Origin: Sphingopyxis sp. PAMC25046
GTDB lineage: Bacteria > Pseudomonadota > Alphaproteobacteria > Sphingomonadales > Sphingomonadaceae
DNA length: 64,000 nucleotides
Direction: 5' to 3'
Assembly: GCF_004795895.1 (NCBI RefSeq)
Contig: NZ_CP039250.1
Location: 2,604,001 to 2,668,000, forward strand
Positions 1-64,000 of the stretch are shown here, piece after piece (within the stretch, counting starts at the first letter, position 1; each line of letters starts with the position of its first letter). The notes under the pieces were generated by a model that saw only the letters and a list, made by a program, of their open reading frames with translations, ran no database searches and had not been told where the DNA came from. The position numbers and the translations under genes are program-made.

Positions 1-3
1 GCC

Positions 4-687
4 TCAGGCGTAGCGCGTCGGGTCGGCGAGGCCCGCGTCGGCGAAGCCCTTCGACCGCAAGCGGCAGCTGTCGCACGACCCGCAATGCAGCCCCTCGGGC
101 GTCGGATCGTAGCACGACCAGCTCATCCCGGCGTCCATACCGAGCCGCGCCGCTTCGGCGGCTATATCGGCCTTGGTCATATGCTGGAGCGGCGCGTGGA
201 TACGGAATTCGACGCCCTGGTCGCCGTCGCGCGTCGCGAGCGCCGCGAGCTTTTCGAAGCCCTGGATGAATTCGGGACGGCAGTCGGGATAGCCCGAATA
301 GTCGAGCGCGTTGACCCCGATCACGACGTCCTGCGCGGCGCGTGCCTCGGCGAGCCCGAGCGTCAGCGACAGGAAGATGAGGTTGCGCGCGGGAACATAG
401 GTGATCGGAACATCGTCGCCGACCCCGTCCTTGGGCACGTCGATGTCGGCGGTCAGCGCCGAACCGCCGAAGCGGCGGAGGTCGAGCGGCAGCATGATAT
501 GTTCGGCGGCGCCGACATGTTCGGCAATGCGCGCGGCGGATTCGAGTTCGACGCGGTGGCGCTGGTTATAATCGATGGTGAGCGCGACGATCCGCGCCCC
601 CGCCTCGCGCGCGAGGCCCGCGCATACCATCGAGTCGAGCCCGCCCGAAAGGAGGACGATCACGCTTTTTCCGGAAACTTGCTGCAT
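4..687 (-). CDS. queC: 7-cyano-7-deazaguanine synthase QueC
   Basis: Cytosolic ATP-dependent ligase that converts 7-carboxy-7-deazaguanine plus ammonia to preQ0 in queuosine (tRNA) biosynthesis. The 227-residue protein has the PP-loop SGGLDS at residues 14-19 near the N-terminus, and four C-terminal cysteines (C192, C202, C205, C208) in the spacing that binds the family's structural zinc. Length and both motifs match the family, so the call is firm. It is the last gene on the left edge, so any downstream que partner would lie outside the window. The 190 bp upstream hold no gene, and I saw no preQ1-type aptamer there. Confidence 0.97.
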   Translation of the reverse strand: MQQVSGKSVIVLLSGGLDSMVCAGLAREAGARIVALTIDYNQRHRVELESAARIAEHVGAAEHIMLPLDLRRFGGSALTADIDVPKDGVGDDVPITYVPARNLIFLSLTLGLAEARAAQDVVIGVNALDYSGYPDCRPEFIQGFEKLAALATRDGDQGVEFRIHAPLQHMTKADIAAEAARLGMDAGMSWSCYDPTPEGLHCGSCDSCRLRSKGFADAGLADPTRYA

Positions 688-875
688 CGGCGCCAGATAG
701 GCCTGCGCCGCCGGGGGTGCAAGGGGCCCGCTCCATCAAAGAAACGGGCCGCGAGGCGGTCGCCGCACGGCCCAGTTCGGCATGACAGCCGTTAGGGAGA
801 AGACATACGAAGAAGCATGTCATCCTTCGATCTAGCACCGGATGGTAAACATCGCGTTAGCGCGGCGCACAAAGA
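688..875. other. gap between queC and DUF3617-like gene
   Basis: About 190 bp without a gene that I can support. It holds weak palindromic sequence only and no riboswitch pattern for queC. Confidence 0.5.
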
Positions 876-1283
876 TCAGCAGCCGCCCGTACGCCGCGCC
901 TCGATCGCCTGTGAAAAGGGCCGGCCCTCGGCAATGCCCTGCGTGTCGATCTGGACCAGCCGGTTCGTCTCGCTGCGGATGGTCGTGCGACCGTGGCCGG
1001 CGCCGGGGCAGGTATAGTGAACGGTCACCGAATTCGGCGTATCCTCGATGACATAGCGCGAACAGGTCGCGCCGGGGTGATAGACCTGGATCATCCGCCG
1101 CGCGTCGCCGACGCAGACGGTCTGGACGACCGCGTCCTTGCCGCGTTCGCGCAGCTGCCAGCTGCCCTTTTCGAGCCGGTCGAGCATCGCCAGCGACGGC
1201 GCCTGCGCCGGCACCGCGGTTGCCGCGCCCGCAAGGCCGAGCGCCATCAAACCATATCGCACGAGGGGAGAGAAGATCGCCAT
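876..1283 (-). CDS. secreted DUF3617-like protein
   Basis: Small exported protein of 135 residues. The start at MAIFSPL is chosen because an AGGTG ribosome-binding site lies just upstream and a signal peptide begins there (hydrophobic core GLMALGLAGAATA, cleavage near AQA). The mature part has a GSWQLRERG opening and cysteines spaced across it, resembling DUF3617 periplasmic proteins common in sphingomonads. Longer upstream reading in the same frame overlaps hslO antisense-like codon usage and is not credible. No biochemical role is known for the family; assignment to it is by resemblance only. It stands alone between queC and hslO on the same strand. Confidence 0.7.
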   Translation of the reverse strand: MAIFSPLVRYGLMALGLAGAATAVPAQAPSLAMLDRLEKGSWQLRERGKDAVVQTVCVGDARRMIQVYHPGATCSRYVIEDTPNSVTVHYTCPGAGHGRTTIRSETNRLVQIDTQGIAEGRPFSQAIEARRTGGC

Positions 1284-1419
1284 TTTCACCTGTCCACTGG
1301 TCGCCCGCGCGGGCTGGATGCGACCCCGTTGCCCGTAGGTAACAACGCGCCCGAGGCTTTTCAACCGCTTGGCGCTGGATTTGCTCGTTTCGTCGCCGGC
1401 TTCGACGAAGCCCGTTCGG

Positions 1420-2343
1420 TTATTCGGTGCGATCGTGGGTCGCGATCTCGTCGAGCGGGATCGGGAAAAAGCGCGAGCAAAAGGCGCAGTCGACGACAAT
1501 TCTGCCGTCGTCGTCGGCCATTTCGGCGCGCTCGACCTCGGGAAATTGCGCGAGCACCCCGGCGAAATAGCCGGTGCTGCACCGGCAGCCGCGCGACACC
1601 GTAACGCCCGGCTCGACGCGCACCTCGTCCTCGTGGAAAAGCCGCCATGCCAGCGTCTCGAGCGAAGTCGCGGGATCGGTGAGTTCCTCGTCCTTGAGCG
1701 TTGCCGCGATCGTCTTGGCATGTTCCCATTCGGGATTGTCGTGACGAACATGAAGCCGGTCGCGGCCGACCTCGCCTTCGGGAAGATGCTGGAGCAGCAA
1801 TCCGCCGGCAAGGCATCCCGCCTCGGGATCGTGGCGCGCGGCGAGCTTGATCAGGCTCGAAATCTGCTCCGACTGTTCGAAATAATGCTCGGCGGCCTCG
1901 CCGATAGACGTGCCTTCGAGCGGGACGATGCCCTGATAGCGTTCGCCGGTGGTCGCCTGATCGAAGGTGATCGCAAGAAAGCCCTCGCCGAACAGCGCGA
2001 ACAATGTCGGGTCGGAACCGGCCTCGGCGAGCCGCTCGGCATCGAACTTGAGGTAGCCGCGCAGCTCGCCGCCGCGATAGTCGCAGACGAGCAGCTCGAC
2101 CGGCCCGCCGCCGGTCTGCGCCTGCAAGGTCAACTGCCCATTTTCGTCCTTGAGCGTGGAGCCGAGCAGCACGGTGAGCACCAGTGCTTCGGCCAGCAGC
2201 TTTTCGGCAACCGGCGGATAATCATGCGCGCCGATGATCGTCCGCAACGTCGGCCCGAGCCGCACCAGCCGCCCGCGCACATGGCGCTCGGCGATGGTGA
2301 ACAGCAAAGGCTGGTCGAACCAGGTTTCGATGGTCTCGCTCAC
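1420..2343 (-). CDS. hslO: redox-regulated chaperone Hsp33
   Basis: Cytosolic holdase chaperone that is switched on by oxidative stress. In the 307-residue product the C-terminal redox zinc centre is visible as C253-x-C255 and C286-x-x-C289, the CxC/CxxC pattern that binds zinc when reduced and forms disulfides when oxidised. A GTG start (reading V-S-E-T-I-E-T-W) is chosen because it lies 10 nt after the argF stop and matches the family N-terminus; an upstream ATG would run into argF. It is the third gene of the argD-argF-hslO run, which suggests cotranscription. The arginine-Hsp33 linkage is an observation here; I infer no functional coupling. Confidence 0.95.
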   Translation of the reverse strand: MSETIETWFDQPLLFTIAERHVRGRLVRLGPTLRTIIGAHDYPPVAEKLLAEALVLTVLLGSTLKDENGQLTLQAQTGGGPVELLVCDYRGGELRGYLKFDAERLAEAGSDPTLFALFGEGFLAITFDQATTGERYQGIVPLEGTSIGEAAEHYFEQSEQISSLIKLAARHDPEAGCLAGGLLLQHLPEGEVGRDRLHVRHDNPEWEHAKTIAATLKDEELTDPATSLETLAWRLFHEDEVRVEPGVTVSRGCRCSTGYFAGVLAQFPEVERAEMADDDGRIVVDCAFCSRFFPIPLDEIATHDRTE

Positions 2344-2353
2344 GTTCTTGAAC

Positions 2354-3280
2354 TCACAATTTCCCGAGCGCCCAGAGCAGGATCGATTTTTGCGCATGGA
2401 CGCGGTTTTCGGCCTCGTCCCAAACGCGCGACTGCGCGCCGTCGATCACCGCATCGACCACCTCGTCGCCGCGGTGCGCGGGCAGGCAATGGAGGAAGAT
2501 CGCGTCGCTCTTGGCGCCCGTCATCAGCCGTTCGTCGACCTGATAGGGCGCCATTGCCGCGATCTTGTTGTGCGCGTGATCCTGCCCCATCGATACCCAG
2601 GTATCGGTGACGACCAGATCGGCGCCCGCCACAGCCTCGCGCGCGTCGCGCACGATATCGACGCGCGATCCCTTTGCGCGCGCGGCCTCGACGAAGCCCG
2701 CGTCGGGCTCATAGCCCTTCGGCACGCCGGCGCGGACATGGAAGCCGAACAGGCCCGCCGCCTCGATCAGCGAGGCGAGGACATTGTTGCCGTCGCCGAG
2801 CCATGCGAGTTCGAGCCCCGGCAGCGCCTTGCCGCTCTCGACCACCGTCAACAGGTCGGCGACGATCTGGCACGGGTGCGACAGGTCGGTGAGGCCGTTG
2901 ATCACCGGCACGCTTGCAAAGTCGGCGAGTTCCTCCGCCTTCGCATGATCGTCGGTGCGGATCATGATCGCATCGGCATAGCGCGACAGCACGCGCGCGG
3001 TATCGGCGATCGTCTCGCCGCGCCCGAGCTGGGTCACGCCCGCGTCCATGATCATCGGCACCCCGCCGAGCTGGCGGATCGCGATGTCGAATGAGGCGCG
3101 CGTACGCGTCGAATTCTTCTCGAACACCATCGCAAGCACATGGCCCGCGAGCGGCGCATCGGCGTCGGGCTTTGCCTTCGGCCAGCCCGCACGCGCCGTC
3201 TTGCGGTCGATCGCGTCCGACAGCATTGCGGCGACGGCGTCGCCGCCCGCATCGGACAGGTTGAGGAAGCGCCGCATCAT
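2354..3280 (-). CDS. argF: ornithine carbamoyltransferase
   Basis: Cytosolic enzyme that forms citrulline from ornithine and carbamoyl phosphate, the sixth step of arginine synthesis. The 308-residue protein shows the carbamoyl-phosphate signature STRTR at residues 57-61, an HPCQ motif in the middle, and [10 protein letters not shown] near the C-terminus containing the HCLP ornithine-binding motif. Two adjacent ATG codons (3278-3280 and 3275-3277) follow a GGAGG ribosome-binding site, so the start may be one codon shorter. It sits 28 nt after argD and 10 nt before hslO on the same strand. Confidence 0.97.
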
Positions 3281-3308
3281 GCCCTCCGTTCTGCAGGAAC
3301 GGAAAACA

Positions 3309-4496
3309 TCAGGACTCGGGCGGCGTATAGCTCGCCGCGCCTGCCGACAGTTTCTCGATGAATTCGGCGATGTGGCTGTCGTCGATGTTGAGCGGCGGCA
3401 GCACGCGAACGACATTCTCGCCCGCCGCGACGGTGAGCAGCCCGTGATTGTCGCGCAGGTGCGCGACGAACGCGCGGCTGTCCGAATTGAGCTTGAGTCC
3501 GAGCATCAGCCCGACGCCGCGCACGCTGTCGAACAGATGGTCGTGGTTCGGGATCAGCTGTTCGAGCGCGCCGCGCAGCCGCTCGCCGGTCGCCTTGACC
3601 TGATCGAGGAAGTCATCTTCGAGCACGACATCGAGCACCGCCTGCCCCGCCGCGCAAGCGAGCGGGTTGCCGCCATAGGTCGACCCGTGCGTGCCGATGA
3701 CCATGCCGCGTGCGGCCTTTTCGGTCGCGAGGCACGCCCCCATCGGGAAGCCGCCGCCGATGCCCTTGGCGCTCGCCATGATGTCGGGGGTCACACCATA
3801 ATGTTCATAGGCGTAGAGATGGCCGGTGCGCGCAACGCCGCACTGGACCTCGTCGAATATGAGCATCAGGTCGCGCTTGTCGCAGATGTCGCGCAGCGCC
3901 TGCAGGAAGGGCTGTGACGCCGGACGGATGCCGCCCTCGCCCTGAATCGGCTCGACGAGGAAGCCCGCCGTATTGTCGTCGACCAGATCGAGTGCGGCGT
4001 TGATGTCGTCGAACGGCGCATAGGCGAAGCCGGGCAGCAGCGGGTCGAAACCCTTGCGCAGCTTTTCCTGATTTGTCGCCGAGATGGTGCCGAGCGTGCG
4101 GCCGTGGAAGGCGTTGTTGAAGGTGATGAGCGTGTGCTTTTCGGGGTTGCCCGCGCTCGAATGATAGGCGCGGGCGGTCTTGATCGCGCACTCGACCGCC
4201 TCGGCGCCCGAGTTGGTCAGGAAAACCGTGTCGGCGAAGGTGTTGTCGACGAGCCGCGCGGCATAGGCCTCGCCCTGCGGGCTGCCATAGAGGTTCGACA
4301 CGTGCATCAGCGTCGCGGCCTGATCCTGGATCGCCTTCGTCAGGTGTGGGTGGCCGTGACCGAGCAGGTTAACCGCGATGCCGCTGGCGAAGTCGAGATA
4401 ACGCTCGCCTCGCTCGCCGATCAGATACGCGCCCTCGCCACGCACCGGACGCACACCGCACCGGGGGTATACGGGCATCAGCGGGGTGATCGACAT
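3309..4496 (-). CDS. argD: acetylornithine aminotransferase
   Basis: PLP-dependent class III transaminase that converts N-acetylglutamate semialdehyde to N-acetylornithine; it may also serve in lysine synthesis. In the 395-residue product the signature [14 protein letters not shown] (PLP-binding aspartate) and [11 protein letters not shown] (Schiff-base lysine, around residue 245) are clear, as is [10 protein letters not shown] near the cofactor phosphate. The ATG at 4494-4496 has an AAAGG site eight bases upstream; a GTG three codons further upstream (4505) is possible. It opens the argD-argF-hslO run, preceded by a good sigma70-like promoter and a short leader containing a terminator-like hairpin. 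Confidence 0.96.
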
Positions 4497-4520
4497 GGAA
4501 GGCACCTTTCAGTCAAAAGT

Positions 4521-4546
4521 AAAAAGGCGACCCCGTTCGGGCCGCC
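4521..4546 (-). terminator. terminator-like leader hairpin before argD
   Basis: On the minus strand the stem GGCG/CGCC plus CCC/GGG (one mismatch, five-base loop) is followed at once by five T residues, the form of an intrinsic terminator. It lies between the predicted argD promoter and the argD start, with no minus-strand gene upstream that it could terminate, so it looks like an attenuator or a stabilising 5' hairpin. Regulation by arginine is inference. Confidence 0.5.
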
Positions 4547-4561
4547 CTTGGTCGGACCGCC

Positions 4562-4591
4562 CCTATACTGCCGCCGCCGGAGCCGCGTCAA
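4562..4591 (-). promoter_or_regulatory. sigma70-like promoter of argD operon
   Basis: Reading the minus strand, TTGACG (4586-4591) and TATAGG (4562-4567) are separated by 18 bp, close to the housekeeping consensus. Transcription would begin near 4555, giving a leader of about 60 nt that contains the hairpin at 4521-4546. Confidence 0.55.
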
Positions 4592-4639
4592 CATGGGTAG
4601 GAGCGGTGCAACCATGCCCAAGGCGCGGCGTTCGGTCGC

Positions 4640-5080
4640 ATGATGCCCCGCCTGCTCCGCCTCCTGCTGCTTCCGCTGGCGCTTTCCGGATGCAACGCGC
4701 TGCCGCGCGATGCATCGGGAACCACCGAACAGATCGAGCGGACCGGGACGATGCGTGTCGCCGTGCTCCCCGCAACTCCCGATGCGGCGCCCGCGCTCGC
4801 GCTGCTGCGTTCCTATGCCGCGCGGCACAAGGCGCGCCTGACGCGCATTGCCGTGCACGGCGAACATGCGCTGCACTGGTTGGAGGATGGCAGGATCGAT
4901 GCCGTCGTCGGCCATTTTGCCAAGGCATCGCCGTGGATGGCCGATATTTCGCTGTCGAAACCCGTCGCGCGCGCCGAGCCCGACGACAGCAGGCAGCCTG
5001 TGCTGCGCATCGCGCGGCGGAATGGCGAAAACGCGCTGATCCTTGCCACCGATCGCGCGGTCGCGGGGTCGGCGAAATGA
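4640..5080 (+). CDS. small lipoprotein with solute-binding-like fold fragment
   Basis: Predicted 146-residue lipoprotein: a hydrophobic leader rich in leucine ends in the lipobox LALSGC. The remaining region (TMRVAVLP..., then ...LEDGRIDAVVGHFA...) resembles half of a periplasmic amino-acid-type solute-binding domain, but it is much shorter than that family, so the resemblance is weak. Function unknown. Its stop overlaps the start of the following transporter gene (ATGA), so the two are probably cotranscribed and translationally coupled. ATG codons at 4640 and 4643 are both possible starts. Confidence 0.6.
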   Translation: MMPRLLRLLLLPLALSGCNALPRDASGTTEQIERTGTMRVAVLPATPDAAPALALLRSYAARHKARLTRIAVHGEHALHWLEDGRIDAVVGHFAKASPWMADISLSKPVARAEPDDSRQPVLRIARRNGENALILATDRAVAGSAK

Positions 5081-5982
5081 GCCTGCACGGCGGCATTCCC
5101 GATGCGATCGCAGCCGATGTGAAGCGCGGCGAGCAGCTCGAATGGTGGACGCTCGGCTGGATGGCGAGCGTCGTCCTCGTCATGTGGCTTGTGATGGGCG
5201 CGAGCCAGGCGATGAAAGCCGCGGTCATCGAAGACCTGCTCAGCCTCGTCCCAGCCTTCGTCTTCCTGATTTCGGTACATTGGGAACGGCGCCGGCCGAA
5301 CAAGCGCTTTCCTTTCGGCTATCGTCGGGCGAACAGCCTTGCCTTCCTCGTCGCGGCCACCGCGTTGCTCTCGGTCGGGGGCTTCCTCGCCTATGAAAGC
5401 GTCTCGACGCTGGTGAAACAGGAGCATCCCAGCGTCGGCGGCATCACCCTGTTCGGCCACACCGTCTGGCTCGGCTGGCTGATGATCGCAGCGCTTGCCT
5501 ATTCGATCGTCCCGCCGATCATCCTCGGCCACATGAAACAGCCGGTCGCCGAACGCATCAAGGACAAGGTGCTTCATACCGACGCACTGATGCAGAAAGC
5601 CGACTGGCAGACGGGGCTTGCCGGTATCGCGGGGATCGTTGGCATCGGGCTCGGCTGGTGGTGGGCCGACGCGACCGCCGCCCTGTTCATTTCGCTGTCG
5701 ATCATCAGGGACGCGATCGGCGCGCTCGAACAAGCGGTCGCCGAACTGCTCGACGGCACGCCGCGCGCGCTCGATACGAACGAGCTGTCTGACGATGCGC
5801 AGCGATTGATCGCGACGCTCAAGGGACGGTTCGGCGAGGTCGGCGTCCGGCTGCGCGAGACCGGCCGCTATATCGCCGCCGAGGTCGATTGCCCGCCGCC
5901 TGCGAAAATCCCGACCGCGGTCGAACTGATGGGCGACGATCGGGCGTGGCGGCTCGCCAGTCTCAGCTTCCGGCCGGAATAG
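5077..5982 (+). CDS. cation diffusion facilitator-like transporter
   Basis: Inner-membrane protein of 301 residues that fits the cation efflux (CDF) family: several hydrophobic segments, an early EDLLSLVPAF segment, RFPFGYRRANSLAFL typical of the family, and KVLHTDALMQKADWQTGLAG, where CDF proteins carry the second metal site (H-x-x-x-D pattern in TM5). The C-terminal cytosolic part is short and diverged. Substrate cannot be told from sequence. It starts inside the stop codon of the lipoprotein gene. Its last 20 bp overlap the 3' end of the convergent propeller-like gene. Confidence 0.8.
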   Translation: MSLHGGIPDAIAADVKRGEQLEWWTLGWMASVVLVMWLVMGASQAMKAAVIEDLLSLVPAFVFLISVHWERRRPNKRFPFGYRRANSLAFLVAATALLSVGGFLAYESVSTLVKQEHPSVGGITLFGHTVWLGWLMIAALAYSIVPPIILGHMKQPVAERIKDKVLHTDALMQKADWQTGLAGIAGIVGIGLGWWWADATAALFISLSIIRDAIGALEQAVAELLDGTPRALDTNELSDDAQRLIATLKGRFGEVGVRLRETGRYIAAEVDCPPPAKIPTAVELMGDDRAWRLASLSFRPE

Positions 5983-6721
5983 CCACAGGAATGCGCGTCG
6001 CGTGGAGCGCTTTCGCGCGTCGATCGATCGACCACAGCAGGCGCGGCTCGACCGGGTCCCAGTCGATCGCCTGCCCTTCGGTCGGCACCGGCAGCGTCGC
6101 GACGAGTTGCAGCACCGGCCCCGCCACGGGCAGCTTCAGCGCATAGATTTCCGGCTTGTCATGCCCGCTCGCATACATCAGCCCGTCGGCGCCCCAGGCG
6201 AAACCCGAGCTGCTTTTCGGTGCGAAGCTCGCGAGCACCGCATCGGGGAACAGCCAGGATTCAAGTGGTCGGAACGATGGGTCCATTCGCACCAACGTCG
6301 TGAAACGATGGTCACGCCCCGGCTCGCCCCCGCGGTCGTCATAATTGGCAAACACCGCCCACCAGCTGCCGCCGTGCCAGTCCATCGCGGTCAGCGACCC
6401 GTACATGCGGCCGAGGCTGACGCTGCGGACATGCTTCAGCGTCCGCGTATCGAAGACCTCAACCGTGCTCGCCATCGGCACCGCGGGATAGTTGGACGCG
6501 GCACAGACGAGGTCGCGCTTTACGACCGCGCAACTGTTCAGGTGCGGAAACAGCTTCGGGTCGCCCTCCCACCCTGCGATACGCTTGCCGGTCGCTTTGT
6601 CATATTTGCCGATCTCGTTGTTATCGATCGCATAGACATGGACGCCGTCGGCGGCGACGCCCTGCCTCGCCTCGGGCGCAGCAATCGTCGTCAGCGAAAG
6701 CAGGAGGACGGCTGCGAGCAT
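5963..6721 (-). CDS. secreted propeller-like protein of unknown function
   Basis: Exported protein of about 252 residues with an N-terminal hydrophobic signal (MLAAVLLLSLTTIAAPEA). The rest has repeated short strands of the form VHVYAIDNNEIGKYD, STVEVFDTRTLKHVRSV and LMYASGHDKPEIYAL, resembling blades of a beta-propeller; this is a fold impression, not a family match. The ATG overlaps the TonB receptor stop (TGATG), so it is the second gene of that transcript and probably acts with the receptor in the periplasm or at the outer membrane. A phytase-like assignment was considered but no supporting motif was found. Confidence 0.55.
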   Translation of the reverse strand: MLAAVLLLSLTTIAAPEARQGVAADGVHVYAIDNNEIGKYDKATGKRIAGWEGDPKLFPHLNSCAVVKRDLVCAASNYPAVPMASTVEVFDTRTLKHVRSVSLGRMYGSLTAMDWHGGSWWAVFANYDDRGGEPGRDHRFTTLVRMDPSFRPLESWLFPDAVLASFAPKSSSGFAWGADGLMYASGHDKPEIYALKLPVAGPVLQLVATLPVPTEGQAIDWDPVEPRLLWSIDRRAKALHATRIPVAIPAGS

Positions 6722-9306
6722 CAAAAGCGCACCGATGCGCCGACGTAGAAGGTCCGGCCATAGCGTTCGTTCTGGATGATCCAGTCACGGCGCTCGCCCT
6801 GATACTGGCGCGTCGGCTCGTCGGTCAGATTCTGCCCCTCGACAAACAGGCTGACATTGTCGGTCAACGCGAACGACGCCTTGGCGTCGAGCCGGCGCAG
6901 ATCGTCATTATACTGATCGCCGAGCATATCGGCGCCGAGCGAAATCAGCGCGCTGCCGGTGTTGTGATAGGCGATCGACGCCTCGATCGGTCCCTTCTGA
7001 TAGAAAAGCTGCGCGCCATAGAGCAGGTTCGACTGCTCGGGGAACGCCGCGGGGTCGGCACGGCCGGGAACTTTCAGCTTCGAATCGATCAGCGTCATAT
7101 TCGCTTCGAGCCCGAAGCCGGAGAGAAAACCCGGCAGGAAATCGAACTGCTGACGATAGGCGAGCTCAAGCCCGATGATGTCGGCGCTCGTCCCGTTCGC
7201 CTTTTGCGAGAAACCGAGCACCGCATAATCGCGCCCGCCATAGCTGGTGTCGAGCAGCGTATAGCTTTGCGTATAGACGGGGTTCTGGATGAATTTCGCG
7301 AACACGCCGATCGAAAACAGTCCGCCCTTCGCGAAATACCATTCGGCCGAAGCATCGAGCGCGTCGGCGATATAAGGCTCTAGGTTCGGGTTGCCGAGCG
7401 ACACCGACCCGTCGAAGGTGCCGTCGTCGTTCGCTTCATAGGCGATCTCGCCGCCGGGGGTGAGGTCCGAATAATTGGGGCGCCCGACGCTGCGCGTGTA
7501 GGCGAGCCGGACGATGACCTCGTCATTCGGTTCGATCCGCACGATCAGGCTCGGCAGCCAGTTGGTGTAGCTGCGCTTCGCGTTCACCGCGACCACGTTG
7601 GTCTCGTTCTCGAGCTGGAAGCCGCGGATCGTCAGGTCGGTGCGTTCGATGCGGATGCCCGGCGTAACGGTGATCGACCCGAAATCGAGGTTTGCCATCG
7701 CATAGCCGGCGGCGATATCCTCGCCGAGGTCGAGATCGCTCAAGGTCCCATTGGCGAGCGTCGAGCTCTCGTCGAGCACGAAATAGGCAGCGTTCGCGGG
7801 GTCGGCGGTGAAGGCGTCGATCAGGCCGGCGTCGATCACCGGGGTGATCAGATAGTCGTGGCCGCCGCCGACATGCGAAATCACGTCGGCGCCCTGCAGC
7901 CCGAACTGGCCGAGCGTGAAGCGCGTCGCCGCATTGCTCCCCCGCGAAAAAATGCTGTTGTTCGCATCGAAATCCTTGTCGGTCGCGCGATATTTTCCGC
8001 CGATCTTCAGCCAGCTATCGTCGCCGAAGCCGAGCTTTCGCGTGACATCGAGCCGTCCGGTCCAGATATATTCGTCGCCGCTTTCGTCCTGTACCGTATA
8101 TTGGCGGAAACCGAGGCCGTCGGCGGTCAGCGGGGTGCGCGGCGCGGCGCTGAACAATTTGTCGGTGAAGTCGAAATCGACCGTCCCCGGATTGCCGCGG
8201 AACTGCCAGAGCTGGTTCGGCTCGATCACTTCGTTGTGCGAATGCGCGAGGCCATAGTCGAAGGTCCAGTCGTCGGTCTCGGTCTTACCGCCGATCATGC
8301 CGACGAGAACGGACTTCTCCTTATACTCGAGCCGCAGGTCCGATCGCTGCTCGGTCACGGTCGATACGCCGGTTAAGCCATCTGAGTTCAATGTTACGGT
8401 CCCATTGTCCCGTTGCGCCTGCGTCGCGAAATCGAGGCGGAAGCGCTGGCGATATTCATTCTCGGTGAATTTGCTGTAGAGACCGCGCGCCCACAGGTGG
8501 GTCGTGTCGCTCGACCGCCAGTCGAGCGAGGCGATGCCGCCGATGCGTTCGCGTTCGAGCTGGTAATCGGTATATTTGATGTTGGTCGGCAGCCCGCCGC
8601 GCGCCGCGCCCGGAAACGGCGCCCAATCGTCGGGGAAAATGCCGAAGCTCTGGAAATCGCGCTTCGAATAGCTCGCGCCGATCAGGATGCCGAATTGTTC
8701 GTCGCTGCCGAAGCGGCCGCCGATGCTCGCATCGCCGCGGACCGGCACCTTCTCGTTGAGCGTCTGGTAACCCGCTTGCACATTGGCCGAGAGGACGAAA
8801 GGCTCGGCGAAGTCGAACGCGGTCTGGGTGACTAGGTTGATCGTGCCGCCGATGCCCTGCGCATCGAGGTCGGCGGTCTTCGCCTTGGTCACCTCGACAC
8901 GATTGAGCAATTGTCCCGATACGATGTCGAGCGGCAGGCGGCGGGTATTGCCGTCGGGGTTGCCGAGTTCGAAACCGTTGACGGTATAATTGTTGAGGTC
9001 CGACGGAATGCCGCGGATCGCGACATAGCGCCCCTCGCCCTGGTCGTACTGGACGCCGACGCCGGGCAGCCGCTCGATCACCTCGGCAACGTTGCGGTCG
9101 GGAAGCTGGCCAATCTCGTCCGCCGCAGCGACGTCCATGATGCCGACAGCCTCACGCTTGATCTCGATCGCACGCTCCTGTTGCGCGCGTTGGCCGGTGA
9201 CGACGATTGCGTCGCCCTCATCGGTCGGCGCATCCTGTGCGACAGCCGGCGAGGCGGTGAGCAGCGCGATGGCGCTGACGCCGGCGAGGGAGAATTTGAC
9301 GGACAT
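6721..9306 (-). CDS. TonB-dependent outer-membrane receptor
   Basis: Outer-membrane active transporter of 861 residues. A signal peptide ending in AVAQ is followed by a TonB-box-like stretch (DAIVVTGQR, around residues 32-40), a plug domain (RNVAEVIERLPGVGVQ...IRGIPSDLNNYTVNG) and a long beta-barrel rich in aromatic/polar alternation that ends in phenylalanine (YVGASVRF), as expected for barrel assembly. The ligand cannot be read from sequence; the family is heavily expanded in sphingomonads for glycans, siderophores and other substrates. It is coupled to the downstream secreted protein. An inverted repeat upstream (9397-9412) is a possible operator. Confidence 0.95.
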   Translation of the reverse strand: MSVKFSLAGVSAIALLTASPAVAQDAPTDEGDAIVVTGQRAQQERAIEIKREAVGIMDVAAADEIGQLPDRNVAEVIERLPGVGVQYDQGEGRYVAIRGIPSDLNNYTVNGFELGNPDGNTRRLPLDIVSGQLLNRVEVTKAKTADLDAQGIGGTINLVTQTAFDFAEPFVLSANVQAGYQTLNEKVPVRGDASIGGRFGSDEQFGILIGASYSKRDFQSFGIFPDDWAPFPGAARGGLPTNIKYTDYQLERERIGGIASLDWRSSDTTHLWARGLYSKFTENEYRQRFRLDFATQAQRDNGTVTLNSDGLTGVSTVTEQRSDLRLEYKEKSVLVGMIGGKTETDDWTFDYGLAHSHNEVIEPNQLWQFRGNPGTVDFDFTDKLFSAAPRTPLTADGLGFRQYTVQDESGDEYIWTGRLDVTRKLGFGDDSWLKIGGKYRATDKDFDANNSIFSRGSNAATRFTLGQFGLQGADVISHVGGGHDYLITPVIDAGLIDAFTADPANAAYFVLDESSTLANGTLSDLDLGEDIAAGYAMANLDFGSITVTPGIRIERTDLTIRGFQLENETNVVAVNAKRSYTNWLPSLIVRIEPNDEVIVRLAYTRSVGRPNYSDLTPGGEIAYEANDDGTFDGSVSLGNPNLEPYIADALDASAEWYFAKGGLFSIGVFAKFIQNPVYTQSYTLLDTSYGGRDYAVLGFSQKANGTSADIIGLELAYRQQFDFLPGFLSGFGLEANMTLIDSKLKVPGRADPAAFPEQSNLLYGAQLFYQKGPIEASIAYHNTGSALISLGADMLGDQYNDDLRRLDAKASFALTDNVSLFVEGQNLTDEPTRQYQGERRDWIIQNERYGRTFYVGASVRF

Positions 9307-9396
9307 GAAAGCGACCCCTTTTGGAAAGACGCGCTGCGCCTAGGGGCCTGCGGCGTCGATTCGACGACGCATCAATGACAATATAAATATGCTTTC

Positions 9397-9412
9397 GTGA
9401 CGCGACCGTCAC
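9397..9412. promoter_or_regulatory. inverted repeat upstream of TonB receptor
   Basis: Perfect 6-bp inverted repeat GTGACG-cgac-CGTCAC in the 110-bp gap between the flavin oxidoreductase stop and the TonB receptor start, followed toward the receptor by an A/T-rich stretch that could hold a -10 element. A regulator binding site is plausible but unidentified. Confidence 0.3.
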
Positions 9413-9416
9413 ATTG

Positions 9417-10403
9417 TCAAAACGAGCGAGCCGCCTCGATCGTCAGCGCCAGCGAGCGTTTGCGCGCATCATGATCGTACATCGACGAAGCGATGATCAC
9501 CTCGTCGACGCCGGTGCGCTGAGTGAACGCCTTCAGTCCCGCCGCGATGTCGTCGGCGGTGCCGACCGCCGAGCATTGCAATACATGGTCGAGGATCGCG
9601 CGCGCGTTGGGCGGCAGACTGTCCTTATAGCCCGCGAGCGGCGGCTTCATCTTGCCCGGATTGCCGGTGCGCAGCGCGACGAACGCTTGCTGCTGCGACG
9701 AGGCGAGGAGTTCGGCCTCCTCACGCGTGTCGGCGGCGAAGGCGTTAAACGCCGCCGCGGCATAGGGTTCTGCGAGCTGCGCCGAGGGTTTGAACTGGCG
9801 GCGATAGATATCGAGCGCCTCGTCGAGCGCGTCGGGCGCAAAGTGGCTGGCGAAGGCGTAAGGCAGCCCGAGCATCGCCGCGAGCTGTGCGCCAAAGGTG
9901 CTCGATCCCAATATCCACAACGGGATATGCGTGCTCGCGCCCGGAACCGCCGTGATGCCGAGTTGTTCGTCTCCGGCGAGAAAAGCCTGCAATTCCAGCA
10001 CATCCTGCGGAAACTGGCGCTCGTCGCTGGCGAGGGTGCGGCGCAAGGCGCGCGCGACGCGCTGATCCGATCCGGGTGCGCGGCCAAGGCCAAGGTCGAT
10101 GCGGCCGGGGAACAGGGCCTCAAGCGTTCCGAACTGCTCGGCGATCACCATCGGGGCATGGTTCGGCAGCATGATACCGGCCGATCCGATCCGAATGCTC
10201 TTGGTGGCCTGACCGATATACGCGAGCACGACCGAAGTCGCGGCGCTTGCGATCCCCGCCATGCCGTGATGCTCGGCAACCCAGTAGCGTTCGTAGCCGA
10301 GCGCTTCGGCGTGCCTTGCGAGATCGGCGGCGTTGGCGAGCGACTGGGCGATCGTGCCGTTATCGGTGACGGGCACAAGGTCGAGGAAAGAGAGTTTCGT
10401 CAT
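9417..10403 (-). CDS. LLM-class flavin-dependent oxidoreductase
   Basis: Luciferase-like monooxygenase fold protein of 328 residues. Family hallmarks are the N-terminal FLDLVPV, RYWVAEHHGMAG (the WxAEHH motif), GSAGIMLPNHAPMVIAEQF and RIDLGLGRAPGSDQ near the middle, and a PLWILGSSTFGA segment. Members bind FMN or F420 and oxidise varied small substrates; the substrate here is unknown. The gene lies between the TonB receptor and an Lrp regulator on the same strand but is not tightly packed with either. Confidence 0.9.
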   Translation of the reverse strand: MTKLSFLDLVPVTDNGTIAQSLANAADLARHAEALGYERYWVAEHHGMAGIASAATSVVLAYIGQATKSIRIGSAGIMLPNHAPMVIAEQFGTLEALFPGRIDLGLGRAPGSDQRVARALRRTLASDERQFPQDVLELQAFLAGDEQLGITAVPGASTHIPLWILGSSTFGAQLAAMLGLPYAFASHFAPDALDEALDIYRRQFKPSAQLAEPYAAAAFNAFAADTREEAELLASSQQQAFVALRTGNPGKMKPPLAGYKDSLPPNARAILDHVLQCSAVGTADDIAAGLKAFTQRTGVDEVIIASSMYDHDARKRSLALTIEAARSF

Positions 10404-10470
10404 GAAACCGATATGCGGTGGGCGCCGCGCAGGTTCAAGCGCACCCCTTCGCGGGCGGCGCGAAGAAAAA

Positions 10471-10932
10471 CTACGCCCGCTCGTCCTTCGGCGAGTCCAT
10501 CAGCACATAAGTCGTGATCGAATGGACCTGCGGCAGCACCCCCAGCACCTCGGTGTGGAAATGTTTGTAGGATGCGAGATCCTCGGTCTCGACGCGCAGC
10601 AGATATTCGATCGTGCCAGTGATATTATGGCATTCGCGCACCTCGGGCGCCTCCGCCATCGCCGCCTCGAAATCGGCCTGCGATTTTTTGGTGTGCGACG
10701 AGAGCCCGACGGTCACATAGGCAAGGAAGGTAAGGCCGAGCTTCGCGGGGTCGATCACCGCGCGATAGCCCTTGATTACACCGCTGCGTTCGAGCTCCTG
10801 CACGCGGCGCAGGCAGGCAGATGGGGAGAGACCGACGCGATCGGCGAGTTCGAGATTCGAGATTCGGCCGTCGCGTGACAATTCGTGCAATATCTTGCGG
10901 CCGATGGCGTCAATCTTGATCATGGATTGCAT
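10471..10932 (-). CDS. Lrp/AsnC-family transcriptional regulator
   Basis: DNA-binding regulator of 153 residues. The N-terminal winged helix (IDAIGRKILHELSRDGRISNLELADRVGLSPSACLRRV pattern) is followed by a RAM/ligand-binding domain with the family's VRECHNITG and YLLRVE motifs. It is divergent from a LysE-type exporter 64 bp away, the classic arrangement for an amino-acid-responsive regulator of an efflux gene. Start is uncertain between 10932 and 10923 (MIKID), neither with a strong ribosome-binding site. Amino-acid control of the exporter is inference from context. Confidence 0.93.
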   Translation of the reverse strand: MQSMIKIDAIGRKILHELSRDGRISNLELADRVGLSPSACLRRVQELERSGVIKGYRAVIDPAKLGLTFLAYVTVGLSSHTKKSQADFEAAMAEAPEVRECHNITGTIEYLLRVETEDLASYKHFHTEVLGVLPQVHSITTYVLMDSPKDERA

Positions 10933-10996
10933 GATCTAGCCGAATGCGGCCTATCTTTGCAATCCGTCGTGCATCGAAACGCATTATGTTGCGCGG

Positions 10997-11587
10997 ATGA
11001 ACCAGACCACCCTCGCCGCGCTCTCCGCCTTCGCACTTGTCTCGTCAATCACGCCGGGGCCGAACAATATGATGCTGATGGCGTCGGGCGCCAATTTCGG
11101 CCTTCGCCGTACCGTCCCGCACGCGCTCGGCGTCGGCTTCGGCTTTACGCTGATGATCATCCTCGTCGGCGTCGGCCTGATGGGCTTGTTCGACCTGTTC
11201 CCCGTTCTCAATACCGTGCTCAAGGTGGTGAGCGTCCTCTATCTGCTGTGGCTCGCGTGGAAGATAGCCAATGCCGCTGCGCCCGACACGGCAAGCGGCG
11301 CACGCAGCAAGCCGATGACCTTTTTTCAGGCGGTGCTGTTCCAATGGGTCAATCCCAAAGCCTGGTCGATGGCGCTGACCGCGATCGCCCTCTACGCGCC
11401 CGACCGCAATTTCGCCGCGGTGCTGCTCGTCGCGGTGGTTTTCGGGATCATCAACCTGCCCTCGACCAGCCTGTGGGCGGTAATGGGCCAGGTGATGCGC
11501 AGATGGCTGTCGAGCCCGGCGCGGCTGAAGGCATTCAACTGGACGATGGCGGCGCTGCTGGTGGGGTCGCTTGCGCTGCTGATCTGA
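10997..11587 (+). CDS. LysE/RhtB-family amino-acid exporter
   Basis: Inner-membrane exporter of 196 residues with about six hydrophobic segments. The N-terminal motif SSITPGPNNMMLMASGANFGLRR is the LysE/RhtB signature, and QWVNPKAW in the second half matches the conserved N-P-K motif of the family. Proteins of this size export amino acids or derivatives; which one is unknown. It is transcribed divergently from the Lrp-type gene, which probably regulates it. Confidence 0.93.
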   Translation: MNQTTLAALSAFALVSSITPGPNNMMLMASGANFGLRRTVPHALGVGFGFTLMIILVGVGLMGLFDLFPVLNTVLKVVSVLYLLWLAWKIANAAAPDTASGARSKPMTFFQAVLFQWVNPKAWSMALTAIALYAPDRNFAAVLLVAVVFGIINLPSTSLWAVMGQVMRRWLSSPARLKAFNWTMAALLVGSLALLI

Positions 11588-11650
11588 TTGCAAGGTTGCA
11601 TCCCGCAACCTAAAGACGGCGCTCCCCTCTTCTGACCGGAGAACAGAGCC

Positions 11651-12667
11651 ATGCAAAGCCGACGCCTTGGACGAAGCGCCATCCATGTGTCCGATATCTG
11701 CATGGGGACGATGACCTTCGGCAGTCAGACCGACGAAGCCGAGGCGTTCCGCGTCCTTGACCGCTGTTTCGAAGCGGGGATCAATTTCTACGACACCGCC
11801 GAGGGATATCCGGTGCCGCCCGACGTCAAATGGGTCGGCCGCACCGAGGAGATCGTCGGGCGCTGGATGAAGACCAAGCCGCGCGACGCGATCATCCTCG
11901 CGACCAAGGTTTCGGGGCCGAGCCATGTGTGGTTCAAATCGCCGTGCCGGAACGGCATGACCGCGCTCGACCGCAAGAATATTTTTCAGGCCATCGACGA
12001 CAGCCTGACGCGGCTGCAGACCGATTATATCGATCTCTATCAGACGCACTGGCCCGACCATGACGCGCCCTATGACGAGATGATGGATGCGCTCGACGAG
12101 TTGGTCCGCGCGGGCAAGGTCCGCGTCCTAGGTTGTTCGAACGAAACAAGCTGGGGGCTGATGAAATCGCTCGCAGCGTCGGAAAAGCTGGGCGGCGCGC
12201 GCTATCACACGATCCAGAATAATTTCAGCCTCAACAATCGCCGCTTCGAGGACGAATTGGCGCAGGTGTGCCGACAGGAAGGCGTCAGCCTGATCCCCTA
12301 TTCGCCGCTCGCCGGCGGGGTGCTGTCGGGCAAATATCAGGGCGGCGCGACCCCCGAGGGTGCGCGCTTCTCGCGCTACCTCCAGATGGAAGGGCGGCAG
12401 GCGGCGATGGGTCGTCGCTTCGTCAATGAAAAGAGCCTTGCCGCGACCGAACGCTACCTCAAGATCGCCGAAGAGGCCGGGCTGCATCCGGTAACGATGG
12501 CGACCGCCTGGTCGAAACAACATGACTTCGTCGCTTCGACGATCGTCGGGGTGAGCGCCTATGATCAGGTCCAGCCGATCCTCGATGCGATGGAACTGGT
12601 ACTTTCGGACGAGGTGATGAAGGCGCTGCACAAGGTCAGCAAGGACATCCTCTACCCGATGGGGTGA
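11651..12667 (+). CDS. aldo/keto reductase (Tas-like)
   Basis: NADPH-dependent oxidoreductase of 338 residues in the (beta/alpha)8 aldo/keto reductase fold. Visible features are GTMTFGSQTDEAEAFRVLDRC, NFYDTAE (catalytic Asp and Tyr region), the long insertion after EGYPVPP typical of Tas-type members, the catalytic-lysine ATKVSG, the active-site histidine in LYQTHWPD and the cofactor site IPYSPLAGGVLSGKY. Substrate unknown. It stands alone, with an AGAACAGAGCC leader before the ATG, and is followed by a dispersed palindromic repeat. Confidence 0.92.
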   Translation: MQSRRLGRSAIHVSDICMGTMTFGSQTDEAEAFRVLDRCFEAGINFYDTAEGYPVPPDVKWVGRTEEIVGRWMKTKPRDAIILATKVSGPSHVWFKSPCRNGMTALDRKNIFQAIDDSLTRLQTDYIDLYQTHWPDHDAPYDEMMDALDELVRAGKVRVLGCSNETSWGLMKSLAASEKLGGARYHTIQNNFSLNNRRFEDELAQVCRQEGVSLIPYSPLAGGVLSGKYQGGATPEGARFSRYLQMEGRQAAMGRRFVNEKSLAATERYLKIAEEAGLHPVTMATAWSKQHDFVASTIVGVSAYDQVQPILDAMELVLSDEVMKALHKVSKDILYPMG

Positions 12668-12705
12668 GCCTGAGTGGTTTTGAGGAAGGAGACCTCATTC
12701 TCCTC

Positions 12706-12800
12706 GTCATCCCGGACTTGATCCGGGATCCATTCTTCCAAACGCCGCACGAATGGACCCCGGATCAAGTCGCGCGAGTTACTTGCCTCGTCCGGGGGGT
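12706..12800. repeat. dispersed palindromic repeat, family R3 (first copy)
   Basis: Contains CATCCCGGACTTGATCCGGGATCC followed about 30 bp later by an inverted GGACCCCGGATCAAGT, in the gap between two genes whose 3' ends face each other. A second, more symmetrical copy lies at 60107-60178 behind gltA. Such foldback units are typical of sphingomonad chromosomes. Confidence 0.7.
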
Positions 12801-12806
12801 GACGAT

Positions 12807-13373
12807 TCAGATGATGTGTCCTGAAGGCCATTCGAGGACCAGCGCACCGCCGACCCGTAGCGCGCGCCACGCCTTCGACAGCCGCTCGAAATCCCCAAAC
12901 ACGCGCGGCCGCGCGGCGTCGATCCGCGCGCGTTCGTCGGCGCTGAGCGACGCGCGGGTCCGCTCGGCCTCACCCAACGCGGCGCGCTGGGCCGCGCTGT
13001 CAGGGCGCGTGCTGCTGCGCCAGTCGACATCGAAAAGGAAGGCGGCGAGTTCGGACAATTCGCCGTCACGACCTTGGCTTTTGATCAGCTTCGCGCCCTT
13101 TGCGACCTGCTTGCGCGCTGCGCGCTGGCGCTCCGTCGCCGACAGCGCACCGCCCGCCTCGACGTGAAAGGAACCTGCGTCGCCGCCCGCCGCGATCTGG
13201 CCGAACACGCCAGTCTTCAGGCCCAATGCCGCCTCGACGACGAAATGTACCATGTCGTGCGGCAGGTCGGGATCGAAGCCCGGCGCGGGGTCCATCACCA
13301 ATACCGGTAGCCCGGCGCGCTCGATGCGCATGGAGTAGCGGCGTTCGCCCGAGCGGATGAAATGGACTTTCAT
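12807..13373 (-). CDS. conserved hypothetical protein
   Basis: Protein of 188 residues that I recognise only as a conserved hypothetical. It begins MKVHFIRSGERRYSMRIER, has a PAPGFDPDLPHDMVHFVVE segment and a long charged helical second half rich in Ala/Arg (possible coiled coil around residues 85-170). There is no signal peptide or membrane segment, so it is probably cytosolic. The ATG at 13373 with AGG upstream is preferred over a TTG twelve codons earlier that would approach the divergent DUF411 gene. Confidence 0.65.
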   Translation of the reverse strand: MKVHFIRSGERRYSMRIERAGLPVLVMDPAPGFDPDLPHDMVHFVVEAALGLKTGVFGQIAAGGDAGSFHVEAGGALSATERQRAARKQVAKGAKLIKSQGRDGELSELAAFLFDVDWRSSTRPDSAAQRAALGEAERTRASLSADERARIDAARPRVFGDFERLSKAWRALRVGGALVLEWPSGHII

Positions 13374-13420
13374 GGGACCTGTCTGTAGCTTCGCCTTCGG
13401 TTCTGCCAAAAGGATTTGCG

Positions 13421-13888
13421 ATGACTTCTGCCCGCCGCGCGTTTTTCGCCCTCGCCGCTTTTTCCGCCATTATCGGGACCGCGCATGCCGCGAACCCCAC
13501 GATGTTCCGCGACGCGGGTTGCGGCTGCTGTCTCAAATGGCTCGAACAGGTAAAGGCGTCGTTCGGCCAGAAGGCGATCGTCGTCAATTCGCCCGACATG
13601 GCGGCGGTCAAGGACAAGCAGGGCGTGCCGCGGGCGCTCAGAAGCTGCCACACCGTGCTTGTCGGCGGCTATGTGATCGAAGGCCATGTCCCCGCAAAAG
13701 AAATCGCCCGCCTGCTCCGTGAGAAGCCGAAGGGCGTGAAGGGCCTCGCGGTCGCGGGCATGCCGACGGGCTCCCCCGGCATGGAGCATGGCGACCACCG
13801 CGAAGCCTATAAGGTCATGACCTTCGGCCCCGCCGGCCAGCGCGTCTATGCAAGCTACGCCGCGAGCGGCGGCGCGCACGCGCACTGA
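13421..13888 (+). CDS. DUF411 periplasmic metal-binding protein
   Basis: Secreted protein of 155 residues: a signal peptide ends at AHAA, then comes DAGCGCCLKWLE, the CxCC cluster that defines the DUF411 family, followed by a conserved SCHTVLVGGYVIEGHVP segment and a His/Gly-rich tail (MEHGDH, GGAHAH). DUF411 proteins often sit near copper-resistance genes and are thought to bind copper; no other copper gene is adjacent here. Metal binding is family knowledge, the metal itself is inference. Confidence 0.88.
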   Translation: MTSARRAFFALAAFSAIIGTAHAANPTMFRDAGCGCCLKWLEQVKASFGQKAIVVNSPDMAAVKDKQGVPRALRSCHTVLVGGYVIEGHVPAKEIARLLREKPKGVKGLAVAGMPTGSPGMEHGDHREAYKVMTFGPAGQRVYASYAASGGAHAH

Positions 13889-13903
13889 CCGTCGAGCTGC
13901 GCG

Positions 13904-14773
13904 TCAAGCCAGCTCGGCCTTGAACAGTTCGAGCATCCGCGCCCACGCCTTCTCCGCCGCCGCTTCGTTATAGACGCGGCCGTCGGGCGGACACCAGCCG
14001 TGCTGCGCCGGATAGACCTCGACCTCGTGCCACTGCGAGCGGGGTTCGAGCACCGATTTCAGCAGGACTTTCTCGTTCGGGCTTTCCTTGTCGTCATCCT
14101 CGGCGATCGCGAAGAGATAGCCGGCTTTGGTGCCCGGGATCAGCAGGTGCGGGCTGTCGGGCTTGTCGGTGCCGACGCCGCCGCCGTGAAAGCTCGCCGC
14201 CGCGCCGACGCGGTCGGGCTTCAGCGCCGCAGTATAAATGACCATCGGCCCGCCCATGCAATAACCGGTGGTGCCGAGCCCCCGCTTCGTATCGACCTCG
14301 CCCTGCGCGTCGAGGAAGGCGAGATGAGCCTTCACGTCGGTCTCGACGATCGGCCTGGTGAGCTGCTTGAGGTAGCCGAACAGCTTCTCGCGCACCGCGG
14401 CGACGCCCCAATTATTCTCGGCATCGACCACGGGCGCCTTCTGCCAGCGGTAAAAGGGATTCACCGTCAGCACCGCATAGCCCTCGCCGGCGAGCCGGTC
14501 GGCCATCTGGCGAAAGGCGGGACGCAGCCCGCGAATGTCGGGCCACACCAGCACGCCCGGATGCTTGCCCTCGGCCGGGGCGACGAAATAGGCGTCGCAA
14601 ATGCCGTCGGCGGTCGTGATGGTGACGTCGCGGCCCGTCACCGGCTTTCCCGCCATCGCGCGCGCGGGCAGCGCCGCGACCAATGCGCCCGCGCCCGCGA
14701 GCGCGGTGAAGCTGCGGCGCGCGACGGGCATTCCGGCGCGGTCGCGATCGGCTTCCATCTTTTCGGTACACAT
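13904..14773 (-). CDS. dienelactone hydrolase-family protein, exported
   Basis: Alpha/beta hydrolase of 289 residues. The N-terminus carries ARRSFTALAGAGALVAA, resembling a twin-arginine signal, suggesting periplasmic location. The dienelactone hydrolase triad is visible as Cys in GYCMGG, Asp in AEDDDKESP, and His in PAQHGWCPP. The real substrate is unknown because the family hydrolyses many esters and lactones. It is convergent with DUF411, with only 15 bp between the stops. No partner genes of an aromatic pathway are nearby. Confidence 0.88.
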   Translation of the reverse strand: MCTEKMEADRDRAGMPVARRSFTALAGAGALVAALPARAMAGKPVTGRDVTITTADGICDAYFVAPAEGKHPGVLVWPDIRGLRPAFRQMADRLAGEGYAVLTVNPFYRWQKAPVVDAENNWGVAAVREKLFGYLKQLTRPIVETDVKAHLAFLDAQGEVDTKRGLGTTGYCMGGPMVIYTAALKPDRVGAAASFHGGGVGTDKPDSPHLLIPGTKAGYLFAIAEDDDKESPNEKVLLKSVLEPRSQWHEVEVYPAQHGWCPPDGRVYNEAAAEKAWARMLELFKAELA

Positions 14774-14924
14774 GGGGCTCTCTCCTTGGGGCTTTTCGGA
14801 AAAAGGCGCAGAAAACTGCGCAACTTTACTCGCGATTGCAGATTTCGTCCCGTGATCGGGATCGATCAGAGGGCGAAGCTAATCCAGCCCAGCCTTATAG
14901 GACAGCAGTTTTTGCCCGCTTAAA

Positions 14925-15051
14925 TCCTCCCTGTGGCGAAGCCATGGGGAGGTGGCAGCGCGAAGCGCTGACGGAGGGGCTTTAGCGCGAGGTCGCCGCC
15001 CCTCCACCGCCTTCGGCGGTCCCCCTCCCCATCGCTACGCGACAGGGAGGA
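14925..15051. repeat. dispersed foldback repeat, family R1 (first copy)
   Basis: Terminal inverted repeat TCCTCCCTGT ... ACAGGGAGGA encloses nested palindromes (GGCGAAGCCATGGGGAGG, GCGCGAAGCGC, CGCCTTCGGCGG). Related copies lie at 30291-30426 and 52406-52576. The right arm overlaps the 3' end of the HAD gene, giving its last residues and stop codon. Confidence 0.85.
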
Positions 15052-15700
15052 AACTTATCTCGTCGAACGCCATCGCCACATGATGAACGCCAACCTCGCG
15101 CAGCATTGTGCCATGCGCGGCGCGGTCGACGATATGCCCCGCGCCGCAGAAGCCGAGCACCGTCATCCCCGCCGCGATCGCGGCACGCGCACCGGTCGGC
15201 GAATCCTCGATCGCGAGGCAATTCCCAGGGTCGACCCCCAGCCCCTTTGCCGCTGCAAGGTAGATGTCGGGAAAGGGCTTGCCGCGATCCCAGCCGTCGG
15301 CGCTGTAGACATGCTCGCCGAAATGATGGCCAAGCCCGAACAGTCCGAGCGCCCAGCCGATATATTCGGCGCGGCTCGACGAGGCGATCGCGCGCGGCGT
15401 GGCGCCGAGCGCGCTCAGGAAATCGGCGACACCCGGAACCGCGTCGAAGCCTTCCATGAAGCGTGCTCGCGCGCGGGTGCGGTGCGTTTCGCGAAAATCG
15501 GCGGGCAGCGGGCGGCCGAAACGCGCCTCGATCCGCCGCTGCGTTTCCTGCCAATTATGGCCGTAATAGTCGCGCAGGCTCTCTTCATAGGTCGTCGGCA
15601 TGCCAGCCGCGGTCAGGCTTTCGGACAGCGACAGGTTCGCGCGAACCTCGCTGTCGGCGATGACGCCATCGAAGTCGAAGATGATGGCGGCGTAGGACAT
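15035..15700 (-). CDS. HAD-superfamily hydrolase (phosphoglycolate phosphatase-like)
   Basis: Cytosolic phosphatase of 221 residues. HAD motif I FDFDGVIADSE starts at about residue 7, motif II is in AIASSSRAEY, and motifs III/IV lie in KPFPDIYLAAAKGLGVDP and CLAIEDSPTGARAA. The GVIADSE variant is common in beta-phosphoglucomutase/phosphonatase-like members, so the substrate is open. The start is set at MSYAAIIFDFDG, 4 nt after the preceding GFA gene. The C-terminal FLPVA and stop codon are encoded by the palindromic repeat at 14925-15051, so the ancestral C-terminus was probably replaced. Confidence 0.88.
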   Translation of the reverse strand: MSYAAIIFDFDGVIADSEVRANLSLSESLTAAGMPTTYEESLRDYYGHNWQETQRRIEARFGRPLPADFRETHRTRARARFMEGFDAVPGVADFLSALGATPRAIASSSRAEYIGWALGLFGLGHHFGEHVYSADGWDRGKPFPDIYLAAAKGLGVDPGNCLAIEDSPTGARAAIAAGMTVLGFCGAGHIVDRAAHGTMLREVGVHHVAMAFDEISFLPVA

Positions 15701-15704
15701 GGGC

Positions 15705-16118
15705 CTAGGACATGATCTCTGCGTCGCGCGCATAACCCCACGCCCCCTCGCCCGACCAGCCGCGCCCGTCGGGGAAGCTGAGCTTCAATCCGCTGAGCTG
15801 TGCGGGCGCGAACAGGCGCATGTTGACACCCATTAGGTCGACCGAACCGCCCATCCGCTCGATCAGCCCCGCGGTCGCCGACCAGTGGGTCGAGCAGCCG
15901 CAGGTGGGACAGAAATGCAGGTCCGAATTGGGGTTTTCGCGGTCGGCGCGATTATAGGTCCGCGTCGCACCCTCGATTGCGACGTCGCGCGGCGACATAT
16001 AGGCCCAGAGGATCCCGTGCGAAAAACAGAGCGAGCAATTGCACTCGGCAAGCTCCTCTGGCGCCTTGGCGAGACGCACCGCGACGGCACCGCAGTGGCA
16101 GCTGGTGTTCCAGGTCAT
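15705..16118 (-). CDS. GFA/CENP-V-fold zinc protein
   Basis: Protein of 137 residues in the glutathione-dependent formaldehyde-activating (GFA) fold: cysteine pairs in SCHCGAV, CNCSLC and HFCPTCGCST give the zinc-binding pattern of that family. Most members have no proven role and need not act on formaldehyde. Its ATG overlaps the glmS stop (ATGA) and its stop is 4 nt before the HAD start, so glmS-GFA-HAD is probably one transcript. Confidence 0.88.
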   Translation of the reverse strand: MTWNTSCHCGAVAVRLAKAPEELAECNCSLCFSHGILWAYMSPRDVAIEGATRTYNRADRENPNSDLHFCPTCGCSTHWSATAGLIERMGGSVDLMGVNMRLFAPAQLSGLKLSFPDGRGWSGEGAWGYARDAEIMS

Positions 16119-17938
16119 TCGACCGTCACCGACTTGGCCAGATTGCGCGGCTGGTCGACGTCGGTCCCCTTCGCCACCGCGACATGATAGGCTAGCAGCT
16201 GCACGGGAACCGCATAGACGAGCGGCGCGATCAGCGGGTGGACCTTGGGCATCTCGATCGTCGCCATGCAGCCCTCGCCCGCTTCGGCGAGACCCTCGGC
16301 GTCGGAGATCAGCACGACCTTGCCGCCGCGCGCCATGACTTCCTGCATGTTGCTGACGGTCTTTTCGAACAGCGGGCCCGACGGCGCGAGGACGATCACC
16401 GGAACCGCCTCGTCGATCAGCGCGATCGGGCCGTGCTTCATCTCGCCCGACGCATAGCCTTCGGCGTGGATGTAGCTGATTTCCTTGAGCTTGAGCGCGC
16501 CTTCGAGCGCGAGCGGATAGTCGGGGCCGCGGCCGAGGTAGAGCACGTCGCGCGCCGGGGCGACGAGATGCGCCATCGCGGCGATATCCTCGTCATGCGC
16601 GAGCGCGGCGTTGAGCGCGGCGGGCGCCTCGATCAGATGCCTGACGATCTCATGCTCGTCGGCCGCCGAAAGCTTGCCCTTCTTCAAGGCAAGATGCGCC
16701 GCAAGCGCAGCGAGCACCGCAAGCTGGCAAGTGAAGGCCTTGGTCGAGGCAACGCCGATCTCGGGCCCGGCATGGGTCGGGAGCAACAGGTCGGCTTCGC
16801 GCGCCATGCTGCTGGTCGGCACGTTGACGACGACCGCGATCGTCTGGCCATGCGCCTTGCAATGGCGGAGCGCCGCGAGCGTGTCGGCGGTCTCGCCCGA
16901 CTGCGAGATGAAGAGCGCGAGTCCGCCGGGTTGCAGCACCGGGTCGCGGTAGCGGAATTCGGACGCGACATCGATGTCGACGGGCACGCGCGCGAAGGTC
17001 TCGAACCAATATTTGGCGACCATTCCGGCGTAGAAGCTGGTGCCGCACGCGACGATCGTGATGCGATCGATCGCCGACAGGTCGAAGTCCATTTGCGGCA
17101 GCGCCACCGTCTGTTCGAGCGGGCGGATGTAGGAGGAAAGCGTCTGCGCGACCACCGTCGGCTGCTCGAAAATCTCCTTCTGCATGAAGTGGCGGTAATT
17201 GCCCTTCTCGACCGCCGCGGCGGTGACGCCCGAGGTGGTGATCTCGCGCGTTACCGGTTTGTTGCCCGCGTCGTAAATCTGCGCGCCGTCCTTGGTGATG
17301 ACGACCCAGTCGCCTTCGTCGAGATAGGCGATCTTTTGCGTCAGCGGCGCGAGCGCGAGCGCGTCCGAGCCCAAGTAGGTCTCGCCCTCGCCATAACCGA
17401 CGACGAGCGGCGAACCGAGGCGGGCACCGATCAGGAGGTCGGGATGCTGGCGGAAGGCGATGGCGAGCGCGAAGGCTCCGCGAAGCTGCGACAGCACGGC
17501 CTGGACCGCTTCGGTCGGCGACTTGCCCGCTTCGACCTGTTCGCTGACGAGATGCGCGACGACCTCGGTATCGGTCTCGCTTTCGAATTTGCGCCCGCGC
17601 GCCTGCAGCGCTTCGCGCAGCGACTTGAAATTCTCGATGATGCCGTTGTGGACGAGCGCGACTTCGCCCGTCGCATGCGGGTGCGCGTTGCTCGTCGTCG
17701 GCGCGCCGTGCGTCGCCCAGCGCGTGTGCGCGATGCCGACGGTGCCCGGCGCGGGATTGCTGCCAAGTTCCTTGACGAGATTATTAAGCTTGCCCTCGGC
17801 GCGGCGGCGGATCAGCTGCCCATCCTCGACCGTGCAGACGCCCGCCGAGTCATAGCCGCGATATTCCATGCGCCTGAGGCCATCGACCAGCCGGTCCGCC
17901 ACCTGGTCCTTGCCGATGATTCCGATAATTCCGCACAT
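16115..17938 (-). CDS. glmS: glutamine-fructose-6-phosphate aminotransferase
   Basis: Cytosolic enzyme of 607 residues making glucosamine-6-phosphate from fructose-6-phosphate and glutamine, the entry step to UDP-GlcNAc for peptidoglycan and LPS. The N-terminal glutaminase begins MCGIIGI with nucleophile Cys2 and has RWATHG; two SIS sugar-isomerase domains follow (ACGTSFYAG, SQSGETADT, GRGPDYPLALEGALKLKE), ending KSVTVE as in the family. It lies 15 nt after the PIN toxin stop, so it may be read through from the toxin-antitoxin or glmU side. glmU is upstream on the same strand and glmM is at 44865-46202. Confidence 0.98.
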   Translation of the reverse strand: MCGIIGIIGKDQVADRLVDGLRRMEYRGYDSAGVCTVEDGQLIRRRAEGKLNNLVKELGSNPAPGTVGIAHTRWATHGAPTTSNAHPHATGEVALVHNGIIENFKSLREALQARGRKFESETDTEVVAHLVSEQVEAGKSPTEAVQAVLSQLRGAFALAIAFRQHPDLLIGARLGSPLVVGYGEGETYLGSDALALAPLTQKIAYLDEGDWVVITKDGAQIYDAGNKPVTREITTSGVTAAAVEKGNYRHFMQKEIFEQPTVVAQTLSSYIRPLEQTVALPQMDFDLSAIDRITIVACGTSFYAGMVAKYWFETFARVPVDIDVASEFRYRDPVLQPGGLALFISQSGETADTLAALRHCKAHGQTIAVVVNVPTSSMAREADLLLPTHAGPEIGVASTKAFTCQLAVLAALAAHLALKKGKLSAADEHEIVRHLIEAPAALNAALAHDEDIAAMAHLVAPARDVLYLGRGPDYPLALEGALKLKEISYIHAEGYASGEMKHGPIALIDEAVPVIVLAPSGPLFEKTVSNMQEVMARGGKVVLISDAEGLAEAGEGCMATIEMPKVHPLIAPLVYAVPVQLLAYHVAVAKGTDVDQPRNLAKSVTVE

Positions 17939-17953
17939 GGATAATGGCCTTCT

Positions 17954-18331
17954 TTAGAGCGTATAGGGAACGCGGATTCCCGGCATGTTGGCCGGAAAAT
18001 CCTTGGTATTTCGTGTCACCAGCACACGGCCGCGCGACTGGGCTGTCGCCAATATGATGGCGTCGGGCGATTTCAGGCGCGGCCGATCGCGGCGAAGGTT
18101 GGCGGCACGCCCTGCAATCTCCTCATCGACCTCGTCGACGCCGAAACCCGAAAGCAGCGTCTCCGCGCGGCGCAGCCCTTCGCCCTCGCCCTTCGACATC
18201 ACCTCGATCCACACCATCCGGCTTACCCAGAGACGGTCGCGTTGAAGCGCGCGCTCGATCTCCCGGCGCGCCTGGGGAAAACCGCGTAGTGCGTCGATCA
18301 ATATATTGCTGTCGAAAGTAAAGCCGCTCAC
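17954..18331 (-). CDS. PIN-domain ribonuclease toxin (VapC-like)
   Basis: Type II toxin of 125 residues. PIN-domain acidic residues are visible: Asp7 in FTFDSNILID, Glu in VWIEVMSKGE, Asp in KSPDAIILATA and Asp in TRNTKDFP. Such toxins cleave RNA and are neutralised by the upstream antitoxin. The GTG start at 18331 overlaps the antitoxin stop as GTGA, giving tight coupling; a longer upstream start would lie deep inside the antitoxin gene. Targets are unknown. It lies immediately before glmS. Confidence 0.88.
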   Translation of the reverse strand: MSGFTFDSNILIDALRGFPQARREIERALQRDRLWVSRMVWIEVMSKGEGEGLRRAETLLSGFGVDEVDEEIAGRAANLRRDRPRLKSPDAIILATAQSRGRVLVTRNTKDFPANMPGIRVPYTL

Positions 18332-18732
18332 GTCCGGCCTTGCTTCTTCTTTTTCTTCGGCTTGGTCGCCGACGCTTTCGAAGCGCCCAACGCGATACGG
18401 TTTTCGGCCGCCCATGCCTTATGAATTTCATGCTCGCGGTCATCGCCTTCGTCGAACAGGTCGGGAAATTCGGCGCGAACCTCGGCATAATCGGCATCCC
18501 ACGGCCGCGTCCATGACGCGCGTTCGCGTCGCTGCCATTCGACGGCATCGCCTATGTCGGTGCGATCTTTCCACGCCCCAAATCCGACGTCGAGCCAGTC
18601 CTTCGGTGTCTCGGCGCGATAGGCGGCCACGGCCTCGCGGAGCACTGAGGCGCGCGACTTCCCCTGCTCGGCCGCGAGCTGGTCGAGCCATTTGATGTCA
18701 TCGTCCGGCAGATCGGCAAGGATGCGAGTCAT
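18328..18732 (-). CDS. ribbon-helix-helix antitoxin
   Basis: Antitoxin of 134 residues. The N-terminal 45 residues (MTRILADLPDDDIKWLDQLAAEQGKSRASVLREAV) fit a CopG/ribbon-helix-helix DNA-binding domain; the acidic middle (residues ~75-105) would bind the toxin, and an unusual lysine run (KPKKKKKQ) ends the protein. It is longer than most VapB antitoxins. The upstream TGATATCA repeats are the likely autoregulatory operator. Pairing with the PIN toxin is clear from the GTGA overlap. Confidence 0.85.
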   Translation of the reverse strand: MTRILADLPDDDIKWLDQLAAEQGKSRASVLREAVAAYRAETPKDWLDVGFGAWKDRTDIGDAVEWQRRERASWTRPWDADYAEVRAEFPDLFDEGDDREHEIHKAWAAENRIALGASKASATKPKKKKKQGRT

Positions 18733-18740
18733 TGATATAC

Positions 18741-18761
18741 TGATATCATATCATGATATCA
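18741..18761. promoter_or_regulatory. twin TGATATCA operator of the toxin-antitoxin operon
   Basis: Two copies of the palindrome TGATATCA (18741-18748 and 18754-18761), 13 bp apart centre to centre, lie 9 bp upstream of the antitoxin ATG. Ribbon-helix-helix antitoxins normally bind such paired sites as dimers of dimers; use here as autoregulatory operator is inference. Confidence 0.65.
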
Positions 18762-18763
18762 TG

Positions 18764-19225
18764 TCAACCGATCGACTTGCGATAGACCAGAAAACCCGAT
18801 TTTTCGGCGACACGATCATAGAGCGCCATCGCGGTTTCGTTGGTCTCGTGGGTCAGCCAATAGATGCGCGGCAACCCCCGTTCCCGCGCCGCCTGGCACA
18901 CGGCCTCGATCAGCGTGCGGCCGACGCCCCTTCCGCGTGCTTCGGCGCTGGTGAACAGGTCCTGCAGATAAAGCGAGGGCAGCAACGAGGTCGTACTGCG
19001 GTGGAGCAGATAATGGGTCAGGCCCAGAAGCGCGCCATCCTGCTCGGCAACAAGCGCGAACATCGGCTCATAGGGATCGAAGAAACGCTCCCAAGTCGTC
19101 GTCGTGATTTCCGGCGCCAGCATTGTCTCGCCGCTGCGGCCGTAAAATTCGTTGTAGCCGTTCCACAGCGGCAGCCATCGGTCATAATCGGCGCGGACCA
19201 CCGCGCGGGCGATCAGCCCGCTCAT
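18764..19225 (-). CDS. GNAT-family N-acetyltransferase
   Basis: Cytosolic acetyltransferase of 153 residues. The acetyl-CoA pyrophosphate loop is SAEARGRGVGRTLIEAV (R/Q-x-x-G-x-G/A) around residues 92-108, preceded by LYLQDLFTS, and followed by the C-terminal HETNETAMALYDRVAEKSGF segment in which the tyrosine general acid usually lies. Substrate unknown. Its ATG overlaps the stop of the upstream small gene, and its stop borders the toxin-antitoxin operator. Confidence 0.9.
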   Translation of the reverse strand: MSGLIARAVVRADYDRWLPLWNGYNEFYGRSGETMLAPEITTTTWERFFDPYEPMFALVAEQDGALLGLTHYLLHRSTTSLLPSLYLQDLFTSAEARGRGVGRTLIEAVCQAARERGLPRIYWLTHETNETAMALYDRVAEKSGFLVYRKSIG

Positions 19226-19554
19226 GCCCTACCGAAATTCCGGTCGACGAAGATCATCGCGAACTGCCGCGGATCGGCCGCCTCGCCATTGCCTTGCTCG
19301 AAGCGCGCTTTGCCGCTTTCCCATATTTTCCGGATCTGCGCGGGCAATTCGGGGCCGAATTTCATCTGCGTCTCGACGATCTGCTCCCAGCTTCCGGTCG
19401 TGCCGAAGCTTTGCTCGAGCTGCGGCACCATCGCCTTGCACCAGGTCTCGGTCGGCTCGTCGAGGTGACCGATCGCCTTCAGCACCCAGGCGTCGACGAA
19501 GCGCAGGAAAGGCTTGTCGGTGTAGCGGTCGGTCAATTCGTCTTCTCCATCCAT
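19222..19554 (-). CDS. small conserved hypothetical protein
   Basis: Protein of 110 residues without a recognised domain, signal peptide or membrane segment. It starts MDGEDELTDRYTDKPFLRFVDAWVL and is amphipathic and helical-looking throughout, with conserved-looking aromatic residues. The ATG at 19554 overlaps the last 22 bp of the GNAT gene upstream, and its stop overlaps the ATG of the next GNAT gene (ATGA), so it belongs to the glmU-GNAT-unknown-GNAT run. Role unknown. Confidence 0.7.
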   Translation of the reverse strand: MDGEDELTDRYTDKPFLRFVDAWVLKAIGHLDEPTETWCKAMVPQLEQSFGTTGSWEQIVETQMKFGPELPAQIRKIWESGKARFEQGNGEAADPRQFAMIFVDRNFGRA

Positions 19555-20069
19555 TCGCCGTGCAGCAAGCCGAAGATCAGCGAATCGCGCACGCCGATAT
19601 GCGTTTCCCATTCACCCCGTAGCCGGCCCTCGCGCTGGAAGCCCAGCCGTTCGAGCAGTGCGATCGATCCGCCATTCTCGGGATCGGTATCGGCAAAGAT
19701 GCGGCGGAGCCCGAGATCGTCGAAACCATGCGCGATCACCCGCGCCACGGCTTCACGCGCGATGCCGCTGCCCCAATGGTCGCGGTGCAGGATATAGCCG
19801 ATCTCTTTCACTTGCGGCTTGCCGTCGATCAGGATCACCCAGCCGAGCGCGACATCGTCCCCCGCCGTGATCGCCCAGCAATGATAGCCCTGCCCTTCCG
19901 CCGCATTGCCTTTGACATAGGCCTCGGTCTCGGCGAGCGACGCGTGCGGGCCGCTCGACCACCAGATCATCACCTCTGTGTCGGACAGCACCGGGAACAG
20001 CGCCGCGGCGTCATCCTCGCGAAGCTGGCGCAGCACCAGCCGCGCGGTCGTCAGTGTCGGCGCGGGCAT
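19533..20069 (-). CDS. RimJ/RimL-type GNAT acetyltransferase
   Basis: Acetyltransferase of 178 residues of the RimJ/RimL type: N-terminal TTARLVLRQLREDDAAALFPVLSD, the acetyl-CoA loop region GYILHRDHWGSGIAREAV around residue 92-108, and NGGSIALLERLGFQREGRLR near the end, all typical. These enzymes acetylate protein N-termini or small molecules; the substrate is unknown. It begins 4 nt after the glmU stop and is therefore likely cotranscribed with glmU. Confidence 0.92.
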   Translation of the reverse strand: MPAPTLTTARLVLRQLREDDAAALFPVLSDTEVMIWWSSGPHASLAETEAYVKGNAAEGQGYHCWAITAGDDVALGWVILIDGKPQVKEIGYILHRDHWGSGIAREAVARVIAHGFDDLGLRRIFADTDPENGGSIALLERLGFQREGRLRGEWETHIGVRDSLIFGLLHGEWMEKTN

Positions 20070-20073
20070 CGGG

Positions 20074-21426
20074 CTATTTCTTCTCCGCCGCTTTCTTCTT
20101 GCGCATCGCGTCGTGGAAACGATCGGCCCAGCCGGGCTTCATCAACTGCTCGCCGCGCACGATGCGAAGCTCGCCGTCAGCGACATCGCGTGTCACCGCG
20201 CTTCCCGCCGCGACGATCGCATCGGCGCCGATCTTGACCGGCGCAACGAGCGCGCTGTTCGATCCGATGAAGGCGCGCTCGCCGATCTCGGTCTTATATT
20301 TGAAATAGCCGTCATAATTGCAGGTGATCGTGCCCGCGCCGATGTTGGCGCCCGCGCCGACGCTGACGTCGCCCAGATAAGTGAGGTGGTTCGCCTTCGC
20401 GCCCTCGCCGAGCACGGCTTTCTTGGTCTCGACGAAATTGCCGACCTTCGCCTTTTCGCCCAACACCGTGCCGGGACGGAGGCGCGCGAAGGGCCCGACT
20501 TCGCATCCTGCGCCGATCGTCGCCCCCTCGATATGGCTGTTGGCGCGGATCTTCACATTGTCGGCAATGGTTACCCCGGGACCGAAAAAGACATTGGGCT
20601 CGATCGTCACGTCGCGGCCGAGCTCGGTATCCCATGAGAACCAGACGGTCTCGGGCGCGCGCAGCGACGCGCCGCCCGCCATCGCTTCCTCGCGCTTGAA
20701 CGCCTGCCACTGCGCCTCGGCCGCCGCGAGCTCGGCGCGGCTGTTGATGCCGGCGACCTCGGCGGCGTCGGTTTCGACGACCGCGACCCGCTTGCCCTCC
20801 GCGATCGCGCCGGTCGCGACATCGGGCAGATAATATTCGCCCGCGGCATTGTCGTTGCCGACCGCTTCGAGCAGCCGCCACATGTCCTGGGCGGCGGCCA
20901 CGATGACGCCCGAGTTGCACAGATCGACCGCGCGTTCTTCGGGGCTCGCGTCCTTGTGCTCGACCATCTTCGACACATTTCCATCGGCATCGGCGATAAT
21001 CCGCCCATAAGCGGCGGTATCGCGCGGGCGGAAACCCAGCACCGCGACCAGCGCCCCCGTTTCCAAGGGAGCGCAGAGGCGCCGGATCGTCTCGGCGGTG
21101 AGCATCGGACAGTCGCCAAAACAGACGAGCACGACGCCGTCGAACCCCGCGAGCGCATCCTTCGCCTGAAGTGCGGCATGCGCCGTTCCCAGTTGCGGAT
21201 CCTGCACAGCGACCAGCGCGCCCGTCCCGGCGACGGCCGCCTCGACCTGATCGCGCTTGTCGCCCACGACGACGACCGTCTTCGCAGGTGGCAGCGTGGA
21301 AAAGCTCGCCATCAGGTGCAGCAGCATCGGCCGCCCCGCGATCGGGTGCAGCACCTTGTGCAGGTCGGATTTCATGCGGGTACCCTTGCCCGCGGCAAGG
21401 ATGATGGCGGCGATGGGATTGCTCAT
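20074..21426 (-). CDS. glmU: bifunctional GlmU (GlcN-1-P acetyltransferase / UDP-GlcNAc pyrophosphorylase)
   Basis: Two-domain cytosolic enzyme making UDP-N-acetylglucosamine. The N-terminal uridyltransferase has IILAAGKGTRMKSDLHKVLHP (the GxGTRM...K signature); the C-terminal half is a left-handed beta-helix of hexapeptide repeats (e.g. NIGAGTITCNYDG, FIGSNSALVAPVKIG) with acetyltransferase activity. The start at MSNPIAA is preferred; an in-frame ATG four codons upstream (21438) is also possible, neither having a strong ribosome-binding site. Divergent from gph. It heads the long minus-strand run that ends with glmS-GFA-HAD. Confidence 0.97.
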   Translation of the reverse strand: MSNPIAAIILAAGKGTRMKSDLHKVLHPIAGRPMLLHLMASFSTLPPAKTVVVVGDKRDQVEAAVAGTGALVAVQDPQLGTAHAALQAKDALAGFDGVVLVCFGDCPMLTAETIRRLCAPLETGALVAVLGFRPRDTAAYGRIIADADGNVSKMVEHKDASPEERAVDLCNSGVIVAAAQDMWRLLEAVGNDNAAGEYYLPDVATGAIAEGKRVAVVETDAAEVAGINSRAELAAAEAQWQAFKREEAMAGGASLRAPETVWFSWDTELGRDVTIEPNVFFGPGVTIADNVKIRANSHIEGATIGAGCEVGPFARLRPGTVLGEKAKVGNFVETKKAVLGEGAKANHLTYLGDVSVGAGANIGAGTITCNYDGYFKYKTEIGERAFIGSNSALVAPVKIGADAIVAAGSAVTRDVADGELRIVRGEQLMKPGWADRFHDAMRKKKAAEKK

Positions 21427-21485
21427 GCGCGCTGCCATGCCAGCAAATCATTGCGGTTTCCAGAGCATCGCGCCATGCGCGGCGG

Positions 21486-22148
21486 ATGAACGGATTTCCT
21501 TTTGCGATCGTCGGCTTCGATCTCGACGGCACGCTCATCGATACGCTCGGCGACCTTGCCGCGGCGGTCAATCACACGCTGGCGCGACTGGACCGCGCGC
21601 CGCTCGCCGAGGCCGCAGTGCGGCCGATGATCGGGCGCGGCGCGAAGCATATGCTCGAGGAGGGGCTTCGCGCTTCGGGCGGCGTCCCCGATGGCGCGGT
21701 CGAGCGTCTCTATCCCGAGCTGCTGCGCTTTTACGAAGCCCATATCGCGGTCCACAGCCTCCCCTTTCCGGGCGTCGTCGCAGCGCTCGACCGGCTCGAC
21801 GCGCTGGGCGTGCGCACCGCGGTCGTCACCAACAAGCTTGAGGGGCTCGCGCGGCAACTGCTCGGCGAACTGGGCCTCGCCGACCGCATGGCGACGATCA
21901 TCGGCGGCGACACGGTGGGAACACGCAAACCCTCCCCCGAACCGATCCGCGCGATGATCGAGCGGTGCGGCCGCGGGCGCACGGTCTTTGTCGGCGACAG
22001 CATCTATGACGTCATGGCGGCGAAACATGCGGGCGTGCCGAGCGTCGCGGCCAGCTTCGGCTTTCTCGACCGGCCCGCGGGCGAACTGGGCGCCGATCAT
22101 GTAATCGATCATTTCGACGAACTGGTCCCGCTGCTCGCGCGGCTCTAG
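21486..22148 (+). CDS. gph: phosphoglycolate phosphatase-like HAD hydrolase
   Basis: HAD phosphatase of 220 residues with motif I GFDLDGTLIDTLGDL at residue ~10, motif II AVVTNKLEG, and KPSPEPIRAMIE plus FVGDSIYDVMAAKHAG for motifs III and IV. This is the canonical Gph arrangement, removing phosphate from 2-phosphoglycolate, although close HAD relatives have other substrates. It is divergent from glmU and its last 4 bp overlap the stop of the convergent nucleotidyltransferase gene. Confidence 0.88.
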   Translation: MNGFPFAIVGFDLDGTLIDTLGDLAAAVNHTLARLDRAPLAEAAVRPMIGRGAKHMLEEGLRASGGVPDGAVERLYPELLRFYEAHIAVHSLPFPGVVAALDRLDALGVRTAVVTNKLEGLARQLLGELGLADRMATIIGGDTVGTRKPSPEPIRAMIERCGRGRTVFVGDSIYDVMAAKHAGVPSVAASFGFLDRPAGELGADHVIDHFDELVPLLARL

Positions 22149-23158
22149 CGCTTGCGCCACTTCGTCCAGAGATGCTTTGCGAGCATCGCGGGCGGCATGC
22201 GCAGCCAGTGCGAGCGGATGTAAAAAGCCTGCTCGAGCAGCGGGTTCGTCACCCGCCCCCAGTCGTCGCGCGCGAGCAGGCGGCGGCGGAACCAGCCATC
22301 GGCCGGATCCTGCCGGTCCCACCCGCCCGGCAGCGCCGCGCCATAAAGGTCGCGCGACAGCCGCGCGGCGCGATGCACCGCGCCCCGCAGCCCGTGCAGG
22401 TCGGCGCGCCCGTCGAGCCGCCCCCAAAACCCCGCGTCGGCAGCCGCGAAATCGCGCGTCATCAGGTGAAAATCCCACAGGTTGCGCAAGCCCCCCTGCA
22501 GATCGCCGTCGGCGAGCATGTGCGCCGCGCAATGCGCCGCCATGTCCGCCGGTTGCAGCACCGCAAAGCCGCCGTCGCTCGTCACCGCATCGCTGACCAG
22601 CGCGAGCGCGTCGGGGGTAATCCGGTGCGTCTTGGGCAGGATCGTGTGGTGGACATCGATCATCCGGTCGCGGCCCGAGTGGATCATCGGCGGCAGCTCG
22701 TGCATGTGCGCGCGGTAATAATGATCGTCATAGGGGTCCGACTTGACCCATTCCCAGCCCGCATTGAGCAGCGCATTTTCGGCGCGGCGGATGTCGGTGG
22801 CGAGGACGAGGATATCGAGGTCGCCGATCTGTCGCCCCGCCGCGCAGCCCATCCCGGCGGCGGCATAGGCTGCGCCTTTCAGGAGAACGAACTCGATCCC
22901 CACCGGCGCGAGCGCGCGGCGCGCCATTTCGGCTTCCCACAAGGCATGGCGCTGCGCGACCTCTGCCGCCGCGCGCTGATCGGCGAACAGCGCGGCAACG
23001 GCGGGCGGGAGTGCCGCGCCGTCGAGCCGGTGCGCGAGCGTTGCGAGCATCGCTTCGCTGCGCGCGACCCCGATCACGCCCTCCCAGTCGCGCGGCGCGA
23101 GCGTCGCCGGATCGCGCCGCCCGGCGAGCAGGTCGACGAAGGCGGCGACGGCGCTCAC
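22145..23158 (-). CDS. nucleotidyltransferase-fold protein of HPr-rel-A type cluster
   Basis: Protein of 337 residues resembling the uncharacterised NTP_transf_5 nucleotidyltransferase family: FVLLKGAAYAAAG around residues 90-102 and RQIGDLDILV with the acidic pair D113/D115 match the family's metal-binding strand. The rest is alpha-helical. The GTG at 23158 is chosen because GGAGG lies 7 bases upstream and it overlaps the kinase stop as GTGA; an ATG six codons earlier is less well placed. It is the last gene of the MarR-PqqD-HprK-nucleotidyltransferase operon. Substrate and role are unknown. Confidence 0.8.
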   Translation of the reverse strand: MSAVAAFVDLLAGRRDPATLAPRDWEGVIGVARSEAMLATLAHRLDGAALPPAVAALFADQRAAAEVAQRHALWEAEMARRALAPVGIEFVLLKGAAYAAAGMGCAAGRQIGDLDILVLATDIRRAENALLNAGWEWVKSDPYDDHYYRAHMHELPPMIHSGRDRMIDVHHTILPKTHRITPDALALVSDAVTSDGGFAVLQPADMAAHCAAHMLADGDLQGGLRNLWDFHLMTRDFAAADAGFWGRLDGRADLHGLRGAVHRAARLSRDLYGAALPGGWDRQDPADGWFRRRLLARDDWGRVTNPLLEQAFYIRSHWLRMPPAMLAKHLWTKWRKR

Positions 23159-24021
23159 CGTGCCGCCTCCGCCCATAATTCTTCTACCAGCGCGATCCCC
23201 GCCGCGCTGTCGGGATAGGTGATGCCGAACGCCGGCGTTTCGCGAACGAGCCGCGTCAGCGCCGCAAAGCCCGCTTCGCCGAGCGCGACATAATTGGTCG
23301 ATGCCTCGGTCAGCCGGACGAAGGCCTCGCCCTCGCCCATCGGCTCGATGCCCGCCGTGCCGCCGAAGCGCGGAAAGAGCAGCAGCGCCGGGCGCGCTGG
23401 CGCGTGCATCGCGGCGATCGCATCGGCGCGCGGGATCAGGTGGCGGATGTCGCCCTTGGGCGTGCCGGCGAGCAGAGGGCCGAGCCGCTCCGGGTCGACG
23501 CGCGCCGCGACCTCGGTAATCGCTTCATTCTTGAGGCTCACGGCGCGCGGAAAGGCGAAGGCGTCGCCGCCCGCCGGGTCGATCAGCGTAAACTCGTCGC
23601 CCATCAGCCGCCAATCGCCCTCGCCGAGCAGCGCGGCGAGGGTCGATTTGCCCGAGCCCGATTCGCCCGACATGATCAGCGCGCGGCTGTCCCGCGCGAC
23701 CGCGCTCGCGTGGAGCAGCAGGTGCCGCCGCCATCCCAATGCAACCTGCAGGTTCATTCCCATTTCGGCGGCGAGCAGCCCCATCGACAGCGGCAGCGGA
23801 AGCGCGCCGGGAACGACGAAATCGCCGCCGATATGCACCGACGGGCGCAGCCGGCGCCGCCACGGCCGCGCCGCGAACAACCGCACCGTCGCGTCGGCGG
23901 GGCGCGCATCGTCGCGCGGATAATTGGCATAGAGATGTTCGAGCGCCGCGACGGGTCCGGCCCAATCGCTGCCGATGCGAAATTGCACCGGCCCGACGGC
24001 AATGCGCACGCTGTGCCTCAT
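23155..24021 (-). CDS. HprK-related kinase (HprK-related kinase A type)
   Basis: Protein of 288 residues related to the C-terminal domain of HPr kinase/phosphorylase. Walker A GESGSGKST is at 119-127, preceded by LLLHASAVAR (the HprK-type 'HAS' strand) and followed by WRLMGDEFTLID, the expected acidic strand. Classical HprK phosphorylates HPr of the sugar phosphotransferase system, but this subfamily is known mainly by its association with a PqqD-like protein and a nucleotidyltransferase, and its substrate is unknown. The start overlaps the PqqD-like stop (ATGA), and the stop overlaps the nucleotidyltransferase start. Confidence 0.85.
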   Translation of the reverse strand: MRHSVRIAVGPVQFRIGSDWAGPVAALEHLYANYPRDDARPADATVRLFAARPWRRRLRPSVHIGGDFVVPGALPLPLSMGLLAAEMGMNLQVALGWRRHLLLHASAVARDSRALIMSGESGSGKSTLAALLGEGDWRLMGDEFTLIDPAGGDAFAFPRAVSLKNEAITEVAARVDPERLGPLLAGTPKGDIRHLIPRADAIAAMHAPARPALLLFPRFGGTAGIEPMGEGEAFVRLTEASTNYVALGEAGFAALTRLVRETPAFGITYPDSAAGIALVEELWAEAAR

Positions 24022-24299
24022 GCGCGCTCCACCAGCCCCATCGCCGCGAGTTCGCAGAGCCGCTCGGTGAGGATCGGCTGCGCATCCTCGGTGCTGTCAA
24101 GGTTGAAGGTCGCTGCAAGCCGCTCGGTAACCTGCGCGGGGGTGCAGGCGTCGGCGCCCATTGCGTCCAATATCTCGGGCATCGGCGAGACGACGAGGTG
24201 CGTCTGCATCGAACGCCGGTCGAAAATCGCGGTCAGCTCGCCGATCGACTCGACCCGCAGCGCATCGGCCGGAGCGGCGCGATAGGCGCGATCAGCCAT
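24018..24299 (-). CDS. PqqD-family protein of HPr-rel-A type system
   Basis: Small protein of 93 residues with the PqqD-like winged-helix pattern: an N-terminal strand pair (ADALRVESIGELTAIFDRRSMQTHLV), then SPMPEILDAMG, PAQVTERLAATF and ILTERLCELAAMGLVE. PqqD-like domains act as peptide chaperones that bind leader peptides of modified peptides, so the neighbours may act on a peptide or carrier. No precursor peptide was recognised nearby. It overlaps MarR by 8 bp and the kinase by 4 bp. Confidence 0.8.
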   Translation of the reverse strand: MADRAYRAAPADALRVESIGELTAIFDRRSMQTHLVVSPMPEILDAMGADACTPAQVTERLAATFNLDSTEDAQPILTERLCELAAMGLVERA

Positions 24300-24738
24300 A
24301 ATCTTCGGCGGCGGCGGTCAGTTTGGCAAGGATGGCCATCAGCTTCGCGCGTTCGCCCGCGCTGATGTTCGATTCGAGCTGCGCCTCGCTCGCGAGCGCT
24401 GCGGGAACGATCGCGTCATAGAGCGAGCGGCCGGTTTCGGTGAGCTCGAGATGGTGCGAGCGCCCGTCGGCCTCATGCGCCTGGCGCGCGATCAACTGGC
24501 GATCCGCGAGCGCCTTTGCGGCGCGGTTCACCGTCACCTTGTCCATGCGCGTCGCGGCGACCAGCTCGCGCTGCGTCTTGGGCTGGCCTTCGCCGAGTAC
24601 CGCCATCAGCCGCCATTCGGGAATCTTGAGTCCGAAACGATTCTCATATTCGGCGGCGATCCGGCTCGACAGGGCATTGGATGCGATGGAGAGGCGGTAG
24701 GGCAGGAAATTGTCCAGATTCAGCGTCTTCGCGGTCAT
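24292..24738 (-). CDS. MarR-family transcriptional regulator
   Basis: Winged-helix regulator of 148 residues. The DNA-binding core WRLMAVLGEGQPKTQRELVAATRMDKVTVNRAAKALADRQLIARQ and the wing EADGRSHHLELTETG are typical MarR. It is the first gene of the operon with the PqqD-like, HprK-related and nucleotidyltransferase genes, whose start it overlaps by 8 bp, so it may regulate that operon; the ligand is unknown. About 88 bp separate it from the upstream TonB receptor stop. Confidence 0.92.
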   Translation of the reverse strand: MTAKTLNLDNFLPYRLSIASNALSSRIAAEYENRFGLKIPEWRLMAVLGEGQPKTQRELVAATRMDKVTVNRAAKALADRQLIARQAHEADGRSHHLELTETGRSLYDAIVPAALASEAQLESNISAGERAKLMAILAKLTAAAEDYG

Positions 24739-24826
24739 TCCTCATCATCCCCACAGTCTTGCCATCCCCGGCGGCGCCCATCCTATCGCCTGTTTCGGAC
24801 CTGTGAAGGCCGGAATGTCCCGAAAA

Positions 24827-26896
24827 TCAGAAAGACAGGCGCGCGCCGATCCACAAGGTCCGCGGCGTCGCGCGCTCTACGATGCCCGACGAGGAAATCG
24901 CGGCCGGAACCAACTCGTCGAACAGATTCTCGCCGCGCGCCTCGATGCTGATCGCGTCGCTGAACTGCCACGACAGCCCGGCATCGAGTGTGAGAGCGTC
25001 ATCAAGCGCGAGCAGCCCCAGATCGTCCTCATTCTGCTCGCCGATATAGCGCAGCGTCGCAAAGCCGCCGAGCGGGCCGCTCGCATGGCTGCGCAGCGAG
25101 ACGCTGCCGCCATGCCTCGCGATCTGCGCCGGGCGGCGGCCGTCGAGCGTTGCTGCTCCGCCCGACGCGTCCACTTCCGCGTCGGTGAAGGCATAGGTGG
25201 CGCGCAGCGTCGCGGGCCCGATCCGCTGCTCCGCCGCCACCTCGACGCCCTTGCTCTCGATCGCGTCGAGATTCTGTCGCTGGTTGAGGTTCGGCGCGAG
25301 CGTCACATTGGCGATCGCGTTCGTGAGCCGGTTGGCAAAGAGCGTCGCCGACAATTTCGTGTCACCGCTTTCCCAGTCGGCGCCGACCTCGCCGCCCCAC
25401 AGCCGTTCGGGCTTCAGCGACTCGTTCGCCATCGTCGTCTCGGCGCCGACGCGGAACGGGCGGTAAAGCTCGTTGAGCGTCGGCAGCCGCCAGCCGCGAT
25501 AGGCGGCGGCACGCAGCGAAACAGCATCCGACGTCCAGCGCACGCCCGCGCGCCCGCCGCCTTCCCATCCCTGCCGCGCGGCAAAGCGGAGGTCGGTGAT
25601 GACCGGCCCGCCGCCGCGATTGCGCTCGAGCCGATAGCCGGTGCCGAGCCACCAGCGATCGACACGCCCGCTCAGCGTCCAGAGGAAGCCGTCGCTCGCA
25701 TCGCCCGAGGTCCATTCGGCGAAGGCGCCGACGGTATCGCTGCGGCCCCCGGCGGAGCGGTGGCGGCCGGGAATGCCACCGGTAAAGAAGAAATCCTCCT
25801 CGGTCCGGCCGGTCGTGCGGCGCCAGTCGGCGCCGATACGTAGCGGGTTCGCGTCGCCGATCGCGGGGCGCAGCTCGAAGCGACCGCCGAGACCGGTCGC
25901 GGGGATGCGCTGGAACAAGACGGGGTTCGCGCTATCGCGCTCCGCCGCGACGCTCGCGAAACCGCTCTCGAAATCGCGAAGCTGGACATAGCCGAGCGCG
26001 AGCCACTGGGTCGCGCCTGCCGGATCGTGAACAAAGCGCAGGCTGGCATCGACGCCGTCGGTCCTGCTGGTCGTAAAATCGACCCCGCGGTCGCGCCGGT
26101 CCGAAAAGCCGCGGACGCTCGCTTCGATCCGGCCGTCGTCGCCGGCATCGAAACGCAGGCGCAAACCAAGCCCGCCCTGTTCGTAGGGCGCCGCGCGGTC
26201 GGCCGACCCGCGCTGGCCCTTCACGACGGGGATGAAGCCGTCGCCCCGGGTATAGCGCCCGTCGACGGCGACCTGACCGGCACCGATCTCGCCGCCGATC
26301 GACGCCGTCGCATCCCAGCCGTCGCGGCTGCCATAGGCAAGGCTTGCCTCGGCGCCGTCGGTCATTTCGGAGTAGAGGCCGACGGTTCCCGCGAGCGCAC
26401 CGGGGCCGTCCACCCCGCTGCCCCCACCGCGCGTGACGATCACCCCGCCGAGATTGATCGCGTCATAGGCGCCCCACGCGACCCAGCCGCCAAAGGGGTC
26501 CGCCTGCGGTACACCGTCGAGCGTCACAAGCGCGCGACTCGATGCGTTGCCGCCGAGACCGCGCAGCGTCACGCCCTGGCTCGTCGGATGCGCGCTGCGT
26601 CCGTCGCTGCGACGGAATTGGACAATGCCCGCTTCGTCACGCAGACGGTTTTCGATGCGGGAACCCAATCCGAATTCGGGATAGGCGATAAGGCTGGAAC
26701 CTTGCACCGTATCGCTGTCGGCGGGCTGAAGCGAGCCGCTACCCCGGACGACGATGATTTCGGTCGCAACGCGCGGAACCCAGAAGCTGCAACAGCCCCC
26801 ATCGAATTCCGCCTCGCCATGCTCGGCTTGCTCCGTCTGCGCCATCGCGCCCGCCGGCAACGCCAGCGCCGCAACCCCTGCTATCAGGCGAATCAC
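24827..26896 (-). CDS. TonB-dependent outer-membrane receptor
   Basis: Outer-membrane receptor of 689 residues. A signal peptide (LIAGVAALALPAGAMAQ) is followed by an odd Cys-Cys pair (GGCCSFWVPR), then TEIIVVRGSG (TonB-box region), a plug (RLRDEAGIVQFRRSDGRSAHPTSQGVTLRG...DGVPQADPFGGW) and a barrel ending ...WIGARLSF with terminal Phe. The GTG start at 26896 overlaps the isomerase stop (GTGA). Ligand unknown; the plug motif resembles the vitamin B12/siderophore-type group only loosely. Last gene of the beta-helix/cytochrome/isomerase/receptor run. Confidence 0.93.
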   Translation of the reverse strand: MIRLIAGVAALALPAGAMAQTEQAEHGEAEFDGGCCSFWVPRVATEIIVVRGSGSLQPADSDTVQGSSLIAYPEFGLGSRIENRLRDEAGIVQFRRSDGRSAHPTSQGVTLRGLGGNASSRALVTLDGVPQADPFGGWVAWGAYDAINLGGVIVTRGGGSGVDGPGALAGTVGLYSEMTDGAEASLAYGSRDGWDATASIGGEIGAGQVAVDGRYTRGDGFIPVVKGQRGSADRAAPYEQGGLGLRLRFDAGDDGRIEASVRGFSDRRDRGVDFTTSRTDGVDASLRFVHDPAGATQWLALGYVQLRDFESGFASVAAERDSANPVLFQRIPATGLGGRFELRPAIGDANPLRIGADWRRTTGRTEEDFFFTGGIPGRHRSAGGRSDTVGAFAEWTSGDASDGFLWTLSGRVDRWWLGTGYRLERNRGGGPVITDLRFAARQGWEGGGRAGVRWTSDAVSLRAAAYRGWRLPTLNELYRPFRVGAETTMANESLKPERLWGGEVGADWESGDTKLSATLFANRLTNAIANVTLAPNLNQRQNLDAIESKGVEVAAEQRIGPATLRATYAFTDAEVDASGGAATLDGRRPAQIARHGGSVSLRSHASGPLGGFATLRYIGEQNEDDLGLLALDDALTLDAGLSWQFSDAISIEARGENLFDELVPAAISSSGIVERATPRTLWIGARLSF

Positions 26897-27525
26897 GCCG
26901 GCTTGACCGCGTCGGGATGCGCGTTCTGGAACGCCTCCAGCTCCATGCACGCCGCATCGATCGCGACGAGCCGCGGATAATCGTCGAGCGGGGTCTCGAA
27001 CCGCCGCGCATTATACATCTGCGGGACGAGGCAGCAGTCGGCGATCCCCGGCGTGTCACCGCCTAGGAAGCGCCCCTCGCCCGCCATCGCTTCGAGCGCG
27101 TCGAAGCCCTGGGTGATCCAGTGGCGATACCAGCGGTCCTTGGTCTGTTCGTTAAGCCCGAGGTCGCGCTTCAGATATTTGAGCACGCGCAGATTGTTGA
27201 GCGGGTGGATGTCGCTCGCGATCACCTGCGCGCGTGCGAGCGCGACCGCGCGCGGCATGGCATCTTCGGGGATCAGCCGCGGTTCGGGAAAGGCGCGGTC
27301 GAGCCAGTCGATGATCGCCATGCTCTGGATGATCGGTTCGCCATCGACGACGAGCATCGGAACGAAGCCCTGTGCATTCTGCTCGAGATAGGCGTCGCTG
27401 CGCTGCTCGCCCGCGATCAGGCTGACCTCGACGCGGCTATAGTCGAGCCCTTTCAGGTTCATCGCGATGCGAACGCGAAAGCTGGCCGAGGAGCGGAAAT
27501 AATCGTGGAGGACGAGCTGGGTCAT
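26893..27525 (-). CDS. maiA: maleylacetoacetate isomerase (zeta-class GST)
   Basis: Glutathione-dependent isomerase of 210 residues. The N-terminal thioredoxin domain has SSASFRVRIAMNLKGL, the zeta-class SSxSxRVRIA motif (here SSAS instead of SSCS), and the conserved NAQGFVPMLVVDG and IIQSMAIIDWLD segments; the C-terminal helical domain follows with PGIADCCLVPQMYNARRF. The family acts in tyrosine/homogentisate breakdown, but hmgA and fahA are not adjacent, so the pathway is inference. It starts 7 nt after the cytochrome stop and overlaps the TonB receptor start. Confidence 0.92.
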   Translation of the reverse strand: MTQLVLHDYFRSSASFRVRIAMNLKGLDYSRVEVSLIAGEQRSDAYLEQNAQGFVPMLVVDGEPIIQSMAIIDWLDRAFPEPRLIPEDAMPRAVALARAQVIASDIHPLNNLRVLKYLKRDLGLNEQTKDRWYRHWITQGFDALEAMAGEGRFLGGDTPGIADCCLVPQMYNARRFETPLDDYPRLVAIDAACMELEAFQNAHPDAVKPA

Positions 27526-27532
27526 GTACAGC

Positions 27533-28561
27533 CTAATGCGACGCTTTCGGCATCTCCGCAATCCATTGCCGGAGCAGCCCTGCGCCTTCCCTGTGCACCG
27601 TCGATCGTCCGACCTCGGGCATCGCGATGCCGGGTTCGGTGCTTTCGAGGCGATAGATGAGGAAGCTGTGATCGGGATCGCCGGGCGCAATCGCGAACTC
27701 CATGCCGCCGCTGCCGCGCCCCGCCGCGGTCGGCCGCTTGCCGATGCCGTAATTGACGCCCTTGGGGTCATCGGTCCAGCGCAGGAACAGCCCGCTGTTC
27801 GACGCGCTGCCCGCCGGATTATGGCAATGCGCGCAATTGACGTCGAGATAGGCGCGGGCGCGGTCGGTGACGCTGCCCGATTTGGGGTTGTCCCACTGCG
27901 GCATCACGGGTTTGAGCGCCGCCGGGTTCTCGAAATAAAGGCTGCGCAGCTTGTCCGACGCGGCCGGATCGAGGATGAAATTCCGCGCCTTCGGCCCGAT
28001 CGGCACGATCGCGCCGTTCAGGCTGTGGCATTCCTTGCACTGGTTCTTGTTGGGCACCGCGTAGCGGATATCATGGACCTCGCCGTCTGGGCTTTTGAAG
28101 CTCACGGGCACCCGCCGCCCGCCGAGCGCCAGCGTCGCATCCTTGCCGTCGGCGTCCCAGATATAGGGCAAGGCGGTCCAGCCCGACGCGCGGTGGATCA
28201 GCAGGCGCGTTTCGACCGGCCGCCCTCCGTTCACGTCCGCCCAGCCGAAGCTTTTGACGAGCACCGTCCCGACCGGAAATTCGACCGTCCCGTCGGCGGC
28301 GACCTTCGCTTTCTTCCCCGCCGGGATCGAGATGAAGCGATGCTTGTTGGTATAGTCGCTGAACAGCGGCGCGCGCAGCGTGTAGCCGATACCGGTCGCG
28401 GGCTGTCTGGGGTCGTTGCCGCGAAACAGGCCGAACGCCGAGAGCTTCGGCGGCATTGCGTCGCTCTCGACCAGCGCTTGATCGACGCCGGGCAGCGATC
28501 CCGCCGCTCCCCCGCTCGCACATAACAGCGCCGCGGCCAGCGCGGCGAAAACGCGTTTCAC
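27533..28561 (-). CDS. SO2930-like diheme c-type cytochrome
   Basis: Exported cytochrome of 342 residues starting at a GTG that overlaps the beta-helix stop (GTGA). A signal peptide (VFAALAAALLCASGGAA) is followed by a large N-terminal domain and two CxxCH haem sites, CKECH at 175-179 and CAHCH at 243-247. This layout fits the SO2930 family, which is regularly found next to a parallel beta-helix protein, as here. The redox partner and substrate are unknown. The codon context places it in one run with the beta-helix gene, isomerase and TonB receptor. Confidence 0.88.
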   Translation of the reverse strand: MKRVFAALAAALLCASGGAAGSLPGVDQALVESDAMPPKLSAFGLFRGNDPRQPATGIGYTLRAPLFSDYTNKHRFISIPAGKKAKVAADGTVEFPVGTVLVKSFGWADVNGGRPVETRLLIHRASGWTALPYIWDADGKDATLALGGRRVPVSFKSPDGEVHDIRYAVPNKNQCKECHSLNGAIVPIGPKARNFILDPAASDKLRSLYFENPAALKPVMPQWDNPKSGSVTDRARAYLDVNCAHCHNPAGSASNSGLFLRWTDDPKGVNYGIGKRPTAAGRGSGGMEFAIAPGDPDHSFLIYRLESTEPGIAMPEVGRSTVHREGAGLLRQWIAEMPKASH

Positions 28562-29775
28562 TTGACCTTCGCCTCCATGCTTTCGGGCAGCTTGATCGCC
28601 GGCAGCGCGGCGGGCGGCGTGCCCTTCGACAAGTCGGCGGGCGCGGGTTTCGCCGCGCTCTGCGGTGTCGCCACGTCGGGCAGGTTCAGCGACAGCACGC
28701 CGACCTTGTCGAGCACGATCGCATCGCCCGCGCCGTCCCACAATATCGGCGGAATGCTGCCGCCCATCGCCGCCGCGATCTGATCGCCGCCGGGGAATTT
28801 CGGCGCATAGCCCGCCTTGCCATGCTGGTTACCGCGCACGACGATTGCGCGGGGCAGCGGCTGATATTTCGGATCCTTATGTTCGTAGCGATAACCGACG
28901 ATCATCACATTGGCGGTGCCGTTCTGGTCGAAGACATTGTCGAAAATCTCGACATTGCGGTTCGCCATCACGAGCACGCCGGTGCCCGTCGGCACGCTCG
29001 CGACGATATTGCCCTTGGGCGCGAAATTAGGCGTGCTGTTGTCGTTGACGATATTGTCGAACACGCGGACATTGTGCCCGCCCTGCATCGGCAGGCTCGG
29101 CAGGTCGAACACCAGGATGCCGCCGGTGTTCTTCGTCGCGACATTGTCGTGGACGTCGGCGTCATAGCTGTTCTCGATCTCGATCCCCGCGACATTCTCG
29201 GTCGCGACCGAATCGCGGACGACGATATTCTTCGATTGGCCCACGTAAATGCCCGCGTCCGATGCGCCGCGCACATAGACGCTGTCGATCAGCACGTCGC
29301 TGCTTTCGACGGGATAGATGCCGTAAGCGCCGTTGGTTTCCTTCGGGCCCGCGGTCCATTCGACGCGCAGCTTGTGATAGACGATGCGGTCGGCGCCCTT
29401 CGACTTGATCCCGTCGCCCTTCGTATTGAGCACCGCGAACTCGGTAAGCAGCACATCGTCGGAGGTGACGAGCAGCCCCTCGCCCGCCCCCTGCTGTCCC
29501 GCAAAGTCGAGAATCGAGCCGCCCTCGCCCGCCCCGGCTCCGTGCACCGTGACATTCGCGACGTCGAGCGACAACCCGTCGGTCAGTTTCCAGGTGCCCG
29601 CGCCCAGTTGCACGGTGTCCCCCGGCTCGGCGAGGATCAGCGCCTCTTGCAGCTTTTCGTTGGCGTCGGGCGTTGTTGCACTGACGCTGATGACTTTCGC
29701 CGCCGCCGGCTGGGCGGCAAGCGCCGCCACGATGCAAAGCGTCGCCGCGTGGTGGCTGAGGCCATGGAATCGCAT
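28558..29775 (-). CDS. parallel beta-helix repeat protein, secreted
   Basis: Secreted protein of 405 residues. The start at MRFHGLSHH is set by a GGGGAGAG site; a signal peptide ends near QPAAA. The body is a series of beta-helix turns with asparagine/valine ladders (e.g. RIVYHKLRVEW, DVLIDSVYVRG, NIVVRDSVATENVAG, NVRVFDNIVNDN). It fits the family of beta-helix proteins encoded beside SO2930-like diheme cytochromes; beta-helices of this type bind or cleave polysaccharides, but no activity is shown here. Divergent from a DUF2147 gene. Confidence 0.88.
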   Translation of the reverse strand: MRFHGLSHHAATLCIVAALAAQPAAAKVISVSATTPDANEKLQEALILAEPGDTVQLGAGTWKLTDGLSLDVANVTVHGAGAGEGGSILDFAGQQGAGEGLLVTSDDVLLTEFAVLNTKGDGIKSKGADRIVYHKLRVEWTAGPKETNGAYGIYPVESSDVLIDSVYVRGASDAGIYVGQSKNIVVRDSVATENVAGIEIENSYDADVHDNVATKNTGGILVFDLPSLPMQGGHNVRVFDNIVNDNSTPNFAPKGNIVASVPTGTGVLVMANRNVEIFDNVFDQNGTANVMIVGYRYEHKDPKYQPLPRAIVVRGNQHGKAGYAPKFPGGDQIAAAMGGSIPPILWDGAGDAIVLDKVGVLSLNLPDVATPQSAAKPAPADLSKGTPPAALPAIKLPESMEAKVK

Positions 29776-29870
29776 ATGTCTCTCCCCTGATTTTCGGGGA
29801 GCATGCTGCAAGACTTGACGGATGCCAAGCGTGTTGCTGACATATGTGTAGCTAACCGGGGAGAGGTCGC

Positions 29871-30284
29871 TTGATTCACAGAATTGGACTGGCGCTTGTC
29901 GCCTTCATTGCCGTGCCATCGATCGCGGCGGCGCCCGCATCGCTTGCGGGCCGCTGGAAAACCGACGACGGCAAGGGCATCGTCGCGATGACAAAGTGCG
30001 GCGCGAAGATGTGCGGCCGCATTGCCGAGCTTTTGATCAAGGAACCCGCCGGGGGCCAGCGCGACGAGCGCAATCCCGACAAGGCGAAACGCGGCCGCAT
30101 GGTCGAGGGTCTGCAAATCTATTGGGACCTCGTGCCCCACGGCGACGGCTGGAAGGGCGAAGGTTATAGCCCGGAGGACGGCCGTTATTACAACGCCCAC
30201 CTTCGCGTGAAGGGCAACAAGCTGACGATGAAGGGCTGTGTGTCGGTGTTCTGCCGCACGGTGACGTGGACGCGGGTGGGATAA
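29871..30284 (+). CDS. DUF2147-family secreted protein
   Basis: Exported protein of 137 residues with a signal peptide (ALVAFIAVPSIAAAP) followed by SLAGRWKTDDGKGIVAMTKCGAKMCGRI, the recognisable DUF2147 opening with its paired cysteines, and GCVSVFCRTVTW near the end. The function of the family is unknown; members are periplasmic and about this size. A TTG start at 29871 is supported by GAGAGG four bases upstream; no ATG fits. It faces the beta-helix gene divergently and is followed by an R1 repeat. Confidence 0.8.
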   Translation: MIHRIGLALVAFIAVPSIAAAPASLAGRWKTDDGKGIVAMTKCGAKMCGRIAELLIKEPAGGQRDERNPDKAKRGRMVEGLQIYWDLVPHGDGWKGEGYSPEDGRYYNAHLRVKGNKLTMKGCVSVFCRTVTWTRVG

Positions 30285-30290
30285 ATCTGA

Positions 30291-30426
30291 TCCTCCCTGG
30301 GGCGAAGCCATGGGGAGGTGGCAGCGCGAAGCGCTGACGGAGGGGCCCCATAGCACTGCCGTCGCGGCCCCTCCACCACCCGCTGCGCGGGCGGTCCTCC
30401 TCCCCACGGCTTCGCCGCAGGGAGGA
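30291..30426. repeat. dispersed foldback repeat, family R1 (second copy)
   Basis: Begins TCCTCCCTGG and ends CAGGGAGGA, with internal GGCGAAGCCATGGGGAGG and GCGCGAAGCGC palindromes shared with 14925-15051 and 52406-52576. It fills the whole gap between the DUF2147 stop and the racemase stop. Confidence 0.85.
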
Positions 30427-30432
30427 TTTTTA

Positions 30433-31128
30433 TCACCCCTCGCCCAAAATCCAGTCGACGCCCGCCGCGACGTGGATGCGCGTCGTGTCGTAGATCGGCA
30501 GGACGTTGGCGTCGGTGTCGACGAGCATCACCAATTCGGTACAGGCAAGCACGACCGCCTGGATATCCTGCTTCGCGATGTCGGTGATGAAGGTTTTCAT
30601 CGTCCGGCGCGAGCTTTCGTTCACCTTGCCGAGCATCAGTTCTTCGTAAATGATCCGGTCGATCTCGTCGGCGCGGCTCGCGTCATAGGGTGCGAGCGTC
30701 AGCCCGTGGCGGACGAGCCGCTGGCGGAACCAGGGCTCGGTCATCACGTTGCGCGTGCCGATCACCGCCGCCGCCTTGACGCCGTCGGCCTTCATCTTCT
30801 CGCCGGTCTCGTCGACGATATGCAGCAAGGGGATCGAGATCGCCGCCGCGACATCCTCGGCGACCTTGTGCATCGAATTGGCCGCGATCATCAGCGCGGT
30901 CGCGCCGGCATCCTCGAGCCGCTTCGCCGAAGCGATCAGCACCTCCTTCGCATGCGCCCATTGCTCGGCCGTCGTGATGCGCGACAACTCGCAATAGTTG
31001 AGGCTCTCCATCAGGATCGGCGCCGAACAGGCGGTGCCAAGGCGCTTTTGCACCCCCTTGTTGAGATGACGGTAGTATAGCTCGGTCGACGCCCAGCTCA
31101 TTCCCCCGATCAGGCCGATCTTTCGCAA
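30433..31128 (-). CDS. aspartate/glutamate racemase-family protein
   Basis: Cytosolic protein of 231 residues in the Asp/Glu racemase fold (YgeA-like): KIGLIGGMSWASTELYYRHLN at the N-terminus and VVLACTELVMLV, with the second catalytic cysteine C196. The position of the first catalytic cysteine (C-T-N-T-M-H-K in typical members) reads IAANSMHK, with alanines at 82-83, so a normal two-base racemisation is doubtful. Either the protein has another single-cysteine activity or it is a non-racemising relative. It lies downstream of pntB but beyond a terminator. Confidence 0.85.
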   Translation of the reverse strand: MRKIGLIGGMSWASTELYYRHLNKGVQKRLGTACSAPILMESLNYCELSRITTAEQWAHAKEVLIASAKRLEDAGATALMIAANSMHKVAEDVAAAISIPLLHIVDETGEKMKADGVKAAAVIGTRNVMTEPWFRQRLVRHGLTLAPYDASRADEIDRIIYEELMLGKVNESSRRTMKTFITDIAKQDIQAVVLACTELVMLVDTDANVLPIYDTTRIHVAAGVDWILGEG

Positions 31129-31140
31129 AATGGTCCTCCG

Positions 31141-31176
31141 AAAAACAACAGGACCGGGTCTCGCCGGACCCGGTCC
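31141..31176 (-). terminator. intrinsic terminator of the pntAB-pntB operon
   Basis: Minus-strand stem GGACCGGGTC/GACCCGGTCC (10 bp, loop of 6) is followed by TGTTGTTTTT, a good rho-independent terminator 65 bp after the pntB stop and before the racemase start. Confidence 0.75.
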
Positions 31177-31240
31177 CGAACTTGGCTAGAAAAACTGGCG
31201 CCCGCGGGCAAGCCCGCGAACGAAGTTTTGCGGCAAGGCG

Positions 31241-32725
31241 TCAGTGCCCGCTTCCGCTCAATGCCTTGACGATGTCGTCGGCCATCTTCTTGGCATCGCC
31301 GAGCAACATCATCGTCTGATCCATATAGAAGACGTCGTTGTCGACGCCAGCATAGCCCACGCCGCCCATCGAGCGCTTCACGAACAGCACCGTCTTGGCG
31401 TTGGCGACGTCGAGGATCGGCATGCCATAGATCGGCGACGTCTTGTCGGTCTTGGCCGCCGGGTTTGTCACGTCGTTGGCGCCGATGACGAAAGCGACGT
31501 CGGCCTGTGCGAATTCGCCGTTGATGTCCTCGAGCTCGAACACCTCGTCATAGGGCACATTGGCCTCGGCGAGCAGCACGTTCATATGCCCCGGCATACG
31601 CCCCGCGACCGGATGGATCGCATATTTGACGTTGACGCCTTCCTTCTTGAGCTGATCGGCCATTTCGCGCAGCGCGTGCTGCGCCTGCGCCACCGCCATC
31701 CCGTAACCGGGGACGATGATGACATTTTCGGCCTGGCTCATCAGGAAGGCCGCGTCGTCGGCGCTGCCCGGCTTCCACGGGCGCTGTTCCTTCGCGCCGC
31801 CAGCCGCCGCCGCGGCATCGTCGCCACCGAAGCCGCCCGCGATCACGCTGATGAAGCTGCGGTTCATCGCGCGGCACATGATGTACGACAGGATTGCACC
31901 CGACGAGCCGACGAGCGCGCCGGTGATGATCATCGCGGTGTTGCCGAGCGTGAAGCCCATCGCCGCGGCGGCCCAGCCCGAATAGCTGTTCAGCATCGAC
32001 ACGACGACCGGCATGTCGGCGCCGCCGATCGGGATGATCAAGAGGAAGCCGATCAGGAAGCTGAGGCCCGTGACCGTCCAGAACACCCACGGCGACTGAT
32101 CGAAGGTGAAATAGGCAACGAGGCCGATGATCGCGGCAAGCGTGCCGAGATTGATGACATGCCGCCCCGGCAGCATGATCGGCGCGCCCGACATATTGCC
32201 GTTGAGCTTCAGGAAGGCGATGACCGATCCCGAGAAGGTGATCGCGCCGATCGCGATGCCGAGCCCCATTTCAACGCGGCTGACGGTGTGGATCTGTCCC
32301 GCGGCATCGGCGATTCCGAACGCGAGCGGGTTGAGATAGGCGGCCGCCGCAACCGCAACGGCGGCCAGACCGACGAGGCTGTGGAACGCCGCGACGAGCT
32401 GCGGCATCGCGGTCATCGCGATCTTGCGCGCCATGACGATGCCGATGACCGCACCGATCCCGATCGCCACAAGAATTTCGACGAGCGAGATGGTGTCGAG
32501 TAGACCGTCGGCGCCCACCGGTGCATGCGTGAGCATCGTGGTCACCACAGCGATCGCCATGCCGATCATGCCGAAGCGGTTGCCGCTCTGCGCCGTCGCC
32601 GGGCTCGAAAGACCGCGGAGCGCGAGAATGAAGAGAACGCCCGACACGAGATAGGCAACGGCCGCCCAGGGGTTCACGGCACCATGGCCGCCGGCCGCGG
32701 CGGAGAGAATGGCCTGAATATCCAT
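31241..32725 (-). CDS. pntB: NAD(P) transhydrogenase subunit beta
   Basis: Inner-membrane subunit of 494 residues of the proton-translocating transhydrogenase, which reduces NADP+ with NADH driven by the proton gradient. The N-terminal half is a set of hydrophobic membrane helices (NPWAAVAYLVSGVLFILAL onward); the C-terminal half is the NADP-binding domain dIII with VIIVPGYGMAVAQAQHAL, HPVAGRMPGHMNVLLAEANV and VIGANDVTNPAA. The start at MDIQA lies just after the pntAB stop. Terminated by the hairpin at 31141-31176. Confidence 0.97.
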   Translation of the reverse strand: MDIQAILSAAAGGHGAVNPWAAVAYLVSGVLFILALRGLSSPATAQSGNRFGMIGMAIAVVTTMLTHAPVGADGLLDTISLVEILVAIGIGAVIGIVMARKIAMTAMPQLVAAFHSLVGLAAVAVAAAAYLNPLAFGIADAAGQIHTVSRVEMGLGIAIGAITFSGSVIAFLKLNGNMSGAPIMLPGRHVINLGTLAAIIGLVAYFTFDQSPWVFWTVTGLSFLIGFLLIIPIGGADMPVVVSMLNSYSGWAAAAMGFTLGNTAMIITGALVGSSGAILSYIMCRAMNRSFISVIAGGFGGDDAAAAAGGAKEQRPWKPGSADDAAFLMSQAENVIIVPGYGMAVAQAQHALREMADQLKKEGVNVKYAIHPVAGRMPGHMNVLLAEANVPYDEVFELEDINGEFAQADVAFVIGANDVTNPAAKTDKTSPIYGMPILDVANAKTVLFVKRSMGGVGYAGVDNDVFYMDQTMMLLGDAKKMADDIVKALSGSGH

Positions 32726-32726
32726 C

Positions 32727-33008
32727 TCAGCGCCCCTTCTTCTTGTACATCGCAAGCATGCGCGACGTCACCGCAAAGCCGCCGAAAATGTTGATGCTCG
32801 CCATCACGACGGCGGCAAGCCCGAGCCATTTCGACGAGGCCGAGCCCGCCGCGGCGCTCGCGATCAGGGCGCCGACGATGATGACCGAGGAAATGGCGTT
32901 GGTGACGCTCATCAGCGGCGTGTGCAGCGCCGGGGTCACCGACCAGACGACGAAATAGCCGACGAAGCACGCCAATACGAAAATCGAAAAAATCGCGATA
33001 AAATCCAC
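32727..33008 (-). CDS. pntAB: NAD(P) transhydrogenase subunit alpha, membrane part
   Basis: Small membrane protein of 93 residues (three to four hydrophobic helices) corresponding to the C-terminal membrane domain of PntA, encoded separately in alphaproteobacteria. Hallmarks are [32 protein letters not shown] and the ending [12 protein letters not shown] start with GGGAG upstream is chosen. It sits 1 nt before pntB but is separated from pntAA by four other genes and by a strong terminator-like hairpin. Confidence 0.93.
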
Positions 33009-33084
33009 GGGCTCGCTCCCCTGCTGATTCCGTTTCGCGCACCTCTTGCCGCGCGCGGTCGGGCCTGTCGACTCCAAAGCGGAC

Positions 33085-33130
33085 AAAAAAGAGGCGCCCG
33101 CATTTCCGAAGACCGGAAATGCGGGCGCCT
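33085..33130 (-). terminator. strong hairpin with U-tract upstream of pntAB
   Basis: A perfect 16-bp stem (33092-33107 with 33115-33130, 7-base loop) is followed on the minus strand by a C and six T residues. It is a convincing intrinsic terminator only about 77 bp before the pntAB start and with no minus-strand gene directly upstream, so it may be an attenuator, or end a short unannotated transcript. Confidence 0.7.
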
Positions 33131-33249
33131 TTCGACATAAAATGTCGTTACCAAAGTCTTGGGCTTGGGCAATCGAACGTCCCGGTCGGGGTGGGAAGCG
33201 GACGAAGAAGTCGTTGATGAGCGTTGCTACCGGCGTCTAATACTGTCCG

Positions 33250-33639
33250 ATGATCCAATACTATCCGATCGAAAGCTGCGCGCCATGGACGGACGCTGAC
33301 GGGGCCGACCTTCTGTCATTCAATTGGCAGAGCGGAACCGCAGAGTTTGCGATAGTGGGAGACAGCCGAACCATGGTCGTGAGCTTTCCTGATTGCCCGG
33401 TTATAGTGCGGATGTTGGATGAATTTCCGTTGAGCACGGAAAGCGACCCCAAAGACTGGGTTGGCCTGATTCCGCATCATTTTGCATATCGCGTAGAGGG
33501 CGATCCGCTTTATGGCGCGCAATCAGAAACTTGGCGTCTCGTTGAAGGATCTCCCACGCACTATCGGTTCATGACGGGCGCTGGGTGCCTCGATATCATA
33601 ACTTGCGGCGAGCCACATTTCGCTCTCATAGATAACTGA
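33250..33639 (+). CDS. orphan hypothetical protein, AT-richer
   Basis: Protein of 129 residues (MIQYYPIESCAPWTDADGADLLSFNW...) with no family I recognise, no signal peptide and no membrane segment. Codon usage is visibly less G/C-biased at third positions than in all neighbours, suggesting recent acquisition. The reading frame is open and has a coherent amino-acid mix, so I take it as real. A possible promoter (TTGATG at 33214-33219, 18-bp spacer, TAATAC at 33238-33243) ends 6 bp before the ATG, so the transcript would be nearly leaderless. Confidence 0.55.
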   Translation: MIQYYPIESCAPWTDADGADLLSFNWQSGTAEFAIVGDSRTMVVSFPDCPVIVRMLDEFPLSTESDPKDWVGLIPHHFAYRVEGDPLYGAQSETWRLVEGSPTHYRFMTGAGCLDIITCGEPHFALIDN

Positions 33640-33692
33640 CGTCCGCAATCGGTCGGAAGCAGCCAGTCCGCATCGGAGCGACGGCGAGCTTT

Positions 33693-34286
33693 CTACATCG
33701 CAGGCACCAGCACCGCGTCGACAATATGGATGACGCCGTTCGACTGGTCGAGGTCGGCGCCGGTCACCGCCGCCTTGTTGCCGCTGCTGCTCGTCAGCAG
33801 GATCGCGTTGCCGCTTTTCGTCACGGTCAGATCCTGCCCGCCCGCGGTCTTGAGCACCGCCCTTCCCCCACCTGCGTCGATCTTCGCTGCCAAGTCGGCG
33901 GCGGTCAGCTTGCCCGGGACGATATGATGGTTGAGCACGCCCGCCAGCACCGCCTGCTGCGCCGGGCGCATCCAGCCGTCGCGCGTCACCGGCGGGACCT
34001 GGGTGAAACCGGCGTCGGTCGGCGCGAAGAGCGTGAACGGACCCGTACCCGACAGCGTCGCGGCGAGCCCCGCCTGCGTCAGCGCCGCCGTCAACATCCT
34101 GTGGTTCGGCGAGGCCGCGAGGTTCGCGGCGATCGTGCTCGTCGCCTGCATCGCCGACGCATCGCCGCCGATCGCGGACGACATCGCGCCATCGGCCGCG
34201 GCCGGTTCAGCCGGCGTTTCGCCCTTGCCGCAGCCCGACAGCGCGAGCGCGGCCGCGGCGGCGACCGAAATCAGGAGGGTCTTCAT
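33693..34286 (-). CDS. fasciclin-domain lipoprotein
   Basis: Lipoprotein of 197 residues: signal with lipobox ALSGC, an Ala-rich linker, then one FAS1 domain with TIAANLAASPNHRMLTAALTQAGLAATLSGTGPFTLFAPTDAGF, the H-box-like VLNHHIVPGKLTAADL and VIHIVDAVLVP at the end. FAS1 proteins mediate cell-surface adhesion; anchoring to the outer or inner membrane is inferred from the lipobox. It is convergent with the orphan gene. Confidence 0.92.
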   Translation of the reverse strand: MKTLLISVAAAAALALSGCGKGETPAEPAAADGAMSSAIGGDASAMQATSTIAANLAASPNHRMLTAALTQAGLAATLSGTGPFTLFAPTDAGFTQVPPVTRDGWMRPAQQAVLAGVLNHHIVPGKLTAADLAAKIDAGGGRAVLKTAGGQDLTVTKSGNAILLTSSSGNKAAVTGADLDQSNGVIHIVDAVLVPAM

Positions 34287-34399
34287 ATGATATCCTTCGA
34301 AAAGCCTGTCCGCGGCCCGAATCGGCCGCCACGCACCGGCATCAACACGCCGTCGGTGACGCTCTTGTTACCGCGCGGCGGAGATTTATGACGCCAGCC

Positions 34400-34765
34400 T
34401 CAGCGGCCGACGATCAACTGCGTCATCAGCCGGTGGATATGCTGCGGGTCGCTCTTGCGCGAAATCTTGACCTCGAGCGGTGTCGCAGCGCCCGAAACCC
34501 ACATCTTCATGTCGGCGTCGAGATCGAAGGTGCCCGCCGTCTCGAACGAAAAGCGCGTGACCGAACGCCACGGAATGCTCAGGAATTCCTTCTTCGATCC
34601 GGTGAGCCCCTGCACGTCAACGAAGATGAAGCGCAGGTTCGTGAGCAGCGCGGTGTCGCGAACGGTGCGAAAGGCGGCGAGCACGCGCTCGCCATCGATC
34701 AGCCAAGCCTGAAATTCGGCCTGCGCGCCGGCGACGTCGATATCCCCGGCGCTGAACAGACCCAT
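34400..34765 (-). CDS. bacterial PH-domain protein
   Basis: Cytosolic protein of 121 residues consisting of one bacterial pleckstrin-homology-like domain: AWLIDGERVLAAFRTVRDTALLTNLRFIFVDVQGLTGSKKEFLSIPW is the family's core, with KISRKSDPQHIHRLMTQLIV as the C-terminal helix. The function of this family is not established. The gene starts 7 nt after the pntAA stop, so it is likely in the subunit IV-pntAA transcript. Confidence 0.88.
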   Translation of the reverse strand: MGLFSAGDIDVAGAQAEFQAWLIDGERVLAAFRTVRDTALLTNLRFIFVDVQGLTGSKKEFLSIPWRSVTRFSFETAGTFDLDADMKMWVSGAATPLEVKISRKSDPQHIHRLMTQLIVGR

Positions 34766-34772
34766 ATTTCGT

Positions 34773-35894
34773 TTATCCCAGCAGCCGCTCGTTGACGACC
34801 TTGCCGCCCTGCGTCAGGCGGACGGCATTGCCGATTTCCTCGTCGAGCACGGGCTTGCCCGCTTCCTTGTCCCAAAAGGCGGAGAGGAAGTTGAAAAGGT
34901 TGCGGCTGAACAGCGCGCTCGTGTCGGCGGGCATCAGCGCGGCGATATTCTTCGCGCCGATCACGGTGACGCCGTGAATCTTCTTCGCTTCGCCGGGCAC
35001 CGAGCCCTCGACATTGCCGCCGCTTTCGGCCGCCATGTCGACGATCACGCTGCCGCTGCGCATCGTCGCGAGCTGCGCATCCGAAATCAGCCGCGGCGCG
35101 GGGCGCCCCGGGATCAGCGCTGTCGTGATGACGATGTCCTGCTTGGCGATGTGCGACGAGACGAGCTCGGCCTGCGCCGCCTTATATTCGTCGGACATTT
35201 CGGTGGCATAGCCGCCCGCGCCCTCGCCCTCGATCCCCGCGACGCTCTCGACAAAGATCGGCTTGGCGCCGAGCGAAAGAATCTGTTCCTTGGTCGCCGC
35301 GCGCACGTCGGTCGCACTGACCTGGGCGCCGAGGCGCCGCGCGGTCGCGATCGCCTGAAGTCCCGCGACGCCGACGCCCATCACGAACGCCTTGGCGGCG
35401 CTGACGGTGCCCGCGGCGGTCATCATCATCGGAAAGGCGCGGCCATAGGCGTTCGCCGCCATCAGCACCGCCTTGTAGCCCGCGAGATTCGCCTGGCTGG
35501 AAAGAATGTCCATCGACTGCGCGCGCGTGATGCGCGGCATGAATTCCATCGCCAGCGCCTCGATCCCGAGTTTGGCATAGCCATCGACGCGTTCGCGCTC
35601 GCCGAACGGGTTGAGCCCCGCCGCGAGCCATGCCCCATCGGCAAAGCCCGACAGGCTCGCCGGATCGGGCCCCTGCACGCCGAGGATGATGTTCGCGCCC
35701 TTGAGCACATCGGCGCGGCTGCCGACGCTCGCGCCCGCGGCGCTATAATCGGCATCGGCGATCGAGGCCTGTTCGCCCGCCCCCGACTCGACGGCAAGTT
35801 CGGCGCCCAGACCGATGAATTTCTTCACGGTTTCGGGGGTTGCGGCGACGCGGGTCTCGCCGGCGACGAGCTCCTTCAATACGGCGATGCGCAT
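34773..35894 (-). CDS. pntAA: NAD(P) transhydrogenase subunit alpha, NAD-binding part
   Basis: Soluble NAD(H)-binding subunit (domain I) of the transhydrogenase, 373 residues. It starts MRIAVLKELVAGETRVAATPETVKKFIGLG as in the alanine dehydrogenase/PntA superfamily, has GVGVAGLQAIATARRLGAQVSATDVR (Rossmann loop) around residue 170-195, and ITTALIPGRPAPRLI and GSVIVDMAAESGGNVEGS in the second half. Its partners pntAB and pntB lie 1.8 kb downstream on the same strand beyond three genes and a terminator-like hairpin, an unusual split. Confidence 0.96.
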   Translation of the reverse strand: MRIAVLKELVAGETRVAATPETVKKFIGLGAELAVESGAGEQASIADADYSAAGASVGSRADVLKGANIILGVQGPDPASLSGFADGAWLAAGLNPFGERERVDGYAKLGIEALAMEFMPRITRAQSMDILSSQANLAGYKAVLMAANAYGRAFPMMMTAAGTVSAAKAFVMGVGVAGLQAIATARRLGAQVSATDVRAATKEQILSLGAKPIFVESVAGIEGEGAGGYATEMSDEYKAAQAELVSSHIAKQDIVITTALIPGRPAPRLISDAQLATMRSGSVIVDMAAESGGNVEGSVPGEAKKIHGVTVIGAKNIAALMPADTSALFSRNLFNFLSAFWDKEAGKPVLDEEIGNAVRLTQGGKVVNERLLG

Positions 35895-35904
35895 GCCGGC
35901 CGGA

Positions 35905-36027
35905 TCAGGAGGCGATGAGGAGAACGACGAAGAGCGTGACCACCGCGGTGATGATCGACCCGACTTTTAGCAGGCTGAGGAAACCCGAATAGGTTTCGTT
36001 CGCTGCCTTCATTTCCTGCTGTGCCAT
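35905..36027 (-). CDS. aa3-type cytochrome c oxidase subunit IV-like microprotein
   Basis: A 40-residue protein: an N-terminal MAQQEMKAANETYSGF and one hydrophobic transmembrane helix (residues ~20-38, SLLKVGSIITAVVTLFVVLLI). This matches the small alphaproteobacterial aa3-oxidase subunit IV family (single helix, starting with a charged QEMKAANETYSGFL-type motif). It lies 10 nt upstream of pntAA and likely is cotranscribed with it. Its location next to transhydrogenase rather than the oxidase genes is notable. A TATAAT on the minus strand (36145-36150) could be part of its promoter. Confidence 0.82.
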   Translation of the reverse strand: MAQQEMKAANETYSGFLSLLKVGSIITAVVTLFVVLLIAS

Positions 36028-36144
36028 CGCTTTTCCCCTATTACGTCATTTGCTGTGCGCAAACGCACAGCGCAGCGCCCAGAATCGGTTATCGCGCCGG
36101 TCTTAGCCACGCGCCCCGCGATGCTCAAGTGCGGGTTTGGCACC

Positions 36145-36150
36145 ATTATA
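36145..36150 (-). promoter_or_regulatory. possible -10 element of the subunit IV-pntAA operon
   Basis: Minus-strand TATAAT about 118 bp before the microprotein start. No clear -35 partner is visible at standard spacing, so support is weak. A perfect CTGTGCG/CGCACAG hairpin (36053-36070) lies in the presumed leader. Confidence 0.3.
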
Positions 36151-36206
36151 AGCCTGTGGCAAAAGAGGATTGGCCTTAATCGCCCTTTTACCCCTATCGG
36201 ATAGAT

Positions 36207-37697
36207 ATGCGTCCCACAGCAGAACATACCCGTAGCAATGTCGGTTCAGGGGGCAGATTCGAAACGATGACTAGCACGCGCGACACGCGAACGGTGATGA
36301 TCGTCGACAGCGAGCCTGCCCAGCAGCGCTTCCTTTCGGCGCTGGCGTCGCGCGGCGGCTGGCGAAGCGTCGTCGCGCCCGACACCGATACCGCGCTCGC
36401 CAAGCTCGGCACGCAGGAAGGCATGGCACTCGATGCGGTGCTCGTCGATCAGGGCGCTCCGGGCATGGATATCGCCGAATTCGTCGCCGAACTGCGCCGC
36501 TGGCGCCCCGCGCTGCCGCTCGTCGTCATCACGATGCGTAACGGGGTCGAGGTCGCGGTCGGCGCGATGCGCGCCGGGGCGAGCGACTTCGTCCAGAAAC
36601 CGATCGCGCCCGACCGATTGCTCGAGGCGCTCGACCGCGTCGTATCGACCAGTGGTCCGCAGGGGGAGCTTCGCCCGCTCACCGAAAAGCTGCGCGCGCC
36701 GCTCGCCTTCGAAGAAATCATCGGGTCGAGCCCCAATTTCCGCAGCGCGCTCGCGATCGCCGCGAAGGCGGCGCGCGCCCGCGTGCCGGTGATGATCAAC
36801 GGCAAGCCCGGTACCGGCAAGGAAGTCTTCGCGCGCGCGATCCACAGCGCGAGTCCGCGTGCGCGCGGGCAGCTCGTGATGGTCGATTGCTCGGCGGTCT
36901 CGCCAGGCCTGATCGGCTCGGGACTGTTCGGCCACGAACGCGGTGCCTTTCCGGGCGCGTTCGACCGTCAGGTCGGCCGCCTCGTGCAGGCCGACGGCGG
37001 CAGCATCATCATCGACCATGTCGAGTGCATCCCGCTCGAAACGCAGGCGAAGCTCGTCGAATTCCTGAACTCGGGCGAAGTTCAGATGATCGGCGGCTCT
37101 ATCCGCCAGAGCGTCGACGTGCGAATCATCGCGACGAGCGCAAGCCCGCTCGACAAGCTGATCGAGGCCGGGCACTTCCGCGAAGATCTGTTCTACGCGC
37201 TGTCGAGCGCGCAGCTCACCCTGCCCTCGCTTTCGGAGCGCCGCGGCGACGTCGGCCCGCTCGCGCGTCACCTGCTAGCACGCATCGGCGGCCTTCCCGG
37301 AATGGGACCGATCGGCGTCACCGACGACGCGTTGCGCCTGCTCGCCGCCTATGCCTGGCCGGGGAATGTCCGCCAATTGCAGGACGTGCTGTTCCGCGCC
37401 GCGGTCGAGAGCGCGACCGACGTGCTGACCAGTGCCGATTTCCGCGCGATCGAGGCCGCGCTCGGCGGCGGCGTGAGCAGCGACGGCGAGGTCGCGATCA
37501 ACGGCGAGGCGATCGGCGTCACCCTCTATCTGCCCGACGGCAATTTGCGTCCACTCGAGGAGATCGAAGCCGACGTCATCCGCCTCGCGATCGGCCACTA
37601 CCGCGGCCGCATGAGCGAAGTCGCCCGCCGCCTCGGCATCGGCCGCTCGACGCTCTACCGCAAGCTGAGCGATCTCGGGATCGATACCGCAGCCTGA
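36207..37697 (+). CDS. NtrC-like response regulator with degenerate ATPase
   Basis: Protein of 496 residues: receiver domain (phosphoacceptor D81, K131), AAA+ domain and a Fis-type helix-turn-helix (MSEVARRLGIGRSTLYRKLSDLGI) at the end. The AAA+ part keeps Walker A GKPGTGKE (199-206), but three sigma54-activator signatures are altered: GAFTGA reads GAFPGA (246-251), the Walker B Asp-Glu reads Asp-His (270-271), and FRxDLxYRL reads FREDLFYAL (324-332). It therefore probably does not hydrolyse ATP normally nor activate sigma54, and may work with sigma70. The start 36207 has GGA upstream; an internal ATG at 36267 is possible. Confidence 0.85.
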   Translation: MRPTAEHTRSNVGSGGRFETMTSTRDTRTVMIVDSEPAQQRFLSALASRGGWRSVVAPDTDTALAKLGTQEGMALDAVLVDQGAPGMDIAEFVAELRRWRPALPLVVITMRNGVEVAVGAMRAGASDFVQKPIAPDRLLEALDRVVSTSGPQGELRPLTEKLRAPLAFEEIIGSSPNFRSALAIAAKAARARVPVMINGKPGTGKEVFARAIHSASPRARGQLVMVDCSAVSPGLIGSGLFGHERGAFPGAFDRQVGRLVQADGGSIIIDHVECIPLETQAKLVEFLNSGEVQMIGGSIRQSVDVRIIATSASPLDKLIEAGHFREDLFYALSSAQLTLPSLSERRGDVGPLARHLLARIGGLPGMGPIGVTDDALRLLAAYAWPGNVRQLQDVLFRAAVESATDVLTSADFRAIEAALGGGVSSDGEVAINGEAIGVTLYLPDGNLRPLEEIEADVIRLAIGHYRGRMSEVARRLGIGRSTLYRKLSDLGIDTAA

Positions 37698-37732
37698 CCT
37701 TCCTCTCGCCCGGGTCGACCGATCGCGCTTGA

Positions 37733-37754
37733 TATATAAGTCACAGCTTATATA
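37733..37754. promoter_or_regulatory. ArsR-type operator before the SRPBCC/ArsR operon
   Basis: Perfect 8-bp inverted repeat TATATAAG-tcacag-CTTATATA, 30 bp upstream of the SRPBCC start, in the A/T-rich promoter region. Its position and form fit autoregulation by the ArsR-type protein encoded second in the operon. Confidence 0.6.
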
Positions 37755-37784
37755 TTTGTCCCGACAGCAATCGGGAGAATCATC

Positions 37785-38441
37785 ATGCCGTTCGATACCA
37801 TCGCCCAGGCCGCCATGGTCGTCCGCAAGGTCGAGAATGTCACCCACGATGGCGCGCCGGCGCGCGCGGTCGTCGCCTCGCGCGACTATCCGTCCCATAT
37901 CGACGATCTCTGGAACGCGATCACCGACAAGGCGCGCATCCCGCGCTGGTTCGCGCCGGTCGAGGGCGAGCTCGAACTCGGCGGAAAATATCAGATCAAG
38001 GGCAATGCCGGCGGCACCGTCACCGCGTGCGAACCGCCGAAGAGCTTCGCGCTCACTTGGGAATTCGGCGGAGGCATGAGCTGGGTCGAGGTCGAGCTGG
38101 CCGAAGCTGGCGTCGACAGCACGCGCCTGACCCTCCGTCATATCGCCCCGCTCGACGACAAGTCGGAGGAATTCTGGGACAGGTTCGGTCCCGGCGCGGT
38201 CGGCGTCGGCTGGGACCTGTCGCTGCTCGGGCTCGCTTGGCATCTCGAAACCGGCGAGGCGGTGCAAGAGCGCTTCGCCGAAGAGACATGGCCGTTGAGC
38301 GACGAAGGCAAGGCGTTCGCGACATCGAGTAGCGACGCGTGGGCCGCCGCGTCGATCGCTTATGGCACCGCCGCGGATGCCGCGACCCGCGCGGGCGCCA
38401 ATACGACCGCCTTCTACACCGGCGGCGCCGCGCCCGAATGA
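37785..38441 (+). CDS. SRPBCC (AHSA1-like) domain protein
   Basis: Protein of 218 residues of the START/Bet v1-like AHSA1 family: ARAVVASRDYPSHIDDLWNAITDKARIPRWFAPVEGELELGGKYQI is the typical opening (polyketide-cyclase-like hydrophobic pocket), followed by TLTLRHIAP and a long C-terminal helix. These proteins often bind small hydrophobic ligands. In bacteria the gene commonly precedes an ArsR regulator, as here: its stop overlaps the ArsR ATG. Ligand unknown. Confidence 0.9.
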   Translation: MPFDTIAQAAMVVRKVENVTHDGAPARAVVASRDYPSHIDDLWNAITDKARIPRWFAPVEGELELGGKYQIKGNAGGTVTACEPPKSFALTWEFGGGMSWVEVELAEAGVDSTRLTLRHIAPLDDKSEEFWDRFGPGAVGVGWDLSLLGLAWHLETGEAVQERFAEETWPLSDEGKAFATSSSDAWAAASIAYGTAADAATRAGANTTAFYTGGAAPE

Positions 38442-38884
38442 GCCACGCCTTCGATATCCTCGGCGATCCGGTGCGCCGCCGTATTCTCGAACTGCTGGCA
38501 GACGGCCAGCGCGCGTCCGGCGAGATCGTCGAGGTGATCGCCGCCGAATACGCCATCTCGCAGCCGGCGGTGTCGCAGCATCTGCGCATCCTGCGCGACA
38601 GCGGTTTTGCGACCTCACAGGCCGACGGGCGGCGGCGGCTCTACGCCGTAGCGCCCGAACGCTTCGACGAGGTCGACGCGTGGGTGCAACGCTTCCGCCG
38701 CACTTGGGAACCGCGCTTCGAGGCGCTCGCGACCGAGGTCGCGCGCGGAAAGAAGGCGCGGCGGGCGGAAGATTCTTGCCTCCCGCTTGCGCGAGGGGCC
38801 GGGGGAGGGCCTGTTTCCGGGAGCCAAGAGCGGGAGACCTACAGGCCCTCCCCTAACCCCTCCCGCAAGCGGGAGGGGAATTAA
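38438..38884 (+). CDS. ArsR-family regulator with repeat-encoded tail
   Basis: Winged-helix repressor: MSHAFDILGDPVRRRILELLADGQRASGEIVEVIAAEYAISQPAVSQHLRILRDSGFATSQADGRRRLY is the ArsR core in residues 1-70. No classical metal-binding cysteine motif is visible in the recognition helix, so it is probably a ligand- or protein-sensing rather than arsenic-sensing member. The normal end near EVARGKKARRAE is followed by ~37 residues (ending RPSPNPSRKREGN) encoded by a palindromic repeat at 38779-38880. It overlaps the folP stop by 4 bp and the SRPBCC gene by 4 bp. Confidence 0.88.
   Translation: MSHAFDILGDPVRRRILELLADGQRASGEIVEVIAAEYAISQPAVSQHLRILRDSGFATSQADGRRRLYAVAPERFDEVDAWVQRFRRTWEPRFEALATEVARGKKARRAEDSCLPLARGAGGGPVSGSQERETYRPSPNPSRKREGN
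38779..38880. repeat. palindromic repeat, family R4, read through by ArsR gene
   Basis: Inverted arms CCTCCCGCTTGCG (left) and CGCAAGCGGGAGG (right), with GGGCCGGGGGAGGGCC/GGCCCTCCCC inside. It is located at the 3' end of the ArsR gene and supplies the last ~35 codons and the stop. Confidence 0.7.
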
Positions 38885-40011
38885 GCCGTCAGCGCCGCGT
38901 CGCGCAGCCCGCGCCAGATGCGCAGCGCTTGCCGGTTCTCGGCAATGTCATGGACACGCAGCAACTGCGCACCGTGCGTTGCCGCCTGATAGTGCAGCGC
39001 GACGGTGCCGCCGAGCCGCTGATCGGCGGGGGCTTCGTTATCGAGCGCGCCGATCATCCGCTTGCGGCTCGCGCCGAACAGGATCGGGCAGCCGAGCGTG
39101 TGGAACAGCGCAAGGCCGTTGATCAGCGCGAGATTGTCGCCGACGCCCTTGCCGAAACCTAGCCCCGGATCGACGATGATCTTCGCGCGGTCGATCCCCG
39201 CCGCGACGCATGCCGCGACGCGCTCGGCGAGCATGTCGTAGACGTCGTACAAAACATGCGCGTAATTGCCGCCCTCGTGCGGATCGCTCTTCGCCGACGG
39301 CGCGTGCATCAGCACCACCGGGCAGCCCGCCCTGACCACGACCTCCATCGCGCGGTCGTCGTAGCGCAGCGCCGAAATATCGTTGACGATGTGCGCGCCC
39401 GCCGCGAGCGCGGCCTCCATCACCGCGGCCTTGCGTGTGTCGATCGATACCGCGACGCCGCCTTTCCCCAGCGCGGCAACGACGCCCTCGATCCGTTTGA
39501 TCTCGTCGCCTTCCCAGATCAGCGGCGCGCCGGGGCGCGTCGATTCACCGCCAACGTCGATAATCGCCGCGCCCGCAGCGCCCATCGCGAAACCCGCTTC
39601 GGCCGCGGCGGCGGCATCGACATGCTTGCCGCCGTCGGAAAAGCTGTCGGGGGTGACGTTCAAAATGCCCATCAGCTGCGGCTCGCCCAGCCGGACGGTC
39701 CGCTCACCGAGCTGGAGATTACCGCGCGGCCGCGCCACTCCGGCGCGCTGTGCTGTCGCTGCCTCGGCGAGCCGGTCGGGCATCGCCGCGATCCAGCCGT
39801 CGAGTTCGGCGACCGGCACGATCGCCGATTTAACCGCGCCATCGTCGCGCAGGCTGACATGCCACGCCGCGAACCAGACCATCGTGTCGGCGATGCGCAG
39901 GCAATGCTCGTCCAGCTCGTGCGGGCGGTCGACGAAGCAGGTCGGGCGGAGATAGACGCGCGCGTCCTCCCAGGTCTTGCCGAGGCCGGACTTGGTGAGT
40001 GGTTGAAACAT
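38881..40011 (-). CDS. folP: dihydropteroate synthase with N-terminal extension
   Basis: Folate-pathway enzyme joining pterin pyrophosphate to p-aminobenzoate. The canonical domain starts near residue 112 with LMGILNVTPDSFSDGG, continues with IIDVGGESTRPGA, IVNDISALRYD and IIVDPGLGFGKG, and ends LRVHDIAENRQALRI, all DHPS signatures. A ~110-residue N-terminal extension (MFQPLTKSGLGKTWEDARVYLRPTCF...) precedes it, so the 376-residue protein is longer than typical FolP. The stop overlaps the ArsR stop by 4 bp (convergent). The extension's function is unknown. Confidence 0.95.
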   Translation of the reverse strand: MFQPLTKSGLGKTWEDARVYLRPTCFVDRPHELDEHCLRIADTMVWFAAWHVSLRDDGAVKSAIVPVAELDGWIAAMPDRLAEAATAQRAGVARPRGNLQLGERTVRLGEPQLMGILNVTPDSFSDGGKHVDAAAAAEAGFAMGAAGAAIIDVGGESTRPGAPLIWEGDEIKRIEGVVAALGKGGVAVSIDTRKAAVMEAALAAGAHIVNDISALRYDDRAMEVVVRAGCPVVLMHAPSAKSDPHEGGNYAHVLYDVYDMLAERVAACVAAGIDRAKIIVDPGLGFGKGVGDNLALINGLALFHTLGCPILFGASRKRMIGALDNEAPADQRLGGTVALHYQAATHGAQLLRVHDIAENRQALRIWRGLRDAALTA

Positions 40012-40030
40012 GCCCGTCCCCCCTATCCGC

Positions 40031-40114
40031 CGCCCCCGCGAAGGCGGGGGCCGCTCGCATCATTGAGCCGCCACGTCGTGACAAGCCGACTGCGGCCCCG
40101 CCTTCGCGGGGGCG
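40031..40114. repeat. palindromic repeat pair, family R2 (first locus)
   Basis: CGCCCCCGCGAAGGCGGGGGCC is followed about 40 bp later by the inverted GGCCCCGCCTTCGCGGGGGCG, in the gap between folP and ccrM. The same arrangement occurs at 48658-48744. Confidence 0.75.
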
Positions 40115-40121
40115 ACGCCTG

Positions 40122-41450
<1,329 letters not shown>

Positions 41451-41466
41451 ACTGGCGAAAATTTTT

Positions 41467-41620
41467 TCCTCTCCCCTTGGCGGAGAGGGATGTGGAGACT
41501 TGGCAGCTTGCTGCCTAGTCGGAGCTGGGTGAGGGTCTGATGGCGCAAATGCCCTCATCCAAGTCCGCCTAATCGCTTTGCGATAAGGCTACCTATCCTT
41601 CTTCCCAAGGGGAGAAGGAC
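41467..41620. repeat. palindromic repeat, family R5
   Basis: Starts CTCTCCCCTTGGCGGAGAGG and ends with the inverse CCCAAGGGGAGAAGG-type arm, enclosing CTTGGCAGCTTGCTGCC and ATCGCTTTGCGAT palindromes. It directly precedes the 3' end of the SDR gene. No other copy was seen in the window. Confidence 0.55.
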
Positions 41621-42517
41621 TTAGAGACCCGGATCGACCCCCGTCAGTTCGATCGAGCGCATCCACAGCTCGCGCGCCAGCTTCGGATCGCGCGCCATGC
41701 GCGTCGCGCGTGCCGGACCCGAGCGGCCCGTCACTTCACCCAGCCCCTGCGGCCCCAGATAGTCGCCGCCCTGCACATGCGCGCCCGTCGCCGCCTGCAA
41801 CGTCGGCCACGCCCCTTGCGCCGCGCTGTTGAAGAAAGGCGACGCGAGCGGGGTCAATGCGCGCAGCGGCAGCGGCAGGTGGCGCTGCAACTCGGTGAGC
41901 GCGACGCCGGGATGGCAACCGATCGCCTGCGTCGCGCGGCCCGCGGCGCTCAATCGGCGGTCGAGCTCGAACATGAAGAGCAGGTTCGCGAGCTTGCTCA
42001 TCTGGTAACGCGACCAGTTGTGATAGCCGCGCGACGCCGACAGATCGCTGTAATCCATCGTCCCGCTTTTATGCGCGATGCTGCCGGTGATGACGATGCG
42101 ATCGTCGACGTGCGGATGGACCAGGCCCGTGAAGGCAAAGGTGCCGAGATGATTCACCCCGAATTGCAGCTCATAACCCTGTTCCGTGAGTGTTTTGGGC
42201 GGGATCATGACCCCGGCATTGTTGACCAGCACGTCGATCCGCGGCCCCGCGACTATGGCCTTCGCGGCATCGCGGACCTGATCGAGATCGGCGAGATCGA
42301 GCGGCTGGAAGGACAGCTCGGCGCCCGGCACATCGGCCCGGATGCGGTTTATCGCCCCCTCGGCCTTGTCGCCGTCACGACAGGCGACGATCACGTGCGC
42401 GCCGCGCGCGGCGAGGACTCTGGACACTTCGAAACCGATACCGGCGTTGGCGCCGGTGACAAGGAAACGCCGCCCCGCCTGCGTGGCGACATCGTCGGCC
42501 GAAAATCCCCTGCTCAT
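41621..42517 (-). CDS. short-chain dehydrogenase/reductase
   Basis: Classical SDR-type oxidoreductase of 298 residues. The NAD(P) motif is TGANAGIGFEVSRVL at residues ~20-35, then LVNNAGVM, ITGSIAHKSG (Ser) and the catalytic YQMSK (Tyr, Lys). It resembles retinol-dehydrogenase-like bacterial SDRs acting on hydrophobic carbonyls; substrate unknown. Its 5' end lies 16 bp from the MITE at 42534, so its promoter may lie inside or next to that element. Confidence 0.9.
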   Translation of the reverse strand: MSRGFSADDVATQAGRRFLVTGANAGIGFEVSRVLAARGAHVIVACRDGDKAEGAINRIRADVPGAELSFQPLDLADLDQVRDAAKAIVAGPRIDVLVNNAGVMIPPKTLTEQGYELQFGVNHLGTFAFTGLVHPHVDDRIVITGSIAHKSGTMDYSDLSASRGYHNWSRYQMSKLANLLFMFELDRRLSAAGRATQAIGCHPGVALTELQRHLPLPLRALTPLASPFFNSAAQGAWPTLQAATGAHVQGGDYLGPQGLGEVTGRSGPARATRMARDPKLARELWMRSIELTGVDPGL

Positions 42518-42533
42518 CGCCGTTTCCCCTTCT

Positions 42534-42801
42534 TAGGGTCAGGACCCATTAATTCCACGTTCGAGGCGTCGAAATGACGAAGATATCGGGCTTGGGCGGG
42601 TGCAGCGGGTAGCATCGCTACCCGCAAGGCCGCGCGGGCCCGAGATCGAAGTCATTTCGGCGTCCCTGCGGGATTTGACCGATTTTGCCCATAGCTTCGT
42701 CGAAAAGTCTGGAAATATCGACATATTCCTTCGCCTTTTCTCCTCGCCCTGAGCAAAATCGCTTCAAACCTCGATCGCGGAATTAATGGGTCCTGACCCT
42801 A
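42534..42801. mobile_element. MITE-like element with 23-bp perfect terminal inverted repeats
   Basis: TAGGGTCAGGACCCATTAAT (continuing TCC) at 42534-42556 is repeated exactly in inverted form at 42779-42801, bounding 268 bp. TA at both outer ends could be the target duplication of IS630/mariner-type elements. Inner subterminal sequences remain partly complementary, giving a long foldback. No transposase is encoded; a short frame on the minus strand ends in the left repeat (G-I-N-G-S-stop). It sits between the SDR and rnhB genes. Confidence 0.8.
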
Positions 42802-42814
42802 GGCTGTCGGGCGG

Positions 42815-43369
42815 TCAGACCAGCTGCATTTGTGCGACCGGAGCGAAGCTGGTCCGATGGTGCGGCGTGGGGCCATGCTGACGCAGCGCCGCGAGATGAT
42901 ATGCCGTGCCATAGCCCATATTGGTCTCCCAGCCAAAGCCGGGATAGTCACGCGCCGCCGCGACCATGAAGCGGTCGCGATGTTCCTTCGCAAGGATGCT
43001 CGCCGCCGAGATGCACGGATGCAGTGCGTCGCCGCCGATGATCGCGCGCGCGCTGTAGCGCCATTTGGGCAGCCGGTTGCCGTCGACCAGCACCTCATGC
43101 GGATCGAACCCCAGCGCCTCGACCGCGCGCGTCATCGCGAGGAACGTCGCCTGCAATATGTTGATCCGGTCGATCTCGACGACGCTCGCCTCGCCGACGC
43201 CCCAGCGGCAGCGCGCCTTGATCTCGATCTCCAGCTCGCCGCGGCGCTTTGCGGTCAGCTTTTTGGAATCGTCGAGCCCGGTAATCCCGCCTTCGCAGAG
43301 CAGCACCGCCGCCGCGACCACCGGGCCCGCGAGCGGACCGCGCCCGGCTTCGTCGACCCCGACGATCAT
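42815..43369 (-). CDS. rnhB: ribonuclease HII
   Basis: Ribonuclease of 184 residues that removes RNA from RNA/DNA hybrids (single ribonucleotides included). Motif [18 protein letters not shown] holds the catalytic Asp-Glu (DEAGRG), DDSKKLT matches the second motif, and [12 protein letters not shown] with [23 protein letters not shown] completes the family. The ATG at 43369 overlaps the ThiD-fusion stop (ATGA); a GTG at 43381 lacks a good ribosome-binding site. Its stop is 14 bp from the MITE. Confidence 0.97.
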
Positions 43370-44511
43370 GAAATCCGCCACGGCGGGTAACGCCGATATT
43401 CGGCCGCCTGATACAGACACAGCCGGTTGCCCGCCGGGTCGGTCAGCCGCGCCTCGCGCCAGCCCCACTCCTCGTCCTTCGGCATCTGGTCGAAACGCAC
43501 CCCGCGCCGCGCGAGATAGGCGACCCACGCATCGAGCGCGCCGCTCTCCAGATAGGTCGTCGCGCCGCCCGCCGCGCCGTCGCCGGCATGGATCGATAGG
43601 GTGACGCCGTTCGCCGCCTCGAAACGCGCATAGCCATTGTCCGGGCTATCGACGATCTGGGTCAGCCCGAGTTGCTTGTAGAAAGCGATCGACACCGCAT
43701 AATCGGTCGCGGGCACGGTGATCTGATTGAGCGCCGGCCCGGTGAACAGCCCGTCGTTGCGCACATATTGCTGCCCCATCGGGCCATGCCCCGCGCCCAG
43801 CCCCGGCGCGCCATGCAGCGACAGCCGCACGAAATCGCGCGCGCGCGCGATCGCGGGTTCCAGCGGCATGCCCTGTGCCAGCCCGGTTGCGATCGCGCTG
43901 GCGAGAGTGCAGCCGGTGCCGTGGCTGTGCGGCGTGTCGATCCGCGGCGCTTCCCAGCGCGCGACCTCGCCTTCGCCCGTTTCGAGCAGGCGGTCGGTCA
44001 CGGTTTCGCCCTCGGCATGGCCGCCCTTGACGAGCAGCGAACAGCCGTGCGCGAGCACCGCCTCCTCGCCGCCCAGCGCTTCGAGTTCGGGCAGGTTCGG
44101 CGTCGCGACCATCGCGCGATCGAGCAAGGCCTTGAACGCTGCGATCGTCGCGGCGTCGGCGAGCACCGACCCGCTCGACGCGATCATCACCGGATCGAAC
44201 ACCAGCGCCGCTTGCGCGAGGTCGGGCCGCGACAGCCGCTCGGCCACCGCTGTCGCCGTTTCGGCGCCGCCGATCATGCCGATCTTGATCGCATCGACGC
44301 CGATGTCCGACGCAACGCTGTCGATCTGCGCAAGCACCATGTCGGTCGGAACGGGATGGACGCCCTGCACGCCCAGCGTATTTTGCGCGGTGATCGCAGT
44401 AATCGCGGTCATCGCATGGCCGCCGAGCATCGTGACCGCCTTGATATCGGCCTGGATGCCCGCGCCGCCGCCGCTATCCGATCCGGCGACAATCAGAACG
44501 CGTGCGGTCAC
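43366..44511 (-). CDS. thiD: ThiD-glyoxalase (VOC) fusion protein
   Basis: Two-domain protein of 381 residues. Residues 1-250 are a hydroxymethylpyrimidine/phosphomethylpyrimidine kinase: [49 protein letters not shown], and [18 protein letters not shown], used in thiamine synthesis. From about 262 a VOC/glyoxalase-like domain follows ([46 protein letters not shown], ending [15 protein letters not shown]). I do not know a function for the second domain with ThiD. It overlaps DUF1272 and rnhB by 4 bp on either side. Confidence 0.9.
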
Positions 44512-44732
44512 CCCTTATACTTTCGCTCCGTCGATGCCGGGAATTTCGCCAGCGCTGCCCCCTCGCGCAGCGGACGGTCGAGCAGGTCGCCGCCGCAATT
44601 GGGGCAACGCTCGTCAAGCCTGTCGGCGCAGTTCGCACAGAAAGTGCATTCGAACGAGCAGATGAAGGCGCCGTGGATGTCGGCGGGCAGATCGCGTCCG
44701 CATTTTTCGCAATCGGGTCGCATTTCAAGCAT
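44508..44732 (-). CDS. DUF1272 zinc-finger-like small protein
   Basis: Cysteine-rich protein of 74 residues: CEKCGRDLP, CSFECTFCANCADR and RCPNCGGDL place three to four Cys pairs in the pattern of the DUF1272 family (probable zinc binding). Function unknown. The MLEMRPDCEKCG start is taken because it fits the family start; stop and ThiD start overlap (ATGA), so the two genes are probably cotranscribed with rnhB. Confidence 0.85.
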   Translation of the reverse strand: MLEMRPDCEKCGRDLPADIHGAFICSFECTFCANCADRLDERCPNCGGDLLDRPLREGAALAKFPASTERKYKG

Positions 44733-44747
44733 GTCTAGATTCCTTAA

Positions 44748-44850
44748 AAGTCGTTCGCCCTGAGCTTGTCGAAGGGCCGTTCTTCCTTTCCCATCCATAG
44801 AGAAAAGAACGATGCTTCGACAACCCCGGGTCCGGCCCGGGGACAAACGG
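44748..44850. repeat. palindromic repeat, family R6
   Basis: GCTTGTCGAAGGGCCGTTCTT on the left and AAGAACGATGCTTCGACA on the right form a foldback between DUF1272 and glmM; CCCGGGTCCGGCCCGGGG follows. One copy only was found in the window. Confidence 0.5.
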
Positions 44851-44864
44851 GAGAGGGTTGATAT

Positions 44865-46202
44865 TCAGGCCGCCGCCGCGCGCACCGCGTCGCAGATCAT
44901 GTCGACGACCTGCTCCACCTGCCCCGCGTCGTCGCCCTCCGCCATCACGCGGATCAAGGGTTCGGTACCCGACGGACGGATGACCAGACGTCCGCGCCCG
45001 TTGAGCGTAGCCTCGCCTTCGGCGATCGCCGCAACGACATCCTTGTGCTCAAGCGGCTTGCCGCCCGCAAAGCGGACATTCTTCAGAAGCTGCGGCACCG
45101 GGTCGAACCGGTGAAGCAGCTCGCTCGCGGGCTTCCCGGCCGCGACGAGTTCGGCGAGCACCTGCAGTGCCGCGAGCGTGCCGTCGCCGGTCGTCGCATG
45201 GTCCGACAGGATCATGTGGCCCGACTGCTCGCCGCCGACGTTGAAGCCGCCTTCCTTCATCCGTTCGAGGACATAGCGATCGCCGACCTTCGTGCGCTCA
45301 AGCCGCAGCCCTTCGCCCTCCAGAAAACGTTCGAGGCCGAGGTTCGACATCACCGTTGCGACGACGCCGCCGCCCTTCAGCCGCCCCTGCCGCGCCCAGC
45401 TCGCACCGATCAGTCCCATGATCTGGTCGCCGTCGATGATCGTTCCCTTTTCGTCGACCACGATCAGCCGGTCGGCATCGCCGTCGAGCGCGATGCCGAT
45501 ATCGGCGCCGCTCGCGACGACCGTTTCCTGCAGCATCGCCGGCGCGGTCGATCCGCATTTGTCGTTGATGTTGGTGCCATTGGGTTCGACTCCGATCGCG
45601 ACGACGTCGGCCCCCAGCTCCCAGAACACCGTCGGCGCGCTGTTGTACGCCGCGCCGTTGGCGCAATCGAGCACGATACGCAGGCCGTCGAGACGCACCG
45701 ATTCGGGCAGGCTCTGTTTCACCGCGTGGATATAGCGCCCGCGCGCGTCGTCGATGCGCTTGGCGCGGCCGATATGCGCCGCATCGGCCAGCCTCGGCTC
45801 GACGGTGAGCAGGTGCTCGATCTGCGCCTCATCCTCGTCGGACAATTTATATCCGTCGGGGCCGAACAGCTTGATCCCGTTGTCCTGATAGGGATTGTGG
45901 CTCGCGGAGATCATCACGCCCAGGTCGGCGCGCATCGAGCGCGTGAGCATCGCGATCGCCGGCGTCGGCATCGGGCCGACCTGGACGACATCCATGCCGA
46001 CGCTGGTAAAGCCCGCAACGAGCGCGTTTTCGAGCATATAGCCCGACAATCGCGTGTCCTTGCCGATCACGACGCGATGCTTGTGGTCGCCGCGCAGGAA
46101 ATGCGCGCCCGCCGCCATGCCGACGCGCATCGCGACCTCCGCCGTCATCGGGGCCCGGTTGGTCAGGCCGCGAATCCCGTCGGTTCCGAAAAACTTGCGC
46201 AT
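44865..46202 (-). CDS. glmM: phosphoglucosamine mutase
   Basis: Enzyme of 445 residues interconverting glucosamine-6-phosphate and glucosamine-1-phosphate, the step between GlmS and GlmU. Starts [15 protein letters not shown]; the phosphoserine loop is [17 protein letters not shown] at ~98-115, the metal loop is [13 protein letters not shown] and the sugar loop GEQSGHM; the C-terminal phosphate-binding [12 protein letters not shown] is also present. All three enzymes GlmS, GlmM and GlmU are thus in this window but at separate loci. Confidence 0.98.
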
Positions 46203-46267
46203 CTTCCCTCTGCTATCTGACCATCGACCGGCAAATGCCCGTCCCGGCTTCCTGCGGGATGGCCCCC

Positions 46268-46323
46268 GCAGAGCATTTCCCGGCCCAAAAACCGGTTCCC
46301 GTTTCTTTCGAGAGGTGCTCTAA
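46268..46323. repeat. AGAGCA...TGCTCT foldback unit
   Basis: AGAGCATTTCCCGGCC ... ACCGGTTCCC ... GAGGTGCTCT forms a foldback resembling the small repeated units common between alphaproteobacterial genes. It lies in the gap between the divergent glmM and symporter genes; only one copy is in the window, so the identification is tentative. Confidence 0.4.
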
Positions 46324-46377
46324 GTCACCCTCTTTTGCTTGGCAAGCTGGCCATAAAAATCGCCGGGAGAATCCGCT

Positions 46378-47625
46378 TTGAAATCCGCTTGGTTCATTCT
46401 CTCGGCGCTGGTCGCCGGCATGTTGCTCGGGATCGGCGTCGAGATGATCTCGGTCGAATGGGGAACGGCATCGCTGCCCTATGTCGAATGGATCGGCCTG
46501 CTGTGGCTCAACGCACTCAAGATGACGATCATCCCGCTGATCGTCGCGCTCCTCGTAACGGGCATCACCGCCACGGCCGATGCCGCGCGGGCGGGCAAAC
46601 TGGCCGGCCGTGCGGTGGCGATCTTCGTCGGCGCAAACCTGGTCGCCGGGCTGATGACCTTGGTGGTGCTCCCGCTTCTGCTCCGCGCCTTCCCCATGTC
46701 CGCCGCCGCCGCCGAGGGGTTGCGTCATGGGCTCGGAGGCTCGACCGAGGCCGTGCCGTCGCCCACCTTCACCGATTTTGTCCTCGGCCTCATCCCGACC
46801 AATCCGATCGCCGCGGCGGCCGACACATCGATTCTTCCGCTCATCGTTTTCACGACCATATTCGCCTTCGCGATCAGCCGTGTAGGTAGCGCGGAGCGCG
46901 CAACCTTGTCGGGCTTCTTCAAGGCGCTGGGCGATGCGATGCTCGTCGTCATCGGATGGGTGCTGGCGCTCGCCCCGCTCGGGGTTTTCGCGCTGGGCTA
47001 TGCGCTTGCGATCAAGGCCGGGGTCGCCGCGTTCGGCGGGCTCGTACATTATGTGCTGATGCTTTCGGCGATCGGCGCCTGCACCATCATCCTTGGCCTG
47101 GCTCTCGCAATGTTCGTCGTCGGGGTGCCCCTGCCACGCTTCGTGCGCGCGATGGTGCCGACCTTCGCCGTCGCGATCAGCACGCAAAGCTCGCTCGCCA
47201 GCCTGCCCGCGATGCTGAAATCGTCGGAGGAACTCGGCGTCGACCCGAAAAAGGCCGATATCGTCCTGCCGCTCGCGGTCGCATTGTTCCGCTTCACCAG
47301 CCCCGCGATGAACCTCGCGGTCGTCGTCTATGTCGCGTGGCTGTTCGGCGTCGAATTGACACCGTGGGAGATGGCGGTGGGGCTTGCGGTCGCGCTCGCC
47401 GCGGCGCTCTCTTCGGTCAGCCTGCCCGGCTCGATCAGTTTCGTGACCTCGATTGCGCCGATCGCGATCGCGATGGGCGTCCCCGTCGCGCCTTTGGGGC
47501 TGCTCGTCGCGGTCGAGACTTTTCCCGACATCTTCCGGACACTGGGCAATGTTATCGGCGATGTCGCCGCGACGAAATATGCCGCCGACGGCGTCGAGAA
47601 TGAAGCAGTAGGAGAAACGCCATGA
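46378..47625 (+). CDS. dicarboxylate/amino-acid:cation symporter
   Basis: Inner-membrane transporter of 415 residues of the DAACS (glutamate/aspartate:H+/Na+) family, with 8 hydrophobic segments. Diagnostic elements are FAVAISTQSSLASLPAML (the serine-rich re-entrant loop) and the C-terminal SSVSLPGSISFVTSIAPIAIAMGVP segment. A TTG start with GGGAG upstream is used because no ATG fits; this is slightly uncertain. The stop overlaps the aldo/keto reductase ATG (ATGA), so both are probably cotranscribed. Confidence 0.9.
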   Translation: MKSAWFILSALVAGMLLGIGVEMISVEWGTASLPYVEWIGLLWLNALKMTIIPLIVALLVTGITATADAARAGKLAGRAVAIFVGANLVAGLMTLVVLPLLLRAFPMSAAAAEGLRHGLGGSTEAVPSPTFTDFVLGLIPTNPIAAAADTSILPLIVFTTIFAFAISRVGSAERATLSGFFKALGDAMLVVIGWVLALAPLGVFALGYALAIKAGVAAFGGLVHYVLMLSAIGACTIILGLALAMFVVGVPLPRFVRAMVPTFAVAISTQSSLASLPAMLKSSEELGVDPKKADIVLPLAVALFRFTSPAMNLAVVVYVAWLFGVELTPWEMAVGLAVALAAALSSVSLPGSISFVTSIAPIAIAMGVPVAPLGLLVAVETFPDIFRTLGNVIGDVAATKYAADGVENEAVGETP

Positions 47626-48617
47626 AATATCGCAAGCTCGGCCACGGCCTCGAAGTTTCGGCGATCGGCATCGGCTGCATGCCGATGATCCGCGGCGGCA
47701 ATATCCTTTATGGCGAGGCCGCCGACTTGGGCGAATCGACGCGCACGATCCACCGCGCGATCGACCTTGGCGTGACCTTTTTCGACACCGCGCAAATCTA
47801 TGGCCCGTTCTCGAATGAGGAACTGCTCGGCGAGGCGATCCGCGGCAAGCGCGACGGGCTGGTCATCGCGACCAAATTCGGCTTTCGGTTCGAGGGCAAA
47901 CAGATCACCGGCGTCGACGGCTCGCCCGCCAACGCCCGCGCCGCGTGCGAAGGCTCGCTCCAGCGGCTCGGCATCGACACGATCGATCTTTTCTACCAGC
48001 ACCGCGTCGATCCCAATGTGCCGATCGAGGAGACCGTCGGCGGAATGATGGAGCTGGTGAAGGAGGGTAAGGTCCGCCACATCGCGCTCTCCGAAGCCGG
48101 GCCCGAAACGCTCCGCCGCGCCGCAAAGGCCGCGCCGATCACCGCATTGCAAAGCGAATATTCGATCTGGGAACGCGATATCGAGGACGAGATCCTTCCC
48201 GTCTGCCGCGAGCATGGCATCGGCTTCGTCCCCTATTCGCCGCTCGGCCGCGGTTTCCTCGCGGGCGCGGTGCGCAGCCGCGACGAACTTCCCGAAAGCG
48301 ACTGGCGCCGGAACGACCCCCGCTATTCGGACGAGAATCTCCCGGCCAACCTCGCGATCGTCGATGCGATCGGCGCGGTGGCGGACAGGCATGGCGTGTC
48401 GAAGGCGCAGGTCGCGCTCGCCTGGCTGCTCGCGCAAGGCGACGACATCGTTCCCATCCCCGGCACCAAGCGCCGCGCGACGATGGAGGACAGCGTCGCC
48501 GCCGCCGACGTCACGCTGACCGCCGAAGACCTCGCCGCGATCGACGCCGCCGCGCCCAAGGGCGGCACCAGCGGCCCGCGCTATGGCGAACAGGGGATGC
48601 GGATGGTGCGGCTGTGA
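47622..48617 (+). CDS. aldo/keto reductase
   Basis: NADPH-dependent reductase of 331 residues, different from the one at 11651-12667. Hallmarks are LGHGLEVSAIGIGCMPM, VTFFDTAQIYGPFSNEELLGEAI (catalytic Asp and Tyr), VIATKFG (Lys), the FYQHRVDP (His) and FVPYSPLGRGFLAGA segments, and IPIPGTKRRATMEDS that binds the cofactor. Substrate unknown. It overlaps the symporter stop, and the two may act on the same substrate; this is inference. Confidence 0.92.
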   Translation: MKYRKLGHGLEVSAIGIGCMPMIRGGNILYGEAADLGESTRTIHRAIDLGVTFFDTAQIYGPFSNEELLGEAIRGKRDGLVIATKFGFRFEGKQITGVDGSPANARAACEGSLQRLGIDTIDLFYQHRVDPNVPIEETVGGMMELVKEGKVRHIALSEAGPETLRRAAKAAPITALQSEYSIWERDIEDEILPVCREHGIGFVPYSPLGRGFLAGAVRSRDELPESDWRRNDPRYSDENLPANLAIVDAIGAVADRHGVSKAQVALAWLLAQGDDIVPIPGTKRRATMEDSVAAADVTLTAEDLAAIDAAAPKGGTSGPRYGEQGMRMVRL

Positions 48618-48657
48618 TCTTGTAGCGAGTCGTGGCGGCCGGCGACCGAACCTAGCC

Positions 48658-48744
48658 GTCGCCCCCGCGAAGGCGGGGGCCGCTAGCGGCCTTACTCAGC
48701 GGCATTGTGTAAACGACAGCGGCCCCCGCCTTCGCGGGGGCGAC
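48658..48744. repeat. palindromic repeat pair, family R2 (second locus)
   Basis: GCCCCCGCGAAGGCGGGGGCCGC and, about 35 bp later, the inverted GCGGCCCCCGCCTTCGCGGGGGC form a near-perfect foldback between the aldo/keto reductase and the next hydrolase. It shares its core with 40031-40114. Confidence 0.75.
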
Positions 48745-48843
48745 GGTTGTGGAATGTCCGCTTCCCACCCCAAAACAGACGTCCCCCTCACGTACCGCAC
48801 ACAAGGCTTACCCCCGCAAGGCAAACCCGCTAGCCTCGCCCCC

Positions 48844-49908
48844 ATGCGCCAGATTCTCGCCTCGCTCGCCCTCGTCCTGACCAGCCCCGCCGCCGCCCAC
48901 GCGCAAACGATCGATGGCGCGGTCGAGGGCGATGCGATCCTTCAGGATTTCACCTTCGCGACCGGCGAAAAACTGCCCGAGCTCAAGATTCATTACACCA
49001 CGCTCGGCACGCCGCGGCGCGATGCCAAGGGCGATGTCACCAACGCGGTGATGATCCTCCACGGCACCGGCGGCACCGGAAAGCAATTCTTCCAGCCGCA
49101 GTTCGCAAACGAGCTGTTCGGCCCCGGGCAGCCGCTCGATGCCGGCAAATATTACATCATCCTGCCCGACAATATCGGCCACGGCGGTTCGTCGAAGCCG
49201 AGCGACGGGCTGCGCATGAAATTCCCGCGCTACGATTACACCGACATGGTCAGCGCCCAGTATCGGATGCTGACCGAAAAGCTCGGCGTGAAGAAATTGG
49301 AGCTCATTCTCGGCACCTCGATGGGCTGCATGCACGCCTTCATGTGGGGAACGACGCGCCCCGGCTTCGCTGAAAAGCTCGCGCCCTTCGCCTGCCTGCC
49401 GGTCGAGATCGCGGGGCAGAACCGCATGTGGCGGACGCTGTCGATCGACGCGATCAAGGCCGACCCGATATGGAACGGCGGCGATTACAAGGAGCCGCCG
49501 GCATCGGGCCTGCGCACCGCCGCCTCGCTCGTCCTGATCGCGGGCGCCAACCCCTATGCGCTGCAGGCGCAATATCCGACGCGCGAAGCCGCGGAACAAT
49601 ATAAGGATCAAGCCTTCGCGCGCGCCTATGGCCGCAATGACGCCAATGATGCGATTTACCAGCTCGACAGCTCGCGAACCTATAATCCCTGGCCGGATCT
49701 CGAAAAAATCGATGTGCCCGTCCTGTGGATCAATTCGGCCGACGATTTCATCAACCCGCCCGCCTATGGCATCACCGAAAAGGCAGCCCCGCGCATGAAG
49801 CGGGCGAGGTTCGTCCTCATCCCCGCGAGCGCCGAGACCAAGGGCCACAGCACCCACACATGGGCGAAATTCTGGAAGGCCGACCTCGCCAAACTGATGG
49901 CGGAATAG
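48844..49908 (+). CDS. exported alpha/beta hydrolase (homoserine acetyltransferase-like fold)
   Basis: Protein of 354 residues with a signal peptide (LASLALVLTSPAAAHAQ) and an alpha/beta hydrolase domain. The nucleophile elbow is LGTSMGCMHAF (GxSMG), the acid lies in ADDFINPP and the histidine near HSTHTW. This nucleophile elbow and overall order match the homoserine/serine O-acetyltransferase-like subfamily, but the signal peptide and context argue against MetX itself. Substrate unknown. It precedes trpG by about 100 bp; no direct link to tryptophan synthesis is shown. Confidence 0.85.
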   Translation: MRQILASLALVLTSPAAAHAQTIDGAVEGDAILQDFTFATGEKLPELKIHYTTLGTPRRDAKGDVTNAVMILHGTGGTGKQFFQPQFANELFGPGQPLDAGKYYIILPDNIGHGGSSKPSDGLRMKFPRYDYTDMVSAQYRMLTEKLGVKKLELILGTSMGCMHAFMWGTTRPGFAEKLAPFACLPVEIAGQNRMWRTLSIDAIKADPIWNGGDYKEPPASGLRTAASLVLIAGANPYALQAQYPTREAAEQYKDQAFARAYGRNDANDAIYQLDSSRTYNPWPDLEKIDVPVLWINSADDFINPPAYGITEKAAPRMKRARFVLIPASAETKGHSTHTWAKFWKADLAKLMAE

Positions 49909-50004
49909 GGTCGCCGCGCCTTCACCGCGACGACGAAGCTGGGTTTGCGGCATCCCAAGCTTCTATCCCTTCCCCAATTCCCGCAAAACCGTTAGTGCGC
50001 GCCC

Positions 50005-50595
50005 ATGATCCTCGTCATCGACAATTATGACAGCTTCACCTTTAACCTCGTTCACTATCTGATCGAGCTGGGGGTTCAGGTGCGCGTCGAGCGCAACGAC
50101 GCGCTCACCGCGGCACAGGCGCTGGCGACCGGCGCCGACGCGATCCTGATCTCGCCCGGCCCCTGCACCCCGAACGAAGCGGGCATCAGCCTCGACCTCG
50201 TCGCCGCCTGCGCCGACGCGCGGCGTCCGCTGCTCGGCGTGTGCCTCGGCCATCAGGCGATCGGCCAGCATTTCGGCGGCACGGTCCAGCGCGGTCACCT
50301 GATGCACGGCAAGACCTCGCCCGTCTGCCACGACGGCAGCGGGCTTTACGCGGGCCTGCCCTCGCCCTTTCAGGCGACGCGCTACCACAGCCTCGAGGTC
50401 GTCGACATTCCCGAAAGCCTCGTCATCAACGCGACGAGCGACGACGGCGCCGTCATGGGTTTCCGCCACGCCGACCTCCCGATCCACGGCGTCCAGTTCC
50501 ATCCCGAAAGCATCGCGACCGAACATGGTCATGCGATGCTCGCCAATTTCCTGAAGATCGCGGGATTGCCGGCCGGCGAGCGGCAGGCGGCATGA
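50005..50595 (+). CDS. trpG: anthranilate synthase component II (glutamine amidotransferase)
   Basis: Glutaminase of 196 residues supplying ammonia to anthranilate synthase. Class-I triad: C80 in GVCLGHQA, and His/Glu in VQFHPESIATEHG. The MILVIDNYDSFTFNLVHYL opening is canonical TrpG/PabA. Its stop overlaps the trpD ATG (ATGA). The synthase component trpE is not in this window, so either it is elsewhere or this subunit is shared with PabB. Confidence 0.95.
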   Translation: MILVIDNYDSFTFNLVHYLIELGVQVRVERNDALTAAQALATGADAILISPGPCTPNEAGISLDLVAACADARRPLLGVCLGHQAIGQHFGGTVQRGHLMHGKTSPVCHDGSGLYAGLPSPFQATRYHSLEVVDIPESLVINATSDDGAVMGFRHADLPIHGVQFHPESIATEHGHAMLANFLKIAGLPAGERQAA

Positions 50596-51590
50596 GCCGC
50601 TTCGGCCCCTTTCCCGACCCCTCGGAGCTGCTGGGGCACGACGAGGCGGCGGACGCCTTCGCGACGATGCTCGACGGCGGCGCGACCGACGAACAGGTCA
50701 CCCAGTTCCTGATCGCGCTGTCCGACCGCGGCGAGACGATGGTCGAAATCGCTGCCGCCGCGCAGGCGATGCGCGAGCGGCTGATCCCGATCGACGCCCC
50801 CGCCGGCGCGATCGACGTCTGCGGCACCGGCGGCGACGGCCATCATACGCTCAACGTATCGACCGCCGTATCGATCGTCGTCGCGGCGTGTGAGGTTCCG
50901 GTCGCAAAGCATGGAAATCGCGCCGCTTCCTCGAAATCCGGCGCCGCCGACACGCTGGAAGCATTGGGCCTCGACATGGAGCGCGCCGACCGCCAGGCGG
51001 AGGAACAGCTCGCCGATCTCGGCATCTGCTTCCTCTTCGCCGGCACGCGCCATCCGGCAATGAAGCGCATCATGCCGATCCGCCGGGCGATCGGGCGGCG
51101 GACGATCTTCAATCTGATGGGGCCGCTCGCCAATCCCGCGCGCGTCACGCGCCAGCTCGTCGGCATCGCGCGCCCCGCCTATGTCCCCGTCTACGCCGAG
51201 GCTCTCCACCGGCTCGGTACCGATCATTCGCGCGTCATCTCGGGCGACGAGGGGCTCGACGAACTGTCGCTCGCGGGCGGCAACGAGGTCGCGGTGGTGA
51301 CGCCCGAAGGGGTGCGGATGCAGCGCAGCGTCGCGGCCGATGCCGGGCTTCCGACGCGCTCGCTCGCCGAAATCCGCGGCGGCGACGCCGAATATAATGC
51401 AAAGGCGCTCCGCGGACTGCTGCAGGGCGAACCCGGCGCCTATCGCGACGCCGTGCTCTACAACGCCGCCGAGGCGCTCGTCGTCGCCGGCGCCGCCACG
51501 ACCTTGCTCGAAGGCGTCGAGGAAGCCGCCGAGGCGATCGACAAGGGTCTTGCCAACGCGCTGCTCAATTGCTGGATCGCCTATAAATGA
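50592..51590 (+). CDS. trpD: anthranilate phosphoribosyltransferase
   Basis: Second tryptophan-pathway enzyme, 332 residues. Signatures are [17 protein letters not shown] (PRPP-binding GTGGD), [21 protein letters not shown], and [19 protein letters not shown] near the middle. The start [15 protein letters not shown] at 50592 overlaps the trpG stop. The trpC start in turn overlaps its stop, so trpG-trpD-trpC is a translationally coupled operon. Confidence 0.97.
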
Positions 51591-52372
51591 ACAAGCTGAC
51601 CCAGATACTTGCGACCAAGACCGAAGAGGTCGCCGAGCGCCGCGCGGCGCGATCCTTTTCCGATCTCGACGCCGTCGACACCGGCCCGGTGCGCGGCTTC
51701 GCCAAGGCGTTACAGGCGAAGATCGAGGCCGGCGGCTTCGGCCTGATCGCCGAAATCAAGAAAGCATCGCCTTCCAAGGGATTGATAAGAGCGGATTTCG
51801 ATCCTGCGGACCACGCCCGGGCCTATGCCGCCGGCGGTGCCGCCTGCCTGTCGGTGCTGACCGACGGGCCTTATTTTCAGGGGCATGAGGATTATCTCGT
51901 CGCCGCGCGCGCCGCCTGCGCGCTTCCCGTTCTCCGCAAGGATTTCATGGTCGACCCGTGGCAGGTCGCCGAAGCGCGCGCGATCGGCGCCGACGCGATC
52001 CTGATCATCGTCGCCGCGCTCGACGACGGCGCGATGCAAGAGATCGAGGCCGCGGCGATCGAGCGCGGCATGGATGTGCTCGTCGAGGTGCATGACGAAG
52101 CCGAACTCGACCGCGCGCTGACGCGGCTCAAGTCGCGCCTCATCGGCGTCAACAACCGCGACCTCCGCACCTTCGAAACCGACCTAGCGGTCACCGAACG
52201 CCTCGCAAAACTGGTCCCGCCGGACACTTTGCTAGTCGGCGAAAGCGGCATCGCGAGCCACGCCGATTGCGAAAGACTCGCGCAAAGCGGCGTCAAAACC
52301 TTCCTCGTCGGCGAAAGCCTGATGCGCCAGGATGACGTCACGGCGGCAACGAGGGCGCTGCTGGAGGGCTGA
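51587..52372 (+). CDS. trpC: indole-3-glycerol-phosphate synthase
   Basis: TIM-barrel enzyme of 261 residues. The signature [15 protein letters not shown] contains the catalytic lysine; [25 protein letters not shown] and [12 protein letters not shown] follow, and [15 protein letters not shown] completes the phosphate-binding end. Overlaps trpD by 4 bp. Downstream is an R1 repeat. Confidence 0.97.
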
Positions 52373-52405
52373 CGTTCGCTTTAGGGTGGGAACTGCTATT
52401 GCCGA

Positions 52406-52576
52406 TCCTCCCTGTCGCGAAGCGATGGGGAGGGGGACCGCCGCGAAGCGGTGGTGGAGGGGCCGCAACCTCGACCGCCGCGAAGCGGTGGTGGAGGGGC
52501 CGCAACCTCGCACTATTAGCCCCTCCGTCAGCGGCTACGCCGCTGCCACCTCCCCATGGCTTCGCCACAGGGAGGA
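52406..52576. repeat. dispersed foldback repeat, family R1 (third copy), internally duplicated
   Basis: TCCTCCCTGTCGCGAAGCGA at the left and CTTCGCCACAGGGAGGA at the right enclose the family R1 core also found at 14925-15051 and 30291-30426. Inside, a 37-bp unit (GACCGCCGCGAAGCGGTGGT...) is present twice in tandem at 52436-52509, so this copy is longer. Confidence 0.85.
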
Positions 52577-52644
52577 TAAAACTGCAAACGCTTTACCCCC
52601 ATCCCCCTTGCCTTTCGCCCCCCACCTTGCTTCGCTCCCCGCGC

Positions 52645-53118
52645 ATGACACTCAAACCGACTCATCTCGACGAGACCGGCACCGCGCACATGGTCGATGT
52701 CGGCGCCAAGCCAGCAACCGAGCGCCGCGCGGTTGCCGGCGGGCGGATCACCATGTCGGCTGAGGCGCTCGAAGCGATCCGGAGCGGCAACGCGCCGAAG
52801 GGCGATGTGCTCTCGACCGCGCGCATCGCCGGGATCATGGCCGCGAAGCGCACGTCCGACCTCATCCCGCTCTGCCACCCGCTCGCGCTGACCAAGGTCG
52901 GCGTCGATTTTACGTGGGAAGAGGGTGGCATCGCGGTCACGGCCGTCGCCCAGACGAGGGGACCAACAGGCGTCGAGATGGAGGCGCTCACCGCTGCTTC
53001 GGTCGCCCTGCTCACCCTCTACGACATGGCAAAGGCGCTCGACCGGGCGATGGTGCTCGGCGACATTCGCCTCCTCGAAAAGAGCGGCGGCCGCTCGGGC
53101 GACTGGCGCGCCGAATGA
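52645..53118 (+). CDS. moaC: cyclic pyranopterin monophosphate synthase
   Basis: Molybdenum cofactor enzyme of 157 residues that, with MoaA, forms cyclic pyranopterin phosphate. [47 protein letters not shown] and [25 protein letters not shown] are the family signatures. The ATG is taken at 52645, before the [15 protein letters not shown] start typical of the family. The stop overlaps moeA (ATGA). moaA/moaB/moaD/moaE are not here. Confidence 0.97.
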
Positions 53119-54305
53119 GCGGACTGCTCGCCGTCGAGGATGCACAGGCACGGCTCGTCGCGCTACGCGAACCGCTCGATAGCGAAAATATCGCCTTTTC
53201 CGAATCACTTGGACGCCATCTTTCGCGCGATATCGTTGCGCTGCGCGACCAGCCCGCGGCACCGCTCTCGGCGATGGACGGCTACGCGATCCGCTTCGAC
53301 GACTTGCCGGGCCCGTGGACCGTCACCGGCGAAAGCGCTGCAGGGACCGCGCCCGACCGCAGCGTGGGTCCCGGTGAGGCGATGCGCATCTTCACCGGCG
53401 CGATGCTTCCCCCCGGCGCCGACGCGGTGATCGTGCAGGAGGATGTCGCACGCGAGGGCGACGCGTTGACGCTGACGCGCGACGGCCCCGGCGCGCGCGG
53501 GCGCCACATCCGCTCGCGCGCAGCCGATTTCGCTGCGGGCGACTGCCTTCTCCCCGCGGGCACGCGTCTGACCCCGGGCGCCATCGCCGCGGCGGCGATG
53601 AGCGGTGCGGGGGACCTCGCCGTCGGCCGCCGCCCGCGCGTCGCGATCGTCACGACCGGCGACGAACTCGTCCAGCCCGGACGGCCGCTCGCGCCCGGCC
53701 ATATCCCCGAAAGCAACGGCGTCATGCTCGCCGCGATGCTCGTCGGCGAGATAGCTGCGCCCACGCCGCCGCGCCATATTCCCGACGACCGCGCGAAACT
53801 CGCCAGTGCGCTCAAGGAGTTGGCGCGACGTCACGACGTCATCGTCACCGTCGGCGGCGCGTCGGTCGGCGATCACGACCATGTCCGCGGCGCGCTCGCC
53901 GATGCTGGTGGACGGCTCGATTTCTGGAAGATCGCGATGAAGCCCGGCAAGCCGCTGATTGCGGGAACGCTCGGCGACGCGGTCCTCCTCGGTTTGCCCG
54001 GCAATCCCTCGTCGGCCTTCGTCACCGCGACCTTGTTCCTGCTCCCGCTCGTCCGTCACCTTGCCGGCGCGAGCCATCCCTTGCCGCCCGTGCATCGAGC
54101 ACCGCTCGCCGCGCCGCTCGGCGAAGGCGGAACGCGCCGCGATTACCTCCGCGCGCGACTCGAAAATGGCCGCCTGACGCCGATGATCGGGCAGGAAAGC
54201 GGCCGCACGCTTCCACTCGCCGCGGCCAATGCGCTGCTGATCCGCGATATCGGCGCGCCCGCGCGCGATGCCGGAGCCATGGCGGACTATATCGTCATCG
54301 CTTGA
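53115..54305 (+). CDS. moeA: molybdopterin molybdotransferase MoeA
   Basis: Enzyme of 396 residues inserting molybdate into adenylated molybdopterin. [56 protein letters not shown] and [15 protein letters not shown] are the expected motifs, in order; a C-terminal domain IV ([24 protein letters not shown]) follows. The gene starts inside the moaC stop; its own stop codon lies within the -35 element of the lexA promoter. Confidence 0.96.
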
Positions 54306-54333
54306 CAAGTTCCGCTTTGTTCCACTATCGTTC
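54302..54333 (+). promoter_or_regulatory. lexA promoter with SOS box
   Basis: TTGACA (54302-54307) is a perfect -35; an alphaproteobacterial SOS box GTTC-N7-GTTC lies at 54319-54333 and overlaps the expected -10 region, with a third GTTC at 54309. Repression by LexA of its own gene is expected from this layout. Confidence 0.7.
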
Positions 54334-54369
54334 TCAATATGTCCGATATGACATCATGGAGAACGACCG

Positions 54370-55053
54370 ATGTTGACCGCGAAGCAGCATGAACTGCTCC
54401 ACTTCATCCAGCTACGCCTCGACGCGAGCGGCATTTCGCCCTCGTTCGAGGAGATGAAGGAGGCGCTGGGCCTCAAGTCGAAATCGGGCATACACCGGCT
54501 GATAAGCGCCCTGGAAGAAAGGGGTTTCCTCCGCCGTCTTCCCAACCGTGCGCGCGCGCTCGAAGTGCTCAAGGTGCCCGAATCGGCGACAGCGGCACGC
54601 GAACCGGCGCGCGAAAATGTCGTGCCGCTGCGCAAGCCCGCGCCCGCGATGCGCCCGATCGCGGCGAACGACATCGTCGAGGTGCCGCTGCACGGCAAGA
54701 TCGCCGCCGGCGTGCCGATCGAAGCGTTCGAGGATCACAACAATCTCGCCGTCCCCGCCGCGCTGCTCGGCTCGGGCGAACATTATGCGCTCGAAGTATC
54801 GGGCGACTCGATGGTCGAAGCAGGAATTTTCGACGGCGACTATGCGCTGATCCAGAAGGCGAGCACCGCGCGCGAGGGCGACATCGTCGTCGCACTCGTC
54901 GACGGGCAGGACGCAACGCTCAAATATTTCCGCCGCGAAGGGCAGATGATCCGGCTCGACCCGGCGAACAGCGCCTATGAGCCGCAGCGTTACCCCGCCG
55001 AGCGCGTCATCGTGCAAGGGCGGCTTTCGGGACTGCTTCGTCGTTACCACTAA
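54370..55053 (+). CDS. lexA: SOS-response repressor LexA
   Basis: Repressor/autoprotease of 227 residues. Winged helix at the N-terminus ([45 protein letters not shown]); the cleavable bond is Ala113-Gly114 (IAAGVPIE), and the catalytic dyad Ser147 (SGDSMVEAG) and Lys185 (DATLKYF) lies in the C-terminal domain. RecA-stimulated self-cleavage is family knowledge. Its 3' end overlaps the convergent comEC gene by 47 bp. Confidence 0.98.
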
Positions 55054-57166
55054 GCTGCTGCGGCAGCCGCCACGGATGCGCGTCGCCCGCGCGAAGCGCG
55101 GCGACGGCTTCTGGCGCTTCGCCCAGATAGATCGCCAGCCCGCCGGTTTCGGCGAGGCTGTCGCGGTCGATCGTGATCCAGCGCCCCACGCATTCGTGCG
55201 GTAGCCAGCGGTCGCTGATCACGACGTCGGCGGCGGCGCATGCCGCTGCCATGTCGGCTCCCTCGATCCGGTCGCGCCCGTGCGATGCCAATATGATGCG
55301 CCGCGCGCTGCCCTCACCCTGCGCCCAGCGGCAGAAATCGCGATTGCATTCGACATGACCCAACTCGGCGAGGGCAAGGAGCGGTGCGTCGACCCCGGCC
55401 GCCTCGGCGACCGTATCGCGGACATAATCGCCCGCGCGGTCGCGCAGCAGCGCATAGCCGCCGTCGGGAAGCGCGGCGGCGATATGGCGCCCGTCGCCGG
55501 TGACGAGCAGGTCGGGGCGCGGCGCGGCGAGCAGCGCCGCCATGCCGATCGCCAGCGGCACCGCCCCCGCGTAGCGCCAGCGCGTCCGCCATAACAATAT
55601 CCAGAGCCCGCCGAAGACCGCGAACGCAAATCCCCACGGTGGAAAGTTCGGCATCGTCGCCACCGCACCCGGCGCGTTGGCGACCCCATGCGCCAGCGCG
55701 ATCAACGCGCGCAGGGCCTGTTCGGCCACCCACCAGAAGGGCGCGCCCAGCCCGACGCTATCGAACAGCAGCGCGAGCGCCTCCGCCGGCATGATGACAA
55801 AGGTCGTCAGCGGGATCGCGACGACATTGGCGAGCGCGCCGTAGAGCCCCGCCTTGTGGAAATGGAACAGTGCGATCGGTGCCAGGGCGACCTCGACGAC
55901 GAGCCCGGTGATGAGCAATCCGGCGATCCCGCGCCCCAGGCGGAACAGCCATGGCTCGTCGCGGCGCGCGAGGAAACGCTGCATCGGTGGGCCCTCGTGG
56001 AGCGCGATGATCGCGGTGACCGCGGCGAAGCTCAACTGGAAGCTCGGGCCCACGAGCGCCTCGGGCCGCCAGATCAACACGATCAGCGCGCCCGCGGCAA
56101 CAAGCCGCAGCGTCAGCGCCTCGCGCCCCATCAGAAAGGCGACGAGCACGAGCAGCGCCGCGATGAACGACCGCAGCGTCGGCACCTCGGCGCCGGCGAG
56201 CCATGTATAGCCCCCGCCCGCGAGCGCCCCCGCCGCCGCCGCGAGCGGCAGGACAAGGCCCGCGAGCGCCAGCCGCCGGTTGAGCGCCAGCAAGCGCATC
56301 GCCAGCAGCATGGCAAAGCCGACCACCGCGGTCACATGCAGCCCGCTGATCGACAGCAGGTGCGCGAGGCCGCTGCGGCGCATCGCCTCCTCGTCGGCCT
56401 CGGAAATTGCGCCGCGGTCGCCGGTCACCAGCGCCGCCGCGATGCCGCCCGCCGAACCTTCGACCTCGCCCTGGATATGCGCGCTCAGCCGTGTGCGCAG
56501 CGGCGGCGCGGCGGCTTCCTTTCCCGGCACGCGGGACACCTCGCCCAGTATCGTCCCGACCGCGCCGATGCCGTCGAACCAGGCGCGCTGGGCAAAATCA
56601 TAGCCGCCGGGCAGGCTCGCGGTCGGCGGCGGCATCAGCCGCGTGCGGACGCCGATCGTTTCGCCCTCGGCCAGCCCCGCGGCCTGCCCCGCGCGCAGCG
56701 TCAGGCGCACACGCGGCGGCAGGTCGCTCCGCCGCTGCGGCAGCGCGAGGATGCGGACCTGTCCCCTTGCCGGAAGCGGCTCGACACGCTCGACGATGGC
56801 GGAAAAGCTCGTCGTCACCGGCGCCGCGAGCACGGGCGCCGCGACCCACAGCGCGCGAGTCCAGATCAACAGGATTCCTGCCGCCGCGGCCCCGCTTCCG
56901 ACGAAAAGCGAGCGGCCGAGCCGGCTGTGCCATCCGACGAGCAGCCCGAACAACAGGCCCGCCGCCAGCGCCAGCAGCAGCCCGATCCAATGCGCATGCG
57001 CCGGCAAGGCGAACCAGGCCGCAATCCCCGCGCCCAATGCGACGGGGAGCCAAAGCCCGATCCGCTCGCGCTCGGCTTCGAGCCGCGCTTCGAGCGCTTC
57101 GCCCGTCCGTTGCAGGATAGCCGCCCGACGCGTCGAAATGGGCGTTTGAAGCGGACTTGTCGCCAT
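55007..57166 (-). CDS. comEC: ComEC/Rec2-like membrane protein, DNA uptake
   Basis: Polytopic inner-membrane protein of 719 residues: an N-terminal DUF4131-like region, then the Competence domain ([24 protein letters not shown] onward) with many helices. The C-terminal soluble part (from ~[12 protein letters not shown]) resembles the metallo-beta-lactamase domain position, but the HxHxDH metal motif is absent. The family imports single-stranded DNA during transformation; this is inferred from fold only. The start is set at MATSPLQTP (57166). The gene overlaps lexA by 47 bp at the 3' ends and faces gltX divergently. Confidence 0.9.
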
Positions 57167-57225
57167 GCTAGGGGCACCCCCGATCCCCGTCCAACAGGGC
57201 GGCAAAGTGAGTGAAAGAGGCCGTA

Positions 57226-58692
57226 GTGGCAACCGAAAACCCAACCAGAACGGCCGGAGCGACCCCCGAGGCGACCGGCGCCGATGTCGTGACCCGCTTC
57301 GCGCCCTCGCCGACCGGCTATCTGCATATCGGCGGCGCGCGCACCGCGCTGTTCAACTGGCTCTTCGCTCGCCATCACGGCGGAAAATTCCTGCTCCGCA
57401 TCGAGGATACCGACCGCGCGCGCTCGACCGATGCCGCGATCGATGCGATTCTCGACGGGATGCAGTGGCTCGATCTCGATTGGGACGGCGAGACCGTGTA
57501 TCAGTTCGCGCGCGCATCGCGCCATGCCGAGGTCGCGCACGAGCTGCTCGCCAAGGGCGCCGCCTATCGCTGCTATCTGACGCAGGACGAGCTCGCCGCG
57601 ATGCGCGCCGAAGCGCAGGAAAAGCGCCAGCCCTTCCGCGTGCGCAGCCCGTGGCGCGACCGCGACGACGGCGATCCCGCGGCGCCGCATGTGCTGCGCC
57701 TCCGCGCGCCGCAAGACGGCGCGGTGACGATCGCCGACAAGGTACAGGGCGAGGTCACCGTCCAGAACGCCGAACTCGACGATTTCATCCTGCTGCGGAG
57801 CGACGGCACGCCAACCTATATGCTAAGCGTCGTCGTCGACGATAACGATATGGGCGTCACGCACGTCATCCGCGGCGACGACCATCTCAACAACGCCTTC
57901 CGCCAATTGGCGCTGCTGCGCGCGATGAACTGGCGCGAGCCCGTCTATGCACATGTCCCGCTGATCCACGGCGCCGACGGCGCGAAGCTGTCGAAACGTC
58001 ACGGCGCGCTCGGCGTCGATGCCTATCGCGACGAGATGGGCTATCTGCCCGAAGCGGTGAACAATTATCTCCTCCGTCTCGGCTGGGGCCACGGCGATGA
58101 CGAGATCATCAGCCGCGAACAGGCGACCGAGTGGTTCGATCTCGACCATGTCGGCCGCTCGCCGTCGCGCTTCGACTTCAAGAAGCTCGAAAATCTCAAC
58201 GGCCATTATCTCCGCGAGGCCGACGACGCGCGCCTTGCGGACCTCGTCGCGCCGCGAGTCGAAAAGCTGGTCGGCCGCGCGCTCGACGGCGTTGATCGCG
58301 ACCTGCTGACGCGCGCGATGGACGCACTCAAACCGCGCGCGAAGACGCTCGACGAGATCGCCGACGGCGCGACTTTCCTGTTTCAGCCGGACCCGTTGCC
58401 GATGGACGAAAAGGCGGCCGAGGTGCTAAAGGCTGCGCCCGAAGGCCTGCTGGCTGCGGTGACCAAGCGGCTGCGCGGGCTGAACGACTGGACGACAGAA
58501 GAGCTGGACGCCGCCGTGCGCGCCGAAGCCGAAGCCGCCGAACTGGGGCTCGGAAAACTCGCGCAGCCTCTACGCGCTGCATTAACCGGCCGAACCGTTT
58601 CCCCGGGAATTTTCGACGTGCTGCTCTTGCTCGGACGCGATGTCAGTCTCGCCCGACTTGACGCAGCGCAACATTATCCGGCAGGGGCGTAG
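57226..58692 (+). CDS. gltX: glutamyl-tRNA synthetase
   Basis: Class I aminoacyl-tRNA synthetase of 488 residues. HIGH appears as LHIGG (residue 34 on) in [31 protein letters not shown] appears as [11 protein letters not shown]. The C-terminal anticodon-binding domain follows. A GTG start at 57226 with AGAGG five bases upstream is preferred to a GTG at 57211. It is divergent from comEC and is followed by gltA after a 38-bp gap. Confidence 0.96.
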
Positions 58693-58730
58693 CCACTCTC
58701 TCTCCCCGCCGTCAGAACAGGGAAAAAAAT

Positions 58731-60014
58731 ATGACCGACACCGCGAAAATCACGCTGGGCGACAAGACCGTCGACAGCCCTGTCCTGTCGGGCACCGTCG
58801 GCCCCGATGTGGTCGATATCCGCAAATTCTATGCCCAGACGGGCGCCTTCACCTACGACCCCGGCTTCACCTCGACCGCGAGCTGCGAATCGCAGATCAC
58901 CTATATCGACGGCGACGAAGGCGTCCTGCTCCACCGCGGCTACGCGATCGGCGACCTCGCCGAAAATTCGAGCTTCATGGAGGTCTGCTACCTCCTCCTG
59001 AACGGCGAGCTGCCGAATGCCGACGAACTCGCGAAATTCGACAACACCATCACCCGCCACACGATGCTGCACGAACAGCTCGCGACCTTCTATCGCGGTT
59101 TTCGCCGCGACGCGCACCCGATGGCCGTCATGTGCGGCGTCGTCGGCGCGCTTTCGGCTTTCTACCACGATTCGACCGAGATCCACGACCCGCACCAGCG
59201 GATGATCGCGAGCCACCGGCTGATCGCGAAGATGCCGACGATCGCCGCGATGGCGTATAAATATTCGGTCGGCCAGCCCTTCGTCTATCCCGACAACAAG
59301 CTCAGCTACACCGGCAATTTCCTGCGCATGACCTTCGGCGTGCCGGCCGAGGAATATGAGGTCGTTCCCGCCGTCGAGCGCGCACTCGACCGCATCTTCA
59401 TCCTTCACGCCGATCACGAACAGAATGCGTCGACCTCGACCGTCCGCCTCGCGGGTTCGTCCGGCGCCAATCCCTTTGCGTGCATCGCGGCGGGCATTGC
59501 CTGCCTCTGGGGCCCCGCGCACGGCGGCGCGAACGAAGCCGCGCTCAACATGCTGCGCGAAATCGGCCGTCCCGAGCGCATCCCCGAATATATCGCCCGC
59601 GCGAAGGACAAGGACGATCCGTTCCGCCTGATGGGCTTCGGCCACCGCGTCTATAAAAATTACGACCCGCGCGCGACCGTCATGCAAAAGACGGTGCGCG
59701 AGGTGTTCGACGCGTTGAAGGTCAACGACCCGGTGTTCGAAGTCGCGCTTCAGCTCGAGGAAATGGCGCTCAACGATCCTTATTTCATCGAAAAGAAGCT
59801 GTTCCCGAACGTCGATTTCTATTCGGGCGTGATCCTCTCGGCGATCGGCTTCCCGACGACGATGTTCACCGCGCTCTTCGCGCTCGCGCGCACCGTGGGC
59901 TGGGTCGCGCAGTGGAACGAGATGATCTCGGATCCCGCGCAGAAGATCGGCCGTCCGCGCCAGCTCTACACCGGCCCGACGCACCGTCCGTTCGTCCCCG
60001 TCGACAAGCGCTGA
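58731..60014 (+). CDS. gltA: type I citrate synthase
   Basis: TCA-cycle enzyme of 427 residues combining acetyl-CoA and oxaloacetate. Motifs include the [23 protein letters not shown] N-terminal region ([19 protein letters not shown]), [31 protein letters not shown] with the first catalytic His, [11 protein letters not shown] with the second, and [14 protein letters not shown]; the ending is the typical [21 protein letters not shown]. It ends at a strong terminator. Confidence 0.97.
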
Positions 60015-60037
60015 GCGGAACCCTCACCGACACAACA

Positions 60038-60064
60038 AAGGGGCCGCGCTGCGGCCCCTTTTTT
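60038..60064 (+). terminator. intrinsic terminator of gltA
   Basis: 10-bp stem AAGGGGCCGC/GCGGCCCCTT with loop GCT, followed by T residues to 60064, 23 bp after the gltA stop. Confidence 0.9.
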
Positions 60065-60106
60065 AATGTTAGGCAGCTTCCGACCGGTTGCGGACCTATC
60101 CTGCAT

Positions 60107-60178
60107 CGTCACCCCGGACTTGATCCGGGGTCCAAGACGTCAGCGCCGCAATGGATCCCGGATCAAGTCCGGGATGAC
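60107..60178. repeat. dispersed palindromic repeat, family R3 (second copy)
   Basis: CACCCCGGACTTGATCCGGGGTCC followed by the inverted GGATCCCGGATCAAGTCCGGG about 20 bp later, a clean foldback downstream of gltA. Shares its core with 12706-12800. Confidence 0.8.
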
Positions 60179-60224
60179 GAAGGAGAAAAAGCGGAGGTCC
60201 GCTTCCCACCCCGAAACCGCTCTT

Positions 60225-60764
60225 TTACCTCGCCTCTCCATCCATCCGCGCGCACAGCGCATCGATCTTCGCCGCCAGTTCTGCGATCCGCATCTGGTCC
60301 AGCTTTTCGTGCAGCCGCATGATCTCCAGTTCGGCGCGCAGGTTGATCTCGTAATCGACGCTCGCGGTCAGCCGGTCCTTCGCCGCCTGCCGGTTCTGGC
60401 TCATCATGATGATCGGTGCCTGCACCGCAGCAAGGGTCGAGAGCATCAGGTTCAGGAAAATGAACGGATAGGGGTCGAACGCCAGCCCGAAATGTTCGAG
60501 CACCTCCGAATTGAGAAGCATCCAGCCGACCAGCACCAGCGAAAAAGCGATGATGAAGCCCCACGAGCCGCCCACGGCAGCGACCTTGTCGGCGAGCCGG
60601 TCGCCCCTGCTCGCCTGCGCATCCTCGATATCGGCGGCGTCGCGGCTGCTCGGCGCGCGCTTCGCGATCGCCTGCACGACGCGGCTTTCCTCGGAATCGA
60701 GCTCGCCGAAGGCGCGGCCGAGCAATCGCAGCGACAGATCGTTGAGATGCGTGTCCGCGTTCAC
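60225..60764 (-). CDS. DUF1003 membrane protein
   Basis: Membrane protein of 179 residues. The core (DRLADKVAAVGGSWGFIIAFSLVLVGWMLLNS and FDPYPFIFLNLMLSTLAAVQAPIIMMSQNRQAAKDRLTASVDYEINLRAELEI) is the DUF1003 family, with two transmembrane helices and a C-terminal coiled-coil-like helix. Function unknown. A GTG start with AGGAG upstream is used. It lies 7 nt after the NnrU-like stop on the same strand. Confidence 0.9.
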   Translation of the reverse strand: MNADTHLNDLSLRLLGRAFGELDSEESRVVQAIAKRAPSSRDAADIEDAQASRGDRLADKVAAVGGSWGFIIAFSLVLVGWMLLNSEVLEHFGLAFDPYPFIFLNLMLSTLAAVQAPIIMMSQNRQAAKDRLTASVDYEINLRAELEIMRLHEKLDQMRIAELAAKIDALCARMDGEAR

Positions 60765-60771
60765 ATCGCTC

Positions 60772-61473
60772 CTATCCGACCCAGCGCCAGATCCCGGCGA
60801 CCATATAGCCGAGCGCACCATGCGCCCATGTCGCGACGATCCAAAGCACTATTCCGCCGAGCAGCGCGTGCGGCCGGGGAATCGCTTCGCCCCATGATGC
60901 CTTGCCCGAAAGCTGCCCCGCATAAGGCACAAAGCTCGTCCGCGCCGCCCACCCGCGCCACGCGTCGCCCATCAGCCGCGCCTTTTTCGCATCCTGCCCC
61001 GCCGACCCGACGAGCGCGAGAAAGGCGATCGTCGCGGAGAGTATGATCTGCCCTGGCGTCGGCATGACCATGATATGCGCGGCCGCCCACAGCGCGAACC
61101 CCCACATCATCGGGTGCCGCGTGATCGCGAACACACCGCGCGGGGCGGCGGCCGCGTCCCTGGCGGCGTGCGGCGCGGGCAGCGCCGGATTGCCGATCAG
61201 CGACCCCATGAAGAGGATGCTGGCGAACAGCACGATCAGCGAGGCGGCCGCCCACAGCGCATCGCCGACCGCCCACAGCGGCGGCTCGGGCGGCATCCCG
61301 CGCCAGGCCTGCACGACCATGATCAGCGTCGCGATCGCGACGATCGAATAGACGATCTGGAACCCCCGCTCGCCGAGCCGCCCCGCGAGCCCGTCCCGAA
61401 GCGGATGCGAGAGAAGAAGATGCGATCCGACGAACAAAATGCAGGTGACGATCAGAAGCGAGATGGGTTGCAT
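60772..61473 (-). CDS. NnrU-like membrane protein
   Basis: Integral membrane protein of 233 residues with about six helices. FVGSHLLLSHPLRDGLAGRLGERGFQIVYSIVAIATL, AITRHPMMWGFALWAAAHIM and GGIVLWIVATWAHG match the NnrU family. It was named for nitrite/nitric oxide reduction clusters but is present in many organisms without them and probably has a wider role in membrane redox or isoprenoid biology; no such cluster is present here. Start at MQPISLLIV (61473). Confidence 0.88.
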   Translation of the reverse strand: MQPISLLIVTCILFVGSHLLLSHPLRDGLAGRLGERGFQIVYSIVAIATLIMVVQAWRGMPPEPPLWAVGDALWAAASLIVLFASILFMGSLIGNPALPAPHAARDAAAAPRGVFAITRHPMMWGFALWAAAHIMVMPTPGQIILSATIAFLALVGSAGQDAKKARLMGDAWRGWAARTSFVPYAGQLSGKASWGEAIPRPHALLGGIVLWIVATWAHGALGYMVAGIWRWVG

Positions 61474-61625
61474 GGCCAAATCCTCATCGAGCAATGCCGC
61501 TGCTCCGACATCCCCCTCCTCGGGCGACTCGGAACATTGTCATCGCCACCATCCGCGACAAAGATAACAGTGTCAACATAGAGGATGTGGAAGCGGCGCG
61601 AAGGTTCGACCTCCGCGCCGCTTCC

Positions 61626-62927
61626 CTACCAGTCGTATGCGTTGGGCAGCGCCCCTTCCTCCGGCGTCGCATAGCGCTCGCGCAACCGGTCCTGCCGCGT
61701 CGTCAGCGACTGCGCCTTGCCGTCGATCCACACCATCGTCGGCCGGCTGCCCAGCTCGAGCGGGTCATTGTCCCAGATCACGACGTCGCCGGCGCGCCCC
61801 GGGCGCAGCGACCCGATGCTGCCTTCCATGCCGACCGCGCGCGCGGGCATGCTGCTGATCGACGCGAAAGCCTGATCCCAGCTCAGCCCGCTCGCCCCCG
61901 GCACGCGCGTCAGCCCGACGAGGTTGCCGGCATATTGCGTCGCATAGCCCATCTTGTGCGCGTCATCGTCGTCGAACACCCCGACCGACACGTCGACGCC
62001 AGCGGCCTTGAGCCGTCCCGCGTTCGACTGCGTCGCGCCGAGTTGTTCGAAGCTCGACGGCAGGTCGGTGAGCGGCGAGACGAGCACCGGCACCTTCGCC
62101 GCGGCGATCTCGCGCGCGACGAGCCAGCCCTCGGTGGCACCGACGAGCACCAGCTTCAGCGCGGGAAATTCGCCCTTCAGCTTCAGCACATTGACGATGT
62201 CGACCGCACGGTCGACGCGCACGAACAGCGGCGTCGTGCCGTCGATGACGCGGACAAGCGCATCGGCGTCGGCGCGCTGGATCATCGCGTCATTGCCCCA
62301 TTCGGCAAGCGCCGCCGGATTGCGGGCATAGCTGCGCGCCGCGAGCAATTGTTCGCGGAACAGGAGGAAAGTCGCCGCGCGGCTGCCGCCGGCCTTCGAC
62401 GCGCCATCCTCGCCGAACGCGACATATTGGAGCGCGCGCGGGCGCGTCACCATGTCCATGTCGTCGGCGAGGTCGACCACCGCGCCCTGCCCTGCGAACA
62501 AATTGCTGCTGCCGCCCGGTGCGACGATCGCGCGCGTCACCCCCGACGCACGATTGACCGCGACCGGCGACCCCATCGGGTTCAATGCGGGCGCGATGTC
62601 GAGCCCCGCCGAAAAGCGCGTGCGCGGCGCCGAGCGGTCGTTGGTGCCGCTGACCGCGTCGACCTCGGTCAGCCCGACGCGGCTGAACGCCGCGACGATT
62701 CCGGGGGTCACATATTTGCCCTCGGCATCGACGCGCTCGATGCCCGCGGGGACCGCGACACCGGCGCCTGCCGCGACGACCTTGCCGGCGCGGACGACGA
62801 CGGTGCCACCCTCGATCGGCGCGCTGCCGTCGCCGATGACGAGCTTGGCATTGGTGATGGCGACATCCTGCGCCGCGGCGGGAACCGCAACGATGGCGGC
62901 CGCCGAAAGGAGGAGAGCGCGGATCAT
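61626..62927 (-). CDS. amidohydrolase-like protein lacking metal ligands
   Basis: Secreted protein of 433 residues with a signal peptide (LLLSAAAIVAVPAAAQ) and an amidohydrolase-type fold (N-terminal VITNAKLVIGDGSAPIEGGTVVVRAGKVVAAG, and ...GSLRPGRAGDVVIWDNDPLELGSRPTMVWIDG at the end). All expected metal ligands are missing: the HxH strand reads TPGIVAAFSRVG, and the later His/Asp positions are Val/Asp/Gly. It is therefore probably a non-hydrolytic partner of the catalytically intact paralogue just upstream, whose stop overlaps its ATG (ATGA). Confidence 0.88.
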   Translation of the reverse strand: MIRALLLSAAAIVAVPAAAQDVAITNAKLVIGDGSAPIEGGTVVVRAGKVVAAGAGVAVPAGIERVDAEGKYVTPGIVAAFSRVGLTEVDAVSGTNDRSAPRTRFSAGLDIAPALNPMGSPVAVNRASGVTRAIVAPGGSSNLFAGQGAVVDLADDMDMVTRPRALQYVAFGEDGASKAGGSRAATFLLFREQLLAARSYARNPAALAEWGNDAMIQRADADALVRVIDGTTPLFVRVDRAVDIVNVLKLKGEFPALKLVLVGATEGWLVAREIAAAKVPVLVSPLTDLPSSFEQLGATQSNAGRLKAAGVDVSVGVFDDDDAHKMGYATQYAGNLVGLTRVPGASGLSWDQAFASISSMPARAVGMEGSIGSLRPGRAGDVVIWDNDPLELGSRPTMVWIDGKAQSLTTRQDRLRERYATPEEGALPNAYDW

Positions 62928-64000
62928 TTCACATCTCCTTCGCCCGGCTGGCCGAGCTCGAAATCGCTCACGGGCCGCCGCTTGGGATCCATCGCGTCGA
63001 ACATCAGCGCGCCGTCGATCCACACCTTTTCGGGGCGCGTATAGGCGCTGAAAGGATTGCCGTTCCACAGCACGACGTCGGCCATCTTGCCGGGCTTCAG
63101 GCTGCCCGTCCGGTCGGCGATCCCCAGCGCCTTCGCCGGATTGTACGACAGCCAGGTCCACGCCATTTCGTCGCTGACATCGATGCCGATGCGGCGCCCC
63201 GCGGCGCGCGCTTTCGCCGCTTCCTGGTTCAGCCGCTGGATCTGGTTCGCGTCGTCCGAGTGGACAATCGTGCACGCGCCGGCCTTGTAGACGAGCGGGA
63301 TATTCTCGGGGACCGAGTCATAGGCTTCCATCTTGAAGCCCCACCAGTCGGCCCACATCGCCGAGCAGATGCCTTCCTTGGCAAGGATGTCGGCGATCTT
63401 GTAGCTTTCGACCGCATGGTGAAAGGTCGACACCTTGTAGCCGAACTCCTTCGACATATCGATGACGAGCGCCATTTCGTCGGCGCGGTAGCAATGGTTG
63501 TGGACGAGTATCTCGCCCGACAGCACGCCCGCGAGCGTCTCCATCGCGAGGTCGCGGTCGACGGCCTTTCCGTCGTCCATCTTCTTCTTGTAGGCGGCGG
63601 CCTTCTGCCAGGTCGCGCGGTTGACCGCGAAATTGCCCATGCGGGTCGAGGGCATCCGCCCCTTGCCACCATAGACGCGCTTCGGATTCTCGCCGCACGC
63701 CATTTTCAGGCCATAGGGCGCGCCGGGGAATTTCATCCCCTGCACCGTGCGCGAGGGCACATTCTTGAGCGTGATCGAGCGCCCGCCCATCAAATTGGCG
63801 CTGCCCGGCAGGATTTGCAGGCTGGTTACGCCGCCATTCGCCAGCGCACGGCTGAAGCCCGGGTCCTGCGGCCACACGCTATGTTCGGACCAGACTTCGG
63901 GGGTCGTCGGCGACGTCGCCTCATTGCCGTCCGAATGCGCATCGACACTCGGGCTTGGATAGTCGCCAAGATGGCTGTGGATGTCGATAACGCCCGGGGT
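62924..64000 (-). CDS. amidohydrolase, 5' end beyond window
   Basis: Metal-dependent hydrolase, cut by the window edge (N-terminus missing; at least 358 residues here). The reading continues past 63877 to the edge with TPGVIDIHSHLGDYPSPSVDAHSDGN, which holds the HxH metal motif; further ligands appear in VHNHCYRADE, STFHHAVES and TIVHSDDAN. The C-terminal half has DRTGSLKPGKMADVVLWNGNPFSAYTRPEKVWIDG, as in imidazolonepropionase-like amidohydrolases. Substrate unknown. Together with the degenerate paralogue downstream it forms a tandem pair. Confidence 0.93.
   Translation of the reverse strand, partial: TPGVIDIHSHLGDYPSPSVDAHSDGNEATSPTTPEVWSEHSVWPQDPGFSRALANGGVTSLQILPGSANLMGGRSITLKNVPSRTVQGMKFPGAPYGLKMACGENPKRVYGGKGRMPSTRMGNFAVNRATWQKAAAYKKKMDDGKAVDRDLAMETLAGVLSGEILVHNHCYRADEMALVIDMSKEFGYKVSTFHHAVESYKIADILAKEGICSAMWADWWGFKMEAYDSVPENIPLVYKAGACTIVHSDDANQIQRLNQEAAKARAAGRRIGIDVSDEMAWTWLSYNPAKALGIADRTGSLKPGKMADVVLWNGNPFSAYTRPEKVWIDGALMFDAMDPKRRPVSDFELGQPGEGDVK

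Follow-up and report, generated by a model that had tools for sequence, protein, structure and literature searches.

The HprK-related kinase encoded in the window (the whole 64-kb stretch of Sphingopyxis DNA that was analysed) is accompanied, in every kinase-bearing Sphingomonadales genome searched, by a small protein with a Tat-like export signal. We consider it likely that the PqqD-like protein, the kinase and the neighbouring nucleotidyltransferase form a cytoplasmic module that modifies this exported partner, with the order of steps and the separation of partner from enzymes that are set out below.

The enzyme set and its conserved residues

The MarR, PqqD-like, kinase and nucleotidyltransferase genes all lie on the minus strand, with the following coordinates in the window.

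24292..24738, minus strand: MarR-family regulator, 148 aa (PF12802), overlapping the PqqD-like gene by 8 bp
24018..24299, minus strand: PqqD-like protein, modelled as a discrete RiPP recognition element (RRE), 93 aa (TIGR04353, AF2 model)
23155..24021, minus strand: HprK-related kinase A, 288 aa (TIGR04352)
23641..23667, minus strand: Walker A motif GESGSGKST, kinase residues 119-127 (translation and kinase alignment)
22145..23176, minus strand: NTP_transf_5 nucleotidyltransferase, 343 aa counted from the ATG (PF14907)
22814..22822, minus strand: DLD acidic motif (D119-L-D121) of the nucleotidyltransferase, numbered from ATG 23176

The four-gene operon described in the earlier note is real, each of its members being matched by a profile: the MarR-like protein by PF12802 (E 6.9e-13), the PqqD-like protein by TIGR04353 (42.3 bits against a cut-off of 35), the kinase by TIGR04352 (217.1 bits against a cut-off of 200) and the nucleotidyltransferase by PF14907 (E 6.2e-50). 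Since the kinase and the PqqD-like protein exceed both curated cut-offs, the set belongs to HPr-rel-A, for which the NCBIfam descriptions returned name no substrate. The Walker A motif is seen in the translation at the residues reported, and the DLD motif is that of the PF14907 protein. Overlaps of 8, 4 and 4 bp had been given, of which the first two stand, while the third measures 4 bp if the transferase begins at GTG 23158 and 22 bp if it begins at ATG 23176, the start of the listed ORF, the two starts being equally possible. The MarR gene, previously called fused, is a separate gene.

A genome search for the three enzymes found the conserved neighbourhood that the note had anticipated. The PqqD-like gene adjoins the kinase in all 80 named loci of relatives and the transferase does so in 79, the exception (L170) stopping right after the kinase, and these counts place the set beyond chance; in a set of 60 loci the transferase was not found in two (L121 and L124). 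Across the phylum, 62 of the 398 genomes sampled have the set, and in several families it is followed downstream by HAD, glmU and glmS genes. The likely catalytic residues are invariant: H104, K125, D142 and E143 of the kinase in 61 of 61 aligned kinases, and E81, D119, D121 and D174 of the transferase in 59 of 59 aligned rows. Sequence searches of solved structures returned nothing useful for the kinase, the transferase or the PqqD-like protein, and a defence-system library gave just weak CARF-type matches, to MarR.

An exported partner of the kinase

The partner gene of this genome lies on the minus strand at G000:C1:2467547-2467960 (137 aa), ~160 kb from the window, which itself holds no copy. 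It encodes a small protein that opens with an RR-type (Tat-like) signal and whose body carries two invariant Cys and one invariant Ser, the Ser falling in a C-terminal C..S motif that reads GFTC(Y/F)AS in this family. Partner lengths indicate a body of ~70-230 aa. The RR, hydrophobic stretch and A.A of the leader were recognised by eye; among 18 partner proteins scanned, matches to Tat-signal models stayed below cut-off and none reached any Pfam or NCBIfam cut-off. A structure model of the partner (pLDDT 69.6 on average, about 90 in most of the body) gave no match to the PDB at E below 1.

We searched 247 Sphingomonadales genomes for kinase and partner. The kinase was found in 102, comprising 100 above the curated cut-off together with G084 (197.7 bits) and G006 (187.8 bits), and the next-best match scored 54.1 bits. 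At E <= 0.01 the partner was present in 102/102 kinase-positive genomes versus 3/145 kinase-negative ones (Fisher 7e-67), the latter three matches being weak (E 1.3e-4 to 9.5e-3); at E <= 1e-6 the counts were 101/102 and 0/145. The weakest match among the 102, in G006 (E 0.003), lies ~1 kb from the kinase. The partner profile, A2, comprises 31 rows from 29 of the 102 genomes, leaving 73 that are independent of it. The earlier note had seen an operon with no visible substrate, a view that a conserved, unrelated partner explaining the set was to overturn; given the exported RR-leader protein in every kinase-bearing genome of the order, it does not hold as a property of the system.

In most relatives the partner gene lies directly upstream of the PqqD-like gene. 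It is within <5 kb of the kinase in 88 of the 102 genomes and adjacent in 66 of 67 named loci that are not Sphingopyxis-type; L154, where the locus itself was examined, has no adjacent partner. A mechanical RR-leader rule was positive in just 25 of 40 Sphingomonadales loci, and its 15 misses comprise five Sphingopyxis loci, one with the partner elsewhere (L014), one at a contig end (L036) and eight in which the partner is found by reading. At L022 the rule probably picked out another ORF, the partner there lying 4.4 kb upstream. Outside the order 49 loci were found, and in all 20 that were fetched and read an RR-leader ORF stands directly upstream of the PqqD-like gene; the rule, held fixed, was positive in 16 of these 20 versus 15 of 514 background ORFs. 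Half of these 20 partners (class B) are without the C-terminal C..S, so that one phosphosite for all partners can only be supposed. The tree of the kinases follows partner class A or B except at L123, a pattern that organism lineage could also give.

Outside the order, each of the ten class-A loci includes a relative of an XrtA/PEP-CTERM-system glycosyltransferase or amidotransferase, and Sphingomonadales representatives of these XrtA-type genes were also identified. By hand count, exosortase occurs in 98/102 kinase-positive versus 98/145 kinase-negative genomes (Fisher 7e-9), and 4 of 41 loci have an amidotransferase cluster nearby, the one checked being XrtA-system TIGR03108. The class-A relatives and the exosortase enrichment are consistent with an alternative in which the partner is inherited along with the pathway as one of its clients, such as an exopolysaccharide factor that is exported, and the kinase acts on a lipid carrier, a sugar or the like. 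We regard this as unlikely: the discrete RRE-like fold suggests a peptide substrate, partner and kinase remain together in all 102 genomes even where they are unlinked, and exosortase is common without the kinase too.

Rearrangement in Sphingopyxis and alternative roles of the enzymes

The partner is present in each of 40 genomes sampled from the window's genus (E 8.9e-59 or better), and in 12 of 15 genomes of this genus partner and kinase lie apart. Nine stretches (L070-L078) hold the partner divergent from phoR and without the enzymes, while L079, from the same genus, retains the intact order phoR, partner, pqqD, kinase, transferase, glmU. In most of the genus a rearrangement has split the partner gene from the enzymes, the former being kept beside phoR and the latter beside glmU/glmS, now with MarR upstream. 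Pho-box-like sites near the partner scored at best 8.9 versus 8.4 in shuffled sequence; sites with at least 10 matching bases are in slight excess (30% of 44 loci versus 6% of shuffles), but the 14 listed sites share no common position or strand, so these figures speak neither for nor against Pho control of the partner through the adjacent phoR.

Of the 80 named loci, 13 have MarR beside the set, every one Sphingopyxis-type. MarR is a genus-specific neighbour outside the conserved system; the suggestion that it provides a conserved signal input was rejected on this distribution. After the split the enzymes might have come under MarR control and taken on a new role, detached from their old partner, and both the 8 bp overlap and the retention of MarR in 13/13 Sphingopyxis-type loci fit such a history; with the partner likewise kept throughout the genus, we find it very unlikely. 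That the association reflects neighbourhood only, a stable position near phoR (which 62 of the 80 named loci contain) and glmU/glmS with co-occurrence arising from lineage, is already disfavoured and most improbable: both halves are retained in Sphingopyxis although apart, genus g10 includes three genomes with kinase and partner and three with neither, and outside the order the flanks vary while the RR-leader protein stays.

The earlier note had seen neither HPr nor a precursor; this stands within the window, where no HPr was found, but not for the chromosome, which carries a classical HprK with HPr ~1.6 kb away, a second HPr and the candidate substrate. HPr was rejected as the substrate of the window kinase, the genome having its own classical HprK and HPr. 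The window kinase has a P-loop with an invariant His upstream and an invariant Asp downstream, which we take to correspond to those of HprK. That it serves as an HPr kinase or has HPr-like proteins as its substrates has barely any likelihood, for despite distant HprK similarity and invariant His, Lys and Asp it gives no match to PF07475 (Hpr_kinase_C) at E 0.1, and the classical enzyme is separate.

A proposed pathway and its relatives

For the AF2 model of the PqqD-like protein (pLDDT 90.8) the nine best PDB matches are TbiB1, ThcOx (cyanobactin), lasso B1 and PqqD, all at prob 1.00, with E between 3e-3 and 1.3e-2, short of 0.001 in every case, and TM by query of 0.53-0.67; the protein models as an RRE with putative leader binding. 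Together with the invariant, likely catalytic residues, this suits the stepwise modification of a peptide or carrier proposed earlier, here as a leader-guided module. We infer that the PqqD-like protein would dock the partner precursor, that the kinase would phosphorylate a partner Ser, most likely the invariant one, and that the NTP_transf_5 enzyme would then attach a nucleotidyl moiety or a sugar, possibly to the phosphate just added, all before the partner is exported and its signal removed.

The same trio is reported to act on a precursor Ser in the pathways of linear polyphosphorylated peptides (LPP) and of paeninodin-type peptides (PMC13381572, PMC9266682). LPP of Bacillota (PMC13381572, Nat Commun 2026) combines a discrete RRE, an HprK-like kinase and an uncharacterised NTP transferase; its precursor has a conserved N-terminal region and a variable C-terminus, the leader is removed by a signal-peptidase homologue, and the sets, whose core is without a macrolactam cyclase, often lie in capsular polysaccharide loci. 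The present system is alike in its enzymes, precursor pattern, proposed leader removal, polysaccharide-locus placement and absence of a cyclase from the core. It differs in its Proteobacterial hosts, in a partner body of the length given above, in an RR/Tat-like leader (none of 81 partner sequences contains [YW]xxPx[VLIAFY], the RRE motif of lasso peptides and LPP) and in that the conserved neighbour clusters, which are partly identified, yielded neither a recognisable SipW-like peptidase nor an MsbA-like exporter.

In the paeninodin/pseudomycoidin group (PadeK, ThcoK, SyanK, PsmK) the HprK-like kinase phosphorylates the precursor's C-terminal Ser, and PsmN, a nucleotidyltransferase homologue, adds hexoses to phospho-Ser in pseudomycoidin (PMC9266682), a precedent for the third step. 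The likeness extends to the kinase, the nucleotidyltransferase homologue and a discrete B1 protein; no lasso cyclase or B2 protease is seen as part of the present set, and its candidate substrate is an exported protein. Genomes with this set also hold separate lasso-like clusters with a weakly matching kinase (L214-L216). The open-licence PMC literature yielded no description of this system or its substrate.

By analogy, the set is best read as a variant, found in Proteobacteria, of the scheme in which RRE, HprK-like kinase and NTP transferase serve paeninodin-type lasso peptides and LPP, here acting on an exported protein. More tentatively, and with the balance slightly against it, it may represent a widespread Proteobacterial RRE-guided class in which Tat-type exported proteins first receive a phosphate and then, still ahead of export, a nucleotidyl or sugar group on that phosphate, a route that might feed the assembly of XrtA-type exopolysaccharide or of the envelope; these proteins would be the first TIGR04352/TIGR04353 substrates. 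A single rearrangement can conceal a substrate from anyone who reads the neighbouring genes alone, and a set for which the literature searched describes no substrate becomes a testable pathway with a candidate substrate and a candidate residue. If the proposal is true, phospho-Ser tailoring of lasso and LPP peptides would also take in proteins that Gram-negative bacteria export, and a tie to exopolysaccharide clusters is possible.

Conservation of the gene set and its partner

The four minus-strand genes reported in the earlier note at 22145-24738 are present as claimed, and family searches place them in PF12802 (MarR), TIGR04353 (PqqD-like), TIGR04352 (HprK-related kinase) and PF14907 (transferase). 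The reported overlaps of 8 and 4 bp are right; the third is 4 or 22 bp, according to which transferase start codon is taken. The genome is one contig of 4,497,392 bases, of which the window covers 2604001-2668000.

Of 247 Sphingomonadales genomes, 100 carry a kinase above the TIGR04352 cut-off and two others one slightly below it; the next best match scores 54 bits. In the 40 Sphingomonadales kinase loci fetched (stretches of at most 20 kb each, neighbour genes identified by simple ORF calling), a PqqD-like ORF precedes the paired kinase and transferase, and in many an opposite-strand HAD phosphatase lies downstream with glmU and glmS. The set is a conserved neighbourhood, the kinase being adjoined by the PqqD-like gene in 80 of 80 named loci and by the transferase in 79. 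The suggestion of MarR as an input did not hold for a conserved part of the set, as MarR adjoins it in 13 of the 80, all Sphingopyxis-type; the 13 closest named kinases are labelled Sphingopyxis (12) or Sphingomonadaceae bacterium (1), and the window's genus is taken as Sphingopyxis. A TonB-dependent receptor gene (window 24827-26950) ends 88 bp before MarR on the same strand; of 13 Sphingopyxis-type loci, 11 have a match upstream, a weak one in a single case. On reading, two small ORFs at window 17954-18732 resemble an antitoxin of ribbon-helix-helix type and a PIN toxin; in 12-13 of 41 loci, small ORFs of this sort form clusters in the glmU-glmS interval.

The view that no obvious precursor peptide is present stands for the window itself, the genome's own copy lying outside it, but not for relatives, across which a candidate partner was found: in the majority of other genera the PqqD-like gene is preceded by an ORF whose short product carries an RR-type signal and, C-terminally, a C..S motif. 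The 31 aligned partners share R, L and G in the signal, two Cys and one Ser without exception; here the C..S motif is partly selection because the rows were chosen by a C..S pattern; it is also kept by 49 further rows (from 66 profile-found rows, one other row having been removed for masked letters), giving 80 of 80. None of 18 scanned partner proteins reached a Pfam or NCBIfam cut-off. Among 120 listed of the 1693 homologues of the window genome's copy, none has a Pfam domain and all those named by their source are 'hypothetical protein'. Two loci (L015, L047) each hold two RR-leader partner genes, which may mean that a single enzyme set acts on two substrates. Several Sphingomonas-type loci (within L143-L209) have a recurring string like TTTACGATTGTGAAAGGGC, possibly a shared promoter, ahead of the partner gene.

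The kinase-partner partnership is established by computation. At E 0.01 the partner profile matches 105 of the 247 genomes, namely all 102 with the kinase and, weakly, 3 others; at E 1e-6 it matches 101 of 102 kinase genomes versus 0 of 145 without. The match in genome G006 is weak (E 0.003) and lies ~1 kb from that genome's kinase. Partner and kinase are <5 kb apart in 88 of the 102 genomes and separated in 14: 12 belong to the window's genus, and the other two are G045 and G037, the latter a fragmented genome.

Separation of partner and enzymes in the window's genus

In most of the window's genus a rearrangement has separated the partner from the enzymes, which now have MarR on their upstream side. 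Each of 40 sampled genomes of the genus has one strong partner match, that of the window's own genome (G000) being:

G000:C1:2467547-2467960, minus strand, partner protein of 137 aa, ~160 kb from the kinase

In nine ~20-kb stretches from the genus (L070-L078) the partner is divergent from phoR with no kinase in the stretch, the kinase's own place having been looked up except for G247, G250, G260 and G274. The order is still intact at L079, of the same genus; together, these arrangements show that substrate and enzymes were parted by a break that fell between the partner gene and the PqqD-like gene. The phoR label reflects the best family match, though below its cut-off, and the gene is at the same place in other genera too (62 of 80 named loci); its pst/pho neighbours were named by family search for four proteins and by reading for the remainder.

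Partners outside Sphingomonadales and exosortase context

Among 398 genomes sampled from the phylum, 62 carry the kinase at E 1e-25 or better, and 49 of these are not Sphingomonadales. Twenty of these 49 loci were fetched, and all 20 show, by eye, an RR-leader ORF (158-287 aa) before the PqqD-like gene; a fixed rule recovers it in 16 of 20, versus a background of 15 of 514 ORFs. Ten loci encode class A partners, with a C-terminal SCW.S, and ten encode class B partners without it, five of which carry C(S/T)(I/V/L)SG after the signal. The classes part in the kinase tree, except for one locus (L123).

All ten class A loci hold a relative of an XrtA/PEP-CTERM-system glycosyltransferase or amidotransferase (representatives named by family), and two additionally hold FemAB and deacetylase relatives; an exosortase query gave no match in the class A stretches. 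An exosortase cluster is present in 5 of the 40 fetched Sphingomonadales loci. Genome-wide, exosortase occurs in 98 of 102 genomes with the kinase versus 98 of 145 without (hand count; Fisher 7e-9); the four exceptions with the kinase are draft assemblies in 60 to 400 contigs. A single exosortase is encoded in the window's genome.

Enzymes and proposed modification

The model of the PqqD-like protein (pLDDT 90.8) best matches TbiB1 with leader peptide, ThcOx, lasso B1 and PqqD (prob 1.00, E at least 3e-3). All 61 aligned kinase rows have H104, K125, D142 and E143, and all 59 transferase rows have D119, D121 and D174. A separate classical HprK and HPr are encoded in the window's genome. Genomes bearing the set also contain other HprK-like kinases with weak scores (L214-L216); for ORFs close to these, the top NCBIfam hit is lasso cyclase, below its cut-off.

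Two known systems combine these three activities. In the linear polyphosphorylated peptides (LPP) of Bacillota, LppK adds phosphates to a single precursor Ser, and no visible change followed LppN deletion (PMC13381572); in pseudomycoidin, PsmN attaches hexoses to phospho-Ser (PMC9266682). At L121 and L124 no transferase was found, though partner, PqqD-like gene and kinase are present, and the transferase step may therefore be optional. From the logic of LPP and pseudomycoidin we infer the modification chemistry: the PqqD-like protein, as a RiPP recognition element, would dock the partner, the kinase would phosphorylate a Ser, the transferase would decorate the phosphorylated Ser, and the partner would be exported after modification.
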